64,000 nt of DNA from Nocardiopsis xinjiangensis YIM 90004 (GTDB taxonomy: Bacteria > Actinomycetota > Actinomycetes > Streptosporangiales > Streptosporangiaceae), in assembly GCF_000341145.1 (NCBI RefSeq), contig NZ_ANBE01000031.1, positions 65,425-129,424 of the forward strand, read 5' to 3'. Shown here one piece after another: positions 1-64,000 of this stretch. The notes under the pieces were generated by a model that saw only the letters and a list, made by a program, of their open reading frames with translations, was not told where the DNA came from and did not search any database. A program made the translations under genes and the position numbers. Within the stretch, counting starts at the first letter, position 1, and every line of letters starts with the position of its first letter.

Positions 1-9
1 GTCGCGCTC

Positions 10-25
10 CGGCCCGATCGGGCCG
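10..25 (-). terminator. Hairpin downstream of chaplin 1
   Basis: A perfect 6-bp GC stem (CGGCCC/GGGCCG) with a GATC loop lies 12 bases past the stop codon of the first chaplin gene. There is no clear U-run, as is common for actinobacterial terminators. Function is inferred from position only. Confidence 0.45.
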
Positions 26-36
26 CGGCCGAGGTG

Positions 37-279
37 TTACTTGTCCTTGACGGTCGCACCCGAGTCCACGCAGTTGGCGCCGGAGACGCCCAGGATCGCG
101 ATGGAGTTGCCGCAGACGTTGACCGGCACGTCCAGGTCGGCCACGAGCTGGTTGCCGGAGAGGACAGCGCCGTTGCCGGAGGTCGCGACGTCATCGGCGG
201 CCATGGCGGGAGCACCGGCGAACAGCACACCACCGGCGGCGGCAACGATGGCACTGGCAGCGAAAGCCTTCTTCAGCAT
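37..279 (-). CDS. Short chaplin, copy 1
   Basis: An 80-residue secreted chaplin, a small hydrophobic protein that in actinomycetes assembles into amyloid films on aerial hyphae and spores. A Sec signal peptide (residues 1-27, ending AMA before ADD) is followed by one chaplin domain beginning TSGNG, with SGNQ, two cysteines near 56 and 70, and the GANC-VDSGA ending. There is no sorting signal, so it should be a released short chaplin. The MLKKAF start is preceded by AGGAG; a longer in-frame ORF upstream has no such site. It is about 90% identical to two following copies, and its promoter carries the motif shared by all three. Confidence 0.93.
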   Translation of the reverse strand: MLKKAFAASAIVAAAGGVLFAGAPAMAADDVATSGNGAVLSGNQLVADLDVPVNVCGNSIAILGVSGANCVDSGATVKDK

Positions 280-342
280 GTATGTCTCCTGAATTCCCGG
301 CCGATGTGGGGCCGACCGGATGTTGACTATGTGTCGTAAGTC

Positions 343-375
343 GAGCACGCACAGTGCTCTTGTTCCATTCAGCCA
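343..375 (-). promoter_or_regulatory. Chaplin promoter inverted repeat plus TGGCTGAAT box, copy 1
   Basis: The 17-bp inverted repeat GAGCAC-N5-GTGCTC sits at 343-359, 63 bases upstream of the chaplin start. On the minus strand TGGCTGAAT (367-375) precedes it by 7 bases. The same arrangement recurs before the other two short chaplins. The remainder of the gap 280-655 shows no gene. Confidence 0.7.
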
Positions 376-655
376 CAACTGGTGTCTGCTCGTGACCGGA
401 ATCGCGGAACGTTTCTCAGCTGTGACCTGCTCAGATCGCGGAGAGTGTCGATTCATGTCGGAATTGTCGCCCTTTCCCAGTCCTTGATTTCGGACACAGG
501 AGGACAGGACTCCGACCCGACCGAAGGCACCCGACGCACAACAGAGGCGCCACCCCGCCATCACGGAATGACGCCCGTCTCACGCTCCTGGCACGGCCGC
601 CCGCCGGGGCCCCTCGGGGCGGACCGGCCGGACCCGAGCGTGCAAGCTCACGGCA

Positions 656-898
656 TTACCAGTCCTTGACGGTGGCGCCGGAGTCGACGCAGTTGGCGCC
701 GGAGACACCCAGGATCGCGATGGAGTTGCCGCAGACGTTGATGGGCGCGTCCACGTCGGCCACGAGCTGGTTGCCGGAGAGGATGCTGCCGTTGCCGGAA
801 GTCGCGACGTCATCGGCGGCCATGGCGGGAGCACCGGCGAACAGCACACCACCGGCGGCGGCAACGATGGCACTGGCAGCGAAAGCCTTCTTCAGCAT
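656..898 (-). CDS. Short chaplin, copy 2
   Basis: An 80-residue secreted short chaplin, nearly identical to its neighbours over the signal peptide (residues 1-27) and over the cysteine-bearing half of the mature domain. It differs mainly by SILS for AVLS, ADVDAPIN for ADLDVPVN, and a terminal W. Two cysteines are spaced as in typical chaplins. It begins at the MLKKAF codon behind GTAGGAG; a longer in-frame extension is unlikely. The gene is on the same strand as the other two copies but far enough away to have its own promoter, which carries the shared inverted repeat. Confidence 0.93.
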   Translation of the reverse strand: MLKKAFAASAIVAAAGGVLFAGAPAMAADDVATSGNGSILSGNQLVADVDAPINVCGNSIAILGVSGANCVDSGATVKDW

Positions 899-964
899 GT
901 TTTCTCCTACGGACCGGCCCCCGAGGGAACCAAACATCCGGAAATCGACGATTTGTATGACTGT

Positions 965-997
965 GAACACTCCCCGTGTTCAGAGACTATTGAGCCA
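965..997 (-). promoter_or_regulatory. Chaplin promoter inverted repeat plus TGGCTCAAT box, copy 2
   Basis: GAACAC-N5-GTGTTC is at 965-981, 66 bases upstream of the second chaplin. The box TGGCTCAAT (989-997, minus strand) lies 7 bases further upstream. Position and spacing match copies 1 and 3. The rest of 899-1177 has nothing else recognisable. Confidence 0.72.
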
Positions 998-1177
998 CAT
1001 ACACCGACCTCGCGGGGGCCGATTCCGAGAATTTTCTCCGACCGCGACCTGGAAGTATGACCTAACGTGACATCCCATGTCGGACATGGTGGAGCGAAGG
1101 GGAAACAAATCAGTGCCCATGTGTGCCATAGGTCACATGCTTCACAGGGCACGCAAGTACCCCAGGAACGACGAAAC

Positions 1178-1201
1178 GCCGCCCCACCGGAGCGGGGCGG
1201 C
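1178..1201 (-). terminator. Hairpin downstream of chaplin 3
   Basis: A perfect 8-bp stem (GCCGCCCC/GGGGCGGC) with an 8-base loop lies 27 bases after the stop codon of the third chaplin. On the minus strand it is followed by GTTTCG. It would end that transcript before chaplin 2. Confidence 0.65.
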
Positions 1202-1228
1202 GCTCACGCAGAACCAGACAGGCGGCTC

Positions 1229-1468
1229 CTAGTCGACGACCGTGGCGCCGGAGTCGACGCAGTTGGCGCCGGAGGCACCGAGGAGGGCGATGGAGTTGCC
1301 GCAGACGTTGATGGGCGCGTCCACGTCGGCCACGAGCTGGTTGCCGGAGAGGATGCTGCCGTTGCCGGAGGTCACGACGTCATCGGCGGCCATGGCGGGA
1401 GCACCGGCGAACAGCACACCACCGGCGGCGGCAACGATGGCGCTGGCAGCGAAAGCCTTCTTCAGCAT
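1229..1468 (-). CDS. Short chaplin, copy 3
   Basis: A 79-residue secreted short chaplin: signal peptide to about residue 27, then one chaplin domain with both cysteines (GANC and VCGN contexts). It differs from copy 2 by VVTSGNG, ALLGASG and a shortened VVD end. AGGAG lies 7 bases before the ATG. It has its own promoter motif and a downstream hairpin, so it is likely monocistronic. Three such copies in 1.5 kb indicate recent tandem duplication. Confidence 0.93.
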   Translation of the reverse strand: MLKKAFAASAIVAAAGGVLFAGAPAMAADDVVTSGNGSILSGNQLVADVDAPINVCGNSIALLGASGANCVDSGATVVD

Positions 1469-1529
1469 GTATGTCTCCTGAATGCCGGGGCTCGAGGCAC
1501 CGACGGTTGCTTACTTTTTGCAGCAATGA

Positions 1530-1561
1530 GAACACTCTTTGTGTTCGCTGTTATTCAGCCA
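1530..1561 (-). promoter_or_regulatory. Chaplin promoter inverted repeat plus TGGCTGAAT box, copy 3
   Basis: GAACAC-N5-GTGTTC is at 1530-1546, 61 bases upstream of the third chaplin. TGGCTGAAT (1553-1561, minus strand) lies 6 bases beyond it. The N5 spacer sequences differ between the three copies while the arms are kept, which argues for a binding site rather than mere duplication. Confidence 0.72.
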
Positions 1562-1621
1562 TATCCGTTCGCATGTGCGTCGATCGCCGTCGGCGTGTCG
1601 CGGGACTGCTGTCCGAAAACC

Positions 1622-3226
1622 TCAGGAGCCGCGGAGGTCGTCCCGCTCACGGGTCAGCGTGGCCCGGGTCGCCCAACGTTCTGTACCCGCCTCGGTGCCC
1701 CGCGCGCGACGTCCGTGCCCCGCGAGCGCGTCGAGGAGGGAGCGGGCATGGCCCGGTTCCACCCCCTGAGCGCGGCCTTCGGCAGGGCCGGGCGGGGTGT
1801 CCGCACCGACCGTCAAGCGCCCCGTGAGCCGGGACCACGGCCCCTCGGCCAGACGCAGTGCCTGCACCCGCTCCACGGGAACCACGTCGGTGGTCCGGCA
1901 GAAGATTCCGCGGGTGGTCACGAACAGGTACTCGTCGGCCCCGACATCGCTGTGACGCATACCGCCGCCGGAGGCCAACGGCACGGACACCGCGTCACTA
2001 CCCGGGAAGACCTCGTTGACCAGGGCGAACGCGCGGTGCCGGGGGGCCACCGGGAGCAAGGTCGCCGAGTCGCCCTGGCGGGCGCCCGCGTACCCGGCGA
2101 CGTTGGCCTCGACGCGGGCCACCCCGAGGGCCCTCCACAGGAGCGGTTCCACCACGCGCACTGCCTGGACCCGGCCGGGCGGAACGGTCTGCATCCGGCG
2201 CTGGAACATGCCGTAGCGCAGTCGGAGCCCGTCACCTGAGGTCGAGGCGTAGAAATCGGTGTAGCGGGTGAGCGGGCCCCAGAAGTGCCGCAGCAGACCG
2301 AGCACGAGTGGGACGACCGCACCGAAGACCCCCGGTTCCCCGAAGACCACACCCGCCGTCAACAGCATCAGCAGTGCCACGAAGGCCAACAGGACCGGGA
2401 CACGGAACAGCAGCGCACCCAGCAGCAACGGGAACGGCAGGCGGTAGAAGGGCCACTCGGGGGCCTCGGGGGCACGCCCGGGCAGACCGGCGGCGTGCGC
2501 CAGTACAGCGACGCGCATGCGTTCGGCGAGTTCGTGGCGCAGGCACGGGAGGCGGACGACGCTGCCGTCGCCCCCGGCCAGTTCCACCCGTAGTTCGGCC
2601 AGGCCGAAGACCTGCATGAGCAACGGGCGCACCACGTCGACCGCCTGGAGCCGGCTCAACGGGATCTCACGGGAGCCGCGCAGGAGGAGTCCGCTGTGCA
2701 CCACGAGGTGGTCCTCGCGCAGCCCGAACGTGGCGTACCACCACGCGGGCAGGCAGTAGGCGAGCGTTCCGAAGAGCACCGCGACCGTCATCATGAGGAC
2801 CCAGTCGAACCCGAACTGGCCCAGGATCGGCCCCGCGAGCGCGGCGAACACCAACGTGACGGCGACGACCTGGAACAGGATGATGATCCAGTGGGCGCGG
2901 AAGACCCCCGTGGTCACGTCCCCCAAGGGCCTGGGCGGCGGGGCGGCGTACCACTGGCCTTGTGGGGCGGGCGGCCCGGTCGGCGGCGGGGCCCACTGAG
3001 GCGCGGGCCCGCTGGACGAGAGGGACGGACCTTGCGGGTACTGGGGGTACTGGGGCCCCGGTGTGCCCTGCGGATGGTGCGGCCCCTGCGGCGGGTACAC
3101 CCACCCTTCCGGCGGTGATCCTGGCGGTGGTCCGCCGCCGGGCGGGACCCATCCCCCGTTCTGCGGGGGCCTCTGCCCGTACCCGCGGTCTGCGTCACCG
3201 TCTTCCGGCTGTGCTGGTCCGTGCAC
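1622..3226 (-). CDS. PH-domain membrane protein (YdbT-like)
   Basis: A 534-residue membrane protein of the bacterial PH-like (bPH_2, formerly DUF304) family, function unknown. The first ~90 residues are rich in Pro, Gly and Gln. Pairs of membrane segments follow near 110-165 and 270-320. Three PH-like modules are visible, each with a short strand pattern and an arginine-valine repeat (LSRLQAVDV, PGRVQAVRV, VERVQALRL). It starts with GTG directly after the TAG stop of the smaller PH-domain gene. That pairing mirrors ydbS-ydbT of Bacillus, whose products have been linked to defence against class IIa-like peptides; the link here is by homology only. Confidence 0.8.
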   Translation of the reverse strand: MHGPAQPEDGDADRGYGQRPPQNGGWVPPGGGPPPGSPPEGWVYPPQGPHHPQGTPGPQYPQYPQGPSLSSSGPAPQWAPPPTGPPAPQGQWYAAPPPRPLGDVTTGVFRAHWIIILFQVVAVTLVFAALAGPILGQFGFDWVLMMTVAVLFGTLAYCLPAWWYATFGLREDHLVVHSGLLLRGSREIPLSRLQAVDVVRPLLMQVFGLAELRVELAGGDGSVVRLPCLRHELAERMRVAVLAHAAGLPGRAPEAPEWPFYRLPFPLLLGALLFRVPVLLAFVALLMLLTAGVVFGEPGVFGAVVPLVLGLLRHFWGPLTRYTDFYASTSGDGLRLRYGMFQRRMQTVPPGRVQAVRVVEPLLWRALGVARVEANVAGYAGARQGDSATLLPVAPRHRAFALVNEVFPGSDAVSVPLASGGGMRHSDVGADEYLFVTTRGIFCRTTDVVPVERVQALRLAEGPWSRLTGRLTVGADTPPGPAEGRAQGVEPGHARSLLDALAGHGRRARGTEAGTERWATRATLTRERDDLRGS

Positions 3227-3769
3227 CTACAACCCCGTCGAGAAGCTCTCGCTGCGCGCCGCGAGACGGCCCCGCAACTGGACGGCCTGCTCCAGTGGCA
3301 GGCCGAGGACCTTGGTATCGGCGGTACTGGCCGCCGTGCGGATACGCACCGTCGCGATGCCCAGGGCCTGTTCCAGGAGATCGGCCGTCATGTCGACGAC
3401 CTGCATACGCCCGTAGGGCACCACCACGAGCTGGCGGAGGAGGACCCCGTAGGTCAGGTACAGCTCCGACTGCGCCTCGACGAATCCCCACGAGCGTTGG
3501 AAGGCACCGGCCACGAAACAGCTGACGACGAACGCCGCGCCCACGGCCACGGCCCACGCCAGGGCCCACATCCATCCGCCCCACACCATCGCCATGACAC
3601 TGCCCAGGCCGCCCACGAGCAAGCAGACGCCCGCGGCGGCCACGCGGCGGTACCACGCCAGTGCCCCGGGCAGCCGGGTCCACCGTGTGCCCTCGGGCGG
3701 GTCGAAGGGCCCCGGGGGCCGCACGGGCCCGGGGGGCGTGTCCGGCTGTGACGGCTCGCTGCTCTCCAC
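3227..3769 (-). CDS. PH-domain membrane protein (YdbS-like)
   Basis: A protein of about 180 residues: a proline-rich N-terminus, two membrane helices (about 45-90), then one bPH_2 domain with the family signature YGRMQVVDM and a terminal TKVLGLP-type stretch. It ends base-to-base against the start of the larger YdbT-like gene, so the two should be co-translated and may form one complex. The start is uncertain: the long frame runs back under the upstream gene, and the GTG chosen here is the first plausible codon after that gene ends. A TTG 12 bases upstream is an alternative. Confidence 0.75.
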   Translation of the reverse strand: MESSEPSQPDTPPGPVRPPGPFDPPEGTRWTRLPGALAWYRRVAAAGVCLLVGGLGSVMAMVWGGWMWALAWAVAVGAAFVVSCFVAGAFQRSWGFVEAQSELYLTYGVLLRQLVVVPYGRMQVVDMTADLLEQALGIATVRIRTAASTADTKVLGLPLEQAVQLRGRLAARSESFSTGL

Positions 3770-3840
3770 GAGGCCAGTCAACCATCTGTGCGCAACACCC
3801 CGGTGCACCGTCCCGCCGCGTGGCCGCCCCCGCGTCCCTG

Positions 3841-4320
3841 TCAGGAAGAGGCGTCGTCGTCGCGGTCGTCGTCGGGCACACGGCAGCTCTGCTCCAGGTA
3901 CAGGGCGGCGGCCAGAAGCAGCCCGGAGGCCGCGGCGGTGCCCAGGGAGTTGAGGAAGACCTCGCGGTGCACGGGCAGGGCGAGAGTCTCCACCAGCGGC
4001 AGGACGAGCCCCACGAAGAAACCCGCGGCGAGCGCGGCGAGCACCGCACTCGCCTTGGCGAGTGCCAACAGGCGGGCTGCGCTGAGCGGCTCCATGGGCT
4101 CGGTTCCGGGATCGCGCCGGACCCGGCGCCGGGTCCGGCCTCCGGTGAACAGCTCGGCCAACACCAGCAAGAGCAGGGTCGGGATCGCCGACCACGGCAC
4201 CATCGGGATCCCCGCGACGACCTGGTCGACCAGGAGCCCCAGCAGCACCCCGCACACTGCGAGCAGCGTCGGCAGACGCCACCCGGTGGGTGCGAGGCGC
4301 TGCTGTGGGTCCTCGGGCAT
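3841..4320 (-). CDS. DUF3180 membrane protein
   Basis: A 159-residue integral membrane protein with four predicted helices, matching the actinobacterial DUF3180 family that sits beside the folate genes. Function is unknown. The ATG overlaps the folK stop by one base (TGATG), indicating translational coupling. A tail of Asp residues ends the protein. The frame extends upstream inside folK, but the coupled ATG is the sensible start. Confidence 0.8.
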   Translation of the reverse strand: MPEDPQQRLAPTGWRLPTLLAVCGVLLGLLVDQVVAGIPMVPWSAIPTLLLLVLAELFTGGRTRRRVRRDPGTEPMEPLSAARLLALAKASAVLAALAAGFFVGLVLPLVETLALPVHREVFLNSLGTAAASGLLLAAALYLEQSCRVPDDDRDDDASS

Positions 4321-4835
4321 CAGGTCCCCCGCGGCAGGGACAGCGCCAGGTCGTCCCGGCGCTCCAGATCCTGGTCCTCGCCGATCCGCGTCAGGAGGTC
4401 GGGGACCGGGCCGTGCCCAGGGAGCTCGGCGCCGGGGTCGGCCTCCAGCCACGGGCGCAGCACGAACGCGCGCTCGTGGGCGCGCGGGTGCGGCAGGGTC
4501 AGCTCCGGGTCCTCGGAGCGTGTGCCACCGAAGACGATGACGTCCACGTCCAGGGTGCGCGGGCCCCAGCGCACCTCACGGACCCGGTCGAACTCCTGCT
4601 CGGTGCGCTGGGCGCGGGCCAGGAGTTCACGCGGGGACCCGCCGGAGTCCACGAGCAGTACCGCGTTGAGGAACGCCCCCTGCTCGGGCCCACCCACCGG
4701 GGCGGTCTCGAACACCGGGGACACCGCCACCGCACGAGGTGCGTCCGGCCCCGCCAGCAGCGCGTCGACCGCGCCCTGGAGCGTCGCCCTCCGGTCCCCC
4801 AGGTTCGATCCGAGGGACAGTACCGCCGTGGTCAC
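4320..4835 (-). CDS. folK: 2-amino-4-hydroxy-6-hydroxymethyldihydropteridine pyrophosphokinase
   Basis: HPPK transfers pyrophosphate from ATP to 6-hydroxymethyl-dihydropterin, the step before dihydropteroate synthesis. The 171 residues carry the family signatures LGSNLGDR near the N-terminus, the pterin-pocket stretch SPVFETAPVGGPEQ, the FDRVREVRWGPRTLDVDVI signature and HPRAHERAFVL. The GTG start overlaps the folB stop by four bases (GTGA). Length is normal for the family. Confidence 0.95.
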   Translation of the reverse strand: MTTAVLSLGSNLGDRRATLQGAVDALLAGPDAPRAVAVSPVFETAPVGGPEQGAFLNAVLLVDSGGSPRELLARAQRTEQEFDRVREVRWGPRTLDVDVIVFGGTRSEDPELTLPHPRAHERAFVLRPWLEADPGAELPGHGPVPDLLTRIGEDQDLERRDDLALSLPRGT

Positions 4836-5203
4836 CGTTCCTCCTCACGCCGTCGGTCGACGGTCACCGCCACGTCCTCGAACTCGTGCTCGATGGGAGC
4901 AGACGGTTTGTGCACGGTCAGCTCGACCCGTTCCACGGGCTCCTGGGCCAGACACACCCGGGCCAGACGCTCCGCGAGGGTCTCGATCAGGTCGACGGGC
5001 TCGCCCGTGAGGACCTCCACGAGCCGGTCGGCGAGCTTCCCGTAGTGCACGGTGTCCTCGACGTCGTCGGAGACGGCGGCCGGGGCGGCGTCCACGTGCA
5101 GAACGGCGTCCACGACGAAGACCTGGCCTTGGCGGCGTTCGAAGTCGAACACGCCGTGGTGGCCGACCGCTCGCAGCCCGCGCAGGGTGATGCGGTCAGG
5201 CAT
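4832..5203 (-). CDS. folB: Dihydroneopterin aldolase
   Basis: Converts 7,8-dihydroneopterin to 6-hydroxymethyl-dihydropterin and glycolaldehyde. The 123 residues contain LRGLRAVGHHGVFDFERRQGQ at the N-terminus, the VHYGKLADRLV segment, the LIETLAERLA helix and the VHKPSAPI motif with its conserved lysine. The ATG is inside the 3' end of the NTF2-like gene (8-base overlap), and its stop overlaps the folK start. The frame runs on upstream as a shadow of that neighbour, so the ATG at MPDRITL is preferred. Confidence 0.94.
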   Translation of the reverse strand: MPDRITLRGLRAVGHHGVFDFERRQGQVFVVDAVLHVDAAPAAVSDDVEDTVHYGKLADRLVEVLTGEPVDLIETLAERLARVCLAQEPVERVELTVHKPSAPIEHEFEDVAVTVDRRREEER

Positions 5204-5648
5204 CCGTGGTGCCCCCCGCTTCCTCGTCCTCCTCCATGAGGACCGGCGAGGCGTGGTGCGACCACAGCCGCCATCCGTGCTCGGTGTCGACGAACAGGTT
5301 GGTGGTGACCACCTGGCCGCCGGCGACGAACCCGGGGCTGTCGTCCTCGGCCGTGAGCACGTTCTCCTCGCAGGTGACCATGGCGATGCCACCGGACACA
5401 CCGATGTGGGTCTCGGTGAGCACGTACTGGATGTAGGTCACATTGGCCATGATCAGCGACCAGGCCCGCATGATCTCGGCACGGCCGCGCAGCAGGGGCC
5501 ATCCGGGGTTGACGCACACCAGGTCGGGGGCCTCGTGCTCCTCGGCCCAGACCGAGCGCATCAGGTCGATGTCGCCGTTCTCGATGGCGCTGTAGAACTG
5601 CGCGTTGGCCTCTGCCACGCTCTCCATGACCTCTTGCCGCGAACTCAC
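5196..5648 (-). CDS. NTF2/SnoaL-like family protein
   Basis: A 150-residue protein with the cone-shaped NTF2-like fold expected from residues such as NAQFYSAIENGDIDLMRSVWAEE, the VNPGWPLLRGRAEIMRAW segment and a C-terminal DTEHGWRLWSHHASPV strand. Proteins of this type often sit between folP and folB in actinobacteria; a catalytic role has not been shown. The GTG start overlaps the folP stop (GTGA) and the stop overlaps the folB start, so it is translationally embedded in the folate operon. Confidence 0.85.
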   Translation of the reverse strand: MSSRQEVMESVAEANAQFYSAIENGDIDLMRSVWAEEHEAPDLVCVNPGWPLLRGRAEIMRAWSLIMANVTYIQYVLTETHIGVSGGIAMVTCEENVLTAEDDSPGFVAGGQVVTTNLFVDTEHGWRLWSHHASPVLMEEDEEAGGTTDA

Positions 5649-6550
5649 AGGCCACCCCGGTCGGTCTCGGGCTCGCGGCCCTCGTCCAGGCGGGTGCCGC
5701 CGTCGGACCAGGCCGCGGCCACCCGGACGGCGTCGGCGTTGGGTCGCACGTCGTGCACCCGCACCGCCCAGGCGCCGCGGTCGGCCGACAGGGTGGTGAC
5801 GGCGGCAGTGGCGGAGTCGCACTCGGTGAAGGGGCGGTCCTCCGCCTTGGGGTCACCGAGCAGGCGGCTCAGGAAACGTTTGCGGGAACCGGCCACCAGA
5901 ACGGGGCGCCCGAGTTCGTGGAACCGTTCGAGCTGGTGGAGCAGCGCCCAGTTGTGCGCCGGCTCGGGGCGTTTGGAAAAGCCCAGTCCCGGATCCAGGA
6001 CGATCTGGTCGGGGGTGACACCTGAACTGATCATGGCCTCCATACGGTCTCGGAGCTCATCGAGGACCTCCTGCACGACATCCGTGTACACGGCACGGCT
6101 CTGCATGTCATGACTATGCCCACGCCAGTGCATCAACACGTACGCCACACCGGAAGAGGCCACGAGACGCGCCATGTCGGGGTCGGCCAGCCCGCCGCTC
6201 ACGTCGTTGACCAGCACGGCCCCGGCCTCGACGGCTCGTTCGGCCACACGGGCGCGCATGGTGTCGACGCTGACGGCCACACCACCGGCGGCCAGTTCAC
6301 GCACCACGGGAACGACGCGTCGCAGTTCCTCCTCGGCCGACACCCGCTGGGCGCCGGGCCGGGTGGACTCACCGCCCACGTCGATGATGTCGGCCCCTTC
6401 TGCGACCAGGCGCAGACCGTGTTCGACCGCTCGGCCGTGGTCGAACCATGAGCCGCCGTCGGAGAAGGAGTCGGGGGTGACGTTGACGACCCCCATGACC
6501 TGGCACCGCCCGTGTTCGGGCAGGCCGGGAACTGTGTGATTCGGCCCCAT
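5645..6550 (-). CDS. folP: Dihydropteroate synthase
   Basis: Condenses 6-hydroxymethyl-dihydropterin pyrophosphate with p-aminobenzoate; this is the sulfonamide target. The 301 residues form a TIM barrel with the two signatures VMGVVNVTPDSFSDGG near residue 20 and DIIDVGGESTRPGA near 60. VLDPGLGFSK and LVAGSRKRFL (substrate loops) and the final VRVHDV strand are also present. ATG at 6550 is chosen; a TTG nine bases upstream lies nearer an AGGG and cannot be excluded. A very strong hairpin separates this gene from folE. Confidence 0.95.
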   Translation of the reverse strand: MGPNHTVPGLPEHGRCQVMGVVNVTPDSFSDGGSWFDHGRAVEHGLRLVAEGADIIDVGGESTRPGAQRVSAEEELRRVVPVVRELAAGGVAVSVDTMRARVAERAVEAGAVLVNDVSGGLADPDMARLVASSGVAYVLMHWRGHSHDMQSRAVYTDVVQEVLDELRDRMEAMISSGVTPDQIVLDPGLGFSKRPEPAHNWALLHQLERFHELGRPVLVAGSRKRFLSRLLGDPKAEDRPFTECDSATAAVTTLSADRGAWAVRVHDVRPNADAVRVAAAWSDGGTRLDEGREPETDRGGL

Positions 6551-6573
6551 GGGAATCAACCCTACGTGCAGGC

Positions 6574-6607
6574 GGCGGGGCCGGGGGCGCTCGCCCCCGG
6601 CCCCGCC
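6574..6607 (-). terminator. 16-bp perfect hairpin between folE and folP
   Basis: A perfect 16-bp GC-rich inverted repeat with a two-base centre lies between the folE stop and the folP start. Its position suggests it ends or attenuates the ftsH-folE transcript so that folP is expressed separately. There is no following T-run. Confidence 0.65.
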
Positions 6608-6641
6608 GGTCGTTCGGTCGCCGGGACGGTGAGGAGCCGTC

Positions 6642-7241
6642 TCAGCGGTGGTCGAAGATGAGGCTCATGGCCTCGGACCGCGTGCGGTCGCTGGCACGGA
6701 AGGCGCCCCTGACCGCGGAGGTCACGGTCTTGGCTCCGGGCTTGCGGATACCGCGCATGGACATGCACAGGTGCTCGGCCTCCACCACGACGATGACGCC
6801 GCGCGGGTCGAGGTAGTCCATGATGGCGTCGGCGACCTGCCCGGTCAGGCGCTCCTGCACCTGCGGGCGGCGCGCGTAGACGTCCACGAGCCGGGCCAAC
6901 TTGCTCAGGCCGGTGATGCGCCCGTCCGCGCCGGGGATGTAACCCACGTGCGCGACCCCGTAGAAGGGCACGAGGTGGTGCTCACAAGTGGAGTAGAGCT
7001 CGATGTCCTTGACCAGGACCATCTCTTCGTGGTCGGCCTCGAAGGCCGTGGTGAGCACGTCTCCGGGTTTTTGGCCCAGGCCGGCGAACTGCTCCTCGTA
7101 GGCCCGGGCGACCCGTGACGGGGTCTGCTGGAGCCCGTCACGGTCGGGGTCCTCCCCGATCGCCAGGAGAATCTCCCGCACGGCGTTCTCGATACGGGCG
7201 TGGTCGACGTGTCTGGGAGGAATGTCCTCGACCTCGCTCAC
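6642..7241 (-). CDS. folE: GTP cyclohydrolase I
   Basis: Converts GTP to 7,8-dihydroneopterin triphosphate, the first step of folate synthesis. The 199 residues show the zinc-site region [35 protein letters not shown] and the [16 protein letters not shown] stretch that supplies the last zinc cysteine and a GTP-binding arginine. It starts with a GTG that overlaps the ftsH stop by four bases, so ftsH and folE are translationally coupled, a common actinobacterial pairing. Confidence 0.96.
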
Positions 7242-9247
7242 GTGTCTCCTCCCTCGGTCTCTGCGGACGAGCCGGTGATCTGCTGTCCGTCGGCAGGCCT
7301 TCCCTGATGGACCTCGGTGCCGTTGAGGCGCGCGAGTTCCTTCTGCGACCGCACGGGCGGCCGGTCGGAGGGCTGGCGCTTGCCGTAGCCGGTGTAGGAG
7401 CCGCGCGAGGGGCGCTTCTCCACCGGGGCAAAGACCTCCAGCACCTGCGACTTGGTGAGCGTCTCCTTCTCGAGGAGCTGCAACACGAGCTCGTCGAGGA
7501 CGTCGCGGTACTCCATGAGGACCTCGTAGGCCTCGTCGTGCGCGGACTCGATGAGGCGGCGGACTTCTTCGTCGATGACCGAGGCGATCTCGTCGGAGTA
7601 CTCGGGCGCGTGCGACATCTCCCGGCCCAGGAAGGGTTCGGACCCGGAGGTGCCGAACTTGCGTGCACCCAGCCGTTCGCTCATGCCGTACTCGGTGACC
7701 ATGTTGCGGGCCAGGCCGGTGGCCTTGTCGATGTCGTTGTTGGCGCCGGTGGTGGGCTCGTGGAAGACGAGCTCCTCGGAGGCGCGCCCGCCCAACATCA
7801 TCGCGAGCTGGTCCATCATCTGCGAACGCGTGGTGAGGAACTTGTCCTCGGTCGGCAACGACATGGTGTAGCCGAGGGCGCTGCCGCGCGGCAGGATCGT
7901 GACCTTGTGGACCGGGTCGGCGTTGGGCAGCGCGTGCCCCACGAGCGCGTGGCCGCCCTCGTGGTAGGCGATGACCTTCTTCTCCTGGTCGGACATCACC
8001 CGGGTCTTGCGTTCGGGGCCGGCCATCACCCGTTCGATGGCCTCCTCCAGCAGTGCGTGTGTGATGACGTCCTCGCCGCCGCGTGCCGACAACAGGGCAC
8101 CCTCGTTGATGACGTTGGACAGGTCCGCACCGGTCATACCGGCGGTCTGGCGGGCGATGACGTCGAAGTCGACGTCCTCGGCCAGCGGCTTGCCCGTAGA
8201 GTGGACCTTGAGGATGTCACGGCGCCCGTCCATGTCGGGGCGGTCCACGACGACCTGGCGGTCGAAACGGCCCGGGCGCAGCAGCGCGGGGTCGAGGATG
8301 TCGGGACGGTTGGTCGCTGCGATGAGGATGACGCCGCCCTTGACGTCGAAACCGTCCATCTCCACGAGCATCTGGTTCAGGGTCTGCTCGCGCTCGTCGT
8401 GGCCGCCGCCCATACCGGCGCCGCGGTGGCGTCCGACGGCGTCGATCTCGTCGACGAAGATGATCGCGGGGGCATTGGCCTTGGCCTGCTCGAACAGGTC
8501 GCGTACACGCGAGGCGCCCACACCGACGAACATCTCCACGAAGTCCGAACCGGAAATGGAGTAGAACGGCACCCCGGCCTCGCCGGCGACCGCGCGCGCC
8601 AGCAGGGTCTTACCGGTCCCGGGCGGGCCCATGAGCAGTACACCCTTGGGGATCTTGGCGCCCATGGACTGGAACTTCTCGGGGTTCTGCAGGAACTCCT
8701 TGATCTCGTGGAGCTCCTCGATGGCCTCGTCCGCCCCGGCGACGTCGGAGAAGGTGTTCTTGGGCGTGTCCTTGGTGATGAGCTTGGCCTTGGACTTGCC
8801 GAAGTTCATCACGCGGGAGCCGCCGCCCTGCATCTGGCTGAAGATGAACCAGAAGATGAGGATGAGGATGACCAGCGGCAGAAGGCTGAACAGTGCGGTC
8901 GACCACATCGATGTGGTGGCCACCGACACCTGGTAGGAGTCGAGGTTGCTGTCCTCGCTGTCCGCGGACGTCTGGAGCATCTCCGCGAGCTGCATGCCCT
9001 GGTTCTCGACCCAGTAGGCCTCGAGGACCTCGTCGTCCGTGGTCGTCAGCACGATGCGCTGGTCCCGGTCGACGATCTCGGCACTGACCACCTCGTCGTT
9101 CCCGACGAGCTGGTAGACCTCGGAGATGTCGGCCTCGCGCGTCTCGGGCCCGCCGCCGATGTCGAACACACGGAAGCCGATGACGAGGACGACGAAAACG
9201 GCCAGGATCCAGATCCACGGGCCGCGGAAAATACGCTTCAGATTCAT
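7238..9247 (-). CDS. ftsH: ATP-dependent zinc metalloprotease FtsH
   Basis: A membrane-anchored AAA+ protease that degrades misfolded and short-lived membrane and cytosolic proteins. Of 669 residues, helices at about 11-27 and 117-137 flank a periplasmic-side domain. The AAA module has Walker A GPPGTGKT (207-214), Walker B IIFVDEID (262-269) and the second region of homology [21 protein letters not shown]. The protease domain has HEGGH at 429-433. The C-terminal ~50 residues are polar and low in order. ATG start; the stop couples to folE. The 271-base upstream gap to hpt must hold its promoter. Confidence 0.97.
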
Positions 9248-9518
9248 GTGAGCGGTCCCCTGACGGGTCCGTCCCTTCTGACCAGGCAGCCCGCACCGGA
9301 GGAGTTTCCGAAGCAGGACGTATCGGACACGTGCTCCCCGCGAAGTCGCCGGGACAATCGACGGTACACCTCACGTCGCCGAGCAGGCACACCGCTCGTC
9401 CCGAGCGGTGCCCACGGGGGCGGGGGCGCGGAACCGTCATGGTGAGAACGACGGCACCCCGTCCAGTTGTTCCCCGGACGGGTCAAGGACCGGGGTGAGA
9501 CGGGCTACGCCCCCGCTG

Positions 9519-10076
9519 CTAGTCGCTCTCGTAGACGTGCGGCGCGAGTGTGCCGATGAAGGGGAGGTTGCGGTACTTCTCGGCGTAGTCGAGCCCGTAG
9601 CCGACGATGAACTCGTCGGGCAGGTCGAAACCGATGTAGCGCACGTCGAGATCGACGTCGAGGGCCAGCGGCTTGCGGACCATCGTGCAGATCTCCACCG
9701 ACGTGGGCCCGCGGGACTTGAGGTTGCCCACGAGCCAGGACAGCGTCAGGCCGGAATCGATGACGTCCTCGACGATGAGCACGTCGCGGTCCTGGATGTC
9801 GGTCTCGAGGTCCTTGAGGATGCGCACCACCCCGGAGGAGGTCGTTCCCGCCCCGTAGGAGGAGACGGCCATCCAGTCCATCGCTACCGGGGAGTGCAGG
9901 GACCGTGCCAGATCGGCCATGACCATGACGGCCCCCTTGAGCACACCCACGATCAGCAGGTCCCGTCCCGCGTAGTCCGCGTCGATCCGCGCGCCCATCT
10001 CCTGCAGGCGCGTGGTGATCTGCTCTTCCGTGACCAGGACCTTCTCGAGGTCCTGGCCCATGTCCTTGGCGTCCAC
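9519..10076 (-). CDS. hpt: Hypoxanthine phosphoribosyltransferase
   Basis: Salvages hypoxanthine and guanine to IMP and GMP using PRPP. The 185 residues include the PRPP-binding signature VLIVEDVIDSGLTL near residue 105 and the C-terminal base-recognition segment around VDLDVRYIGFDLPDEFIVGYGLDYAEKYRNLP. The GTG start follows a GAGGAA; an in-frame ATG five codons later is possible. The tilS-hpt-ftsH order is widely kept in Gram-positive bacteria. Confidence 0.95.
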   Translation of the reverse strand: MDAKDMGQDLEKVLVTEEQITTRLQEMGARIDADYAGRDLLIVGVLKGAVMVMADLARSLHSPVAMDWMAVSSYGAGTTSSGVVRILKDLETDIQDRDVLIVEDVIDSGLTLSWLVGNLKSRGPTSVEICTMVRKPLALDVDLDVRYIGFDLPDEFIVGYGLDYAEKYRNLPFIGTLAPHVYESD

Positions 10077-10154
10077 GCTTCGTGTTCCTCGCTGCTGGGT
10101 TCCCCGTGTGCGGCACCAAGGATAAACGCGGCCGGAACCGGCATCGCGCCCCGG

Positions 10155-11129
10155 TCACCCACCGATACGGATCAGGCCGTCCCGACGGCGCCCGCGCAGG
10201 CCGCCGGGGAGATCGATGTGTGACTGCCCACTCCAATCGGTGATCAGGCGGTCGAGTTCACGCACGTGACGGGCGTTGAGGTCACTCGGCGGGCACCCGG
10301 CGTCCAGGGCGGCCCGGTGCAGGGCCCGCGTACGCAGGGCGGGCGGGGCGGCCTCCAGCTCGGCGACGGAGAGTCCCTCCGCAGGGTCGCCCCCGGCGCG
10401 CGTGCGCAGGTCGTCGGCGAGCACGTCGAGGGTGTCGGCGTCCGAGCGCAGCATCCCGGCGGTACGGGCGAGCGCGCGGGCGACCCCGGGGCCGAGGGTC
10501 CTCTCCAGGGCGGGCAGGGCCTCGTGGCGGACCCGGGAGCGGGCGAAGCGCGGGTCCTCGTTGTGCGGGTCCTCCCAGGGCGAGAGGTCCATACGCAGGC
10601 AGGCGCGGCGTACGGTCCCGCGGTCCAGTTCGAGAAAGGGCCGCAGGTAGAGACCGGAACGGGGCGGCATACCGGCCAAGGAACGTGCGCCCGACCCCCG
10701 GGCCAGTCCGAGCAGGACCGTCTCGGCCTGGTCGTCGAGGGTGTGGCCGAGCAGTACGACGGCAGGCGCGTGGTCGGCGGCGGCGGTGTCGAGGGCGGCG
10801 TAGCGGGCGGTGCGGGCGGCCGCCTCGGGCCCTCCCCCGCCGGCCACGCGCACCGTGCGCACGAGCGAGGGTTCCAGGCCCAGGTCCGTCATGACCCCGG
10901 CGACGGTGCGGGCGCGTTCGGCCGATCCGCCCTGCAGTCCGTGGTCGACCGTCACGCCCCCGGCCCGGTAGCCGCGGCGGGGCGCCTCGAAGGCCAACGC
11001 CCCGGCCAGGGCCAGGGAGTCGGGGCCGCCGCTGCACGCGGCGAGCACGGTGGTCCCACGGGGCAGGACGCGCAGAACCCGCCGCACCGCCGAACGTGCG
11101 GCGGCAACGGCGGGATCGGGTCCGCTCAC
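10155..11129 (-). CDS. tilS: tRNA(Ile)-lysidine synthetase
   Basis: Adds lysine to C34 of the tRNA-Ile CAU anticodon, changing its reading from AUG to AUA. The PP-loop ATP pyrophosphatase motif [10 protein letters not shown] lies near residue 31, with the [16 protein letters not shown] stretch downstream and the [11 protein letters not shown] segment typical of TilS. At 324 residues it is the short actinobacterial form with a TilS substrate-binding domain. GTG start overlapping the upstream metalloprotease stop (GTGA); the frame further upstream is a shadow. Confidence 0.92.
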
Positions 11130-12220
11130 CCGGTGATGGCGGTGGGGCGCACCACTCGGTCGATCCACGCGTTCGGGTCGCGGATCTCCGCCATCGTCGG
11201 CAGGGTCTCCTGGGAGGTCCACACCTTGTTGAAGTCGGCCATGCCTACCCGGTCGACGACCGTACGCACGAAGGCCGCGCCTTCCTCGTACTGTTTCATC
11301 TTCATGTCCATGCCCAGGAGCTGGCGCATGATCCGGTCCAGCGGGTTGGCGGCCTCGCGGCGCTTCTGGAACCGGGACCGGATGCGTTCGACGCTCGGCA
11401 CGACCTCGGGGCCGACGGCGTCCATGACATAGTCCCCGTGGCCTTCGGCCAGGCTCATGACCGCACTGACGCGGTCCATGATCTCCTGTTGTTCCGGGCT
11501 CTGGAAAGCCGTGAGCAGCCCGCCGGTCTCTCCGTCCCCGCGCACCGCGCCGGCCACGGCCTCACCCGCTGCGCGCAAGCGGTCGAGGAAGGCGGAGGCA
11601 TCCATCTCCGAGGACAGCAGGAGCTCCTGCATGAGGTTCTGGACATACCCGCGTAGCCACGGCGTGGACGTGAACTGCATGCGGTGGGTCTCCTCGTGCA
11701 GGCAGACCCAGAGACGGAAGTCGTGCGGGTCGACATCCATCTCCCGTTCGGTGTTGACGATGTTGGGCGCCACCAGGGTCATGCGTCCGGTGGGCAGGTT
11801 CCCGTCGGGGTCCGGCGGGAGGAAGAGTTCGTACTGGCCCAGGACCTTCCCGGCCAGGTACGACAGCACAGCGCCCAGCTGCATGCCGGTCACCCGGGAG
11901 CCGACCGCGCCGGCCAGGTTCGCGCCGGGGACGGCGTTCTCGGTGCGCTCGGCACTCATCTGTTCGAGGGCGGGTTCGAGTACGACCCGGAATCCGTCGA
12001 CATTGGCCCGGATCCACCCGGGGCGGTCGACGACCACCGCGGGCCCGGTCGGTACGAGAGGGTTCAATCCGGTGAAGTCGCTCACGTGTCCGGCGGCGAC
12101 GGTGGAGAGCTCACGCAACTGCGCGACGGCCTGCCGCGCGTCGGACAGTTCCACCTGCGGCCCCGGGCGCACGAGGCGGACCCCGGTGCTGACGGCTACG
12201 TCCCAGTCGATCACAGTCAC
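11126..12220 (-). CDS. DUF2342 zinc-dependent metalloprotease
   Basis: A 364-residue actinobacterial protein of the family described as coenzyme F420 biosynthesis-associated (DUF2342). The thermolysin-like zinc signature HEETH is at 175-179 inside a long helix, and a conserved [22 protein letters not shown] block surrounds it. Substrate and biological role are unknown; the F420 link in the family name rests on co-occurrence. The stop overlaps the tilS start, so the two are co-translated, as in many actinomycetes. Confidence 0.88.
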
Positions 12221-12334
12221 GCCCGTCAGCCTACCCGCGGGTCCGGCGGAGGCACCGCGATCAGGGTGGGAAATCAGGGGCGCTTCAGGGGTGGGCGGCC
12301 CCCGGTCAGGGGTGTCCCTTCCCGTGGCCGTCGG

Positions 12335-13696
12335 TCATGAGCACCCGCACTCGCTGAGTGCGGCGGCGAAGGTGTCCAACTGCGGTCCGGTGGCACCGTC
12401 GACATTGGCGACGAAGGCGTACACGAAGAGGTTGCCCTCCTGGTCGTGCACGGTCCCGGCCAGGGAACTGACCCCGTCCAGGGTCCCGGTCTTGCCGCGC
12501 ACGAGCCCGGCACCGCCGTGGGAGCCGGAGTACTCGGAGTAGCGGCCCGCCAGGGTGCCGGTGGCGTGGGCTGTGGGCAGACCCGTGAAGGCCGCGTCCA
12601 GCTCCGGGTGCTCGGGGGCGCCGGCGAGCTGGATCATCTCCACGAGCGCGCGGGGTGTGATGCGGTTCTCCGGACTCAAACCGCTGTTGTCGGCCAGGTC
12701 CACGCCGTCGATGCCCAGGCCGTCCAGGACCTGGTGGGTGGCCGCGGCGGCACCGGCGAAGTCGGGCTCCTCGCCCGTTTCCAGGGCGGCCAGGCGTCCC
12801 AGGGACTCGGCCATGTTGTTGTCGCTGGCCAGCATCATGAACTCGACCAGGTCGGAGACGGGGGCGGACTCGATCTCGGCCAGCACTTCACCGGAGGCCT
12901 TCTCCTCGGAGGGGGCGCCCTCGACCTCGATCCCGGCCTCCTCCAGCTGGACGGCGAAGGCGTCGGCGGCTGCGCGCGGCGGGTCCTCCTCGCGGGTGGA
13001 CACGTCGGGGTCGACACGGCCGCTGTCCAGGAGGAGGGCGTGGGCGGCGGCGGTACTGCCCTCGGTGATGTAGGTGGGTTTCCAGCCGGGTCCGGTGTCG
13101 GAACCGGTGAAGTGCGAGTCGTCGTAGCCCAGGGAGACCGAATCCACACCCTCGTCCTCGAGGGCCTCCGCGGTGCTCTCCGCGAGCTCCTCCAATGTCG
13201 CCACCTGCGGGTACGCTACGGTGCCGGATTTTTCGGTCAGTGTCGCATCGCCCCCTCCCCGCAGAACCGCCCGGCCCTGCTCCGCGTCGAGGTGTACCTC
13301 GGTGGTCAACCTGTGGTCGGGGCCTGCGGTGGACAGCGCTGCGACGGCCGTCGCGATCTTCGTGGTCGAAGCGGGCACGGCCGCGGTGTCGGCATCGCGC
13401 TCGAAGAGCGTCTCACCGGTGGCCCCGTCCACGACGAAACCGGAGAGGCCGTCCTCGAGCCCGGAAGCCGACATGGGATCATCGAGGACGTCCGCGATCC
13501 GATCCGGGTCGGCCGGAGTGGAGGCCGCGGGATCCACGGACGCCGCGCCCTCGGCGTCCGTGACCGGGTGGGGTGATGCCGGCAGTGGTCTGGCCTCGAC
13601 CATGTCGAGGGTGACGAAACCGGCGATCAGCACGAATATGTTGAGAAGGGCCAGCGTGACGAACGCTTCGCCTCGTACCCGTCGCACCCGGGGCAC
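12335..13696 (-). CDS. dacB: D-alanyl-D-alanine carboxypeptidase/endopeptidase (PBP4 class)
   Basis: A 453-residue low-molecular-mass penicillin-binding protein that trims or cleaves peptidoglycan cross-links. An N-terminal membrane helix (about 10-32) acts as signal or anchor. The three active-site motifs are STTK (in PASTTKIATA), SDN (in MLASDNNMAES) and KTG (in VRGKTGTLDG). The GTG start is preceded by AGGAAGGG. It is divergent from ppa, and lies upstream of the metalloprotease-tilS group on the same strand with a 114-base gap. Confidence 0.93.
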   Translation of the reverse strand: MPRVRRVRGEAFVTLALLNIFVLIAGFVTLDMVEARPLPASPHPVTDAEGAASVDPAASTPADPDRIADVLDDPMSASGLEDGLSGFVVDGATGETLFERDADTAAVPASTTKIATAVAALSTAGPDHRLTTEVHLDAEQGRAVLRGGGDATLTEKSGTVAYPQVATLEELAESTAEALEDEGVDSVSLGYDDSHFTGSDTGPGWKPTYITEGSTAAAHALLLDSGRVDPDVSTREEDPPRAAADAFAVQLEEAGIEVEGAPSEEKASGEVLAEIESAPVSDLVEFMMLASDNNMAESLGRLAALETGEEPDFAGAAAATHQVLDGLGIDGVDLADNSGLSPENRITPRALVEMIQLAGAPEHPELDAAFTGLPTAHATGTLAGRYSEYSGSHGGAGLVRGKTGTLDGVSSLAGTVHDQEGNLFVYAFVANVDGATGPQLDTFAAALSECGCS

Positions 13697-13772
13697 CTGC
13701 CCTTCCTTCGGTGTCGCGGCCTGACATTGTAGTTATAGGGCGACATTAGTCGCATTGGGAGCCGAGATCAGC

Positions 13773-14303
13773 ATGGAATTCGACGTTACGATCGAGATCC
13801 CCAAGGGGGAGCGCAACAAGTACGAGGTGGACCACGAGACCGGCCGGATCCGTCTCGACCGCATGCTGTTCACCTCAACCACTTATCCCGCCGATTACGG
13901 GTTCGTCGAGGGAACGCTCGGTGAGGACGGTGACCCCCTGGACGCGCTGGTCCTTCTCAAGGCCCCGACGTTCCCCGGTTGCCTCATCCGCGCCCGCGCC
14001 ATCGGCATGTTCCGTATGCGCGACGAGGCCGGGGGCGATGACAAACTGCTGTGCGTCCCGGCGACGGACCCCCGCCAGGAGCACCTGCGTGACATTCACC
14101 ACGTGAACGAGTTCGAGCGCCTGGAGATCGAGCACTTCTTCCGCGTGTACAAGGACCTCGAGCCCGGAAAGTCCACCGAGGGTTCGACCTGGGTGGGCCG
14201 CCACGAAGCCGAACAGGAGATCCTCGCCTCGATCAAGCGCGCCGAGGAACACGGCACCCACGGCGACCCCTCGCACATCACCACCACCCCCTCCACCGAG
14301 TAG
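13773..14303 (+). CDS. ppa: Inorganic pyrophosphatase
   Basis: A soluble family I pyrophosphatase hydrolysing PPi released in biosynthesis. The 176 residues carry [35 protein letters not shown] with the metal-binding aspartates, and KDLEPGK. The ATG at MEFDV follows a GGGAG at 11 bases; an upstream in-frame TTG lacks support. Divergent from dacB across about 75 bases containing a possible TATAGG -10 near 13735. Confidence 0.95.
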
Positions 14304-14323
14304 CCGGCCCCACCCGGGCCCCG

Positions 14324-14926
14324 TCAGCGCCGAATCTGCGGCGCGACGGTGCCCGGGACCGGACCGAACGCGGCGTCGTCGGAGAGCACGACACCCGCCA
14401 GGGTCAACAGCAACAGGGCGCCCAACAGCGCCAACCCCACCGGCACCAGCGGGAACAGGCCCCGCAGCGGCGCCGGTTCACCCGCACGGCGCGGAAAACC
14501 GTCCCTGCGGAAGTCGTCCGCGCGCGCGGCCACGTGCGCTCGGTAACCGTCCAGCTCCGGACCCGCGGTCCCGTTGAGCACGCGGCAGCGCACCATCTCG
14601 GTACTGCCCGGCAGCCCCGACGGCGGGAACGCCCCCGTCGCCGCCCGGTGGCGCGCGCACTCCGCCTTCGCCATCGCGTGCAACCAGTCCCGGAGACGAT
14701 CGGGGTCCTTCACCTTGCCGATGTGGGCGCGGGACGCGATGAGCACGTCCCTGAGCACCACGTGCGCGGCGTCGCGGTCGGCCAGGGCGAGGATGCAGCA
14801 CCGGTAGAGCTCCTCACCGTAGTTTTCCAGGAGTGCGGCGTAGGCCACCTGGGGCGGGGTACCGCTGGAGCTCAGGGTCAGGAGCAGGTCCCGGTCGGTC
14901 ATAGACCAAGAATCTACGCCGCGCAT
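14324..14926 (-). CDS. Membrane protein with sigma-70 region 2-like domain
   Basis: A 200-residue protein of unknown function. Residues about 20-105 (AYAALLENYGEELYRCCILALADRDAAHVVLRDVLIASRAHIGKVKDPDRLRDWLHAMAKAEC, read in parts) follow the helical pattern of ECF sigma region 2. There is no region 4; a charged linker is followed by one membrane helix (LVPVGLALLGALLLLTLAGVVL) and a short tail. It could be a degenerate or membrane-tethered sigma relative. The start is the ATG behind GGAGG; an ATG 18 bases upstream, right after the neighbour's stop, is an alternative. Converges with ppa. Confidence 0.7.
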   Translation of the reverse strand: MRGVDSWSMTDRDLLLTLSSSGTPPQVAYAALLENYGEELYRCCILALADRDAAHVVLRDVLIASRAHIGKVKDPDRLRDWLHAMAKAECARHRAATGAFPPSGLPGSTEMVRCRVLNGTAGPELDGYRAHVAARADDFRRDGFPRRAGEPAPLRGLFPLVPVGLALLGALLLLTLAGVVLSDDAAFGPVPGTVAPQIRR

Positions 14927-14944
14927 ACCGCCCTCCCCCTTCAT

Positions 14945-15286
14945 TCACCGAAAGTCGGTCGGGTCGCTTCCCTCGTCACCGGCGGCGTCGCGATCCTGCG
15001 CAGGGGGCCACGGCCATCCGCCCCACGCGAACCGGGAACGCATCCAGAGGAGCACGTACGTGGACACGGCCAGAACCACCACCAGAACCGCCGCGCCCGC
15101 GCCGAGAAAGCCCAGTGTCATGACCCCGGCGGCCGCGATGACGAGCCCGCGCACGAGCAGGCGCGCCCACAGTCCCGGTTCCTGGGGGATCAAGCGGGCC
15201 TTCTGAGGGATGCCATGACGGCCACTCCTGTCACTACCGCGGGGGATGCCCCGGGCCGGCGAACGGGCCGCCACCGGGGTGCACAT
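14945..15286 (-). CDS. Small two-helix membrane protein
   Basis: An unrecognised protein of about 113 residues with two adjacent membrane segments (roughly 50-85), then an acidic hydrophilic tail. Its stop abuts the start of the sigma-like membrane protein, so they are probably co-transcribed. The start is uncertain: ATG at 15286 is used, but the first ~35 residues are of low complexity and the true start could be further in. Confidence 0.5.
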   Translation of the reverse strand: MCTPVAARSPARGIPRGSDRSGRHGIPQKARLIPQEPGLWARLLVRGLVIAAAGVMTLGFLGAGAAVLVVVLAVSTYVLLWMRSRFAWGGWPWPPAQDRDAAGDEGSDPTDFR

Positions 15287-15693
15287 GTCACCACCACGGG
15301 GCTCCGGCCGCAACACACCCGGCGCCGGCGCCGAACTCCCGTTTTCCTCGGACCGGCTTGACTACCCCTGTGGATGCTGGTGTCCTTACAACCATGGATC
15401 CGCACACCCGCACCTCCACCCCGGCTCGCACGGCCCCCTGGGCCCCCTGCCGCCTGGCCGGTGCGGCGTGTCCGTGTTGTCGTCCCTGAGCCACCGCGAC
15501 GGCCGTCTCCACTGACCGGCCCGGTGCCTCCCCACCGTCCGACCGCATTTCTGCGACGACGGTGATCAGCTCTTGTGACCGCGGGAGACCTGTGTCCGTG
15601 GCGCCCCTCGGCGCCCACTGCTCCCCGGTGCCCTCGGACGACCCGCGCGCCCCACCATGGTTCCGGGCGCGCACACGTGAAGGATAGTGCCCG
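15287..15693. other. Gene-poor gap before the cupin-like gene
   Basis: No convincing gene. Frames on both strands are proline/arginine-rich shadows. TTGACT at 15358 is the best -35-like element but has no convincing -10 partner. Confidence 0.4.
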
Positions 15694-16227
15694 ATGTCCC
15701 GTCAGGTTTCGCCCACCGCCCTCGCCGAACCCGCCGCCCGGGTCTCCTTGGAGGGGATCGGCGATGTCGTCGACGCCGGAGCCCGCTCCGGCTATGCCCA
15801 TCTGAGTGAACGCTGCGCCCCGACGCTGGGCCGCCTGTGCTCGGCCGCCCGGGACGCCGCCGCGGACCTGGCCCGGTCCAGCCGATGGCCGGTACGCCGC
15901 GGCCGCTGGCAACCCGCGCCCCATAACGCCCGCCGCCATGCGGGAGAACGGATGCGGGTGAGCGTGGTGGCCCTGGAGCCGAACAGTTTTGTGGCCGGAC
16001 CACGGGTGCCGGGCCACCGCCGCGGCTCCCTGGAGGTCCTGCACTTGGTCGGTGGGCGCGCCCACCTCATCGACTCCGGCCCGGACGGGTGGATGCGGTC
16101 GGCCGCCGAACTGGCCCCGGGCCGTACCCGCGTCGTGGGAACACCGGCCGGCGGCGGGCGGCGCGGCCACCAGTTCCTCGTCAACACCGGCGACGAGGTG
16201 GCCGTCGTGCTCAGAGTGACCGCCTGA
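15694..16227 (+). CDS. Hypothetical cupin-like protein
   Basis: A 177-residue protein with a helical N-terminal half (residues 10-65) and a C-terminal half whose alternating strands and Gly turns (LEVLHLVGGRAHLIDSGPDGW, PAGGGRRGHQFLVNTGDEVAVVLRV, read in parts) resemble a small beta barrel of the cupin type. No metal-binding histidine set is clear, so no enzyme activity is proposed. AAGGAT lies about 9 bases before the ATG. Codon use matches the neighbours, and it converges with the next gene. Confidence 0.65.
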   Translation: MSRQVSPTALAEPAARVSLEGIGDVVDAGARSGYAHLSERCAPTLGRLCSAARDAAADLARSSRWPVRRGRWQPAPHNARRHAGERMRVSVVALEPNSFVAGPRVPGHRRGSLEVLHLVGGRAHLIDSGPDGWMRSAAELAPGRTRVVGTPAGGGRRGHQFLVNTGDEVAVVLRVTA

Positions 16228-16237
16228 GCGCAGTGCT

Positions 16238-16615
16238 TCACGTGTCATCTGCCCGACCGGCAGCGGCTTCGCGCAGGGCCGTGTCGACCGCCTCGATCGA
16301 ACGCAGCAGCACCGCCGTTCGCTGCCCCTCGGCCAAGTAGGCGTTCATGACCTGATCGAGCGCGTGCGGCGGCAGGTGGCCGCGCAGGTCCACGCGTGCG
16401 GTCCGGTAGCCCTCCCGGGCGGCCTCCAGCGCGGCGGAGACGTACTGGCGGGCCAGACGGGACAGGGCGACGGGGTGGCGGCGCAGGACCCCGTGCAGGC
16501 GGTAATCGGCGGGCACGTGGTCGAACAGCCACACCAGAGCCGTCTGCTCGAAGGAATCCGCACCGGGCGGGTGCACACTCGCGGGCCAGTCCGGTGTCAG
16601 AGACTGATCGGGCAT
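16238..16615 (-). CDS. Hypothetical actinobacterial protein
   Basis: A 125-residue soluble, mainly helical protein that I do not recognise. The sequence reads as genuine coding (PADYRLHGVLRRHPVALSRLARQYV, then a long helix to the end). No membrane segment, signal or metal motif is seen. It has the typical actinobacterial profile of a small conserved hypothetical protein. Confidence 0.65.
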   Translation of the reverse strand: MPDQSLTPDWPASVHPPGADSFEQTALVWLFDHVPADYRLHGVLRRHPVALSRLARQYVSAALEAAREGYRTARVDLRGHLPPHALDQVMNAYLAEGQRTAVLLRSIEAVDTALREAAAGRADDT

Positions 16616-16663
16616 ACGTGCAGCATACCCCGATATTCGTAAATACGTTCGATCGGTGTTCGC

Positions 16664-16897
16664 TCAGCCCTCTGAGCCGCTCTCGGACCTGCTCCCGGAA
16701 CCACCCTCGGATTCCCCCTCGGCGGCCCGCTTCTCCAGCTCCACGTTGAGTGCATGCTCAGCTGCGTCGATCGCGGCCCGTGCGGTGATCGCGTTCGTGT
16801 GCGCCCGGTCGACCTCGTCCAGCAGGATGCAGTCGAAGGAAACCCTGGCGTCGTGGATCGCAGCTTCCAACTGACGTGATGCCTCTTGCAGACTCAT
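16664..16897 (-). CDS. Small helical hypothetical protein
   Basis: A 77-residue protein: one long amphipathic, probably coiled-coil helix (residues 3-60) with a Ser/Gly/Glu-rich tail. GAGGGGAA precedes the ATG at good distance. Function unknown. Confidence 0.6.
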   Translation of the reverse strand: MSLQEASRQLEAAIHDARVSFDCILLDEVDRAHTNAITARAAIDAAEHALNVELEKRAAEGESEGGSGSRSESGSEG

Positions 16898-17086
16898 GTT
16901 CCCCTCTTCCCCTCAAAAAGGGCACCGCACACACGCTCCACGCGTCCCTCGAACCCCAGGAGGAGCACCGTCACACACTGTCGTCATCGACCGCGCCCCG
17001 GCCGTTCGGGGCACTGGCACATCCGCACGGCACACTGAGAAGACCCCGCATTTTTGGCGGGGACCGACGACGCACGAAGGAAGACC

Positions 17087-17242
17087 ATGCTCCGTATCGT
17101 CCTCGTCCTGCTCGCGATCTGGATCGCCCTGGGGATCCTGGGTGCGGTCCTGCGCGGCCTGTTCTGGCTGACGGCGATCGCCGCGGTGCTGTTCGTCGCG
17201 ACCGCCGCCTGGGGGTGGTTCACCAGGTCGCGGGAGCGCTGA
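17087..17242 (+). CDS. Small membrane protein
   Basis: A 51-residue protein with two closely spaced membrane helices and a basic tail (RSRER). GAAGGAAG is 6-7 bases upstream of the ATG at MLRIVL; the longer frame starting 33 bases earlier lacks such a site. A short stem CCCCGC/GCGGGG (17044-17062) lies in its leader. Function unknown. Confidence 0.65.
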   Translation: MLRIVLVLLAIWIALGILGAVLRGLFWLTAIAAVLFVATAAWGWFTRSRER

Positions 17243-17254
17243 CCACCCGCGCCG

Positions 17255-17614
17255 TCAGCCGGACGCGGGGTCGCCGGTCGCGTCGGGATCGTCCAGATCC
17301 GCCACGATCCGGCGGGCCCGCGCGTGGTCGGCGCGCAGGCGGTCGGCGACCATACGCACGGCCTCCTCTCGGCGCCCGTCGGCGACCAGGGCCAACGCAC
17401 GGTGGCGCACGGACGCCGGCAACCGCTCCTCCGAGGACGGCGCCGGGACGTACCCGCCCACCTGCGCCTCGGGGACGGCACTGAGGTCCCGGCCGCCCGT
17501 CGGCGGGCGGCGCCCCTGCTCCACCCGCGCCACGACCAGGCGCAGGGCGTAGGATCCACCGCCCAGGACCACGATCGCCCCGAGCAACGCGATCATCATG
17601 AACATCAGGCTCAT
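17255..17614 (-). CDS. Membrane-anchored hypothetical protein
   Basis: 119 residues: an N-terminal membrane helix (3-27), a flexible linker, then a helical cytosolic domain with a tetratricopeptide-like pattern (ALALVADGRREEAVRMVADRL). Converges with the small membrane protein. Function unknown. Confidence 0.65.
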   Translation of the reverse strand: MSLMFMMIALLGAIVVLGGGSYALRLVVARVEQGRRPPTGGRDLSAVPEAQVGGYVPAPSSEERLPASVRHRALALVADGRREEAVRMVADRLRADHARARRIVADLDDPDATGDPASG

Positions 17615-17696
17615 GGCGCGAGCCTACACAGTGTCATGAAAAGAACACGCAAAGCTGTTGAAAGGATCATCGGAGCAGGCCGCGGCAGGAACGACG

Positions 17697-17727
17697 AAGG
17701 CCCGTCCGGGTGGACCGGACGGGCCTT
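17697..17727 (-). terminator. Terminator downstream of tRNA-Thr
   Basis: A perfect 13-bp stem (AAGGCCCGTCCGG and its complement) with a 5-base loop; the arm ends give T residues on both strands. It lies 11 bases past the 3' end of the minus-strand tRNA. Confidence 0.85.
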
Positions 17728-17737
17728 CGAGGGTCGG

Positions 17738-17810
17738 AGCCGCCTATCGGAATCGAACCGATGACCTATTCATTACGAGTGAATCGCTCTGCCGACTGAG
17801 CTAAGGCGGC
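17738..17810 (-). tRNA. tRNA-Thr (CGT anticodon)
   Basis: 73 bases fold as a full cloverleaf: 7-bp acceptor GCCGCCT/AGGCGGC, D stem GCTC/GAGC, anticodon stem ATTCA/TGAAT around loop CTCGTAA, and GGTTCGATTCC T-arm. The anticodon CGT reads ACG threonine codons. No CCA is encoded. A strong terminator follows. Confidence 0.97.
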
Positions 17811-17892
17811 ACCGCGCCGCACATCGCATGCGGCGAAGCAGGAACCAGTCTAACGCCTCCCCGGAGTGCCGGGTACACACGTTCCGGTGCGG

Positions 17893-19452
17893 TCAGGCAC
17901 AGGCCATACCGTCCTCGGGCACGGTGAGGTCGACCAGATAGTCGTCCACGATCCCGTCGATGCAGGGATCACCCATGAGGTAGCCGGTGTGGCCGTCCCC
18001 GTCGCGGGTGAGCAGGAACCCGGGGTCGAGTTGCTCGGCCAGCGCCTCCGACCAGGCGTAGGGGGTCGCGGAGTCGCGTGTGGTCCCCAGCACCATGATC
18101 GGAGCGGCGCCCTCGGCGGTGAGCTCCCCGCCCTCGGACACGGCCTCCTCCGGCCAGAACGCACAGGTGAGGGCGCCCCAGGCGAGTCCGGGGCCGAAGA
18201 GCGGCGACTCCTCCCCCGCCGTGCCCGCGGCCTCTTCGTAGACGTCCACGTCACGGGGGCCCGGGGAGTCGGAACAGTTCACCGCGGAGAGCATCGCCGT
18301 GGAGTTCTCGTAGGCCGCCGGGTCACCGCGGCTGTACAAGTCGTCGGCGAGCTGCATCAGGACCGTGCCGTCGCCCCTCTCCATACCGGAGGCGATGCCT
18401 TCGCGCACGCGTTCCCAGAAGTCCTCGCTGTAGAGGGCGGCCATCACCCCGAGCTCGGCGCGGGCGCGGTTGACCTCGCGGTCGTCGCCGGTGTTGCCCA
18501 AGGGCTGCTCGGCGGTGCCCTCCAAAAAACCGGTCAGGGCCTGCACCCCGTCCTCGGTCTCCTCGCCCGGCCCGCCGAGAGGGCAGTCCTCCCGGCCCAG
18601 ACAGTCGTCGACGAAGGCACGCAGCGCGGTCTCGAAACCGGTCGCCTGCGCCACACCGGCCTCCAGGGGCGTCTGGCTGGGGTCGACCGCACCGTCGAGC
18701 AGGAGCGCACGCACCCGGTCGGGGAACTGCTCGGCGTACTGGGCGCCGATGTGGGTGCCGTAGGAGGCGCCCATGTAGGTGAGCTGGTCGTCGCCGAGCA
18801 GGGCCCGGAGCACGTCCATGTCGCGGGCCACGTTCTCGGTACCCACGTGCATCATGAGCTCGGGGGCCTGCTCCTCGCAGGCGGCCACGAACTCGCGGCT
18901 GCTCTCCGCTGCCTCGGACACACCCTCCTCGGTCAGGGCGGCCGCATCACCGGTGCCGTCCTCGGTGTCGTACTGGGCACCGAGGTACTCGTCGATCCCG
19001 TCGGTGTCCATACAGGTCAACGGTGTGCTGCGGCCGACACCGCGCGGGTCGAACCCGACCACGTCGAAGTTGCTGCGTACCTCGTCGCTGGTGATGAAGG
19101 GGGCGGCGTCAGCGAAGTCGAAACCCGAACCGCCCGGCCCGCCGGGGTTGACCACGAGTGAGCCCGCAGGGTCGCCGGACGCCGAGGGGAAACGCTTGAC
19201 GGCGATGTCGATGCGCTCGCCCTCGGGCTCGTCGTAGTCCAGGGGGACCTCGAACGTGGCGCACTCGGTACCGGAGGCGCCCTCCTCGCAGGCGCTCCAT
19301 TCCAGGCCCTGCTCGGTGAACTCCTCGGGCGCGGCGTCGGAGGGGGCCGACGCTTCCTCGGGCCCTTCGGCTTCCTGGCCCGTACAACCGGAGACGGTCA
19401 GAACCGCAACGGCGGCCAGTCCCGCCACCGCCCTCCTCGCCCTCGTGCTCAC
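17893..19452 (-). CDS. Secreted alpha/beta hydrolase, tripeptidyl aminopeptidase-like lipoprotein
   Basis: A 519-residue exported hydrolase related to Streptomyces tripeptidyl aminopeptidases. The signal peptide ends in the lipobox VSGC near residue 23, so it is probably a lipoprotein. NPGGPGGSG forms the oxyanion-hole region, the nucleophile serine is in GASYGTHIG, an aspartate lies in VLGTTRDSATPY, and the histidine is in DGDGHTGY in a C-terminal TAP-like domain. Substrate is not determined. Stands alone between tRNA-Thr and holB. Confidence 0.9.
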   Translation of the reverse strand: MSTRARRAVAGLAAVAVLTVSGCTGQEAEGPEEASAPSDAAPEEFTEQGLEWSACEEGASGTECATFEVPLDYDEPEGERIDIAVKRFPSASGDPAGSLVVNPGGPGGSGFDFADAAPFITSDEVRSNFDVVGFDPRGVGRSTPLTCMDTDGIDEYLGAQYDTEDGTGDAAALTEEGVSEAAESSREFVAACEEQAPELMMHVGTENVARDMDVLRALLGDDQLTYMGASYGTHIGAQYAEQFPDRVRALLLDGAVDPSQTPLEAGVAQATGFETALRAFVDDCLGREDCPLGGPGEETEDGVQALTGFLEGTAEQPLGNTGDDREVNRARAELGVMAALYSEDFWERVREGIASGMERGDGTVLMQLADDLYSRGDPAAYENSTAMLSAVNCSDSPGPRDVDVYEEAAGTAGEESPLFGPGLAWGALTCAFWPEEAVSEGGELTAEGAAPIMVLGTTRDSATPYAWSEALAEQLDPGFLLTRDGDGHTGYLMGDPCIDGIVDDYLVDLTVPEDGMACA

Positions 19453-19532
19453 CCGTCACCCTTCCGTCGTGGCCGCAGCGTCGGCGTGTCCCCGGCGCCC
19501 GCCCATTCTGCCCGACGGCCGGTCCGCGCCGC

Positions 19533-20705
19533 TCAGCCGATCAGGAGAGCCGAGGTCATCGCCTCCATCGCGATCTGCGGGTGGACGTTGGCGGCGATGC
19601 GTTCGCGGCACTCCATGATCGCGTCGATCCGGCGCAGCGTGCTCTCGGGCGACCCGGACCCGGCCATGCGCCGGAGGTCGCCGGAGTTCTCCTCGGTGGA
19701 GCGCTCGACCTGCGCACCGAGTTGGAGGGTGAGCACGTCGCGGTAGAAGGCGGCCAGATCGAGGAGCGCGCGGTCGTAGGAGTCGCGTTTGATACGGGTG
19801 GCGCGGCGCTTCTGGCGTTCCTCCAGTTCCTTGAGGGCGCCGGAGCCCCCCCGGATGGCCTTGGCCACGCCCTTGCCCTTGGACCCCTCCCCGAAGGCGG
19901 CTTTGAGCTCCTCGCGTTCCCTCTCGTCGAGACCGCCGGTGAGCGCCTTGGCCTCCTGCTCGGCGATCTCGTAGAGGCGGGAGGCCGCCGTCACGCACGC
20001 GCCGAGGCCGTCGAGGCGCGCGGGGATGGACAGCACCTCCTCGCGGCGGCTGCGGGCCTCGGGGTCGGTCGCCAACTGGCGGGCGCGGTCGATGCGTCCG
20101 GCCGAGGCGCGGGCCGCCTGTTCGGCGGTGGAACGGTCGATACCGTCGCGGTCGGTGAGCGCGGTGACGAGTTCGGCGGTGACAGGGTTGGTGAGGGTGG
20201 CCAGGCGGCAACGCGAGCGGATGGTGACGAGCAGGTCCTCGGGGGTGGGGGTGCACAGCAGCCACACGGTGCGCGGGGAGGGTTCCTCCACGGCCTTGAG
20301 AAGGGCGTTGGAGGCGGCCTCGGTGGCACGGTCGGCGTCCTCGAAGAGCACGATACGGAACCGGCCCCCGGCGGGTTTGGAGCTCGCGCGCAGGACGAGG
20401 TCGCGGGTGGCGGCCACACCGAAGCTGAGGCCGCTCGGGCGCACGTAGAGCACGTCGGGATGGGTTCCGGCGAGTGTCTGGTGGCAGGAGTCGCAGTGCC
20501 CGCAACCGCCGTCGGTGCATTGCAGCGCGGCGGCGAAGGCGCGGGCGGCCTCCTCCCGGCCCGATCCCGGCGGGCCGGTGAAGAGCCAGGCATGGGTCAT
20601 GCCGGTGCCGGGGCCGCCGGAGACGAGCTCGTCGGCCCCGGAAACGGCCTGGCGGAGCTGGGCGACGGCCGTCCGCTGGCCGACGAGGTCGTCGAAGACC
20701 CTCAC
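19533..20705 (-). CDS. holB: DNA polymerase III subunit delta'
   Basis: A 390-residue clamp-loader subunit that helps place the sliding clamp on DNA. The AAA+ core has GPPGSGREEA, a Walker A in which the usual lysine is replaced by arginine, as is normal for delta'. A four-cysteine zinc module CTDGGCGHCDSC, the LFEDADRATEAASNALLKAVEEP segment and the SRC sensor follow. GTG start at VRVFDDLVGQ behind GGGGG; upstream in-frame sequence is noise. Directly downstream of the dTMP kinase fusion, a conserved actinobacterial order. Confidence 0.93.
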   Translation of the reverse strand: MRVFDDLVGQRTAVAQLRQAVSGADELVSGGPGTGMTHAWLFTGPPGSGREEAARAFAAALQCTDGGCGHCDSCHQTLAGTHPDVLYVRPSGLSFGVAATRDLVLRASSKPAGGRFRIVLFEDADRATEAASNALLKAVEEPSPRTVWLLCTPTPEDLLVTIRSRCRLATLTNPVTAELVTALTDRDGIDRSTAEQAARASAGRIDRARQLATDPEARSRREEVLSIPARLDGLGACVTAASRLYEIAEQEAKALTGGLDEREREELKAAFGEGSKGKGVAKAIRGGSGALKELEERQKRRATRIKRDSYDRALLDLAAFYRDVLTLQLGAQVERSTEENSGDLRRMAGSGSPESTLRRIDAIMECRERIAANVHPQIAMEAMTSALLIG

Positions 20706-20825
20706 GCGTACCCCCGGGGAGACTCGGTCCTGCAGGTTCGCTCTCAAGGATAGGAGCGCCCGGCGACGTTCGGTCCGGACCCGGTACGTCCCCGGGCGGG
20801 GCCGGCGATGGCCGGGCGAACAGAG

Positions 20826-20851
20826 AAGGCCCCGGCGCGTGCCGGGGCCTT
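20826..20851 (-). terminator. Terminator after the dTMP kinase fusion
   Basis: A perfect 11-bp stem AAGGCCCCGGC/GCCGGGGCCTT with loop GCGT lies 39 bases past the stop, so holB probably has its own promoter. Confidence 0.8.
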
Positions 20852-20889
20852 CCCGTGTGTCGAGGATGCTCGGTCCTCGTCGCTGGTAC

Positions 20890-23031
20890 TCAGTCCTCGT
20901 CACGGATGATCGGGATCATGCCGGTCACCGCTTCGGAGCTGCTCGGTACCGGGTCGGGCAGCAGGCTGCGCACCCGCTTCCGGATCTGGCGGGTGACCTT
21001 CTCCAGCGGCTCGCTCGCGTCCACGACCAGGTAACGCTCGGGCTCGGCGTCGGCCAGGGCCCGGAACTCGCGCCGTACCCGCTCGTGGAACTCCACCGCC
21101 TCCGACTCGATGCGGTCGGCGGGGCCGCCCAGGCGATCGAGGCCGTCCTCCGGGCGTACATCCAGCAGCACCGTGAGGTCGGGGACGAGGTTCTGCGTGG
21201 CCCAGCGGTTGACCTCGCGCAGCTCGTCGATCTCCAGCTCACGGCCGGCCCCCTGGTAGGCGAGGGTGGAGTCGACGTAGCGGTCGCTGACGACGACGGC
21301 GCCGCGGCGCAGCGCGGGCAGGATCTCCTGCTCCACGTGGTCGGCCTTGTCGGCGGCGTAGAGCATCGCCTCGGCCCGCCGGGTGATGTGGGAGTTCTCC
21401 CGGTCCAGCAGGATGCCGCGCAGACGCATACCGAGCTTGGTGGCGCCGGGCTGACGGGTGCCGACGACCTCGAAGCCCTGTTCGCGCAGCCACACGGTGA
21501 GGTCACGGACCTGGGTGGACTTCCCGGCCCCCTCACCGCCCTCGATGACCACGAACGCGCCGGGGGTGCGCACCTCCCCGTCGCCCTCCTCGGCGTTGGG
21601 GTCGACCCCGCGCAGGGCGGCGAACAGCTCCGGCAGCATACCGGGCCCGGCTTCGGGGTCCTCCCGGTTGACCAGGCGGTGAGCGAGGGCGCTGAGCACG
21701 ACCGCTACCAGGCCGACCGCCATGAGCACGATGCCGGTGCCCCAGAGCCGGTACTCGAGCTGCACGCCGAGGGCCAGGCTGTGGTCCCCGGCCAGTCCGG
21801 CGAGCAGCGGGGCGAGTACGGCCACGGCCACGAAGGTCAGTCGTGCGGCCCCGTGCACGAACGCGAACGCACGCTCGCGGTGGGCCGACTCCTCCGAGAT
21901 GGTGCCGGCCGTGGCGGAGGCGGCGATGTCGAGCAGGCGCAGGCCGGTACCGGCGGCCACACCGGAAGCGAACCCGAGGGCCAGCACGAGTACGGCCGAG
22001 AGCACCATGTCCCAGACCGAGCCGGTGAAGAGCAGCGCGATCGAGGCGAGGACGAGCACGAGCCCGAACAGGCGCCGACGGCTGAACTTCTTGAGCAGGC
22101 GCGGCCCGGCGACCATGCCCAGCGCGGCGCCGCCGAAGACCGCGGCGAAGAGCACACCGAAACCGCCGTTGCCGGCTCCGAGTGCCTCCACGTGCGCGCG
22201 GCCCACACCGACCACGGCCGCACCGGCGGCCACCGCTGTCAGCAGGCCGATGAGGAGCCCGCGACCCAGGGCGGTGCCACCGGTGTGGCGGGGGCCGGTC
22301 ACGACCGAGCGCAGGACGGCGCCGTCACGGTTGGGGTTCGCCGCCGAGAGCCCCGGGTTGTGCTTGGGGATCGGCAGGGTCGCCACGACGATCGCCGCGA
22401 TGAAGAACGTGAGGCCGTTGAGGTACAGCGCGATGTCGGCCTCGGGGTTGGCCAGCGAGGGCACGAACGCACCGAGGACATTGTTGACCGAGGCCAGAGC
22501 GGCGAAGAGCAGCGCGGCCAGGGGCGCGGTGATGTAGGCGGCCAGCAGCGTGAGGCGGTTGGCCTCGGCGAGCTGGCGGCGCGGCACGAGGCTGGGGACG
22601 GTGGCGTCCTTGGCCGGGGTCCACAGCAGGGCGAGGACCTCGGCGAGCAGGCTCGCGATGAACAGCCACTGCAGCGCGAAACCGGACCAGAGCAGTCCCA
22701 CGATCGGGATGGACACGTAGAACAGGCCGCGCACGACGTCGGCGCCGACCATGGTCCAGCGGCGGTCGAGTTTTTCGGCGAGCGCGCCCACCAGCGGGCT
22801 GAACAGGACGGATGGTGCGAGCTTGATCGCCACGACCGCGGCCACGGCCAGGTGGCCGGCCAGGGGCGCGGCGTCGGCGGTGAAGATCACCGCGAGCGAG
22901 ATCAGTGCCAGCAGGCTCAGCCAGTCACCCAGGCTGGACAGGGAAAGCGAGATCCACAACCTTCTGAAGGATGTGATCGCCAGGACGTTGCGCGCCTCGG
23001 ACGGCGCTCCCAAGGGTGCAGATCTGCTCAT
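20890..23031 (-). CDS. tmk: Bifunctional MFS transporter/dTMP kinase fusion
   Basis: A 713-residue protein. Residues 1 to about 480 form a major-facilitator-type permease with about 12 helices (RRLWISLSLSSLGDWLSLLALI start). Residues about 492-713 are a complete thymidylate kinase with P-loop EGGEGAGKSTQ, the TRQPGATKLG loop, SDRYVDSTLAYQG and a lid region. The kinase makes dTDP from dTMP; what the permease half moves is unknown. The same fusion exists in Streptomyces and relatives. The ATG at MSRSAPLG is chosen; a GTG nine bases earlier is possible. Confidence 0.93.
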   Translation of the reverse strand: MSRSAPLGAPSEARNVLAITSFRRLWISLSLSSLGDWLSLLALISLAVIFTADAAPLAGHLAVAAVVAIKLAPSVLFSPLVGALAEKLDRRWTMVGADVVRGLFYVSIPIVGLLWSGFALQWLFIASLLAEVLALLWTPAKDATVPSLVPRRQLAEANRLTLLAAYITAPLAALLFAALASVNNVLGAFVPSLANPEADIALYLNGLTFFIAAIVVATLPIPKHNPGLSAANPNRDGAVLRSVVTGPRHTGGTALGRGLLIGLLTAVAAGAAVVGVGRAHVEALGAGNGGFGVLFAAVFGGAALGMVAGPRLLKKFSRRRLFGLVLVLASIALLFTGSVWDMVLSAVLVLALGFASGVAAGTGLRLLDIAASATAGTISEESAHRERAFAFVHGAARLTFVAVAVLAPLLAGLAGDHSLALGVQLEYRLWGTGIVLMAVGLVAVVLSALAHRLVNREDPEAGPGMLPELFAALRGVDPNAEEGDGEVRTPGAFVVIEGGEGAGKSTQVRDLTVWLREQGFEVVGTRQPGATKLGMRLRGILLDRENSHITRRAEAMLYAADKADHVEQEILPALRRGAVVVSDRYVDSTLAYQGAGRELEIDELREVNRWATQNLVPDLTVLLDVRPEDGLDRLGGPADRIESEAVEFHERVRREFRALADAEPERYLVVDASEPLEKVTRQIRKRVRSLLPDPVPSSSEAVTGMIPIIRDED

Positions 23032-23212
23032 AGCGCTCACGATTGTCGATGAGGGGGAGAGGGAACGGCGGGACGATCGACCCACGCGAAGAATTTCGGT
23101 GGGCGTTGACGGGGTTTCTTTACGTTTCAACGCCCCCGTCCGCCTCACACAGACTAGTACGGCACGGCAAGCCGGGCACAGTTCCTGATCGTCACGAGGG
23201 GGTCTCGGACGC

Positions 23213-23246
23213 GGAACGGCCCGCCCGCGATCGGACGGGCCGTTCC
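23213..23246 (-). terminator. Terminator downstream of topA
   Basis: An 11-bp stem GGAACGGCCCG/CGGGCCGTTCC, extended by three pairs past one mismatch, lies 23 bases after the topA stop. Confidence 0.8.
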
Positions 23247-23268
23247 CGCGTGCTGTGCCGGGGCCGGG

Positions 23269-26112
23269 TCAGGTCTCGTCGGCCTTCGGCGACGAGCTCT
23301 TGGGCTCCCCGGTCTTCTTCGCGGGCGCCTTCTTGGCCGTCGACTTCTTGGTGGTCGTGGTCTTCTTGGCGGTGGTGCTCTTGGACGCCGTGCTCTTGGC
23401 GGCGGTGCTCTTGGACGCCGTGCTCTTCTTGGCCGGGGCCTTCTTCTTGGCCGGGGCCTTGGCACGGCGCTCGGCGAGCAGCTCGGCGGCGCGCAGGTCG
23501 CCCAGGGACTCGACCTCGTCGCCCTTGCGCAGGGAGGCGTTGGTCTCCCCGTCGGTGACGTAGGGACCGAAACGGCCGTCCTTGATGACCATCTTCGCGC
23601 CGCTGGCCGGGTCCTGGCCGAGCTCGCGCAGCGGCGGGGCGGCGGCGCGGCGGCCGCGCTGCTTGGGCTTGTCGAAGAGCTCCTTGGCCTGCTCCGGAGT
23701 GATCGAGAAGATCTGCTCCTCGGTCTCCAGGGACCGGCTGTCGGTGCCCTTCTTCAAGTAGGGACCGAAACGGCCGTTCTGCGCGGTGACCTGCTCATCA
23801 TCGACCTCACCGACGACCCGGGGCAGCGACAGCAGGCGCAGCGCGTCCTCCAGTGTCACGGTGTCCAGGTCCATGCTCTTGAACAGGGAACTGGTGCGCG
23901 GCTTGACCTTGGCCTTGCCCTTGGGCTTGGTCTCACCCTCGGCGGGTTCCTCCAGGACCTCGGTGACGTAGGGGCCGAACCGGCCGGTCTTGGCCACCAC
24001 GGTGCGCCCGGTCTCGGGATCGGTCCCGAGATCGCGGTCGCCGCTGGGCTGGGCGAACAGCTCCTCGGCCTTGTCCTTGGTGAGCTCGTCCGGGGCGAGG
24101 TCCTCGGGCACGTTGACGCGCTCGCCGTCCCGGTCCAGGTAGGGGCCGTAGCGCCCGACCCGCAGCAGGATGTCGGTGCCCGGCACCGGCAGGGAGCTGA
24201 TCTCCTTGGGGTCGATGTCGGAGAGCTGGTCACCGACGAGTTCCTTGAGCCCGACCTCGGACTCGCCCCCGGAGGTCTGCCCGCCGAAGTAGAAGCGGCG
24301 CAGCCACGGCAGACTCTCCGCCTCGCCCCGGGCGATGTCGTCGAGCACGTCCTCCAAGCGGGCGGTGAACTCGTAGTCGACCAGGTTGCCGAAGTGGCGT
24401 TCCAACAGCTGCACCACGGCGAAGGCCAGGAACGAGGGCACCAGGGCCGTGCCCTTCTTGAACACGTAGCCGCGGTCCAGGATCGTGCCGATGATCGAGG
24501 CGTAGGTGGAGGGACGGCCGATCTCCCTCTCCTCCAGTTCCTTGACCAGGGTCGCCTCGGTGTACCGCGCAGGCGGCCGGGTGGCGTGGCCCTCCGCCTC
24601 CAGGCTCTCGGCCTTGAGCGGGGCGCCCTCCTCCATCGAGGGCAGGCGGCGCTCGCGGTCGTCGAGGTCGGCGGCCGGGTCGTCGGAACCCTCGACGTAG
24701 GCCTTGAGGAACCCGTGGAAGGTGATGACCTTGCCGGTCGCGGTGAACTCGGCGATCTCGCCGGCACTGGAGGTGCCCTCGATACGGACGGTGACGGACT
24801 CACCGACGGCGTCCTTCATCTGGGAAGCGACGGTGCGTTTCCAGATGAGCTCGTAGAGGCGGAACTCGGGGCCGTTCAGGCCGGTCTCGGCCGGGGTACG
24901 GAAGGTGTCGCCGGCCGGGCGGATCGCCTCGTGCGCCTCCTGGGCGTTCTTGACCTTCTTGGCGTAGACGCGCGGCTTGTCCGGCAGGTAGTCACCGCCG
25001 TAGAGGCGCCGTACCTGATCGCGGGAGGCCTTGACTGCGCTGTCCGACAGCGTCGTGCTGTCGGTACGCATGTAGGTGATGTAACCGTGCTCGTACAGGC
25101 GCTGGGCGATCTGCATCGCCTGCTTGGAGGACAACCCGAGCTTGCGGGAGGCCTCCTGCTGCATCGTGGTGGTGCGGAACGGCGCATAGGGCGAACGCCG
25201 GTAGGGCTTGCGCTCGACCGAGCTGACGGCGAAAGCGGACCCGTCGAGGCGCTCGGCGAGCCCGCGGGCGGTCTGCTCGTCCAGGTGGTACACGTCGCGG
25301 TCGGAGCGCAGCATGCCCTGGGAGGTGAAGTCGCGCCCCACGGCCACACGGCGCCCGTCCACCGACATCAGGCCGGCGGGGAAGGACGCGGGTCCGTCGG
25401 AGGCGCCGGAACCGGTGGCGTCGAAGACCGCCTTGAGGTCCCAGTACTCGGCGGAGGTGAAGGCGATGCGCTCGCGCTCGCGCTCGACCACCAGACGGGT
25501 GGCCACGGACTGCACCCGTCCCGCCGAGAGCTTCGGCATGACCTTCTTCCACAGCACCGGCGAGACCTCGTAACCGTAGAGCCGGTCGAGGATGCGGCGG
25601 GTCTCCTGAGCGGTGACCAGGCGGGTGTTGAGGTCGCGTGTGTTGTCGGCGGCGTGGCGGATCGCGTCCTTGGTGATCTCGTTGAAGACCATGCGCCGGA
25701 CGGGGATCTTGGGCTTGAGTTCCTGGAGCAGGTGCCACGCGATGGCCTCGCCCTCGCGGTCCTCATCCGTGGCGAGCAGGAGCTCGTCGGCTTCGGCCAT
25801 GAGCTCCTTGAGCTTCTTGACGTGCGCCTTCTTGTCGGTGTTGACGACATAGAGCGGCTCGAAGTCGCCGTCGACGTCGACACCCAGGCGAGCCCAGGCC
25901 TGTCCCTTGTACTTGGCCGGGATCTCGGCGGCCTTGGTCGGCATGTCCCGGATGTGGCCGATGCTGGACTCCACGACGTAGCCGCGACCCAGATAGCCGG
26001 CGATGGTCTTCGCCTTGGCGGGGGACTCGACGATGACAAGAGCGGTTCCCTCGCCCTGCCGTGCGTTGTCCGTGGAGCCGTTCTTGCCGGCGCTACCCTT
26101 CGTGGCTGGCAC
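23269..26112 (-). CDS. topA: DNA topoisomerase I
   Basis: A type IA topoisomerase that relaxes negative supercoils. Of 947 residues, the Toprim domain begins LVIVESPAKAKTIAGYLG near residue 25, the catalytic tyrosine is in GYITYMRTDSTTLS, and several C-terminal repeats with GRFGPYV/RYGPYL replace the cysteine zinc fingers of E. coli, as in other actinobacteria. The last ~60 residues are a Lys/Ala/Thr/Ser-rich basic tail, a mycobacterial and Streptomyces feature aiding processivity. GTG start. Confidence 0.97.
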   Translation of the reverse strand: MPATKGSAGKNGSTDNARQGEGTALVIVESPAKAKTIAGYLGRGYVVESSIGHIRDMPTKAAEIPAKYKGQAWARLGVDVDGDFEPLYVVNTDKKAHVKKLKELMAEADELLLATDEDREGEAIAWHLLQELKPKIPVRRMVFNEITKDAIRHAADNTRDLNTRLVTAQETRRILDRLYGYEVSPVLWKKVMPKLSAGRVQSVATRLVVERERERIAFTSAEYWDLKAVFDATGSGASDGPASFPAGLMSVDGRRVAVGRDFTSQGMLRSDRDVYHLDEQTARGLAERLDGSAFAVSSVERKPYRRSPYAPFRTTTMQQEASRKLGLSSKQAMQIAQRLYEHGYITYMRTDSTTLSDSAVKASRDQVRRLYGGDYLPDKPRVYAKKVKNAQEAHEAIRPAGDTFRTPAETGLNGPEFRLYELIWKRTVASQMKDAVGESVTVRIEGTSSAGEIAEFTATGKVITFHGFLKAYVEGSDDPAADLDDRERRLPSMEEGAPLKAESLEAEGHATRPPARYTEATLVKELEEREIGRPSTYASIIGTILDRGYVFKKGTALVPSFLAFAVVQLLERHFGNLVDYEFTARLEDVLDDIARGEAESLPWLRRFYFGGQTSGGESEVGLKELVGDQLSDIDPKEISSLPVPGTDILLRVGRYGPYLDRDGERVNVPEDLAPDELTKDKAEELFAQPSGDRDLGTDPETGRTVVAKTGRFGPYVTEVLEEPAEGETKPKGKAKVKPRTSSLFKSMDLDTVTLEDALRLLSLPRVVGEVDDEQVTAQNGRFGPYLKKGTDSRSLETEEQIFSITPEQAKELFDKPKQRGRRAAAPPLRELGQDPASGAKMVIKDGRFGPYVTDGETNASLRKGDEVESLGDLRAAELLAERRAKAPAKKKAPAKKSTASKSTAAKSTASKSTTAKKTTTTKKSTAKKAPAKKTGEPKSSSPKADET

Positions 26113-26453
26113 GCTGTTCCCCTACGTCTAGCCTTACCTGATCTGTTCGGCTGTGGTCCGTCGGTGTCCTGTGGAAACCGACAGTAACCGAATTCCGGGC
26201 CCTCCCCCGTCGGCGGGACGCCGGGCCGTGTCCCGTGCACACGGACGACGTGTCGCCACGATCGGTCCGCGCCCCACCGGCATCCGCAGAATAAGCGTTC
26301 GAGGCACCGGTACCGGCCCGTAACCCTGAACAGTGACAACGGCGGTGGGGCCCAGAACCCTTCCACCGCCACTGTCGAGCACCCGGAACGCCGTGACGGA
26401 GTGACTTCGGCCACACTTGCACGCCCTCGCCGTTCCTCCACCCGGAATGCGGC

Positions 26454-26483
26454 GAGTCCTCCCGGATATTCCCGGGAGGACTC
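26454..26483. repeat. 12-bp perfect hairpin
   Basis: GAGTCCTCCCGG pairs with CCGGGAGGACTC around a six-base AT-rich loop. It could end transcription coming from the chaplin gene 256 bases away, or be a structural element upstream of topA. Role unknown. Confidence 0.6.
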
Positions 26484-26533
26484 GACTCGCCCTGCATGGT
26501 GTTCTCGAGCGGAGGTCACCCCGCTCCCCTGCT

Positions 26534-26642
26534 GTCCACCGCGACATCTGCGATCAGGGGGCGGAGGCGACCACCCTCGTCGGGGCCGTTCCTGTGGTGG
26601 ATGCCTCAGGTCTCCCGCGGTCCACCGCGACCTCCGCGACCA
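26534..26642. repeat. Diverged direct repeat, 86-base period
   Basis: A 23-base unit starting GTCCACCGCGAC recurs at 26534 and 26620 with four mismatches, and the similarity fades after it. Probably an old tandem duplication in non-coding DNA. Confidence 0.5.
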
Positions 26643-26738
26643 AACGGAGGCGGGACACCTTCGTGCTCCCCGGTCCCGACCTGCACGTCGGGACCTGCCA
26701 CGTTCACGGCCCCAGTGGGACGTGTGCGGCTCTGCCCC

Positions 26739-27983
26739 TTACAGGCCCAGGCCCACAGCGCCCAGCACGTCGTCGACCGGGCTGCCCAGGCCGCTCTCGG
26801 GAGCCTCGGGCAGCAGCCCTGCGGGCTCCTCGGCGGGAGCCTCTTCCGCGGGAGCCTCCGGAGCCGGGGCCTCCTCGGCCGGGGCTTCGGGGGCCGGGTC
26901 CATCGGAGCTTCCTCCGCGGGAGCCTCCGGGGCCGGGGCCTCCTCAGCGATGACGTCCCCGACGGGAGCGTCCTCGGCCGGGGCTTCCTCGGCGGAGGCC
27001 TCCATGGCGCTCTGCTCCGCGGTCTCCTGCAGGTCGTAGGCCACAGGAAGCTGGTCGGAGACCGGAACCTCGGGCAGCTTCTCCACGACCGGCAGGCTCT
27101 CCAGCGCGGTCTGCTGCTCGGGAGCGCTCTGGTGCTCGACCGCGGCCCCGGTGTCGGTCGCGTTCGCGCCCGCCACACCCAGCACGCCGATCCCGTTTCC
27201 GGTGACGTTGACCGGAACGTCCAGGTCGCCCACCAGCTGGTTGCCGCCCAGCAGCGAACCGTTGCCGGAGGAGCGCACGTCCTGGTGGTGATCCTCGACC
27301 GCGGCCCCGGTACCCGTGGCGTTGGCGCCCGCGGCACCCAGGACCCCGACAGCGTTGCCGGCCAGGTTCACCGGCACGTCGCCGTCGATCACGGCCTGGT
27401 TGCCACCCAGCAGCGAACCGTTGCCGGAGGTGGCGATGGAACCGTGGTCGTGGCCCCGGGGGGCCGACTGGCGCAGCACGCCGGCGTCCACCCCGGAGGT
27501 GTCCGCGGCCGGCAGGAGCTGCGCGTTCTCGGCGGCCTCACTGAGCACGTCCGTGGCCGTGACGTCGCTCGGCGCGGACTGGTGCTCGACCGCGGCCCCG
27601 GAATCCGTGGCGTTGGCGCCCGCGGCACCCAGGACCCCGACAGCGTTACCGGCGGCGTTCACCGGCACGTCGCCGTCGATCACGGCCTGGTTGCCACCCA
27701 GCAGCGAACCGTTGCCGGAGGAGCGCACGTCGTTGTCGCCGTGGTCCTCGACCGCGGCCCCGGTGCCCGTGGCGTTGGCCCCGGAGACACCCAGAGCACT
27801 GATCGCGTTGCCGGACAGGTTCACCGGCACGTCGGCGTTGGCCACGGCCTGGTTGCCTCCGAGCACAGAACCGTTGCCGGAGGTCTCGGCACCACTGTCG
27901 GCGAAGGCGACCCCGCTGCCCAGGGCGACGAAACCCGCTGCGAGGAGCAGCGACTTGGCGGATGTGCTGGCCCACTGACGCAT
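26739..27983 (-). CDS. Four-domain, cysteine-free chaplin protein
   Basis: A 414-residue exported protein: signal peptide (1-28), four chaplin-like domains (about 35-79, 88-133, 185-229, 238-283), then an acidic Ala/Glu/Pro-rich repeat region (about 310-400). Each domain keeps SSGNGS-LGGNQ and the GAN-TGAAVE ending, but both cysteines of classical chaplins are replaced (Ser, Ala or Thr in the first, Ala in the second). There is no LPXTG-like signal or C-terminal membrane helix, so it should be released or held non-covalently. ATG at MRQWAST behind AAAGGA. A surface amyloid role is inferred from the family. Confidence 0.88.
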   Translation of the reverse strand: MRQWASTSAKSLLLAAGFVALGSGVAFADSGAETSGNGSVLGGNQAVANADVPVNLSGNAISALGVSGANATGTGAAVEDHGDNDVRSSGNGSLLGGNQAVIDGDVPVNAAGNAVGVLGAAGANATDSGAAVEHQSAPSDVTATDVLSEAAENAQLLPAADTSGVDAGVLRQSAPRGHDHGSIATSGNGSLLGGNQAVIDGDVPVNLAGNAVGVLGAAGANATGTGAAVEDHHQDVRSSGNGSLLGGNQLVGDLDVPVNVTGNGIGVLGVAGANATDTGAAVEHQSAPEQQTALESLPVVEKLPEVPVSDQLPVAYDLQETAEQSAMEASAEEAPAEDAPVGDVIAEEAPAPEAPAEEAPMDPAPEAPAEEAPAPEAPAEEAPAEEPAGLLPEAPESGLGSPVDDVLGAVGLGL

Positions 27984-28291
27984 GTGGAACGTCCTTTCCA
28001 GAGTTCGGAAACGTTCGTCTGATTGCTGAGAAGGTTGTGCCGCCGGGCCCGGGCCACCCCTCCCCTGGCTGGGGAACGGCGTCCATGGCCCGACCGGGGA
28101 ACATCCGGTCGGCCGCGCACCTGGACGATGCGTGTCTGCCGGGTCGTGGGACGCGCCGCCACCGGTTTCCACTGGAGGTGGGACCGGGTGCACGCGCCCT
28201 GTCCGATCAACCCCGTCCCTGCTCGGGACGGCGGCTGACGTGAACCCCGCGAACATGGCCTCTGATCCGTGCTGCGGGACTCGCGTCAACC

Positions 28292-28317
28292 CCCGGGCCG
28301 CCTGTCGGCGGCCCGGG
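28292..28317 (-). terminator. Terminator of the anchored chaplin gene
   Basis: A perfect 11-bp stem CCCGGGCCGCC/GGCGGCCCGGG with loop TGTC lies 8 bases after the stop codon. Confidence 0.8.
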
Positions 28318-28324
28318 AGGCCGA

Positions 28325-28957
28325 TCAGGCTCCGGCGCGGCGACGCAGACCGAAGACCAAGCCGGCGCCGACAGCCAGCGCACCCACGGCGGCGGCGATC
28401 AGACCGACCAGGGGACCGCGCTCGGTGCCGGTTTCGGCCAGGTCGGCCGTGACCGGGGAGGGCTCGCTCGGAGCGGAGATCTCGTCGGGGACGTGGCCCG
28501 GCTCCTCGCCCTGGTCGTCCGGCTTCTGCGCCCCCGGCTCCTCGGGCTCGCCCGGGTGCTCCGGGACCTCGGGCTCACCCGGCTCCTCGGGCTCCTCGGG
28601 CTTCTCGGGCTTCTCGGGGTAGCCGGGCTCCTCCGGCTCACCCGGCTCCTCGGGCTCCTTCGGCTCCTCGGGTTCCTTCGGCTCCTCCGGCTCACCCGGG
28701 TGCTCGGGCTCCTTCGGCTCCTTCGGCTCCTCGACGGAGGCTCCGGAGTCGGTGCACTGGGCACCGGCCACACCGAGCAGGCCGACGGCGTTGCCGCAGA
28801 GGTTGATCGGCGCGTCGACGTCGGCGCCCAGCTGGTTGCCACCGCCGATCGATCCGTTTCCACTGGTGGCGGTGTCGGCGAAGGCAGCGCCCCCGGAGGT
28901 CATCAGGAAGCCGGCGGCCACCAGGGCGGCGATCCGGGCGTGGGTTTCATGGGTCAT
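28325..28957 (-). CDS. Sortase-anchored single-domain chaplin
   Basis: A 210-residue surface protein: signal peptide (1-27), one chaplin domain (about 31-75) with both cysteines (C54, C68), a Glu/Pro/Gly/Lys stalk of about 80 residues, then LAETG at 173-177, a membrane helix (182-204) and a basic tail RRR. LAXTG is the signal read by actinobacterial class E sortases, so the protein should be linked to peptidoglycan with the chaplin domain held out on the stalk. AAGGA lies 7 bases before the ATG. A strong terminator follows. Confidence 0.92.
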   Translation of the reverse strand: MTHETHARIAALVAAGFLMTSGGAAFADTATSGNGSIGGGNQLGADVDAPINLCGNAVGLLGVAGAQCTDSGASVEEPKEPKEPEHPGEPEEPKEPEEPKEPEEPGEPEEPGYPEKPEKPEEPEEPGEPEVPEHPGEPEEPGAQKPDDQGEEPGHVPDEISAPSEPSPVTADLAETGTERGPLVGLIAAAVGALAVGAGLVFGLRRRAGA

Positions 28958-29123
28958 CGCATGTCCTTGGGTCAGCGAGAGAAGAGTTGACTGGAGCCAC
29001 TCGTTCCGACCGCGGACAGGTATGACCCGGGCGCTGGGGCCGGGGTCGAGGCGCTACCCGCCGGAAGGGGCGGGGCGACTGCGCGCAAGCGCGCGGACCG
29101 GCCGCGGTCGTGGAAGATCGCGG

Positions 29124-30176
29124 CTAGTCAGGGGTGTACGACGGGTCGTCGGCAGCGTCGCGGACCACCACAGTGGGGTCCCCGGGCAGAACGACCCGCT
29201 GAGCCCGGGGAGCCGTGTGATCGGCCCGGGCGGTGAGGAACCCGGCGGCACCGGGTGCGGAGAAGGTCGGCGAGGAAGCGCCCGTGGCGTCCGTTCCCAC
29301 CGAATGCTGGCCACCACCGGCGATGAGATGGATACGCTCCACCTCACCGTCGCCGTCGGAGGACACGTGGTGGGCGGCCTCCTCGGCCGCGGCCCGCCAC
29401 TCGGGGTCCTCCGTCTGGGCGATGGCCAGTGCGGCGTTCCCGGACGCGGAGGTCTCTTCCTCCTGGCCGTCGCCGCGCCCGTCCCCTTCGGGCTCCGTGG
29501 AGAGTTCGCCGTCGTCGGTCTCGCGTGCCTCGTCGGCGGCGGTGGCGCCGTCGACGGAGCGGGCCGACTCGGTCAGCCCCTCGGTGAGGCTGTCGACCAG
29601 AGCGGTCTCGCCGCGCAGGGAACCGTCGGTGGGCTCCACGACGTCCTGGCCGGTACGGGCCAGGCCGGTGACCAGTTCGCCCGCACCGCGGGCGGTGTCG
29701 CCGACGGCCCGGGAGGTCTCGCCGACCACCCGGCCGGTCTCGTCGCCGGTGCCCTCGAGGGTCCCGGCGACACCGGACTCACCGAGGGAATCGGTCACGT
29801 CCGTGGCTCCCTCGAAGGGCTCGGCGGCGCCGGCGCCCTCCAGGGTGTCCGCGGGCAGGGAGAGCGCACGGGAGGCGGTCTCCTCGGTGACCCGACCGGT
29901 GGTCTCGGTGGTCCGGGCGGCGGTGTCGGAGAGCCGGGAGTCCCGGACCTCGTCGCCGACCGCCTGCCCGGCGTGCTCGGTGTTCTCTCCGAGCTCCCGG
30001 ACGTTGTCGACGAGCCCCTCCGGCTCGGGGGCGGTGTCACTGTGGGCGACACCGAACCCCCCTGCCAGCCACGCGACGGCGACGATGCCGGACAGGAGCA
30101 ACAGGCGGACCAGAGCGTGGGAGCCATGGGCAGCGCGACCGGTCAGAACCGGCCACCTCTGACCCATGAACACCAT
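29124..30176 (-). CDS. Exported protein of unknown function beside the chaplins
   Basis: A 350-residue protein with an N-terminal signal or anchor helix (about 23-45, ending GVAHSDT). The middle (50-220) is Thr/Glu/Gly/Asp-rich with a loose repeat of segments like TGRVTEETASRAL, ETGRVVGETSRAV and DTARGAGELV, which suggests amphipathic helices. An acidic stretch follows, then a C-terminal domain (280-350). No sorting signal is present. AAGGGG is 7 bases before the ATG at MVFMGQ. Its place next to two chaplin genes suggests a surface role, but I do not recognise a family. Confidence 0.7.
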   Translation of the reverse strand: MVFMGQRWPVLTGRAAHGSHALVRLLLLSGIVAVAWLAGGFGVAHSDTAPEPEGLVDNVRELGENTEHAGQAVGDEVRDSRLSDTAARTTETTGRVTEETASRALSLPADTLEGAGAAEPFEGATDVTDSLGESGVAGTLEGTGDETGRVVGETSRAVGDTARGAGELVTGLARTGQDVVEPTDGSLRGETALVDSLTEGLTESARSVDGATAADEARETDDGELSTEPEGDGRGDGQEEETSASGNAALAIAQTEDPEWRAAAEEAAHHVSSDGDGEVERIHLIAGGGQHSVGTDATGASSPTFSAPGAAGFLTARADHTAPRAQRVVLPGDPTVVVRDAADDPSYTPD

Positions 30177-30417
30177 GGATGCCCCTTCCCCGCTGCTGCT
30201 GGACGGTCCCGCGCGTCGGCATCGCCGCGGTCGCACGGCGGGGCCGGACCGTCAGCGCACACCTGCTTCCGGTGACGCCGAGGGACTCCAACCCCTTGAA
30301 CTCGAAGCAACCGTAACATCACGTTCCGTGATCACGCACCGGATTACCAGGCCGAACCGAGAAGATCTCGGCCCGGCCGGAGGGCGTCTCGGGGCAAGCT
30401 CTCCCGAGACGGACGGA

Positions 30418-31740
30418 TCAGCTCATGCCGACGAATCGGTCGAGTACCCGCACACCGAACTGGAGACCGTCCACGGGCACCCGCTCGTCCACCCCGTGGA
30501 ACATTCCGGCGAAGTCGAGCTCCGGCGGGAGCTTCAACGGGGAGAAGCCGTAGTTGCGGATCCCCAGACGGTGGAAGCTCTTGGAGTCGGTACCGCCCGA
30601 CAGGCAGTACGGCACGGCCTTGGCGCCCGGGTCCTCCGCCAGCAGCGACTCCGACATCGCGTTGACCAGGCCGCCGTCGAAGGAGGTCTCCACCGCCGGC
30701 AGGTGCTGGATGAACTCACGGCTCACCTTCGGGCCGAGCAGCTCGTCGATCTTGGCGAAGTACTGCTCCTCGGTGCCCGGCAGGAACCGGCCGTCCACCT
30801 GCGCGGTCGCCTCGCCCGGGATGACGTTGGCCTTGTAGCCGCCGCCCAGCACCGTCGGGTTGACCGTGTTGCGCAGGGTCGCGCCGATCATCTTCGCGAT
30901 CGGCCCCAGACGCGCGACCGTGCCCTCGACGTCGCGCTCGTCGAAGGGGATACCGAACTCCTCGCACACCTCTTCCAGGAACGTGCGCACCGTCGGCGTC
31001 AGATGCACCGGGAACCCGTGCTCACCCAGACGCGCGACCGCCGCGGCCAGCTCGGTCACCGCGTTGTCCCGGTTGGTCATCGAGCCGTGGCCCGCCGTGC
31101 CGCGCGCGGTGAGCTTCATCCACGCGATGCCCTTCTCGGCGGTCTCCACCAGATACAGGCGGCGGTTCTCCTCCATCGTGACCGAGAAGCCGCCGACCTC
31201 GCTGATGGCCGAGTCGCAGTCGGCGAACAGCTCCGGGTGCTCGTTGACCAGGTACTGGGCGCCCCACGTACCACCGGCCTCCTCGTCGGCCACGAACGCG
31301 AGCACGATGTCGCGCGGCGGGCGGCGGCCCTCGCGCAGGCGCTGGCGCATCATCGCCAGAACCATCGCGTTCATGTTCTTCATGTCGACCGCGCCGCGCC
31401 CCCATACGCATCCGTCGGCGACCTCGCCCGCGAAGGGGTTGCGGGTCCAGTCCTCGGAGGCCGCCGGGACCACGTCGAGGTGGCCCTGGATCAACAACGG
31501 CGGGCGGCTGGAGTCCTCACCCTCGATGCGCGCCACGAGGTTGCTGCGCCCCGGGTGCTTCTCGTAGATCTGCGATTCCACACCGACCTCGTCGAGCCGG
31601 CCCGCGACGTACTCCGCGGCCTTGCGCTCGCCGGGGCCCGAATGGTCGCCGTAGTTGGAGGTGTCGATCTGGATGAGCTCTCTGCAGAGGTCGGTGACCT
31701 CGGCCTCCGCCGCGCTCAGGTCCTTGCCGGGTTCGGCCAT
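30418..31740 (-). CDS. M20 family metallopeptidase
   Basis: A 440-residue zinc aminoacylase/dipeptidase. Metal-site motifs: GHLDVVPA, RGAVDMKN, then VADEEAGG with the catalytic glutamate; HGSM marks the dimerisation lid and FHGVDERV the last histidine. Substrate is not predictable; the ArgE/DapE/carboxypeptidase group fits. ATG at MAEPGKD with GGGAG 8 bases upstream; an in-frame ATG six codons earlier is possible. Not in an operon. Confidence 0.92.
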   Translation of the reverse strand: MAEPGKDLSAAEAEVTDLCRELIQIDTSNYGDHSGPGERKAAEYVAGRLDEVGVESQIYEKHPGRSNLVARIEGEDSSRPPLLIQGHLDVVPAASEDWTRNPFAGEVADGCVWGRGAVDMKNMNAMVLAMMRQRLREGRRPPRDIVLAFVADEEAGGTWGAQYLVNEHPELFADCDSAISEVGGFSVTMEENRRLYLVETAEKGIAWMKLTARGTAGHGSMTNRDNAVTELAAAVARLGEHGFPVHLTPTVRTFLEEVCEEFGIPFDERDVEGTVARLGPIAKMIGATLRNTVNPTVLGGGYKANVIPGEATAQVDGRFLPGTEEQYFAKIDELLGPKVSREFIQHLPAVETSFDGGLVNAMSESLLAEDPGAKAVPYCLSGGTDSKSFHRLGIRNYGFSPLKLPPELDFAGMFHGVDERVPVDGLQFGVRVLDRFVGMS

Positions 31741-31886
31741 CCGTGCACTCCCGTCCATCCGCACCTTGTGCCCTGCTTTCCCCCGAACACTAGCCACGGA
31801 GTCCCCCGGCGGAAAACATGGTTCGGGCACCCCCTCGGCTTTGCTACGATTGAGGTGTCCGGAGCGAGAGCCCCGGAATCACCCAG

Positions 31887-31971
31887 GTCCGGGTGGCGGA
31901 ATAGGTAGACGCGCTAGCTTGAGGTGCTAGTGCCCGTTAAGGGCATGGGGGTTCAAGTCCCCCCTCGGACA
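31887..31971 (+). tRNA. tRNA-Leu (GAG anticodon)
   Basis: 85 bases form a class II tRNA: acceptor GTCCGGG/CTCGGAC, anticodon stem CTAGC/GCTAG with loop TTGAGGT, a long variable arm TGCCCGTTAAGGGCA and GGTTCAAGTCC T-arm. The anticodon GAG reads CUC/CUU leucine codons. No CCA is encoded. Confidence 0.96.
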
Positions 31972-32054
31972 CGAACCATTTCCCCATAGGGGTGGTTGAG
32001 ACTCTGGTGCGGGTCGAGGTTTACCTCGGCCCGCACAGTGCTGTGTGCAGGCTG

Positions 32055-32465
32055 CTAACGCAGCCGAAGGCCGAGCCCCTTGCAGACCTCGGCCTTGTCC
32101 CGATACTCCGGCGGGCACGCGGAGCGGGCCTTGGAGCACTTCGAACTCCTTGTTCGGCGACAAGCCACCCGAAAGCGGGCACCTGTCCACCGAGCCGAAG
32201 CGACCTCAGTGCCGGCGCTGTCCGGGGTCCGGTTCCACTCTGTCTCGCCGCCGTTGGCCGGATCGATCAGCTGGATGATCAGGGCTCCGGAACTGCGCCC
32301 GGTGTGCCAGAGCGATTTACCCGCCGGGACGGGCCCGTCCCGTTTGGGGCGATCGAGTGCCCTGCGGTAACGGGCCCGGGTCTCGGGATCCGGGTTCTCG
32401 ATGTGCAGACCGCCTTCGGCCGCGTTCAACTGCTCGATCGGCTTCGCGGCTTCGCCTCCCAGCAC
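32055..32465 (-). CDS. Doubtful orphan ORF downstream of tRNA-Leu
   Basis: 136 codons open on the minus strand. The first ~75 residues (ETRARYRRALDRPKRDGPVP, SGALIIQLIDPA) read like real protein; the rest is Arg/Cys/Ser-rich and looks like noise. No family recognised and no good ribosome site. It may be the remnant of a gene in the tRNA-adjacent gap 31972-32564, which otherwise holds nothing. Confidence 0.25.
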   Translation of the reverse strand: MLGGEAAKPIEQLNAAEGGLHIENPDPETRARYRRALDRPKRDGPVPAGKSLWHTGRSSGALIIQLIDPANGGETEWNRTPDSAGTEVASARWTGARFRVACRRTRSSKCSKARSACPPEYRDKAEVCKGLGLRLR

Positions 32466-32564
32466 TGACCTACAGGCTCTTGGTCTTTGCCTGCTTTGCG
32501 CCGGCGGAAGGTGTCCGTCGTCGGCGGGATGACGGCCGGGGCCGTCAAGGGGTGAGTGCGACGC

Positions 32565-33143
32565 TCATACAGGTCGAGGCCCCCATGCCGCGTAACCGAT
32601 CACCCCCACGGCGGCGAACACGAGTGCGGTGGTCATCGCCACGGCGCTGTCCGCGGGCTGCACCAACCAGGTCAGTACCCGCAGCGCATCCGAGTCCGCC
32701 TTGATCGGCACGTTCGCCAGTACGGTTGCCCCGAAGGGAAAGGACCAGCCGAACGAACCGCCGGCCAGGGCCGCGCCGATCCCGGCCAGACCGACCAGAC
32801 CAACGGCGTCTCTGACGATCACTTCGGGCTGCAGCTGGGAATCGGCCAATACGTCCACCACGAGGGGGCCGGCCGCTGCCATCGCGGCGAGGGCGACCAG
32901 GTGCGCGGCACGCCGTGGCGGCCAGGCGAACGAAGCCGTACGCTCACGTGCGGCATCGAACCCGCACAGACCGGTCGAAGCCGCGGCCACCCCCGGTACC
33001 ATCATCACGCTCATCAGTCGGCTATCGATCTGGTCGGCTCCCCACCAGAGGGTGAGTCCCAACAGAAGGACGGCCCCGGCCAGGAACACGAGCAGTACGA
33101 TCGGTAGCTGCCGGGACCGCGTATAGAGGATCAACCATCTCAT
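32565..33143 (-). CDS. Hypothetical six-helix membrane protein of the sigma-ABC operon
   Basis: 192 residues with about six membrane helices; resembles a small ABC-2-type permease partner but no family is certain. The ATG overlaps the stop of the larger permease (ATGA), making it the last gene of the ECF sigma-ABC operon. It probably forms part of the same exporter. Confidence 0.75.
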   Translation of the reverse strand: MRWLILYTRSRQLPIVLLVFLAGAVLLLGLTLWWGADQIDSRLMSVMMVPGVAAASTGLCGFDAARERTASFAWPPRRAAHLVALAAMAAAGPLVVDVLADSQLQPEVIVRDAVGLVGLAGIGAALAGGSFGWSFPFGATVLANVPIKADSDALRVLTWLVQPADSAVAMTTALVFAAVGVIGYAAWGPRPV

Positions 33144-34546
33144 TGAGGGTTCCCCCCTTGGGCGAGGAGATCGAGCTGGTCGCTCTCGCAGGTGAGTCCG
33201 GCCTCGCGCACGGCGGCGACCCGGCGTATCTGCTCCTCGCGCGGTAGGGACCGCAGCGTTTCCCAGGCCGGGCGCACCATTCCCTGATAGGCGGAGCTGT
33301 CCTCGGAGATCCACGGGTACAGGATCGGCATCGGCTGCAGTTCCGTACCCAGCAGCCAGTTGGCCGTGACGATGCGCGCGGAGATCTCCGTCTCCTCAAC
33401 ACCACAGGCCGGGGTTCCGGCGCCGGCGAGGAGCGCCATGAGCAACTCGTCCGCACCATCGGACTCCCCTTCTCCACGCTGCTCGAACTGCATCAGCATG
33501 TCGGAGCTCACCGAGACCGTGTCCGCAGGCCGTGGCAGCGAAGCCCGCTCCTCATCACCGAAAGCGGGTACTTCCTCCACCGAGGTCGGCGCTTCCGGCA
33601 GGACTGCGAGCTTGGCGAGCGCCTGCCTGGCGGTACCGGCGAAATCGTCCAGCAGGTGCTCGTGCGCCCGGGTTACGCACACCCGCGGCCCGTCCTCGTC
33701 GCACACCAGCGCCGCCGCTTGGGTGTCGTGGGGGTAGGCCGCGCTCGCCTGGCCCGGTAGCAGGACCATGGCCAGCACACCGCCGAGGAGACTGGGCACC
33801 GCTGAGGCGATCCTTGTCCAAGAATTCCGAGCTGCCAGCAGGAGGAACCCGGTCGCGGCGATACCGAGGAACCACAGCGCCTGGGCAAGGCTCACCTGGT
33901 GGGCCACCAACCTGTAGGCGCTCTCGGCACCGTCGAGCCCCGGTGAAAGCAGCGCTGCTTTCATGCGCCACGGGTCGGAACCGGCCTCTACGGAAATCTC
34001 GATATTCAGCAGCAGCATGACCAGCGCGTAGCCGCCGACCGCCACGAGCGGCGGCGTCACCATATACGGCAAGAGGTGGCCGAGCCCCATTCCCAGCAGG
34101 CTCCCCGCGACCAGCGCGAGAACACCGACGGCGGACACGGCCAGCCAGGAGAGCGAGAAATAGCTGGTGGCCGAGGCCACCTGCGCCGCCCCTACCGCGA
34201 ATATCGCTGTGCAGGCGACGATCAAGCCGATCGCCACCGCTGCCGCGAGCATCGCCGAGCGCTGCCACGAGGAGCGCGGCGTGCTGGAAAGTACCTCATC
34301 CATCCGTGAACGGCGCTGCCGAGTGCCCTGCCAGGCACCGAGGCCGACCACCACCGGCCAGGTGAACATGAGCATGAACCGCTGCCATTGCGCGAGTCCC
34401 TGCCACTGCTGGTCCCACGCGCCGGTCCCCTTGGCCCAGGGGCCGGGGAGCAGGTACAGCAGGGCCAGTGTGAGCACGGCCAAGGCCAAGCAGATCCACG
34501 GTGCGATTGAGCGGCGCAGCTCGGTGCGCAGAATCCTCGTGCTCAT
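33140..34546 (-). CDS. ABC transporter permease with large C-terminal extracytoplasmic domain
   Basis: 468 residues. The N-terminal ~270 carry about six helices of the ABC-2 export type. The remaining ~200 form a soluble part probably outside the membrane, with cysteines in ALVCDEDGPRVCVTRAHEH and two more further on, suggesting disulfides. It overlaps the ATPase stop and the downstream gene start by four bases each (ATGA), so translation is coupled. The substrate is unknown. Confidence 0.8.
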   Translation of the reverse strand: MSTRILRTELRRSIAPWICLALAVLTLALLYLLPGPWAKGTGAWDQQWQGLAQWQRFMLMFTWPVVVGLGAWQGTRQRRSRMDEVLSSTPRSSWQRSAMLAAAVAIGLIVACTAIFAVGAAQVASATSYFSLSWLAVSAVGVLALVAGSLLGMGLGHLLPYMVTPPLVAVGGYALVMLLLNIEISVEAGSDPWRMKAALLSPGLDGAESAYRLVAHQVSLAQALWFLGIAATGFLLLAARNSWTRIASAVPSLLGGVLAMVLLPGQASAAYPHDTQAAALVCDEDGPRVCVTRAHEHLLDDFAGTARQALAKLAVLPEAPTSVEEVPAFGDEERASLPRPADTVSVSSDMLMQFEQRGEGESDGADELLMALLAGAGTPACGVEETEISARIVTANWLLGTELQPMPILYPWISEDSSAYQGMVRPAWETLRSLPREEQIRRVAAVREAGLTCESDQLDLLAQGGNPQ

Positions 34547-35352
34547 CGTGCTCCCTCCCCGGTGGTGTGGTGGCGGGCCAGCAGGGCCGAATATCCCCGC
34601 TCGCTCGGGCTGTCACCGGGATCGGTGCCGCTGCCCGCAGCGGCGAGATCGGCCGCTCGCCCTTGGAACACCAGGCGCCCCTCATCGACAAGTGCCACAT
34701 CGGTGCACACGGTGGCGACGTCCTCCACCAGGTGCGTCGACACCACCGTGCAGGTGTCCTCGCTCAGCCCGCGCAGCAACTGCCTGAACTGCATGCGCTG
34801 CGATGGGTCCAGGCCCGCGGTCGGCTCATCGAGCAGCAGGATCCGCGGGCCGTTCACGATGGCCTGGGCGATTCCGGCCCGGCGCGCCATGCCGCCAGAG
34901 AGCGTTTTCATCCGGTCATCGGCCCGGTCTGCCAGACCGACTTTTTCGATGGCATGCTGCACCGCATCGGCTATACCGCTCTTGGGTACCTCCTTGAGCC
35001 ATGCCATGTACTCGACGAACTCGCGGACGGTGAACCTGCGGTAGAAACCGAAGTCTTGCGGCAGGTACCCGATCTGGCGCCGTATGCGGCGCATATCGAC
35101 GCGCCCTCTGACGGACTCGCCGAGCAGCTCCAGTCCACCGCCTGACGGGCGCAGTACCGTGGCCAGCGCCCGAATCAAAGTGGTCTTGCCTGCCCCGTTG
35201 GGGCCCAGTAGGCCATGCACTCCCGTGCCGAACGCCAGATCGATCCCGTCCACGGCCATCCGCCGCCCGGCGGCGACCCGCAGCCCTTCGGTGCGGATCT
35301 CCCAGGCATGGTTCGCCGGGGCGGTCTCGGCCGCCCCCACCACGCGTGCCAT
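34543..35352 (-). CDS. ABC transporter ATP-binding protein
   Basis: A 269-residue exporter ATPase with Walker A GPNGAGKTT, Q-loop YLPQDFGFY, signature LSGGMARR, Walker B ILLLDEPTAGLDP and the H-loop STH. It should power the permease encoded directly downstream. AGGAGA is six bases before the ATG; upstream in-frame residues are not coding. A 68-base gap separates it from the anti-sigma gene, the largest gap within the operon. Confidence 0.92.
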   Translation of the reverse strand: MARVVGAAETAPANHAWEIRTEGLRVAAGRRMAVDGIDLAFGTGVHGLLGPNGAGKTTLIRALATVLRPSGGGLELLGESVRGRVDMRRIRRQIGYLPQDFGFYRRFTVREFVEYMAWLKEVPKSGIADAVQHAIEKVGLADRADDRMKTLSGGMARRAGIAQAIVNGPRILLLDEPTAGLDPSQRMQFRQLLRGLSEDTCTVVSTHLVEDVATVCTDVALVDEGRLVFQGRAADLAAAGSGTDPGDSPSERGYSALLARHHTTGEGAR

Positions 35353-35420
35353 CACATCTCTCCTGTCTTCTCCACCTGCTGGGTTTCCGGCTTGACCACC
35401 GGCTTGAATTCCGGCTGCTC

Positions 35421-36230
35421 TCACATCCGGACGAACGACCTGGCGCGCAGTATCAGCACCGCGGTTGCGGCCGCGAAGACCGCGCCCCACGCCGGAACGG
35501 CCACCGGGGTGACCGCTACCGGCAGTTGCGAGGTCAGCAGGCCGGGGGCGAGCACACCCAGCGACCACAGCGTCACGACCACAGCGGCAGCGTGCTCCAA
35601 CCTGATGACGCTGCCCAGCGCGAGGGTCACGGACGTGCAGGCCAGACACGGCAGTAACCAGACCACCGATGAGGTGCCTGTGGTGAGGCCCGCGACGACC
35701 AGCACCGGCATCACCACCGCCAGCACGGCTACCGTGCGCCGCAGCAGCAGATAAAGCCCTGCTCGCGGGGTCGCGGTCACCAGCTCATACGCCGGATCGA
35801 GACTTCTCGTCCATACCGCGGCGATGCCGAGCACCGGAATGACCGGGGCCAGCAGCAGCACCAGCGGACGGCTTTCGGGGACGGCGAAGAACGAATCGAC
35901 GGCCACAGCCAGCACTGCCACCAGTGCCGCACCAACGACCCACGGAAGCATCACCGGCGAGGTCCAGCCCGCCAACCGTGCCAGCCGCCCTCGGCGGGGT
36001 ACGGGCGGGCCGGTGGTCAGGGACGGCGCCAGTGCTTCCCAGGTTCGATCGACCAGCGCCGCCGTCCGGGGCGCCTGGCCGGGCACTTCCTCGGCGAGGC
36101 GGGCGCGACAGGACGGGCAGGATTCCAGGTGCGATTCCAGCGACCACAGCACCTCGCCGGCGATCGCGTCAGCGCGCGCGTAGCGGCGGATCAGCTCGAT
36201 GGAAGCATGCGTCTTGTGCTGGTCGTTCAT
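35421..36230 (-). CDS. zf-HC2 anti-sigma-like membrane protein
   Basis: 269 residues. The N-terminal ~50 carry the H-x3-C-x2-C zinc motif (H34, C38, C41), the hallmark of anti-sigma factors of the ZAS type. About six membrane helices follow (from ~95 on), unusually many for this class, where one is typical. The ATG overlaps the sigma stop (ATGA), the usual arrangement for a sigma/anti-sigma pair made in fixed ratio. A signal sensed at the membrane is likely but unknown. Confidence 0.88.
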   Translation of the reverse strand: MNDQHKTHASIELIRRYARADAIAGEVLWSLESHLESCPSCRARLAEEVPGQAPRTAALVDRTWEALAPSLTTGPPVPRRGRLARLAGWTSPVMLPWVVGAALVAVLAVAVDSFFAVPESRPLVLLLAPVIPVLGIAAVWTRSLDPAYELVTATPRAGLYLLLRRTVAVLAVVMPVLVVAGLTTGTSSVVWLLPCLACTSVTLALGSVIRLEHAAAVVVTLWSLGVLAPGLLTSQLPVAVTPVAVPAWGAVFAAATAVLILRARSFVRM

Positions 36231-36787
36231 GACAGTGCCTCTCGCATGATGATCCGCGCCCGGCGCGCCCGAGTCTTCACGGTTCCCTCCGGCAGTCCCA
36301 GCAGCACGGAGGTCTCCCGCACCGACAGCCCGTCGAGCACCATGGCCTGCAGCACCTGCCGCAGTTCGGGTACCAGCGTGTTCAGCGCGCTTCCCAATTC
36401 GCCGCTGACCGCTCCGACCAGCGCTTCGTCCTCCGCGGCTGGGGCGGCCACCGGTCCGACGGCTTCCGGAGGCGGATGCACATACCGCGCACGGCGCCGG
36501 AACGCGTCCACGAGCCGGCGCGCGGCGATGGTCCACAGCCACCCCGCGGCGCTGCCGTCCACCGCTGTCCCGGCAAAACTTCCCGCCGCCCGCCATACGG
36601 CGAGGTAGGACTCCTGCAGCACCTCGGCCACGATCTGCTCATCGCTGCATCGGCGCCGCAAACGTAGGGCCAGCCATGGCGAGGTCCGGCGGTACAGCTC
36701 CTCGAAAGCCGCCCGGTCGCCCTTGGCAACCAAGCGGACGAGGCCGGCCTCGTCGGCCGACTCGATGGCTTCCCGAGTTTTTCTCAC
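36227..36787 (-). CDS. ECF sigma-70 factor
   Basis: 186 residues with sigma region 2 (AFEELYRRTSPWLALRLRRRC, ESYLAVWRAAGSF) and region 4 (LRQVLQAMVLDGLSVRETSVLLGLPEGTVKTRARRAR). It would direct RNA polymerase to a small regulon, at least its own operon. GTG is chosen as start because an ECF-type promoter ends 9 bases upstream and there is no ribosome site; a TTG three codons upstream is the alternative. Such a short leader implies leaderless translation. Confidence 0.9.
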   Translation of the reverse strand: MRKTREAIESADEAGLVRLVAKGDRAAFEELYRRTSPWLALRLRRRCSDEQIVAEVLQESYLAVWRAAGSFAGTAVDGSAAGWLWTIAARRLVDAFRRRARYVHPPPEAVGPVAAPAAEDEALVGAVSGELGSALNTLVPELRQVLQAMVLDGLSVRETSVLLGLPEGTVKTRARRARIIMREALS

Positions 36788-36796
36788 ACTTGGCAA

Positions 36797-36821
36797 GACG
36801 TGGCGGGTCCGCGATCGGTTC
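36797..36821 (-). promoter_or_regulatory. ECF-type autoregulatory promoter
   Basis: On the minus strand GAACC (36821-36817) and CGTC (36800-36797) are separated by 16 bases, the general -35 GGAACC-like / -10 CGTC pattern of ECF promoters. The likely start of transcription is within a few bases of the sigma GTG. Control by its own product is inferred. Confidence 0.65.
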
Positions 36822-36896
36822 TCACAAAAAGGTGATGTGAGTCACATTGCTATTGCTTGTGCCGCATCGGTCCCGGTTCTCTCCGACGCGGCGTGG

Positions 36897-36974
36897 TTCA
36901 TCGAGCTGGGAAAATTGGGGTCACGAGCGGGGCAGATCGGACGCGGGGCCCCTCACTTTCCCCAGCTCGATGAA
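36897..36974. repeat. Inverted repeat flanking 50 bases
   Basis: TTCATCGAGCTGGG at 36897-36910 is exactly complementary to CCCAGCTCGATGAA at 36961-36974, and weaker similarity extends inward and outward. It may be the ends of a lost mobile element, a miniature element, or a hairpin. Confidence 0.6.
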
Positions 36975-37170
36975 AACCGGTCAGGACAGGGCAGCCCCTG
37001 AGGGAGTGAAAGTCCCGTGGCACCGGATCTTCTGACGAGCCCGCCCCTACCGCGTGTGAGGCGCCTCAGACAGACCTCGGTCACTTCCCCTGCTCAGTTC
37101 CGGCTCCTGGCGGCCCGCACGGCCACGGCCACGGCACTCAGCCAGAGCCCGGCCGGAACCGTGTACGGCA

Positions 37171-37706
37171 CGGGGTGATTTCATTCTCGGAGTCGTCTGA
37201 GGTAACCGCTGGTCACGCGTTCCCGAGGAGATCGAGCGGGCGGGTGAAGCAGTCATAGCCCACCCACCCGTGAGCCGCGGGGATACTCGCGAACCCCAGC
37301 CCGGCCGGCAGGCCGATCGCCAGCTCGCGCAGCAGGGCCATGTTCTGCGGTGCTGCGCCTGTGCGCACCCGCGAGGCGTCCTCGCCGAAGCTCACGTCGC
37401 GGATGTGGTGGCGGAGCTGGGAGCCGGCCGGGCTGGTGGTGCGGGCTCCGAGCCGGGCCAGGGGGCTGGGGCGCGTTGGTCGCCCGCTGGCCGATGGCCT
37501 GCAGGCAGCGAGTGCCGGCCACTACCGCGCACAGGGAGGTGAGCAGGATGCAGCCGAGCGGGTAGCGGCGTCCCCGCCGGTCGCGGGGGTCGCAGTCCCT
37601 GGACGGTAGGGGCGGCGGGATCGATAGAGCGGTTGGGGCGGAGGCGTGCGTGGCAGGCTGGAGGCGCAACGGAGTCCCTTGGAAGTCAGAGATGCAGGAG
37701 TCCCTG
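37171..37706 (-). mobile_element. Remnant of an ISAs1-family insertion sequence
   Basis: The ends read inward as CGGGGTGATTTCATTCTC (from 37171) and CAGGGACTCCTGCATCTC (minus strand from 37706), which look like degenerate terminal repeats. Between them lie only the first and last parts of an ISAs1-type transposase. About 0.5 kb remains of an element family usually near 1.2-1.4 kb. End positions are approximate. Confidence 0.55.
37213..37669 (-). pseudogene. Broken ISAs1-type transposase
   Basis: The 5' part encodes the conserved N-terminal stretch DPRDRRGRRYPLGCILLTSL and CAVVAGTRCLQAIGQRA of ISAs1 transposases. After about 75 codons a deletion plus frameshift leads to the C-terminal segment SFGEDASRVRTGAAPQNMAL and LRELAIGL in another frame, ending DLLGNA. 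The catalytic middle is missing, so no active enzyme can be made. The rest of the 36788-37958 gap contains no gene. Confidence 0.75.
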
Positions 37707-37845
37707 TTCTTCTAGCGGGCTCCGTTGTTGTGTGCGGGCTTCTCCTGGATCGCTACGGCGTTGTGACCAGCGTTGACCTCACGCACCCCGACTTTGAGAC
37801 CGCCCTGGTGCAGCGGGGGTTCTTCAGGATCGCTCGGATCGCGTT

Positions 37846-37874
37846 CGGTCCGTCCCCACGTGCGTGGGACTCGG
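37846..37874 (-). repeat. Isolated degenerate CRISPR-type repeat
   Basis: 29 bases match the two clearer CRISPR repeats at 38454 and 38515 at most of the first 24 positions (CGGTCCGTCCCCACGTGCGT core). It lies 608 bases from them, near ten 61-base units, and may be the decayed far end of the same array. Confidence 0.5.
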
Positions 37875-37958
37875 TGAGGAGGAAGGAACTCGGGGCGACA
37901 TGTACGCTTTTCGTGCTTCCAAGACCCCTCGACCGTCCCCTCACCAAGAAAGACGAGC

Positions 37959-38168
37959 ATGACCGAGGAAACCCCCTCCGAGAAGAGCACCGGCCCCGGC
38001 CTGCCCTACCTTCACATGGTGCTGGTCGGTGTCCTCTTCCTCCTTCTCATGCTGGTCAAGTTCGAGGACCCCCTACCCGACCTGCGCACACCCCTGATGG
38101 CCGTGCTCGGTGCAGCGCTCGCCGTCAGCGCCTTCCTCCTGGGCAGCAGGACCCTGAAGAAGGACTGA
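37959..38168 (+). CDS. Small two-helix membrane protein
   Basis: 69 residues: a polar N-terminus, two membrane helices (about 17-34 and 45-62) and a basic end (LKKD). Not recognised. A hairpin with T-run follows at once, supporting a genuine transcript. The ribosome site (AAGAAAGACGAG) is weak. It lies between parts of a decayed CRISPR array, so it may have arrived with a rearrangement. Confidence 0.55.
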   Translation: MTEETPSEKSTGPGLPYLHMVLVGVLFLLLMLVKFEDPLPDLRTPLMAVLGAALAVSAFLLGSRTLKKD

Positions 38169-38174
38169 CAGTCG

Positions 38175-38198
38175 AGCCCCGTCCCGTGGACGGGGGCT
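38175..38198 (+). terminator. Terminator of the small membrane protein gene
   Basis: AGCCCCGTCC pairs with GGACGGGGGCT (one bulged G), loop CGT, followed by TCGTTTT: a classical intrinsic terminator 6 bases past the stop. Confidence 0.8.
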
Positions 38199-38453
38199 TC
38201 GTTTTAGCAGGGTGGTTCACCAACGGCACCGTGAGGTTGTCCTGACGGCCCTGCTCAAAGCCCACACCCCATGTACGTGGTGGGGGGCTTCCTCTGTCCA
38301 CAGGCCCCAGATTCGGGATGGCGGCCGTGCCGCGCTCCCCTCATCCTGGAACCTCACCACGACGAGGGCCACTCGTGTATCAGCTCTGGAACCAGGCTCG
38401 ACCACGGCCCCGCGCGACTGGTCCGAGGAGGAGCGCAAAGTCCCGGCCCTGTA

Positions 38454-38543
38454 CGGTCCATCCCCACGTGCGTGGGGCCTGCGCACTGCCGTCCTTCAGG
38501 TTGATCAGCACGCTCGGTCCATCCCCACGTGCGCGGGGAGCAC
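38454..38543 (-). CRISPR. Minimal type I-E-like CRISPR remnant: two repeats, one spacer
   Basis: Two 29-base repeats (38454-38482 and 38515-38543) share their first 19 bases, CGGTCCATCCCCACGTGCG, and enclose a spacer of exactly 32 bases (38483-38514). On the minus strand the repeat ends in GGGGATGGACCG, the 5'-handle layout of type I-E arrays, so transcription should run leftward. The left repeat has diverged at its far end. No cas gene or leader is in view. Confidence 0.75.
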
Positions 38544-38605
38544 GATGCATTCCTGAACGACCCCAAGTCGGTGGCGGGTGGCACGCTTGGAGGTCCGTGG
38601 GCGGG

Positions 38606-39079
38606 TCATGGCTGGTCCCCTGTGCTGCCCGCAGGCGGATCGGCGTAGACACCGCGCAGTATTCCGGTCGCCTGGCCGATTTCGATGAGGTAGTCGTCGG
38701 GGTCACGCATGTAACAACGGATCTCGGCCTTACGGTCGATCGGTTCGGTCAAGAACTGCGCGCCCTGTTGCCGGGCCTGTTCGTAGAAGGCCGCGATGTC
38801 GGCCACCCGGACGTTGAGGAACGCCGAGACGGAGTTTTCCGGCCGCGGCGGACTCAGACTGATGCCCGGTTTGTCCGGGGTGGGGCCTCCGCCCGGGTTC
38901 ATGATGACCCAGCTGTTGGCGACCTGGACCACGCACGGGTTCTCCTCCTGGACCACGTACCCACCGAAGATGTCGGTGTAGAAAGCCCGGGACCGGGCCA
39001 CATCCGTGACGGTCAGGAACTGAGTGACCAGCACCCCTTGGTCGGGTGCGGGAAAACCGGCCGAATTGTCTGCGTTCAT
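38606..39079 (-). CDS. VOC (glyoxalase-like) family protein
   Basis: 157 residues with two beta-alpha-beta-beta-beta modules (VTDVARSRAFYTDIFGG, then NVRVADIAAFYEQARQQGAQFLTEP) and the ending MRDPDDYLIEIGQATG, typical of the vicinal oxygen chelate family. Possible roles include glyoxalase, fosfomycin- or bleomycin-type resistance, or dioxygenase; residues do not decide. AAGGGA precedes the ATG at MNADNS. Confidence 0.88.
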   Translation of the reverse strand: MNADNSAGFPAPDQGVLVTQFLTVTDVARSRAFYTDIFGGYVVQEENPCVVQVANSWVIMNPGGGPTPDKPGISLSPPRPENSVSAFLNVRVADIAAFYEQARQQGAQFLTEPIDRKAEIRCYMRDPDDYLIEIGQATGILRGVYADPPAGSTGDQP

Positions 39080-39399
39080 GGCCACATCCCTTTCTGTTGG
39101 CGCCCCTGTGGTGCCAACGAGCGCTTGCCCGACGCTCGGGCCGGTCCTCGAGGTGTGCACGTCCCGGCCTGCGTTGCTCGCCGCGGCCCCGTACGTGCTC
39201 TGCGAGAGCTCGGACAGGCCAACATCGGGATCGGCGGCGGTGCGCACGTCGGCGCAGGGCAGCAGGAACTCCTGCACGGCTGCGTTGGCCGCCGCTGCAC
39301 GACCGGATGCGCACAGGCCTGCAGCACTGACGGCTGCCGGTCGTGCGCGGTCATCGATCGCTCCTCGGGGCCTCAGGGCTCGCGACTACGGCGCTCTGA
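39080..39399. other. Gap without a recognisable gene
   Basis: 320 bases between the VOC and flavodoxin-like genes. Open frames are Arg/Pro/Ala-rich shadows. The region should contain the VOC promoter; no motif stands out. Confidence 0.4.
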
Positions 39400-40122
39400 T
39401 CAACGGTGTTCGGGGTTGTCCTGCCCGGCGTGGCAACCGGCGTCCCAGTCGGCGCGACGGTTACCCATCGCGGGGATACCTCCGGCCCGGCGCAGCATGC
39501 TCGCCATGTGCAGCAGGTTGTAGGTCATGAATGCGGTGTTGCGGTTGGTGAACTCGTTCTCCGGACCGCCGGAACCGGGATCGAGGTAGGACGGCCCGGG
39601 GCCGACCTCACCGATCCAGCCGGCATCGGCCTGCGGGGGGATGGTGTAGCCGATATGTTGCAGGCTGTAGAGAACGTTCATGGCGCAGTGCTTGACGCCG
39701 TCCTCGTTACCGGTCACCAAACAGCCGCCGACCCGGCCGTAGTAGGCGAATTGGCCCCGGTCGTTGAGCACGCCGGAATAGCCGTACAAGCGCTCGATCA
39801 CCCGTTTCATGACCGAACTGTTGTCGCCGAGCCAGATGGGCCCGGCCAGCACGAGGACGTCGGCGGCCAGGACCCGTTCCAGCAGAGCGGGCCACTCGTC
39901 GACAGCGGCGCCGTGCTCAGTCATGTCCGGACGCACCCCGACGGCGATGTCGTGATCGACTGCGCGGATCTGATCGACCTCGACGCCGTGCTCGCGCATG
40001 ATCGCCACGCTCTTGTCGATCACACCTTGTGTGTGGCTCAGCCCCGGTGCATGGACGAGTGTGCAGTTGATGTACACCGCCCGAAGCCCGGCGAAGCCGT
40101 TGGTGGTATCCGGTTCGGTCAT
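39400..40122 (-). CDS. Flavodoxin-like NAD(P)H-dependent FMN oxidoreductase
   Basis: 240 residues of the NADPH-dependent FMN reductase/flavodoxin fold: N-terminal strand RAVYINCTLVHAPGLSHTQGVIDK as phosphate loop, then the flavin-binding VLVLAGPIWLGDNSSVMKRVIERLYG and YYGRVGGCLVTGNEDGVKHCAMNV segments. It probably reduces FMN or quinone-like substrates. It is not clearly linked to its neighbours. Confidence 0.85.
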   Translation of the reverse strand: MTEPDTTNGFAGLRAVYINCTLVHAPGLSHTQGVIDKSVAIMREHGVEVDQIRAVDHDIAVGVRPDMTEHGAAVDEWPALLERVLAADVLVLAGPIWLGDNSSVMKRVIERLYGYSGVLNDRGQFAYYGRVGGCLVTGNEDGVKHCAMNVLYSLQHIGYTIPPQADAGWIGEVGPGPSYLDPGSGGPENEFTNRNTAFMTYNLLHMASMLRRAGGIPAMGNRRADWDAGCHAGQDNPEHR

Positions 40123-40693
40123 CGCTTCCTCCCGCGAACTGCGGTGGTCGGGCCCCGAAGATCTGTGTGACCAACGTTCGAGACCCGCTCACACGCACAA
40201 GGGCTGAAGAGAAACCGAACGGGATCGGCAGTGCCGCCAGGGCCACTCGAAAAGAACGCAGTGACGTGTATAACAAGGCTGCACACGGACTTCAACGACT
40301 CGCTCGGCGCCCCGCCCCGCTGCGCAGCACCGGGGCGAAGAGGGTGACCTCCGGGGTCCGTGACGCAAGCCCCCGCCCCAGGCGGGTTCAGGCTCTGCCG
40401 GCACATCTGGACGGAGAGCTTCCGACCCGCCCGGCTCGAGCCGTATGGGCGGGTTTTGTCGCAACACTCCGGTAGCCCTCACGTAGGGCTCTGATCACCG
40501 GAATGCGCAGTCCCGCTTCGCTTCGGTGGAAACGGGCCGGACACGGGTGGCCCTCCGTCCGCAGGGCCCCGATGCAGCACGGTCCGGTACGCGGGTGCAG
40601 ACCGGGTGGGCCGCGCCCGGGTCGGCCCCGAGGAGCCCGCGGGGACCACGGAGGCCCGCACAGGTCTGGACACGAGCAACCGCCGACGTTAGT
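40123..40693. other. Long gap upstream of the TetR-ABC operon
   Basis: About 570 bases without a supported gene. A tight stem CCCGCC-CCA-GGCGGG occurs near 40375-40390. Composition is normal high-GC until the AT-rich operator at 40694. Confidence 0.4.
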
Positions 40694-40721
40694 GTTAGTG
40701 AGTAACCTGTTATCAACTAAC
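40694..40721 (+). promoter_or_regulatory. Candidate TetR operator
   Basis: GTTAGTGAGTAAC and GTTATCAACTAAC face each other across CTG, giving an imperfect palindrome in an AT-rich island 19 bases before the TetR start. Its position is typical for autorepression. Confidence 0.65.
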
Positions 40722-40739
40722 ATCTGACGGGTTCGGGGC

Positions 40740-41327
40740 ATGGCGCACTGGCGTGAGCAGAAGCGGGAACGCACCCGGAACGCACTGCGGGAGGCGGCGT
40801 TCCGGCTGTTCGCCGAGCACGGATACGAGGACACGACCGTCGCTCGGATCGCGGCCGAGGCGGGCGTCTCGCACATGACGTTCTTCCGGTACTTCCCCTC
40901 CAAGGAGGACGTGGTCCTGCGAGACGACTACGACCCGGTGCTCGAAGAACTGATTCGGGCCCAACCCCCGGAGAAGCCTCCGCTGCGGCGTGTACGCGAC
41001 GCGGTCATGAGCGCTGTGCCCGCCGTGTACGCACAGGAGAGGCAGGCCCTGTTGCTGCGCTCCCGGCTGCTGCTGGCCACCCCTGCCCTGCGTTCCCGTA
41101 TGGGGGAGAGTCTGAACGGCTCACAGACCGCGTTCGAGAGGGGGCTCAGCGACCCGGCCGAGACCGATACGCCGCCGTTGGCCGCCCGTGTCGTGGCGTC
41201 GGCCTGTGTCGCCGCGCTCACGACCGCCATCACGGCCTGGGTCGAGGAGGGCGGCACGGGGGACCTGCCCGCGCTCATGGACCAAGCTTTCGACGCACTC
41301 GAATCACTCGGAGTCCCGGATGCGTGA
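40740..41327 (+). CDS. TetR family regulator
   Basis: 195 residues. The N-terminal helix-turn-helix ALREAAFRLFAEHGYEDTTVARIAAEAGVSHMTFFRYFPSKEDVV is a clear TetR_N domain (described in parts: helices 2-3 at about 30-52); the C-terminal ligand domain is generic. It is the first gene of an operon with an ABC ATPase and permease, so it probably represses the exporter and itself. The next gene starts within its last codons. Confidence 0.92.
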   Translation: MAHWREQKRERTRNALREAAFRLFAEHGYEDTTVARIAAEAGVSHMTFFRYFPSKEDVVLRDDYDPVLEELIRAQPPEKPPLRRVRDAVMSAVPAVYAQERQALLLRSRLLLATPALRSRMGESLNGSQTAFERGLSDPAETDTPPLAARVVASACVAALTTAITAWVEEGGTGDLPALMDQAFDALESLGVPDA

Positions 41328-42198
41328 GAACTCCACCGAAGACGACGTCATCTCCGTGACGGATCTGCGCGTGCGCTACCGCGGGGCGAGCGGGGACGCG
41401 GTGCGGCAGATGGATTTCACCGTGGGGTCGGGGGAGGTCTTCGGCTTCCTCGGTCCTTCGGGTGCGGGCAAGTCCACGGTCCAACACGTGCTGACCCGAC
41501 TGCTGCGCGGCTACGAGGGCCGTGTGCGTGTACTCGGCCGCCCGCTTCCGGAGTGGGGCAGGGACTACTACGAGCGGATCGGCGTCGGGTTCGAGCTGCC
41601 CGCCGAGTTCACCCGCCTGACCGCCGGGGAGAACCTGGAAGTGTTCGCCTCGCTCTACCGCGGCCCCGTGGCGGACCCCACTGAGCTGCTGGACCGCGTC
41701 GACCTGGCAGAGGCCGCACACCAGCGGCTGAGCACCTTCTCCAAGGGGATGAGGATGCGCCTGAGCCTGGCACGGGCCCTGCTCAACCACCCCAGCCTGC
41801 TCTTCTTGGACGAGCCCACCTCCGGCCAGGACCCGGTGCGCGCGGCGCTCCTGCGCGAGGTCGTCCGAGCCGAGGCGGACCGAGGCACCACCGTCTTCCT
41901 GACCACCCACGACATGCACACCGCCGAGCACCTGTGCGACCGGGTCGCCTTCGTCGTGGACGGTCGGATCGCCGCCATCGACACCCCGGACGGTTTCCGC
42001 CGCCGCTACGGTCGGCCCGGCGTCGTGGCCGAGTACACGGTCGGGGGCCGCCCCCGCCGGCGCATCTTCGACCTCACGGACCTGAGCACCGGCGGTGAGC
42101 TGTCAGGGCTGGTGTCCTCGGGTGCGGTCACGGCCCTGCACACACGTGAGGCCACACTCGACGATGTCTTCGCCGCGGTCACCGAGGTCCGGCTGTGA
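41320..42198 (+). CDS. ABC transporter ATP-binding protein
   Basis: 292 residues: Walker A GPSGAGKST, an FSKGMRMRLSLARALL signature (SKGM in place of SGGQ), Walker B LLFLDEPTSGQDP and H-loop TTHD, then a C-terminal regulatory tail ending TLDDVFAAVTEVRL. Typical ABC-2 drug or lipid exporter ATPase. The ATG lies 8 bases inside the TetR gene behind CGGAG. The TGA overlaps the permease GTG (GTGA). Confidence 0.92.
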   Translation: MRENSTEDDVISVTDLRVRYRGASGDAVRQMDFTVGSGEVFGFLGPSGAGKSTVQHVLTRLLRGYEGRVRVLGRPLPEWGRDYYERIGVGFELPAEFTRLTAGENLEVFASLYRGPVADPTELLDRVDLAEAAHQRLSTFSKGMRMRLSLARALLNHPSLLFLDEPTSGQDPVRAALLREVVRAEADRGTTVFLTTHDMHTAEHLCDRVAFVVDGRIAAIDTPDGFRRRYGRPGVVAEYTVGGRPRRRIFDLTDLSTGGELSGLVSSGAVTALHTREATLDDVFAAVTEVRL

Positions 42199-43769
42199 AA
42201 CGGTTCACCGGCACGATCGCGCTGGAGGCAAAGCTGGTGTGGCGGTACGGCATCGTGGCGGTCGCCACCGTCCTGGCCGTGCTCTGGACCGGGATGCTGT
42301 GGTCCCTGCCCGCATCGGGGGCGCACACGCTGGTTCCCTACCTTCTGTTCCTGGACACGGCCGGGTTCGGGGCGCTGTTCGCCGTCGCGCTGCTCATGTT
42401 CGAGCGGGTCGAGGGCACAGCCGCCGCCCGGGAGGTCACCCCCGTCAGCCCCGGAGAGGCCACGCTCGCCCGTGTGGGGATGCTGACTCTGCCGGTCGTC
42501 GCCATGGCGGTGCCCATGATCGTGGTGACCGTTCCGGACGGGCGCGTCTGGGGTGCGCTCGGGCACGCCACGGCCGGGGTCGCGCTCACTTCGGTCCTGT
42601 TGGTGGCCGCCTGTTCGGGCCTGGGTGCGCGTACCCGCACCTTCCAGGGAGCCCTGCTCGCCACGGCCCCGGCCACCGTTCCCCTCGTCGCGGTCCCGGC
42701 TCTGCATCTGGCCGGGGTGGTCCAGAGCCCGCTGCTCTGGGCCGTTCCCACCACAACGGGCGCCGAACTGATCAGTCGTGGCCTGACCGGACAGGCGGGG
42801 GCACCGGAGGGCCTTGGCGGTCCCATCGCGCTGCTGTACGCGGCGGGGTGTGCGGTGGCCTTCTGCTGGTGGGCCGCCCGGAACTCCACCACCGGGCTCG
42901 CGGCGGTTCCGCACCGCACCGGCCCCGAGTCCGCGGGGGCCGCTCCGGTGGAGGCCGACCGCGGCCCGCAACGGGGCGCCGCGCTCCGGTCTGCTCGGGC
43001 ACGCGCGCGCCGTCCCGCCGCACCCGGGCGACGGGCTCACCCCGTTGTGGGCCTGGCCCGGTACGAATTCGTCGGTGTGCAGCGTGACCCGCTGCTTCTG
43101 ACCGTGGCCCTGGCACCCTTGCCCTTGGCGCTGGTGCTGCGATGGACCTGGCCGGTGCTCGTCGAGTACCTGCGGTCCACCTACGGTTTCGACCCCGCTG
43201 CGCACACCCCTGCCGTGTTCGGTGCCCTGGTACTGCTGCACATCCCTGTGATGATCGGTGCTGTGGTGGCGCTGCGCGTGAGCGAGGACATCGATGACCG
43301 CACCTTGCTGGTGCTGCGTGTCTCGCCCCTGTCGCTGACCGCCTACTTCGGGTTCCGCACGGGGACGGCCGCCTTGCTCACCCTGGGCGGGTTGGCGATC
43401 GCCGTGCCCTTGTCCGGTCTGGCTCCGGTGATGTCGCCGGGCCTGGTCACGGCCGTGGTGCTCGCCGCGCTGTTCGCGCCCTTGGTGGTGCTGGCCACCG
43501 CGGCGTTCGCGGGCAACAAGGTCGAGGCTCTGGTGGTGGTCAAGGGGGCGGCGGCCGTGTCCGTCCTGGTCCCGGTGCTGGTCTGGGTGCTGCCCTCGCT
43601 CTGGTGGTCCCCGCTGCTCGTGCTGCCGCCCACGTGGTCGCTTCTGGCGCTGCCCGGATACCCGGCCGACACCGTCGCCTCGCTGGTGATCCTGCTCGGG
43701 GGGCTGGCGGCCGCCGTCGCCGCCGCGGTGCTCCTGGCCCGGCGGATACGGTCGCGTCTGCTCACGTAG
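42195..43769 (+). CDS. ABC-2-type transporter permease
   Basis: 524 residues in two halves, each with about six membrane helices, joined by a Pro/Arg-rich cytosolic linker near 235-285. It resembles a duplicated ABC-2 permease, so one chain could form the whole membrane channel for the preceding ATPase. GTG start overlapping the ATPase stop. Substrate unknown. Confidence 0.85.
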   Translation: MKRFTGTIALEAKLVWRYGIVAVATVLAVLWTGMLWSLPASGAHTLVPYLLFLDTAGFGALFAVALLMFERVEGTAAAREVTPVSPGEATLARVGMLTLPVVAMAVPMIVVTVPDGRVWGALGHATAGVALTSVLLVAACSGLGARTRTFQGALLATAPATVPLVAVPALHLAGVVQSPLLWAVPTTTGAELISRGLTGQAGAPEGLGGPIALLYAAGCAVAFCWWAARNSTTGLAAVPHRTGPESAGAAPVEADRGPQRGAALRSARARARRPAAPGRRAHPVVGLARYEFVGVQRDPLLLTVALAPLPLALVLRWTWPVLVEYLRSTYGFDPAAHTPAVFGALVLLHIPVMIGAVVALRVSEDIDDRTLLVLRVSPLSLTAYFGFRTGTAALLTLGGLAIAVPLSGLAPVMSPGLVTAVVLAALFAPLVVLATAAFAGNKVEALVVVKGAAAVSVLVPVLVWVLPSLWWSPLLVLPPTWSLLALPGYPADTVASLVILLGGLAAAVAAAVLLARRIRSRLLT

Positions 43770-43825
43770 GAGCCCGGTCGGCGGTCGGTGTCCTTGACCC
43801 GTGTCTCCCGGGCTGATTCTCTGTG

Positions 43826-43844
43826 AACAAATATCCATTTTGTT
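43826..43844 (+). promoter_or_regulatory. AT-rich inverted repeat upstream of P450
   Basis: AACAAA-N7-TTTGTT lies 24 bases before the P450 ATG in otherwise GC-rich DNA, close to the expected transcription start after a TTGACC at 43794. A plausible operator for the TetR regulator encoded downstream. Confidence 0.55.
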
Positions 43845-43867
43845 TTCATGGTTTCAGGAGGCGTCGT

Positions 43868-45037
43868 ATGGACGTCGATCTCGTCTCCGCACTCACCTCG
43901 CCAGAGCGCGACACCGCGCTCGAACGGCTGTGCGCCGGTCCCCCGGTCAAGACCGCCAGGTACTTCGACGGAACCGTGATCACGCTGGTCACCGGCTACG
44001 AGGAGATCATGGCGGTGCTGAGCGACCCCCGCTTCAGCAACGACCCGAGCAAGCAGACCACGTTGGACTTCTCGAGCGTGACAGGGATCCCCGAGGAGGT
44101 GCGGCCCTACTTCACGGCGGCGCTGGGCGCCCAGGACCCGCCGGACCACACGCGGCTGCGCCGGCTGGTCTCCAAGGAGTTCACCTTCCGGCGGGTGGAG
44201 CGGCTCAAACCACGGATCCAGCAGATCACCGACGAACTGCTCGACGCACTGCCCCAGGAGGCCGACCTCGTCACGGAACTGGCCTACCCGCTGCCGATCC
44301 GGGTGATCTGCGAACTCCTGGGCGTGCCGTTGGCGGACCAGGACCGCTGGCGCCGGTGGGCGCGGGGCATGAGCTCCTTGGACCCGGAGACCATGGCCGC
44401 CAGTTCCCGGGGCCTGGTCGCCTACATCCGGGAACTGGTCGCCGCCAAGCGCGCGGACCCGGGCGAGGACCTGCTGTCCGCCCTCGTCGCACACGATGAG
44501 CTGACCGAGGCCGAACTCCTCTCGCTGTCCCTGAGCATCCTGCTCGCCGGCCACGAGACCACCGTCGCGATGATCTCCGCCGGCGTGCTGATGCTGCTGG
44601 AGCACCCGCAACAGCGCGAGCGTCCGGCCACCTCACCGGAGGCGGTGGCCGATGCGGTGGAGGAGTTCCTGCGCTACAACGGGACCGCGGACGCAGGCGT
44701 GTTCCGCTACACCTTGGAGCCGGTGGAGCTGGGAGGGACCACCATCCCCGCCGACAAGCCGGTGATGCCCCTGTACTTCGCCGGCAACCGGGACCCGCGC
44801 ACCTACGAGCAGCCGTTCGAACTGCGGCTCGACCGTGGACGGGCCGACCACCTCGCCTTCGGACACGGCATGCACTACTGCCTCGGTGCCGCGCTGGCCC
44901 GCGCGGAGCTGCACATCGTCTTCACCGAGCTCCTGCGCCGCTTCCCCCAGCTCGCCCTCGCCCAGCCCGAGGCGCCGCCCCACTGGAAACCCGGACCGTC
45001 GCGTGCACTGGACACCCTCCCGGTACGGCTCACCTGA
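43868..45037 (+). CDS. Cytochrome P450
   Basis: 389 residues, a soluble bacterial class I P450. The I-helix oxygen site is AGHETT, the ExxR helix lies in AVEEFLRYNGTADAGVFRYT, and the heme loop FGHGMHYCLGAALAR places the ligand cysteine near residue 338. It needs ferredoxin and reductase partners, which are not adjacent. AGGAGG is six bases before the ATG; an in-frame start 45 bases upstream would run through the operator-like repeat. Followed after 45 bases by a TetR gene. Substrate unknown. Confidence 0.94.
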   Translation: MDVDLVSALTSPERDTALERLCAGPPVKTARYFDGTVITLVTGYEEIMAVLSDPRFSNDPSKQTTLDFSSVTGIPEEVRPYFTAALGAQDPPDHTRLRRLVSKEFTFRRVERLKPRIQQITDELLDALPQEADLVTELAYPLPIRVICELLGVPLADQDRWRRWARGMSSLDPETMAASSRGLVAYIRELVAAKRADPGEDLLSALVAHDELTEAELLSLSLSILLAGHETTVAMISAGVLMLLEHPQQRERPATSPEAVADAVEEFLRYNGTADAGVFRYTLEPVELGGTTIPADKPVMPLYFAGNRDPRTYEQPFELRLDRGRADHLAFGHGMHYCLGAALARAELHIVFTELLRRFPQLALAQPEAPPHWKPGPSRALDTLPVRLT

Positions 45038-45082
45038 GCACCCGGACCACGCGCGATCACGCTTTCGAAGAGGAACGAACCC

Positions 45083-45706
45083 TTGCCACCCACGTTCACC
45101 CCGGAGGAGAGGGAACGCGTCGCCGGCATCCTCCTGGAGACCGGCCTTCGGCTGTTCACGGCCCAGGGCCTGCGCAAGACCTCCCTGGCGGAACTGGTCG
45201 CCCCGGCGGAGATCGCCAAGAGCTCCTTCTACGCTTTCTTCGATTCCAAGGAGGCCCTCTACCTCACGCTCATGGAGCGCCAGATGGGCGAAGTACACAA
45301 GCGGGTGATCGAGGACGCCCTGCTGAGTACGGCCGACACCCGGGAGGCGCTGCGCCGCTTCCTGCACGCCACTGTCGCCGAGCTGTCCACCAATCCCCTC
45401 TATCAGCGCCTGGCCACCCACCCGGAGGAAATGGCCGCGGTCACCCGGAAGGCCTCGGCGGAGCCGCCCCCGATGGGACCGGACAGCCCGATCGCTGCGT
45501 TGAACGACTTCGTCACCGCCCGCCGGGCCGAGGGGGAGTTGATCGGAGCCGATCCGGCCGCGATCGTGGGAGTCCTCCAGACCGTGCTGCTGCTGCCCGT
45601 CAACACCGAACACCTGTCCTCCCCCGAGCAGTACCAGCAGACCCTCGAACTCGTCATCGACCTCGTCGTCTCGGGGCTGGCCCCGAAGAGAGGGCCCCGG
45701 CCCTGA
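45083..45706 (+). CDS. TetR/AcrR family regulator
   Basis: 207 residues, with N-terminal helix-turn-helix (ILLETGLRLFTAQGLRKTSLAEL, IAKSSFYAFFDSKEALY) and a helical ligand domain. TTG start behind AGAGGAA. Same strand as, and close to, the P450 gene, so it probably controls that gene and itself through the repeat at 43826. Confidence 0.9.
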   Translation: MPPTFTPEERERVAGILLETGLRLFTAQGLRKTSLAELVAPAEIAKSSFYAFFDSKEALYLTLMERQMGEVHKRVIEDALLSTADTREALRRFLHATVAELSTNPLYQRLATHPEEMAAVTRKASAEPPPMGPDSPIAALNDFVTARRAEGELIGADPAAIVGVLQTVLLLPVNTEHLSSPEQYQQTLELVIDLVVSGLAPKRGPRP

Positions 45707-46023
45707 GAGCGCTCCTGCTCACCCAGGGCACACGCGGCGGCGCCCAGCCCTTCCTCGCTCCGGCCCCGGCCCTGGAGACCCCCCGGTCACACGGCCCTCG
45801 GTGTCGGGTACGCCCTCGCCCGCCCCAGGGCCGGACCAGGGTCGTCGTCGCCCCGGTGGGCGCCAGGGTGGAACCGGGCGGGATCCTGGTGGCACCGACC
45901 GTCTACGGATCGACGGCACAGCGGGGACCATCGCCCTGCTCGACGCCCCCTTCTGCCAGATGCTGTGTCAGTCGGGCTCGGCCGACAGTGCCCCCACTTT
46001 TGGGGCGGATGGGGCCGGCCGTC
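45707..46023. other. Convergent gap between TetR and DUF2252 genes
   Basis: 317 bases with no credible gene. A weak stem GCCCC/GGGGC with a CACTTTT loop (45990-46006) lies 18 bases past the DUF2252 stop and may serve as terminator. Confidence 0.4.
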
Positions 46024-47382
46024 TCACGCCGGATCGCTGGAGCGCACCCCGGTGATCTCGTTGTTGCGGAAGGCGTCCACGAACAGGGCGTGGTCGGCGC
46101 GCACCTGCGCGGCGTAGCGGTGGGCGAAGCGGGTGCACCATTCGGTGAACTCGCGCTCCTTGCCGGCCAGGGAGGCGGCGATGCCGTCCTCGGTCTCGCC
46201 GCGGACCAGGGCCGCGTCGGCGTAGGTGTCGGAGACGCAGTGCGCCTTGGCCGTGGCCCGGCCCAGGTAGTCCAGCACCGGGGCGATGTCGGCGGGCTCG
46301 GTGAGGTCGTCCCACTCCAGGTCGTCGACGTAGGGCGAGAGTTCGCTGACCACGTAGCCCTCGCCGTTGATGTCGGTGTGTCCCAGCAGCGGGTCGGCGT
46401 GGGCCTGCAGCGCGCGCTGTGAGACCGCGGTGCGGTGGCCGTGGTGGTGGAACTGCTCCATGATCTCGCGGTCGGAGACCACCCGGGAGGGGGCGGCGAT
46501 GTTGCCCTGCTTCATGGAGAGCACGAAGTCGTTCTCCCACGCTTCGGTGGGGCCCTCGATGAGAACGTTGTAGGCGGGCAGTCCGGCCGATCCGATGCCG
46601 AACCCGCTCTTGCCGACGATGTCCTTGATCCGGTACGCCAGCGGGTCGTAACGCTGCTCGGGCGGGATGGTCTCGAGGTACTCGGCGAAGGCGGCCGCGA
46701 CACGCTCGTACTCGTCGCGGCCGAGCCGCCGAACCCCTGGTCCGTTGCGGAAGACCGCCTCGTACCCGTCCAGAGTCGTCATGGACCGCAGCATCTTGAA
46801 GCGGCTGTTCATGCGCGCCTGCTGCAGCACTTCGTGCACGGTGCCTTCGGTGTTGCCCAGACGCAGCGAGAACTCGTCGTCGTTGTCGTGCTCGGCGAAG
46901 GTGGCGACCTGGTCGACGTAGGCGTTGACGTAGCGCGGAACCAGGGCGCTGATGTCGTCGTCGGAGAGTGCTTTCTGCCAGCCCAACAGGGCGATACTGG
47001 CGACGAAGCGCAGCAGGTCCCAGGTGAAGTGCCCCAGGTAGGCCTCGTCGAAGTCGTTGATGTCGAAGACCAGTTGGCCTTCGGAGTTCATGTACGTGCC
47101 GAAGTTCTCGGCGTGCAGGTCCCCCTGGATCCACACTCGGGAAGTGCGCTGGTCGACCCAGGGGTCGTCCATGTCGATGGTGTCGGCGTAGAACAGGCAG
47201 GCGCTTCCCCGGTAGAACGCGAAGGGGTCGGCGGCCATCTTGCGGAACTTGCCGCGAAAGGCCCGGGGGTCGGCAGCCATGAGGTGGGAGAAGGCGTTCT
47301 CGAGGGTCTGGACGATGTGGTCGCGCCGCTGGGGGGAGCTGTCGGGAGGGGTGTCGATGTCGAACATGGGCTCAGGATGCAT
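46024..47382 (-). CDS. DUF2252 family protein
   Basis: 452 residues of the DUF2252 family, distantly kinase-like in fold pattern. The block VWIQGDLHAENFGTY followed by VFDINDFDEAYLGHFTWDLLR mirrors the catalytic and metal loops of aminoglycoside-phosphotransferase-like kinases (HGDLHxxN, D-x-D), though enzyme activity is unproven. Start ATG at 47382; an ATG five codons later is possible. It stands alone. Confidence 0.88.
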   Translation of the reverse strand: MHPEPMFDIDTPPDSSPQRRDHIVQTLENAFSHLMAADPRAFRGKFRKMAADPFAFYRGSACLFYADTIDMDDPWVDQRTSRVWIQGDLHAENFGTYMNSEGQLVFDINDFDEAYLGHFTWDLLRFVASIALLGWQKALSDDDISALVPRYVNAYVDQVATFAEHDNDDEFSLRLGNTEGTVHEVLQQARMNSRFKMLRSMTTLDGYEAVFRNGPGVRRLGRDEYERVAAAFAEYLETIPPEQRYDPLAYRIKDIVGKSGFGIGSAGLPAYNVLIEGPTEAWENDFVLSMKQGNIAAPSRVVSDREIMEQFHHHGHRTAVSQRALQAHADPLLGHTDINGEGYVVSELSPYVDDLEWDDLTEPADIAPVLDYLGRATAKAHCVSDTYADAALVRGETEDGIAASLAGKEREFTEWCTRFAHRYAAQVRADHALFVDAFRNNEITGVRSSDPA

Positions 47383-47466
47383 GCACGACTGCCATAGTGC
47401 ACATCGGTCGGTTTACTCCGTCCCGTGCTGCGGCCGTCCGGTGGTGGGGCCGCCTCGCTTCCGGCC

Positions 47467-47796
47467 TCAGAAGGCGGGAACCGTGCTCGAGAGCACCACG
47501 TGGACGGTGGTGCCGCCCAGGATGCTCAGCAGCGCGTTACCGCGCCACAGATGCAGGCCCACGGTGGTGGCCAGGGCGGTCAACGGCACCAGGGACTGCG
47601 GCTGCGGCAGGGGCAGGTCGCTCAAGGAGTAGACGACCAGGATGATCATGACCCCGGCGGGCATGCGGGTACTGAGGTAGTCCACGGTGTCGCCGGTGCG
47701 CAATGTGGACAGGGCGACGAAGGGCAGGGCACGCAGCCCCCAGGTGACGGCGGCGGTGGCCAGGACCGCGGCGATGGCGAAGTGGGTCTCAGACAC
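47467..47796 (-). CDS. azlD: AzlD-type branched-chain amino acid exporter subunit
   Basis: 109 residues with three to four membrane helices and the family pattern TWGLRALPFVAL near the N-terminus. AzlD is the small partner of AzlC in exporting branched-chain amino acids and analogues. Its start overlaps the azlC stop by 8 bases. Confidence 0.88.
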   Translation of the reverse strand: MSETHFAIAAVLATAAVTWGLRALPFVALSTLRTGDTVDYLSTRMPAGVMIILVVYSLSDLPLPQPQSLVPLTALATTVGLHLWRGNALLSILGGTTVHVVLSSTVPAF

Positions 47797-48481
47797 GGCT
47801 GGGCCTCCTGCGGGTGATGAGGTGGCGTCCCAGGAGTGCGGCTGCGAAGAGCGCGAGGGCGGCCACGAGCATCTGGTCGGGAAAGAAGATCAGGGCGATC
47901 AGGGCGCTCCCGAGTGCGAGCACGGGGGTGGGCACGTCACCGCGGGTGTCCTTCAGGGCGTCGAGGGCCAGCACGGTGAACAGGGCTGTCAGGGCGAAGT
48001 CCAGACCCTGGACGCTGTCGGGGATGAAGCCGCCCAGCAGGGCTCCGGCGGTCGCGCCGCCCACCCAGTACATGTGCATGCAGAACTGCGACCACAGGAT
48101 GCGCCGGCCCGGCCAGGTGCGGGCCTGCTCGCCGGTGGCCAGGGCATAGGCCTCGTCGCTCAGCGCGAAGGTGGCGTAGGCCTTGCCCGCCCGGCTCCTG
48201 ATCCGGTGCAGCGGGAAGGACAGCGCGTAGAACACGTGCCGGAAGTTCACCATGAACGCGGCCGCGGCGATGGCGGTCAGCGGGGCCGTTGCGGTGACCA
48301 TCCCGATGAGCAGGAACTCGAAGGACCCGCCGTAGATGAGCAAGGCCGACAGGCCCGCCCACCACCAGTCCAGATCCGCCTGGACCACGAGGACCCCGTA
48401 GGTCAGGCCGATCGGGACGAAACCCAGCCCCACCGGAGCGGAGTCGAGGAAGGCGACCCGCAGGTCAGGACTGATACGCAT
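47789..48481 (-). CDS. azlC: AzlC family branched-chain amino acid exporter
   Basis: 230 residues, about eight helices including re-entrant ones, with AzlC hallmarks FIPIGLTYGVL-like start (GFVPIGLTYGVLVVQ), LIYGGSFEFLLIG and MVNFRHVFYALSF. Exports branched-chain amino acids together with AzlD. It is divergent from an Lrp-type regulator with only 62 bases between, so control by that regulator is likely. No ribosome site; a TATAAT seven bases upstream suggests a leaderless mRNA. Confidence 0.9.
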   Translation of the reverse strand: MRISPDLRVAFLDSAPVGLGFVPIGLTYGVLVVQADLDWWWAGLSALLIYGGSFEFLLIGMVTATAPLTAIAAAAFMVNFRHVFYALSFPLHRIRSRAGKAYATFALSDEAYALATGEQARTWPGRRILWSQFCMHMYWVGGATAGALLGGFIPDSVQGLDFALTALFTVLALDALKDTRGDVPTPVLALGSALIALIFFPDQMLVAALALFAAALLGRHLITRRRPSRV

Positions 48482-48487
48482 AATGAA

Positions 48488-48493
48488 ATTATA
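48488..48493 (-). promoter_or_regulatory. TATAAT -10 box of azlC
   Basis: A perfect TATAAT on the minus strand ends 7 bases before the azlC ATG, which places the transcription start at or next to the start codon. No consensus -35 is visible, in keeping with an activated promoter. Confidence 0.65.
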
Positions 48494-48508
48494 GGAAAGA
48501 TTTCACCT

Positions 48509-48535
48509 CATATGGTTACACCTTTAAAGCATATG
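48509..48535 (+). promoter_or_regulatory. Paired CATATG boxes, candidate Lrp site
   Basis: CATATG palindromes at 48509-48514 and 48530-48535 are spaced 21 bases (two helix turns) in the divergent azlC/lrp promoter. Overlapping TATGCT (48532-48537) would serve as -10 for the regulator, again leaving almost no leader. Confidence 0.6.
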
Positions 48536-48543
48536 CTGGCCCT

Positions 48544-49002
48544 ATGAGCAATGAACATATACTCGATCCGGTTGATCGCGAAATTCTGTTCCAACTGCGC
48601 CAGGAAGGTCGGCTTTCCAACGTCGAGTTGGCTCGGCGGGTGGGTCTGACCCCGCCTCCCTGCCTGCGCCGGGTCAAGCGCTTGGAGGAGGCGGGCGTCA
48701 TCACCGGGTACCGGGCCGTCGTCGACCCCGCACAGCTGGGTCGGGGGCTGGAGGTACTCGTCGACGTGGAGATCTACGCGACCGACCGCGCCACCGTCCA
48801 GGAATTCGAGGAAACCGTCGCCGGCTACGAAGAGGTCATCGAGTTCCGCCGCTTGTACGGCCGCCCCGACTACTTCCTGCGCGTGGCTGTGGCCGACCAC
48901 GCCGCCTACGACACCTTCCTCTCCGACCGGCTGACCGGACTGCTGGCCGTGCTGCGCGTGGAATCGCGGCTGACCATGAAGCACATCAAGACCGATCGCT
49001 GA
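48544..49002 (+). CDS. Lrp/AsnC family regulator
   Basis: 152 residues: N-terminal winged helix (LDPVDREILFQLRQEGRLSN, VELARRVGLTPPPCLRRVKRLE) and a C-terminal RAM domain with amino-acid-binding fold ending HIKTDR. Probably senses leucine or another amino acid and controls the divergent azlCD exporter. There is no ribosome site before the ATG. Confidence 0.93.
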   Translation: MSNEHILDPVDREILFQLRQEGRLSNVELARRVGLTPPPCLRRVKRLEEAGVITGYRAVVDPAQLGRGLEVLVDVEIYATDRATVQEFEETVAGYEEVIEFRRLYGRPDYFLRVAVADHAAYDTFLSDRLTGLLAVLRVESRLTMKHIKTDR

Positions 49003-49111
49003 ACAGCTCTTCGGCCGGGGCTCCTGGTGAGGCATGACGACGGCGCCCCAGCGGGAAGTATCCCCAGCAGGTCACCGCCGGTCCGCCGTGAAGGACACGG
49101 ACCGGTCGGAT

Positions 49112-49142
49112 GTGCCCGGGGTTCTTCGCTCACCTCGGGCAC
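49112..49142 (+). promoter_or_regulatory. Leader hairpin upstream of the UvrA paralogue
   Basis: GTGCCCGGGG can pair with CCTCGGGCAC over 10 bases (one G-T) around an 11-base loop, about 90 bases before the uvrA-like start. It may be an attenuator; a short upstream frame from 49034 could be its leader peptide, which is speculative. Confidence 0.35.
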
Positions 49143-49230
49143 GGACTTCCCCGCCCGAGTGGCTGGGAAAGCGGTGCGGATCGAGGTTCGCCTCGGCCGG
49201 TTCGGCCGGTGCGGCCGTGAGGAGGGCGAG

Positions 49231-51759
49231 ATGAGCCGACGCAGTGAGGGCCGTCGGGCCCCCGCCGCCACCGAGGTGCGCGGTGCCCGCGTACACAACT
49301 TGAAGAACATCGACGTCGACGTCCCGCTGGGTGAGCTGGTCGCCGTCGCCGGTGTCTCCGGTTCGGGCAAGTCCTCGCTGGCCATGGGGGTGCTCTACGC
49401 GGAGGGCGCGCGGCGTTACATCGAGGCGCTGTCGACCTACACCCGCCGGCGCATGGCGCAAGCGGCGCGGGCCGACGTCGACCGGGTCGAACACGTCCCG
49501 GCCGCGCTGGCTCTGCGGCAGCGGCCCGGCGTGCCCGGCGTACGCTCGACCTTCGGCACCTCCACGGAGCTGCTCAACGTGGTCCGGCTGATGTTCTCCC
49601 GGTTGGGCTCCCACCTCTGCCCCAACGGTCACCGCCTGCCGCCTTCTCTGCACGTGGCGACCGAGGACCCGATGGTCTGCGGCGAATGCGGGGCCGAGTT
49701 CCACGCCCCCGAGGCCGAAGAGTTGGCCTTCAACTCGGAGGGGGCCTGCCCCACATGCCAGGGCACCGGAACCGTCCGAGAAGTCGACGACGCCTCACTG
49801 ATCCGGGACGAGTCGATGACCATCGACGACGGCGCGGTGATCCCCTGGCAGATGTACGGCTTCAAGGTCCAGCCGCAGATCGCCCGCGAGTTCGGGGTCC
49901 GCACCGATGTGCCGTGGCGGGATCTGACCGAGTGGGAGAAGGCCCTCGTCCTCGACGGTCCCGAGGAGAAGAAGCACATCACCGTCACCACGAAGAACGG
50001 TGTGCACGAACTGGACTTCACTTTTCGCAACGCCCGGCTGACCGTGACCGCTGAGCTCGAACGCGCGAACGACGAGAGGCGGCTGGCCCGGGTGAGCCGC
50101 TTCCTCATCGAACGCACCTGCCCGACCTGTCACGGGACACGGCTCTCCTCTGCAGCTCGTGCACCGTTGATCGGGGACAGGGATCTGGCCGACGTCACCG
50201 CCCTGGCTCTGGAGGACGTGCTCGACTGGGCGCCGGGCATCGTCGACGGGATGCCCGACGAGATGCGTTCCATGGCCCACAGCCTGGTCGAGGCCCTGCT
50301 CCGGATGGCGCGGCGGCTGATCGAGCTGGGACTGGGTTACCTCTCCCTGGACCGTGCCGGAGCGACCCTGTCCACCGGGGAGCGCCAGCGTGTCCAGCTC
50401 GCCCGTGCCGTGCGCAACGAGACCACGGGGGTGCTCTACGTGCTGGATGAGCCCTCGATCGGCCTGCACCCCTCCAACGTCCACGGGTTGCAGGGCGTCA
50501 TCGATGACCTGCTGGCCGAGGGCAACTCGGTGGTGATGGTCGACCACGACGTGCAGGTGCTGCGCGCGGCCGACCATCTGATCGAGATCGGGCCCGGTTC
50601 GGGCCATGAGGGCGGGACCGTGATCTCCGAGGGATCGGTGGCGGAGGTGGGCCGCGACCCGGACTCGCTGATCGGAGGCTTCCTCACCGGCCGCGAACGG
50701 GTCGTGGCGCGCGAACGGGCAGAGCCGGAGCGGGTGTTCGACCGTGGCACGCTGCTCATGCGCACCGGTCCGGTGCACACCGTGCACGCCCTCGACGCCG
50801 AGATCCCGCGCGGGAGACTGACCGGGATCACCGGAGTCTCCGGCTCCGGCAAGACCACCCTGGTCCTGGAGAGTCTCGTCCCCTCCCTGCGGGCCGGCCA
50901 GGCCAGGGGCCGGGCCCGCCGGCCCGAGCACGTGAAGGAACTGGAGGCCGGTGGGATCGAGAAGGTCGACATGGTGGACGCGACCCCGATCGGCATCAAC
51001 GTCCGCTCGACCGTGTCCACGTACGTCGGCGTGCTGGACGAACTGCGGCGCGCCTACGCGCGGCTGGACACGGCCCGGGCCGACGGGCTCGGGGCGGGGG
51101 ACTTCTCCTACAACACCGGCTCGCTGCGCTGCCCCCGTTGCGAAGGCACCGGGGAGATCTCCTTGGACGTGCAGTTCTTGCCCGATGTGGACATCGTCTG
51201 TCCCGCCTGCGAGGGATGCCGCTACGGACCGGAGGCCGATGAATACCTCCGCCCCTCCGCCGGAGGAGCGGAGGAGCTGCCGCTGCCGCAGCTGCTGTCG
51301 CTGACGGCGGCCGAGGCGGTCGAGCACGTCGGCGACCTGGAGAAGGTGCGCGCCAAGCTCGATGCCCTGATCCACGTCGGGTTGGGTTACCTCACGCTCA
51401 ACGAGGCCACCCCGGCGCTGTCCGGGGGCGAGGCGCAACGGCTGAAACTGGTCTCGGAGCTCGACCGGCGCCAGGGGCGGACGCTGTTCGTCTTCGACGA
51501 GCCCACCGTGGGGCTGCATCCCCTGGACGTGCGCGTGCTGATCGGGGTGTTGCAGAGACTGGTGGACCAGGGCGGGACGGTGGTCGTGATCGAACACGAC
51601 CTGGACCTGATCGCCAACGCCGACCACATCATCGACATGGGGCCGGGCGGCGGCGCCGACGGCGGGCGCATCGTCGCGACCGGGACCCCCGAGGAGCTCG
51701 CGGACGACCCCGCCAGCATCACCGGCCGGTACCTGCGCGGCCACATGAGAGGCCGCTGA
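49231..51759 (+). CDS. UvrA-like excinuclease subunit paralogue (DrrC-like group)
   Basis: 842 residues, shorter than housekeeping UvrA (about 950). Two ABC modules: Walker A GVSGSGKSSL (~45) and GVSGSGKTTL, signatures LSTGERQRVQLA and LSGGEAQRLKL, Walker B VLDEPSIGLHP and VFDEPTVGLHP. Cysteine pairs ACPTCQGTG, TCPTCHGTR, CPRCEGTGE and CPACEGCRY mark zinc sites. Such short paralogues, including daunorubicin-resistance DrrC, are linked to drug tolerance; the DNA-repair role here is unproven. GGAGG five bases before the ATG fixes the start. Confidence 0.9.
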   Translation: MSRRSEGRRAPAATEVRGARVHNLKNIDVDVPLGELVAVAGVSGSGKSSLAMGVLYAEGARRYIEALSTYTRRRMAQAARADVDRVEHVPAALALRQRPGVPGVRSTFGTSTELLNVVRLMFSRLGSHLCPNGHRLPPSLHVATEDPMVCGECGAEFHAPEAEELAFNSEGACPTCQGTGTVREVDDASLIRDESMTIDDGAVIPWQMYGFKVQPQIAREFGVRTDVPWRDLTEWEKALVLDGPEEKKHITVTTKNGVHELDFTFRNARLTVTAELERANDERRLARVSRFLIERTCPTCHGTRLSSAARAPLIGDRDLADVTALALEDVLDWAPGIVDGMPDEMRSMAHSLVEALLRMARRLIELGLGYLSLDRAGATLSTGERQRVQLARAVRNETTGVLYVLDEPSIGLHPSNVHGLQGVIDDLLAEGNSVVMVDHDVQVLRAADHLIEIGPGSGHEGGTVISEGSVAEVGRDPDSLIGGFLTGRERVVARERAEPERVFDRGTLLMRTGPVHTVHALDAEIPRGRLTGITGVSGSGKTTLVLESLVPSLRAGQARGRARRPEHVKELEAGGIEKVDMVDATPIGINVRSTVSTYVGVLDELRRAYARLDTARADGLGAGDFSYNTGSLRCPRCEGTGEISLDVQFLPDVDIVCPACEGCRYGPEADEYLRPSAGGAEELPLPQLLSLTAAEAVEHVGDLEKVRAKLDALIHVGLGYLTLNEATPALSGGEAQRLKLVSELDRRQGRTLFVFDEPTVGLHPLDVRVLIGVLQRLVDQGGTVVVIEHDLDLIANADHIIDMGPGGGADGGRIVATGTPEELADDPASITGRYLRGHMRGR

Positions 51760-51767
51760 CCACGGGC

Positions 51768-51809
51768 AAAGGACCGCACACTCGGGCCACGCGCGTTCAG
51801 GGATCCTCG
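51768..51809 (+). repeat. 42-bp direct repeat, left copy
   Basis: Matches 55855-55896 at 40 of 42 bases. It begins AAAGGACCGCAC and ends CAGGGATCCTCG. On the minus strand it contains codons E-D-P plus stop, here joined to an unrelated frame fragment (…ADSFKHEDP). It lies between the UvrA-like and response-regulator genes. Confidence 0.85.
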
Positions 51810-51877
51810 TGCTTGAAGGAGTCGGCCGACCGCGAACTGGCCGTCCACACCGATGTGGGCGGGATCTCGCGGCCGGC

Positions 51878-52546
51878 TCAGGCCTCATGGGAACGAACGG
51901 CGACCAGGGCGGCCTCCACGCGGTTCCGGGCGCCGGTGGTGCGGAGGATCGAGGAAACGTGCACCTTGACGGTCCCCTCCGCGAGGAACAGGTCGGCGGC
52001 GATCTCCGCGTTGGACAGTCCCCGCCCGATCAGGCGCAGGACCTCCTGCTCACGAGGTGTGAGCTCTTCGAACTGGACACGGGCCCGCTGGGTCTCACTG
52101 AACGACGCGGCGAGACGGCCGTCCAGGAGCCGACGGGCCACGGCCGGGGAGAAGAACGCCCCTCCGCCGGCAACAGCACGCACACCCATGAGCAGCTCGT
52201 GCGGGTCACCGGATTTCAGGACGAACCCGGAAGCTCCGAGGCGGACGGCCTCTTCGATGTAGTCGTCCTCACCGAACGTGGTGACGAACAGGCACGGGAC
52301 AGTGACACCCGCACGACACAACTCACAGAACACCTCCAGACCGGACATGTCCGGCATGCGGATGTCCAGCAGCACAGCGTCGAGTCGATGGGTACGGACA
52401 GCGGTCAGCCCGTCGAGTCCGGTGCCGGCCTCGGCGACGACGTCGTTCCCGGGGTCTGTGCTCAGGATTCCGGTGATACCGGCACGCACGAGCGGCTCGT
52501 CGTCGACGACCAGGATTCTTGTGGGCCGGGGCTGGTGCGTCGTCAT
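51878..52546 (-). CDS. NarL/LuxR-type response regulator
   Basis: 222 residues: receiver domain with ILVVDDEPLVR, phosphoacceptor aspartate in VLLDIRMPDMSG (about residue 61), TTFGEDD and the KSG lysine; then a LuxR helix-turn-helix ELTPREQEVLRLIGRGLSNAEIAADLFLAEGTVKVHVSSIL (given as its region, about 155-195). Start ATG overlaps the kinase stop (ATGA), so both are made together. The divergent ABC transporter is the likely target. Confidence 0.94.
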   Translation of the reverse strand: MTTHQPRPTRILVVDDEPLVRAGITGILSTDPGNDVVAEAGTGLDGLTAVRTHRLDAVLLDIRMPDMSGLEVFCELCRAGVTVPCLFVTTFGEDDYIEEAVRLGASGFVLKSGDPHELLMGVRAVAGGGAFFSPAVARRLLDGRLAASFSETQRARVQFEELTPREQEVLRLIGRGLSNAEIAADLFLAEGTVKVHVSSILRTTGARNRVEAALVAVRSHEA

Positions 52547-53934
52547 CGGGAATCCGACCGGACGTAGTGGGTGGAGGTGACGGCACCGTCGGAGAAGCAG
52601 ATCCGGTGGACGTCCCCGGATCTGTCGTCGAGCGGGACCGCTGTGACGGCGTAGTCGTGGCACTCGGTGCCGGGCCCCGTCTCGGGCCGCGGCAGCAGTC
52701 CGTGCTCGGGCAGCAGGTGCTCCGTCTGTCCACGCGAGTCACCGACACGAATCTGCGCATAGTCCTCGGCGGGGAGCAGGGCACGGCGTGCCTCGGACGT
52801 CATGACGATCTCGACCGCCCCGAGAACAGCGACGATGACGAGAGCGGTGACTGCCAGAATGACACGACCGCGCCGTTCGGCTCCGCTCCTCAACACGGTC
52901 TCCAGGTCTTCGTCGTCCAGCACGGCCGAGTCGTCGGCGTCACTCCTGGTCACGGGCCGGGAGGGCAATCTGGCACGCAACACGAACTCCCCGTCGCCAT
53001 GCTGTGTCTGCAGATACCCACCGACCCCCTGGAGATGGCGGTCCAAGGCCGAGAGCCCTGTTCCGGTCCCGTCCATGGCCGATGAGGTGTCGGCGAGAGC
53101 ATTACGTGCGGTGACGTACAGCTGGTCCCCGGATGCGGAGATGTCGAGGGTGACCGGCCGTCCTGACGCGTGCTTGGTCGCGTTGGTCACGGTTTCCTGA
53201 AGCACTCTGACGAGTGTCACCTGATCGAAGTCGCCCAACCGTTCGGCCGAAGGCATCGCTTTCACTCTGAGATCGGCACCTGCCCGGCGGGCCTGCTCCA
53301 GTAGATCGGTGATGTCGGCGCGGCGCGGCAGGCCGGGTGCGGCACCACTGCGCAGTGATCCCACCGAGGCGCCGAGCCGCCCGACAGCCAGGGAGAGTTC
53401 ACGGCGCGCGGTGGCCACCGACTCCCGGGCAGGAGGGGTCAGCGTGGGGTCGACTTCGAGCCGTCCGAGGTTCAATGCGACCAGGCTCAACGCGTGCCCC
53501 AGATCATCGTGCAGGGACTCCGCCAACCCGAGCCGTTCGGCGTCGCGCTCCCGTAACAAGGCCGTACGCCGCTGACGGCGCTTTTGGATCACACGTGCTT
53601 CGGCTTGATGGCGTACCTGAGTACGCAATCGCCAGGCCGAGCCGATCAACCAGGGGACCCCCGCACGCGTGAGCGCGGAAAGCGTCTCTCGCGTGGTTTC
53701 CTGCCATCCCGTGGCGCCGACTGCGACACCGACCGCGCTCATGAGCAACAGGAGCAGGAACGCCGCCGCACCTCGCCCCACACCGTCAGGTCCCCGGCCG
53801 ACCGCGAAGGCGACCAAGGCGGTCAGTAGTGCCGTTACCGGTCCGGGCTGGGGCCGCAGAGCGAGCACGGCCAACACGACCGCAGCGCCTGCGCCGAACA
53901 GATGGCGGACCCATCTCGGAGAGGTGCTAGTCAT
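52543..53934 (-). CDS. Sensor histidine kinase with C-terminal membrane helix and exported domain
   Basis: 463 residues. Three to four N-terminal helices (10-105) lead to a HisKA_3 helix with the phosphoacceptor histidine in AESLHDDLGHALSL, then an ATPase with the N-box QETVTNATKHASG and G-box DGTGTGLSALDRHL. Unlike usual NarX-type kinases it continues with another membrane helix (about 350-372) and a 90-residue outer domain containing IRVGDSRGQTEHLLPEHG and two cysteines, reminiscent of BamE/SmpA- or BLIP-like modules. Divergent from the ABC genes. Confidence 0.9.
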   Translation of the reverse strand: MTSTSPRWVRHLFGAGAAVVLAVLALRPQPGPVTALLTALVAFAVGRGPDGVGRGAAAFLLLLLMSAVGVAVGATGWQETTRETLSALTRAGVPWLIGSAWRLRTQVRHQAEARVIQKRRQRRTALLRERDAERLGLAESLHDDLGHALSLVALNLGRLEVDPTLTPPARESVATARRELSLAVGRLGASVGSLRSGAAPGLPRRADITDLLEQARRAGADLRVKAMPSAERLGDFDQVTLVRVLQETVTNATKHASGRPVTLDISASGDQLYVTARNALADTSSAMDGTGTGLSALDRHLQGVGGYLQTQHGDGEFVLRARLPSRPVTRSDADDSAVLDDEDLETVLRSGAERRGRVILAVTALVIVAVLGAVEIVMTSEARRALLPAEDYAQIRVGDSRGQTEHLLPEHGLLPRPETGPGTECHDYAVTAVPLDDRSGDVHRICFSDGAVTSTHYVRSDSR

Positions 53935-54150
53935 GCTGCCGATTGTCTCCGACCTGCGCCGGCGAGTTGTCCGTCACAGGGACGATTCCCGACTCACCGA
54001 GTACGACCAGGGTCATAGAGGGCTCACGTCCCAGGGCTGATCCGGAGCGGCACCTCCCTTCCTAGGGTTATCGACCATGAACGTTCCAGCGCCGGACACC
54101 ACTGTTCCGGCCACCGAACTCGACACCAAACCCGCAGAAGGAACAACCGG

Positions 54151-55062
54151 ATGATAGAAGTCGAAAACCTCACGAAGAAATACGGCACCACCGTCGCCGT
54201 CGAGAACCTGAGCTTCACAGTTCCCGATGGCTCCGTCACGGGGTTCCTGGGACCGAACGGCGCCGGGAAATCAACCACCATGCGGTGCCTGCTCGGGTTG
54301 GACCGACCGAACTCCGGAAAAACCCTTTTCGATGGACTCCCCTTTCACGGTCATTCCTGTCCGGTCGAGGCCGCGGGCGCGGTGCTCGACGCTTCCTGGT
54401 ACCACCCGGGCCGAACGGGACGAGGACATCTACAGGTGGTTGCGGCATCCGCCGGCTTGCCGCCCGCCCGGGTGGGCGAGGTTCTCGATGCAGTGGGGCT
54501 GGGTGCGGCCGCTCACCGACGGATCCGGGGCTACTCCCTCGGTATGAAGCAGAGACTGGGGTTGGCGACGTCCCTGCTGGGAAACCCGCGAAACCTCGTC
54601 CTCGACGAGCCAGCCAACGGCCTGGACCCTGAAGGGGTGCACTGGATGCGTTCCGTACTGCGCCGGAACGCCGACGACGGCCGCGCCGTCCTGGTCTCCT
54701 CACATCTGCTCTCGGAGATGCAGCTCGTCGCCGACCGGCTGGTGGTCGTGGGCCGGGGCCGACTGATCTGTGAGTCCGGGATGGCGGAGTTCCTGGATCG
54801 ACACAACGGGAAGACGATCGTGCGGACCGACGCCGACGAGGTTCTCGAAAGGTGTCTGCGCGAGATCGGCGTGGCCGTGACCAGAAGGCCGGACGGGTTG
54901 AACGTGACCTACAACAGCGTTGTTCCCGATGCCTCGGCGCTGTCCCGCCTGTGCCGGGACCTCGGGCTGCTCGTCACAGCGCTCGGTGATGAACCCGTCG
55001 GCCTGGAGGAAATCTTCCTCGAGCTCACCGAGAACGCCTCCGTCTACCGTGCTCATAACTGA
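54151..55062 (+). CDS. ABC transporter ATP-binding protein (BcrA-like)
   Basis: 303 residues with Walker A GPNGAGKST, signature YSLGMKQRLGLA, Walker B LVLDEPANGLDPEG and H-loop SSH, followed by a C-terminal tail. Resembles BcrA-type ATPases of peptide-antibiotic exporters. AAGGAA precedes the ATG. It is divergent from a two-component system, a layout common for antibiotic-sensing exporters. Confidence 0.92.
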   Translation: MIEVENLTKKYGTTVAVENLSFTVPDGSVTGFLGPNGAGKSTTMRCLLGLDRPNSGKTLFDGLPFHGHSCPVEAAGAVLDASWYHPGRTGRGHLQVVAASAGLPPARVGEVLDAVGLGAAAHRRIRGYSLGMKQRLGLATSLLGNPRNLVLDEPANGLDPEGVHWMRSVLRRNADDGRAVLVSSHLLSEMQLVADRLVVVGRGRLICESGMAEFLDRHNGKTIVRTDADEVLERCLREIGVAVTRRPDGLNVTYNSVVPDASALSRLCRDLGLLVTALGDEPVGLEEIFLELTENASVYRAHN

Positions 55063-55071
55063 AGGAACAAG

Positions 55072-55806
55072 GTGTATCACTCACTGAGGGCTGAAATCGT
55101 GCGGCTGTGGACTCTACGCTCCACGGCGGTTCATTCCGCACTTCTGATCGGATCCTGTTTCGGGCCGATAATCCTGATGACGTTTCTGTACGACATCGAG
55201 TACCAGGGACCGATCGATGCAGGCGACCTTGGGAAATGCGCGAGCATCTTCCATATGTTGGCTGTCGTGTTCGCCGGCGCTTCCACGGCCACCGAGATCC
55301 GGAACGGTTCCACGGAGATCTCCTTCCTGACCCAGCGCCGACGGTGGACGTCCTTCGCTGCGCAGCTTCTGGCCACCTCGTCGTTCCTGTCCCTGACATA
55401 TGTCATCGGCATGGCTCTTGCGCTCGTGGCCGCACAGTTCTATCCGGACGGGCTCATCATGTCCGCCAAGGGCTGGGGCTATCTGGGTGTCTACCTGTCG
55501 ATCATCCTGGTGTGGGGCGTAGTGGCGATGTCCCTCGCCGTACTGACCCGCTCGGTCGCCGCGGCGATCGCCGTCCCCTTGGTGTGGATGCTGCTCCTGG
55601 AGCAACTGATGTCAATGGTTCCGATGCTCGCCCCCGTCATGGGCTGGATGCCCTTCTCCGCCGGGATGGAGCTGCTCGGTCGAGTACTCGCGGAGTCGCC
55701 GGTGGCGGCCGGTTCCGTACCGGCCGTAGTCGTCCTCTCCGGGCTGGCGTCGATGTTCTCGGCCGTGGGGTTCCTCTGCCACACTCGCCGTGATGTGCCT
55801 GGCTGA
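55072..55806 (+). CDS. ABC transporter permease
   Basis: 244 residues with six membrane helices; ABC-2 or BcrB-like. GTG start nine bases after the ATPase stop, with GAAGGAA as ribosome site. It forms the exporter with the preceding ATPase. Confidence 0.88.
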   Translation: MYHSLRAEIVRLWTLRSTAVHSALLIGSCFGPIILMTFLYDIEYQGPIDAGDLGKCASIFHMLAVVFAGASTATEIRNGSTEISFLTQRRRWTSFAAQLLATSSFLSLTYVIGMALALVAAQFYPDGLIMSAKGWGYLGVYLSIILVWGVVAMSLAVLTRSVAAAIAVPLVWMLLLEQLMSMVPMLAPVMGWMPFSAGMELLGRVLAESPVAAGSVPAVVVLSGLASMFSAVGFLCHTRRDVPG

Positions 55807-55854
55807 CACGAGGGAGTTCGACCAATACCTGTGTCCCGGCCCGCACGGTCCCGA

Positions 55855-55896
55855 AAAGGACCGCACGCTCGGGCCACCCGCGTTCAGGGATCCTCG
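55855..55896 (+). repeat. 42-bp direct repeat, right copy
   Basis: Second copy, 4,087 bases from the first. Here the repeat covers the last three codons (E-D-P) and stop of the intact MerR-HEAT gene plus about 30 bases downstream. It brackets the regulator, kinase and ABC genes between the two copies. Confidence 0.85.
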
Positions 55897-56918
55897 GCCC
55901 GCTCCCGGCGGGAGCGTTCCTCGAGGACCCCGACGAAGGCCGAGGCCACCAGAGCCACGGCGCGGTCGCCGTCATGGACCAGCCTGCGCAGGACCTCCTG
56001 TGCGGCGGGCCCCGCGAGCTCGACCAACGCCTGGGTGAGGCGGATCCGCGTCGCGGTGTCCGCGGCGGGCGCGCCGAGTTCGCCGGCCAGGGCGGCCGTG
56101 ATCCGGTCCGCACACCCCGATTCCCGGGACAGCGTCCTCAGGATCTCGGCCGCGTCCACGTCGTTGGACCCCTCGACCACCATGCCGACGAGCGCGGGCA
56201 CGACCACAGCCTCGCCGTGCTTGCCCAGGGCCAGGGCCGCGTGCCTGTGCACCTGCCGGTCCGGGTCCCCGAGGGCCTCGGTGAGCGCGGCCACCGCACC
56301 CGGGGACCCGGGCAGTTCGGCCAGCGCGCGTACCGCGCGCCGCCGGATGCGGACGTCCTCCGAACGCGCGCCGGTCTCCAGCGCCGCCACGGTGTCGCCG
56401 TCCGATCGGGCGAGCGCCCAACGCAGGGCGCCCGCGACGTGGGGATCGTCTTCGGTCAGGACCGCTTCGACCAGCAGCTCGGCGGGGACCGGTTCCTCCT
56501 CCGGCCGGGCCAGGACGGTCTGCTGCCTGCGTGCGGCGTCGGCCGAGTCGAGCCCCCGCAGGAGTTCCACGACGCGCAGCACGCCCTGCCATCCGGTGGG
56601 TGCCGATGCGTCGATCGCACGGAGCCGCTCGAGCAGCTCCTGTTCCCGTGCCAGGCGGTCCTCCGTCCACCGGATGAGGTCACCGACCAGGGCGGCCGGT
56701 GTGAAGGACGGGTCCTTCAGCGCGCGCTCGATCTGCTTCAGGGAGAGCCCGAGGGACCGCAGGCTCTCGACGTGGAAGATCCTGCGGACGTCCTCGAGGG
56801 AGTACTCGCGGTAGCCGCCGGCGGTGCGTCCGGTCGGCCGCACCAGCCCCAGAGTGTCGTAGTGCCGGAGCATCCGGGCGCTCACCCCGGAGCGGCGGGC
56901 CACCTCACCGATCAGCAA
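55884..56918 (-). CDS. MerR family regulator with C-terminal HEAT repeats
   Basis: 344 residues. Residues 1-70 are a MerR DNA-binding domain (IGEVARRSGVSARMLRHYDTLGLVRPT, GGYREYSLEDVRRI), followed by a dimer helix to about 115. From ~140 to the end are HEAT-type helical repeats (RIRRRAVRALAELPGSPGAV, DRQVHRHAALALGKHGEA). No effector-binding domain is seen. The HEAT part could bind the HEAT protein encoded just upstream, whose stop overlaps this start by 7 bases. The 3' end is within a 42-bp repeat. Confidence 0.9.
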   Translation of the reverse strand: MLIGEVARRSGVSARMLRHYDTLGLVRPTGRTAGGYREYSLEDVRRIFHVESLRSLGLSLKQIERALKDPSFTPAALVGDLIRWTEDRLAREQELLERLRAIDASAPTGWQGVLRVVELLRGLDSADAARRQQTVLARPEEEPVPAELLVEAVLTEDDPHVAGALRWALARSDGDTVAALETGARSEDVRIRRRAVRALAELPGSPGAVAALTEALGDPDRQVHRHAALALGKHGEAVVVPALVGMVVEGSNDVDAAEILRTLSRESGCADRITAALAGELGAPAADTATRIRLTQALVELAGPAAQEVLRRLVHDGDRAVALVASAFVGVLEERSRRERAEDP

Positions 56919-57661
56919 TCCGCGGCCTTCGGGGGACGGGCGGGCTCCGTCGTCCCGGTACCCGCAGACGCAGCCTCGGCAGCGGCGGCGGCAGCAGCAC
57001 GTTCCGGGCCGAGTGTGACCATACGTTCGGCCTCTTCGACCGCCGCGTCGAAACCGGCCTCCGGGTCCTGCAGGAGCAGTTCCGTGGCGCGGGCGTGCGC
57101 GACCACCCCCGGGTCGGGGTTCAGCGCGGCCCTCTCCAGAACCGGCCCGATCACGTCACCGAGATCGACGAGGGCCCGGCTCAGGCTCAGGCGCACGCTG
57201 CGGTCGCCCCGTCCGAACTGCAGGGCCAGTTCGTCGGCCAGTCGCTCCTTCGTCCCCTCCTCCTCGGGCACCAGGACGACCGCGACGCGCCATGCGGTGC
57301 GAGCGACCCCGTCGTCGGTGTCGCGCAGCACGGCTCGGGTGACCCAGGGCCACGCGTTCCTGTCGCCGATCTTGGAGAGCAGGTGCAGCGCCTGGCTGCG
57401 GGCCTGGGGGCGTTCGGAGACGAGTTCCTGGCGGATCCGGGGCAGGGTGGCCTCCGGTGAGAGCCGGGTCAGTGCCCAGCACAGCATGTCTCGCACGTAG
57501 AAGTCCGGTTCGACCGCGCACCGCTCGACGAGTACCTCCAGGAACACGGGGTCGGGGTTCGAGCCGACCGCCATGGCCGCCCGGAGCCGGACCGACGTGT
57601 CGTCGCTCTCCAAGGCCCGGGCCACACGGGCGTTCTGCGGGTTCGTGTTGATCGCGACCAC
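56912..57661 (-). CDS. HEAT-repeat protein
   Basis: 249 residues built of HEAT-like helical pairs (RVARALESDDTSVRLRAAMAVG, DFYVRDMLCWALTRLSPEA, DDGVARTAWRVAVVL) with an Ala/Thr-rich tail. No enzyme motif; expected to be a protein-binding scaffold. GTG start directly follows an AGGAG, an unusually short spacing. Its overlap with the MerR-HEAT gene points to a joint function. Confidence 0.82.
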   Translation of the reverse strand: MVAINTNPQNARVARALESDDTSVRLRAAMAVGSNPDPVFLEVLVERCAVEPDFYVRDMLCWALTRLSPEATLPRIRQELVSERPQARSQALHLLSKIGDRNAWPWVTRAVLRDTDDGVARTAWRVAVVLVPEEEGTKERLADELALQFGRGDRSVRLSLSRALVDLGDVIGPVLERAALNPDPGVVAHARATELLLQDPEAGFDAAVEEAERMVTLGPERAAAAAAAEAASAGTGTTEPARPPKAADC

Positions 57662-57832
57662 CTCCTGCGCCCAAGTGAAGACCTTGTCACGGTGTCAAGG
57701 TCAAGTCCGGGTCCGAAGGGCCGGGAGAGCGCTCACCCGCTCGCCGGCCGGCTCGGCGCCGGCTTCGTCCACGGAGGTCGCCGCGGTCGGCCGTGGAGGC
57801 GGGCCGCGGCGTACCGGTTCACGCGGGAACGC

Positions 57833-58792
57833 TCAGCTCCCCGCCCTCTTCGAGTGGTTCAGGGCCAGCAGGCCCACCAGGTCGTAGGCCACATGCGAGG
57901 CGGCCGTGGAGGTGATCTGCGCGTGGTCGTAGGCGGGAGCGACCTCCACCACGTCGGCGCCCACCAGGTTCAGGTCGCACAACCCGCGCAGCATCTCCAG
58001 CAGTTCCCGGCTGGTGATCCCGCCGGCTTCGGGGGTCCCGGTTCCGGGGGCGTGGGCGGGGTCGAGGACGTCGATGTCCACGGAAACGTACAGCGGCCGG
58101 TTTCCGATGCGTTGGCGCAGGGCGTCGGAGATCTCGTCCACGCCCTTGCGCATGACGTCGGCGGCGGTGACGATCCCGAAGCCGAAGCGGCGGTCCTCCT
58201 CCAGGTCGCGTTTGCCGTAGAGCGGGCCCCGGGTTCCCACGTGCGCGATGGCTTCGGTGTCGAGGATGCCTTCCTCCACGGCCCGGCGGAACGGGGTGCC
58301 GTGTGTGTAGGGCTCGCCGAAGTAGGTGTCCCAGGTGTCCAGGTGGGCGTCGAAGTGCAGCATCGCGATGGGACCGTGCTTGCGGTACAGGGAGCGCAGC
58401 AGCGGCAGCGCGATGGTGTGGTCGCCGCCCAGGGTCACGAGCCGGGTGCCCGCGTCGACGAACTCCGAGGCGCCCTGGTCGAGCGTCTCCACCGCGTCCC
58501 CCACGGAGTACGGGTTCACGGGGATGTCACCGCCGTCGACGACCTGGAAGCGTTCGAACGGGGCCACCTCCAGCCCCGGGTGGTAGGGGCGCAGCAGACG
58601 GCTGGCCTCACGGATCGCGGAGGGGCCGAAACGGGCGCCGGGGCGGTAGGACACGCCGGTGTCGAAGGGCACGCCGACGACGGCGGCGTCGGCATGCCCG
58701 ACCTGGTCGATGCGGGGAAGGCGGGCGAAGGTCGCGGGGCCCGCGAAGCGCGGGACGAGGCTGGAGTCCGTGGGGCCGATCGGTGTACTCAT
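57833..58792 (-). CDS. speB: Agmatinase/ureohydrolase family enzyme
   Basis: 319 residues of the arginase/agmatinase family, which splits guanidino compounds into amine and urea with two Mn ions. Metal-binding motifs [21 protein letters not shown] and [22 protein letters not shown] are intact, with THGTPFR substrate loop as in agmatinases. Guanidinobutyrase or another guanidino hydrolase is also possible. ATG at MSTPIG. Divergent from a PucR regulator. Confidence 0.92.
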
Positions 58793-58916
58793 CGGATCGC
58801 TCTTCCTGTCGTCGTCGACGTGGGTCCCGTGCGTGGTTCGGCCGTTCCCGGACGCCTGTGGCACGGTCGTGGTTCCGGTCAGCGTAAGGAGCCGCCCGCC
58901 CCCGTTCCAGTGGCCG

Positions 58917-58928
58917 AACCGTACGGTT
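58917..58928 (+). promoter_or_regulatory. Palindrome in the speB/pucR-type divergent promoter
   Basis: AACCGTACGGTT is a perfect 12-bp palindrome within a longer imperfect one, and a GAACCGTCC half-site follows about 20 bases on. Central position between divergent starts suggests an operator for the PucR regulator. Confidence 0.6.
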
Positions 58929-59061
58929 TCGGGGCAGACTTTGGACGAACCGTCCACAGCCCGGGGTCACCGGAGGTGTGGGAAGCGCCCGGATGCGGGC
59001 AGCCGCGCCGGGGCGAGGACCCGTGGGAGTTTCCACCGGGCGCGGGAACGACGGAGGAACC

Positions 59062-60687
59062 ATGGCCGGGAAGAAGGGGCGGGCCGAGAGCCGCAACGTC
59101 CCGCTGAGCGTGATCACCGACCGCCGCGACCTGGGTCTTCACACCCTCGTCGACGCGGGCGACCCGGGCATCGCTTGGGCGGTCGCCAGTGAGCTGACCG
59201 ACCCCGCCGCGTACTTGCGCGGCGGCGAGCTCCTGCTCACCGCCGGGATCGACATGTCCGGGAGCGCGGAGCAGATCCGTGACTACGTGGCCTCCCTGGT
59301 GCGCGTCGGTGTGGGCGCCCTCGGGTTCGGGGTCGCACCGTTCCACCGGTCCGCCCCCACTCCCTTGGTCGAACAGTGCAGCGCACAGGGCCTGCCCCTG
59401 CTGGAGGTGCCCGCACCCACACCTTTCGCCGCGGTCAGCCGTGCGGTCGGTGAGGAGCTGGAGGAGCGCCACCTGCGCGATGTCCGCCGTCTGGGCGAGG
59501 CCCACCAGGAGTTGGCGCTGGCGGTCGGTGCACCCGCACCGGTGGAGCGGGTCCTTTCGGTGCTGGCCGCCTCCCTGGACGGTTGGGCCGCGCTCGACCC
59601 TGCCGACCCGGCCCTGCCTTCCCACCGGACCCCGGGTGCGCCCGCTCGCCCCGGCCCCGAGCTGCGGTTCCTGCTCGACAAGCTCAACGGCCCCTCCGGG
59701 CCCCGCAGCGCCAAGGCGACCAGCGGTGGTGACGAGGTCTTCCTGCACACGGTCGGCGCTCCGCAGGAGAGGCGGGGCGTGGTCCTGGTCGGCCGCACCG
59801 AGCCGTTGGGGATCACCGATCGCGCCGTCCTGCGCACCGCCACCGCCCTGCTCGATCTGCTGTCGCGCACGGGTGACGAGGAACCACCCGTCCCGGGGCC
59901 GGTGATCACCGGGCTGCTCCTGGACGGCGGGCTCGGCGAGGAGGCGGCGGCCGGGCTCGCCGGGCTCACCGACACCCGGACCGGCGGTCCGCACTCCCCC
60001 GTGCCCCGGTCGGCACCCGCGTCCGAGGGTGCCGGTCCGCGGAGCGGCGGTGTCCGGGGCCCGTCGGGTGGCCCCGGAACCCATCGGGTCCTGCGGACCG
60101 TTCCGGTGGCCCGGGGCCGCCACAGCGCCCTGGGGGAGCTGCCGTTGGAGACCTACCTGATCGACCGGGTACCGGAGGCCGGGGAGGGGCGGGCGCCGAC
60201 GGTGCGCGCCGTCCTCACGGACCGTGGGGAGAGTGCCCACCGGGAACACCTGGACCTGCTGCGCTCCCACGGCTGGATCGCCGCGCTCGGCCCGCCCGCG
60301 TCACCAGAGGGCCTGCCGGGGTCCGACCGGAAGGCGGCCGCCCTGCTGGTGCGGGCCCGAGCGATGGGCGCCCCCCTGCTCTGGGAGCAGGACACCGACC
60401 CGTTCGAGGCCCTGATGGACCCCGGTGCTGCCGCCGCGCTCAGCCGTGAGCTCCTGGGGCCGCTGGCAGAGCGCACCGACACGGCCCGCTCCCTGCGCAG
60501 GACGCTGCGCACGTGGCTCGCCCGGCACGGCAACTGGGACCGTGCCGCGGCCGACCTGGGGGTCCACCGCAACAGTGTCCGCTACCGGATCGGCAAGATC
60601 GAGCGGGACACGGGTGTGGACCTGGCCGACGCCGAACAGCGCATGCGCCTGTGGTTCGCGCTCGGCCGCCACGGCTCCGAGGACTGA
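59062..60687 (+). CDS. PucR family transcriptional regulator
   Basis: 541 residues: N-terminal purine-catabolism-regulator domain (ELTDPAAYLRGGELLLTAG, LGFGVAPFHRSAP, LLEVPAPTPFAAVSRAV), a variable middle with a low-complexity insertion (about 310-350), and a C-terminal PucR helix-turn-helix (LRRTLRTWLARHGNWDRAAADLGVHRNSVRYRIGKIE, described as its region). GGAGGAAC before the ATG. Likely controls the divergent agmatinase gene in nitrogen or polyamine use. Confidence 0.9.
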   Translation: MAGKKGRAESRNVPLSVITDRRDLGLHTLVDAGDPGIAWAVASELTDPAAYLRGGELLLTAGIDMSGSAEQIRDYVASLVRVGVGALGFGVAPFHRSAPTPLVEQCSAQGLPLLEVPAPTPFAAVSRAVGEELEERHLRDVRRLGEAHQELALAVGAPAPVERVLSVLAASLDGWAALDPADPALPSHRTPGAPARPGPELRFLLDKLNGPSGPRSAKATSGGDEVFLHTVGAPQERRGVVLVGRTEPLGITDRAVLRTATALLDLLSRTGDEEPPVPGPVITGLLLDGGLGEEAAAGLAGLTDTRTGGPHSPVPRSAPASEGAGPRSGGVRGPSGGPGTHRVLRTVPVARGRHSALGELPLETYLIDRVPEAGEGRAPTVRAVLTDRGESAHREHLDLLRSHGWIAALGPPASPEGLPGSDRKAAALLVRARAMGAPLLWEQDTDPFEALMDPGAAAALSRELLGPLAERTDTARSLRRTLRTWLARHGNWDRAAADLGVHRNSVRYRIGKIERDTGVDLADAEQRMRLWFALGRHGSED

Positions 60688-60890
60688 GGGCCGAGGACTC
60701 TCGGGCGAACACACCCGCGCGCCGACCGCCCGTCGGGAGGCCGTACCGCGCACAGAACCACGACGGTTCCGGACACACATCGTGCGATCCGTGTCCACCG
60801 CGGGAGCAAAAACCTCCAGCGGCCACGACAGAAATTCCGGAGAACCGCGGGAAATATTTTTTGTACAGGAAAATTGATGCCAAGACTGTT

Positions 60891-60918
60891 TTGACGTGGG
60901 GTTTCGGTGTGCTACTGT
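60891..60918 (+). promoter_or_regulatory. Promoter of the cold-shock gene
   Basis: TTGACG (60891-60896) and TACTGT (60913-60918) are 16 bases apart in a locally AT-rich stretch. This predicts an untranslated leader of about 150 bases before the csp start, as is usual for cold-shock genes. Confidence 0.7.
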
Positions 60919-61077
60919 TACAGACAGTTGCAGTTTTGGTTCCCAAAGACTTCGGCGTACTCAGGGACTTCCTTGAGAGCGCTCTTGTTCGATTCGGCAT
61001 TTCCGAGCGGGCAATCATTGCGGCAACTCCGGGAACACGCAGCGTGGTCCCGGGTACCGCCCCGAAGGAGATGTATT

Positions 61078-61281
61078 TTGACAACTGGCACCGTGAAGTG
61101 GTTCAACTCGGAAAAGGGTTTCGGCTTCATCGAGCAGCAGGACGGCGGACCTGACGTCTTCGCCCACTACTCGAACATCGCCGGCTCCGGCTACCGTGAA
61201 CTGCTTGAAGGCCAGCAGGTGAGTTTCGACCTCACGCAGGGCCAGAAGGGCCCGCAGGCGGAGAACATCGTCGCCTCCTGA
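61078..61281 (+). CDS. Cold-shock protein
   Basis: 67-residue CspA-family protein, a single OB fold that binds single-stranded RNA. RNP-1 GFGFI (in KGFGFIEQ) and RNP-2 VFAHY are present, with KWFNSEKG at the start. The TTG start is set by AAGGAG eight bases upstream; the ATG between them is out of frame. It has a long leader and a strong terminator, so it is monocistronic. Confidence 0.95.
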
Positions 61282-61300
61282 GGCTGATGACTCCCTGGAG

Positions 61301-61331
61301 CTGTGGCCCGCACCCAGAGTGCGGGCCACAG
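61301..61331 (+). terminator. Terminator of the cold-shock gene
   Basis: Perfect 13-bp stem CTGTGGCCCGCAC/GTGCGGGCCACAG with loop CCAGA, then CCTTTTGT: an intrinsic terminator 20 bases after the stop. Confidence 0.92.
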
Positions 61332-61436
61332 CCTTTTGTATGTACCTCTCCTCTACTGTGCGCCGGAGCTCCGCGCGGGTGAACCCGCTGCTCTCCGGCC
61401 ACGCGCGCTCTCATTCCCTTCCGAGAAAGGCCGCAC

Positions 61437-62870
61437 ATGGACCGAACTACCGATGGCCGCAAGGACCGTTCATCGAACCGGGCCGCCCGCTCACGATCGA
61501 ACGGCCGGAACACGCAAGGACGGACCGGCAGAGGAAAGGCCCCGTCCGCACAGCGCTCGGACTTCGCCCTGCCCGTGACCACCACCCCGCCCCTGCCCTC
61601 GGCCCCGACGTTCGCCGAGATGGACCTTCCCGGCTCTCTGAGCGCTGAGCTCACCGAGCTCGGGATGGAGGAGCCCTTCCCCATCCAGGCGGCAACGCTC
61701 CCGAACTCGCTGGCCGGGCGCGACGTGCTGGGCCGCGGACGCACGGGCTCGGGCAAGACGCTCGCCTTCGGGTTGGCGTTGCTCTCCCGGCTGACCGGCC
61801 GCACCGCCGCGCCGCACCAGCCCCTGGGCCTGGTCCTGGTACCCACCCGCGAGCTGGCTCAGCAGGTCACCGCCGCACTCACCCCCTATGCCCGCGCGGC
61901 ACGGCTGCGCATCTCCACCGTGGTGGGCGGGGTCTCGATCGGCCGCCAGGCCGGTGCACTGCGTCGTGGCACCGAGATCGTCGTCGCGACGCCCGGCCGC
62001 CTCACCGATCTGCTCGAACGCGGCGACTGCCGGTTGGACCAGGTGGAGATCTCGGTCCTGGACGAAGCCGACCAGATGACCGACATGGGGTTCATGCCGC
62101 AGGTGACCCACCTGCTCGACCGCACCCTCCCCCACGGCCAACGGATGCTGTTCTCCGCGACGTTGGACCGCAACGTGGACCGTCTGGTCCGCCGCTACCT
62201 CCGCGACCCCGTGGTCCACTCCGTGGACCCCTCGGCCGGAGCCGTGACCACGATGGAGCACCACGTCTTCCAGGTCGGTGTGGACGACAAGCGTGCGGCC
62301 ACGGCCAGGATCGCCGCCCGCGAGGGCCGGGTCATCATGTTCCTGGACACCAAACGGGCCGTCGACAAGCTGGTCTCGCACCTCCTCGCCAACGGGATCC
62401 GAGCCGGCGCCCTGCACGGGGGCAAGTCCCAGCCACAGCGCACCAAGGTCCTCGGACAGTTCAAGGACGGGCACGTCACTGCGTTGGTGGCCACCAACGT
62501 CGCGGCCCGGGGCATCGACATCGCCGACCTCGACCTCGTGGTCAACGTCGACCCGCCCCATGACCACAAGGACTACCTGCACCGTGGCGGCCGCACCGCG
62601 AGGGCCGGGGCCCCGGGCAGCGTCGTCACCCTGCTCCTGCCCCATCAGCGCCGGGAGATGTCGCGCCTGCTGGACACCGCCGGGATCGCTGCGAAGACCG
62701 TGAGCGTACGGCCGGAAGACGAGGAGCTCAGCCGGGTCACCGGCGCACAAGCACCTTCCGGGGTCCCCGTCACGATCACGGTGCCCGCCGACCGGCAGCC
62801 CCGGTCCGGCCAGGGACGGCGCCGACGCCCGGGGAACAACCGGCGGTTCGCACCGCGCAGGGCCGCCTGA
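61437..62870 (+). CDS. DEAD-box RNA helicase
   Basis: 477 residues. A basic low-complexity N-terminus (1-45) precedes the helicase core: Q motif FAEMDLP to PFPIQ, motif I GRTGSGKT, Ia PTRELAQQ, Ib TPGR, motif II DEAD, motif III SAT, motif VI HRGGRTARAG. The tail is Arg/Gly-rich. Expected to unwind RNA secondary structure, as in cold adaptation or ribosome assembly, fitting its place beside a cold-shock gene. ATG behind GAAAGG. Confidence 0.94.
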   Translation: MDRTTDGRKDRSSNRAARSRSNGRNTQGRTGRGKAPSAQRSDFALPVTTTPPLPSAPTFAEMDLPGSLSAELTELGMEEPFPIQAATLPNSLAGRDVLGRGRTGSGKTLAFGLALLSRLTGRTAAPHQPLGLVLVPTRELAQQVTAALTPYARAARLRISTVVGGVSIGRQAGALRRGTEIVVATPGRLTDLLERGDCRLDQVEISVLDEADQMTDMGFMPQVTHLLDRTLPHGQRMLFSATLDRNVDRLVRRYLRDPVVHSVDPSAGAVTTMEHHVFQVGVDDKRAATARIAAREGRVIMFLDTKRAVDKLVSHLLANGIRAGALHGGKSQPQRTKVLGQFKDGHVTALVATNVAARGIDIADLDLVVNVDPPHDHKDYLHRGGRTARAGAPGSVVTLLLPHQRREMSRLLDTAGIAAKTVSVRPEDEELSRVTGAQAPSGVPVTITVPADRQPRSGQGRRRRPGNNRRFAPRRAA

Positions 62871-62909
62871 GACCGGCCTGCGTGAGGCACGGTCAGGCCT
62901 CGTGACGGG

Positions 62910-63233
62910 TCAGGCCTCCTGGTCGGCGCGCATCTCGGCGTTGATGCGTTGGGCCTCCTCGAGCTGGTCCTCCAGAATGATGATCCGGCAGGCGGCATCC
63001 AACGGCGTGCCGCCGTCGACGAGCTCCCGGGCACGGGCCGCTATGCGCAGCTGGTACCGGGAGTAGCGCCGGTGCCCGCCGGAAGACCGCAGGGGCGCGA
63101 TCACCTTGGTTCTGTCCAGGCTCCGTAGGAACCCGGGGGTCGTGCCCAACATCTCGGCGGCCCGGCCCATGCTGTAGGCCGGGTAGTCCTCGTCGTCGAA
63201 CTTGCTGTCGATGTCCTGCGCTTCTGGACTCAC
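62910..63233 (-). CDS. Small MerR/BldC-like regulator
   Basis: 107 residues. A winged-helix of MerR type (YSMGRAAEMLGTTPGFLRSL, HRRYSRYQLRIAARARELV) is followed by a short coiled coil with no effector domain (LEDQLEEAQRINAEMRAD). GTG start behind AGAGGATGCA; a longer frame of 132 residues from an upstream start is less likely. Converges with the helicase. Confidence 0.85.
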   Translation of the reverse strand: MSPEAQDIDSKFDDEDYPAYSMGRAAEMLGTTPGFLRSLDRTKVIAPLRSSGGHRRYSRYQLRIAARARELVDGGTPLDAACRIIILEDQLEEAQRINAEMRADQEA

Positions 63234-63328
63234 TGCATCCTCTACAGGTTCGAGGCTCTCGGCGCGGAGACTCCGAGGGGCGTGGAGCGGACCGGTATCC
63301 TCCGCCACCCCGGCACCTCATATCTGCC

Positions 63329-63346
63329 GTACTCACAGGGTACTCA
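63329..63346 (-). promoter_or_regulatory. Direct repeat upstream of the MerR/BldC-like gene
   Basis: On the minus strand TGAGTAC occurs twice with a 4-base spacer (11-base period). BldC-type regulators are known to bind direct repeats, so this is a candidate autoregulatory site. The overlapping TTGAGT and GATATG could form the promoter. Confidence 0.5.
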
Positions 63347-63443
63347 ACAGCCGCGTCCGACAATATCTATTCTCGTTGACAGAGTTTTTCTCTCTCGCTC
63401 GGTGGAGGTAGGTGCGGGAGCACCGGCCCGGTCCGGGCACGCC

Positions 63444-63465
63444 CGAGGGGCCGCCGGGCCCCTCG
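63444..63465. repeat. 9-bp hairpin in the divergent gap
   Basis: CGAGGGGCC/GGCCCCTCG with a four-base loop lies between divergently oriented genes, so it cannot be the terminator of either neighbour. Otherwise 63234-63678 shows no gene. Confidence 0.55.
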
Positions 63466-63678
63466 TCCCTGGGGCCTCGGGCGACCTGCGGACCGTCGCG
63501 GCTCCGATCTCCCTGCCCCCGTCGACGGCGGGGCGGTCGGAGCCCTGAGCGCGTTTCGTTCGTCACGACCATGTGCACGGCCGCCGGCACCGAGGCCCGG
63601 GAACGAGGCCTTGGCCGGTGCACGCGGGCCGTGTTGACATAGTGACAGGAGCCACACCAGAGCTTCCAGGGAGGCATG

Positions 63679-64000
63679 ATGCGTGCCGTACGCGTGCACC
63701 AGTACGAAAGCCCGCCAACCATCGACGAGGTTCCGGACCCGCACGTGGAAGGGCCGTTGGACGTGCTGGTCGAGGTGAACGCGGCCGGGGTGTGCCGCAC
63801 CGACCTGCACGTCATCGAGGGCCAGTGGGCGGACAAGAGCGGGGTCCGGCTCCCCTGCACGATCGGCCACGAGAACGCGGGGACGGTCGTGGAGACCGGG
63901 TCGGCCGTGACCAATGTGCGCGTCGGGGACCGGGTGATCCTGCATCCGCTGGTCACGTGCGGACTGTGCCGGCCCTGCCGCGCCGGCGACGACGTGCACT
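63679..64000 (+). CDS. Zinc-dependent alcohol dehydrogenase, cut by the window end
   Basis: The first ~107 residues of a medium-chain dehydrogenase. VNAAGVCRTDLHVIEG supplies the catalytic zinc cysteine, TIGHENAGTV the histidine-glutamate pair, and LVTCGLCRPCRAGDD the structural zinc cysteines (first three seen). Oxidises or reduces an alcohol/aldehyde with NAD(P); the substrate is unknown. GGGAGG four bases before the second of two adjacent ATGs makes that the better start; the first is at 63676. Confidence 0.9.
   Translation, partial: MRAVRVHQYESPPTIDEVPDPHVEGPLDVLVEVNAAGVCRTDLHVIEGQWADKSGVRLPCTIGHENAGTVVETGSAVTNVRVGDRVILHPLVTCGLCRPCRAGDDVH

Follow-up and report, generated by a model that had tools for sequence, protein, structure and literature searches.

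A promoter module composed of an upstream box, an inverted repeat and a -10-like block was identified in front of all three tandem short chaplin genes of the window, by which the complete 64,000-nucleotide stretch of Nocardiopsis xinjiangensis YIM 90004 DNA is meant. The analyses confirmed that this chaplin promoter module is real, lineage-wide and, in Nocardiopsis, highly specific. Judged from the sequences compared, the repeat is rather likely to be the operator of a dimeric, sequence-specific DNA-binding protein in the short-chaplin promoter, with an activator favoured. Chaplins are small water-repellent coat proteins of filamentous bacteria and, to our knowledge, most of what is known about their control comes from Streptomyces, in which sigma-BldN drives it. 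The module provides a test of whether evolution has rewired the control of coat proteins, and a promoter layout found in 14 genera and based on one near-unique Nocardiopsis operator would be a direct bait for the coat switch of another lineage. No description of this module was found in the titles and abstract openings of the open-licence PMC literature searched.

The three chaplin genes are located on the minus strand and comprise 80, 80 and 79 codons (copy 1, 40..279; copy 2, 659..898; copy 3, 1232..1468). All three proteins scored above the cut-off of 21 bits for Pfam ChpA-C (PF03777) with 31.3, 30.4 and 28.5 bits, respectively, and their best matches were Nocardiopsis proteins, with a maximum of 92% identity in N. 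kunsanensis. The inverted repeat reads GAGCAC-N5-GTGCTC in copy 1 (343..359) and GAACAC-N5-GTGTTC in copies 2 (965..981) and 3 (1530..1546), and is positioned 63, 66 and 61 nt 5′ of the respective chaplin start. The box, which has the form TGGCT[GC]AAT in the window and TGGCTNNAT across genera, is found 7, 7 and 6 bases further upstream (TGGCTGAAT at 367..375, TGGCTCAAT at 989..997 and TGGCTGAAT at 1553..1561). All of these elements are on the minus strand, and the positions and the spacings of 61-66 nt and 6-7 bases given in the preliminary description for the repeat and box before each tandem chaplin were thereby confirmed. Profile R1, a sequence-only profile of box, repeat and -10-like block, matched the complete modules on the minus strand at 313..377 (E 2.6e-11), 935..999 (E 8.0e-13) and 1500..1563 (E 1.6e-8), all three being training rows that match by construction. 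The weakest module is that of copy 3, in which the -10-like block is poorly kept.

The motif had also been reported as missing in front of the two other chaplin genes at 28-29 kb, and this held, as the closest match within 160 bases upstream of either gene had 5 of the 12 arm bases wrong. One of these genes codes for a long chaplin whose C-terminus carries an LAETG-like sorting signal (28325-28957, minus strand) and the other, beside it, for a multi-repeat chaplin-like protein with its frame ending upstream at 27983. The absence of the motif, as the single line of evidence, supports the suggestion that the 28-kb chaplins may be under different control from the tandem trio. A fourth chaplin-like paralogue, of the NxGCGN type and likewise without the repeat, starts about 390 bases past the left end of the window (L206, minus strand). 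Paralogues of this type are neighbours of the short chaplin at many Nocardiopsis loci.

A genome-wide search showed that the motif is not scattered. In the 5,330,432 bases of the host genome (5.33 Mb in 90 contigs), the exact pattern GARCAC-N5-GTGYTC is present in four copies, three of which precede the tandem chaplins, while the remaining one lies inside the hisH coding region. At a uniform genomic rate, three matches in three 200-base upstream stretches correspond to p ~3e-12. When two mismatches were allowed, 13 matches were obtained in the window versus 12.0 expected by chance, so that only the exact sites carry signal. R1 at E 0.01, run on the host genome with stricter filters by which weak matches are lost, returned only the three chaplin sites. 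Thus, hisH was the only further target added by the exact pattern, and none was added by R1 at this threshold. Nine stray exact repeats were found elsewhere in other Nocardiopsis genomes, and at the three that were opened (L034, L035 and L046) no chaplin was present, the L034 site lying outside any long open frame.

As the coding sequences of the three genes hardly differ from one another, it had to be excluded that the likeness stems from a recent duplication or conversion event. Such an event did take place, as the coding regions indicate; however, when the three window copies were aligned on the repeat, the arms were 83-100% identical as compared to 20-40% for the spacers and 25-52% for the flanks, and the motif is retained in 14 genera. 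The view that the repeat is a remnant of recent gene duplication is contradicted by the diverged flanks and by this retention, and was assigned practically no probability.

Since some arm bases were preset in the pattern searches, arm conservation was argued instead from 18 loci which had been gathered via protein similarity without any selection on DNA. The exact palindrome was present in 17 of these loci, and the 18th was one base off (left arm GGACAC). Column identity amounted to 99.5% in the arms, 98% in the box, 89% in the TACNCATNGTCAA block, 69% in the spacer and 72% in the 100 bases upstream; dyad-symmetric arms around a free spacer are what is expected of an operator. Of 40 Nocardiopsis genomes, 39 contain GAACAC-N5-GTGTTC and none contains the reversed control; the remaining genome, G020, carries GGACAC-N5-GTGTCC in place of the former. 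With 13 more genera added by the searches described below, the motif proved to be kept upstream of orthologous chaplins.

The repeat lies 40-90 nt upstream of 62 of the 87 distinct short [MVL]-[LM]KK genes in the loci fetched. Of the 25 genes without it, 20 are the neighbouring NxGCGN-type chaplin-like paralogue of Nocardiopsis and at least three are true short chaplins (the second genes of L136, L246 and L247); in G048 the repeat does precede the NxGCGN-type paralogue. At the paralogue position in G057 and G127 (L092, L093), the protein encoded behind the module is small and secreted; its signal peptide is of the chaplin type, but its mature part is not chaplin-like in appearance. In G015 (L245, C11:32882-32942), a left-over promoter resembling window copy 3 was found with the right arm GCGTTC, an eroded following block and no chaplin at the expected place.

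For the analysis of other genera, the box was initially searched with GGCTNAAT patterns, the narrowness of which caused genera to be undercounted; these patterns were widened and finally replaced by R1. The repeat combined with the box TGGCTNNATRG was present in 53 of the 345 genomes of the order, representing 11 of 70 genera (control, 0). R1 at E 0.01 matched 70 of the 345 genomes, namely 40 Nocardiopsis genomes, 17 genomes of 13 other genera in which a short chaplin or chaplin-like gene is located 40-90 nt after the repeat, and 13 genomes with weak matches. All 13 of the last group were opened and no recognised chaplin was found behind any site. Seven of the 13 weak matches share nothing, except that G064 and G070 have one common context without a recognised gene, and a second weak match in G030 consists of half a repeat only. 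The out-of-family matches in G398 and G562 were likewise without a recognised chaplin. In a class-wide sample at E 0.001, R1 matched 21 of 394 genomes, all of them in the same family except for the weak G562, and no genome of family f20 was matched in this sample; a class draw of the same size contained 39 genomes of genus g79 (probably Streptomyces). In five upstream regions of chaplins from this genus, the best match had 4-5 of the 12 arm bases wrong. Chaplin domains as such are widespread, being present in 54 of the 65 genomes of the family that were tried, and the short chaplins in L099, L105, L118 and L115 have no repeat upstream. A different, MtrA-site-like element, GGTARCTGAATAGCTACC, was observed before the short chaplins of L099 (genus g18) and L118 (genus g38).

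Outside Nocardiopsis, like repeats were also found to precede two further gene families. The members of the first family are secreted proteins of about 120 aa that carry the motif LPNANVPNFQRR and have no Pfam match; the repeat is located 99-114 nt before the gene in G266, G185 and G680 (two genera), and the copies of G266 and G680 are 58% identical. These loci (L250 and L252 in genus g18, L249 in genus g24) were among the opened weak R1 matches, and an asymmetric site of the A.C kind is present there (G680, L249). The second family, likewise met behind three of the 13 weak matches, comprises proteins of about 300 aa (PTEYR..., with C-terminal GKAEG repeats) that are 39-43% identical between genomes. 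Here, the repeat lies 4 nt before the first start in G199 and G075, and a third member was found in G066; at the loci concerned (L261 and L263 in genus g18, L259 in genus g16), it is 2-5 nt from the first possible start. The box was not seen at the sites of either family. Some genomes should contain a 12-base palindrome by chance, but it is unlikely that chance placed one in front of three members of the same family in both cases, and an operator could be used before several gene families in this manner. Chaplin-only use holds for Nocardiopsis and does not necessarily extend to the whole family.

The spacing within the module is fixed to within one base in alignment A3 (34 rows), where the sole gap is a single base between box and repeat, giving 6 or 7 bases, and where no gap occurs between the repeat and the -10-like block; a longer gap between box and repeat was found in G081. 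The distance from the repeat to the start codon is variable and ranges from 58 to 73 nt. The block TACNCATNGTCAA starts 7 bases past the repeat and contains CATNGT, which may be read as the -10 element. If so, the repeat would span about -40 to -24 relative to the predicted transcription start site, the place of a -35 element, and no -35 consensus was seen around the repeat when A3 was inspected by eye. A dimeric activator is favoured because of this conditional position and the lack of a visible -35 consensus, and the regulator is probably an activator bound at the -35 place. Each arm would represent one half-site, 11 bp apart from centre to centre, and the TGGCTNNAT box, which lies on the same face at an upstream distance of two helical turns (about 20 bp), might offer a second contact for the regulator or for a partner. 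In the simplest mechanism, a class-II-type activator of this kind would substitute for the -35 element and could turn the chaplins on at the start of aerial growth.

The main rival is a repressor bound to the same operator, which would cover the core promoter and keep the chaplins off during vegetative growth. With CATNGT as -10 element the repeat would overlap the core promoter, a usual place for a repressor. However, once the repeat is set aside no -35 consensus is left for RNA polymerase, as judged by eye, and a near-fixed upstream box would be more usual for activation. Repression was weighted as unlikely. No regulator gene was recognised among the neighbour clusters common to at least 3 of 11 loci of 10-20 kb, the ORFs of which had been picked by GC3 and length and clustered by blastp, a procedure that short or GC-poor genes may escape. 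The shared clusters look like housekeeping and chaplin genes; hpt, ftsH, fol, panC, nadB and lysS were named from their translations, and bPH_2 alone was checked against Pfam.

The changes within the arms are informative about the nature of the repeat. Both arms of copy 1 had been described as changed with the symmetry kept, and paired changes recur elsewhere (G048, g12, G020). The pair GAGCAC/GTGCTC arose three times independently: once in the lineage to which window copy 1, L013 and L014 belong, once in genus g12 and once before the second gene of G048. GGACAC/GTGTCC appeared independently in G020 and G048. In A3, the rows of which were chosen by a pattern fixing four of the six arm pairs, two pairs vary, always to a standard pair, and the other four never vary; standard pairs are formed in 204 of 204 cells. 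As would be expected of an operator, symmetry was kept when the arms changed, with both-sides changes in 7 cells, whereas shuffling gave 1.2 on average and did not reach 7 in any of 500 rounds, while the count of pairs changed on both sides (2 versus 0.9 shuffled) and that of further pair types were not exceptional, 70 of 500 shuffles being as high in each case.

Symmetry was observed in 57 of the 62 chaplin sites, two arm positions being free in that search. The asymmetric chaplin sites always have G in the distal arm with T in the proximal arm and never A with C. These represent five independent cases (L013/G024, G080, G119, G057 with G127, and G081), and a bias of five out of five has a one-sided p of ~0.03 under equivalent half-sites. 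This is more than expected of equivalent half-sites and counts against a simple symmetric operator. Tolerance of G-U in RNA, unequal half-sites or a proximal half-site that is held harder would also give this bias, the last possibly because the proximal half-site overlaps the core promoter.

It was also weighed whether the repeat acts at the RNA level, as a hairpin within an extended leader whose promoter would lie further upstream. The G.T-only asymmetries of the chaplin sites are of the kind tolerated as G-U, and the exclusively standard pairs of A3, albeit in rows picked with four of six pairs fixed, are compatible with it. Moreover, a covarying hairpin is present further down the leader. 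In 12 Nocardiopsis loci the 5′ leader has a 12-bp hairpin immediately before the ribosome-binding site (alignment A5; L016 2944-3000 and eleven loci), with both-sides changes in 8 cells versus 2.3 shuffled (0 of 500 as high), although its 2 pairs with a both-sides change versus 1.5 shuffled are not exceptional. Against a hairpin formed by the repeat itself stand its fixed or nearly fixed spacing to the -10-like block and the box in the presence of a variable distance to the start codon, the invariance of four arm pairs and the A.C asymmetry of the non-chaplin site in G680. In addition, a pairing of the box predicted in Nocardiopsis fails in several other genera, as seen by eye, and no Rfam match came near its gathering score, since the two matches in window positions 1-1800 reached 19.7 bits versus 69 and 16.9 bits versus 42. 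An RNA hairpin was rated as distinctly improbable, below repression. Similar-looking hairpins before the ribosome-binding site were noticed by eye in the Streptomyces-type short chaplins L143-L145.

The sites of known regulators were compared with 21 promoters (three from the window and the 18 loci) against mononucleotide-shuffled sequence. The LexA box, GAAC-N4-GTTC, is alike in its outer GAAC and GTTC ends, but these are 9 bases apart here, and with 2.43 mismatches versus 2.46 in shuffled sequence the box was not recovered in the 21 promoters. The AdpA site, TGGCSNGWWY, is a degenerate consensus and gave 1.29 versus 1.53 mismatches; the upstream box was not its best match in the five promoters printed. 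An unusual sigma-factor promoter, of the ECF type as for BldN and with incidental symmetry, was also considered, as the CGTC of the downstream block is reminiscent of the -10 elements of ECF promoters in general. Additionally, BldN is reported to activate the chaplin genes of Streptomyces venezuelae (PMC4125116, PMC4255298), and the sigma-BldN consensus is given as CGTAAC-N16-CGTTGA (PMC2375139). Streptomyces sigma-BldN promoters likewise drive chaplins, yet in the promoters studied here this consensus did not rise above shuffled background, with mean mismatches of 5.00, 4.57 and 4.33 for spacers N15 to N17 versus 4.63, 4.68 and 4.59 after shuffling. Furthermore, dyad symmetry is not required for recognition by a sigma factor, but the arms change together. 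Such a promoter was regarded as very improbable.

The BldM group I operator, TCACcCgnncGgGTGA, and the BldM-WhiI group II operator, TGnnCCGnnCGGGTGA (PMC4125116), are sites of developmental regulators as well. The group I palindrome has CAC...GTG inner ends like those of the repeat, but its inner spacing is 8 versus 5 here and the flanks differ; it was not enriched in the 21 promoters, with 5.52 mismatches of 14 versus 5.54 shuffled. The group II operator was slightly closer (3.43 mismatches of 12 versus 4.00 shuffled), the match not being the repeat itself. A review names Nocardiopsis and Thermobifida among the genera without WhiG and WhiI and reports that both N. dassonvillei and T. fusca have genes of the chaplin-like type (PMC4255298). 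In Streptomyces coelicolor, loss of MtrA is reported to lower all eight chaplin genes, and its site is given as (G/T)T(G/A)ACC-N5-GT(G/T)AC (PMC5650626). MtrA sites are direct repeats, whereas the site here is an inverted repeat, and the 21 promoters had 3.05 mismatches versus 2.96 shuffled. Box and spacer together match the MtrA site at 8 of 11 positions in L016 and L025.

A second palindrome which, like the leader hairpin, is missing from the preliminary description was detected further upstream. It reads CATGTC-C-GACATG (1076..1088, minus strand), lies 78 bp upstream of box 2 and is the sole exact copy in the genome. A decayed form, CAATTCCGACATG (454..466, minus strand), occupies the same position before copy 1. 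Window copy 2 looks like the original gene, because the second palindrome is exact there and decayed before copy 1. Among 65 promoter rows spanning all genera and copies, CATGTC-S-GACATG was exact in 35 rows at 77-78 bp upstream of the box and had one mismatch in four more; locus L016 (2806-2818), among others, has it at this fixed distance. The exact form was present at the chaplin locus in 35 of the 40 Nocardiopsis genomes, the places being read by eye, and somewhere in 36 of the 40, some of which have one or two extra copies (control, 0-2 per genome). In Nocardiopsis, the centres of the second palindrome and the repeat are 108-109 bp apart.

Two candidate causes of the fixed 78-bp spacing were rejected. 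At least three of the 18 loci (L021, L022 and L028) have lost the first ATG of a conceivable mini-ORF, which was dismissed for this reason. The end of the bPH_2 gene was dismissed as well, as the stop codon of this gene, in the single-chaplin Nocardiopsis loci read, is placed some 150-160 bases 5′ of the repeat, outside the second palindrome. With regard to the regulator, it is conceivable, though on balance doubtful, that the short chaplins of Nocardiopsis and Thermobifida are controlled by a regulator or regulator pair unlike the Streptomyces BldN/BldM/WhiI circuit, nearly single-target in Nocardiopsis and forming a rigid complex on the two palindromes. If true, this would be a developmental switch for the same kind of coat protein that was built independently of Streptomyces. 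Half-like sequences near the place of the second palindrome were noticed by eye in other genera.
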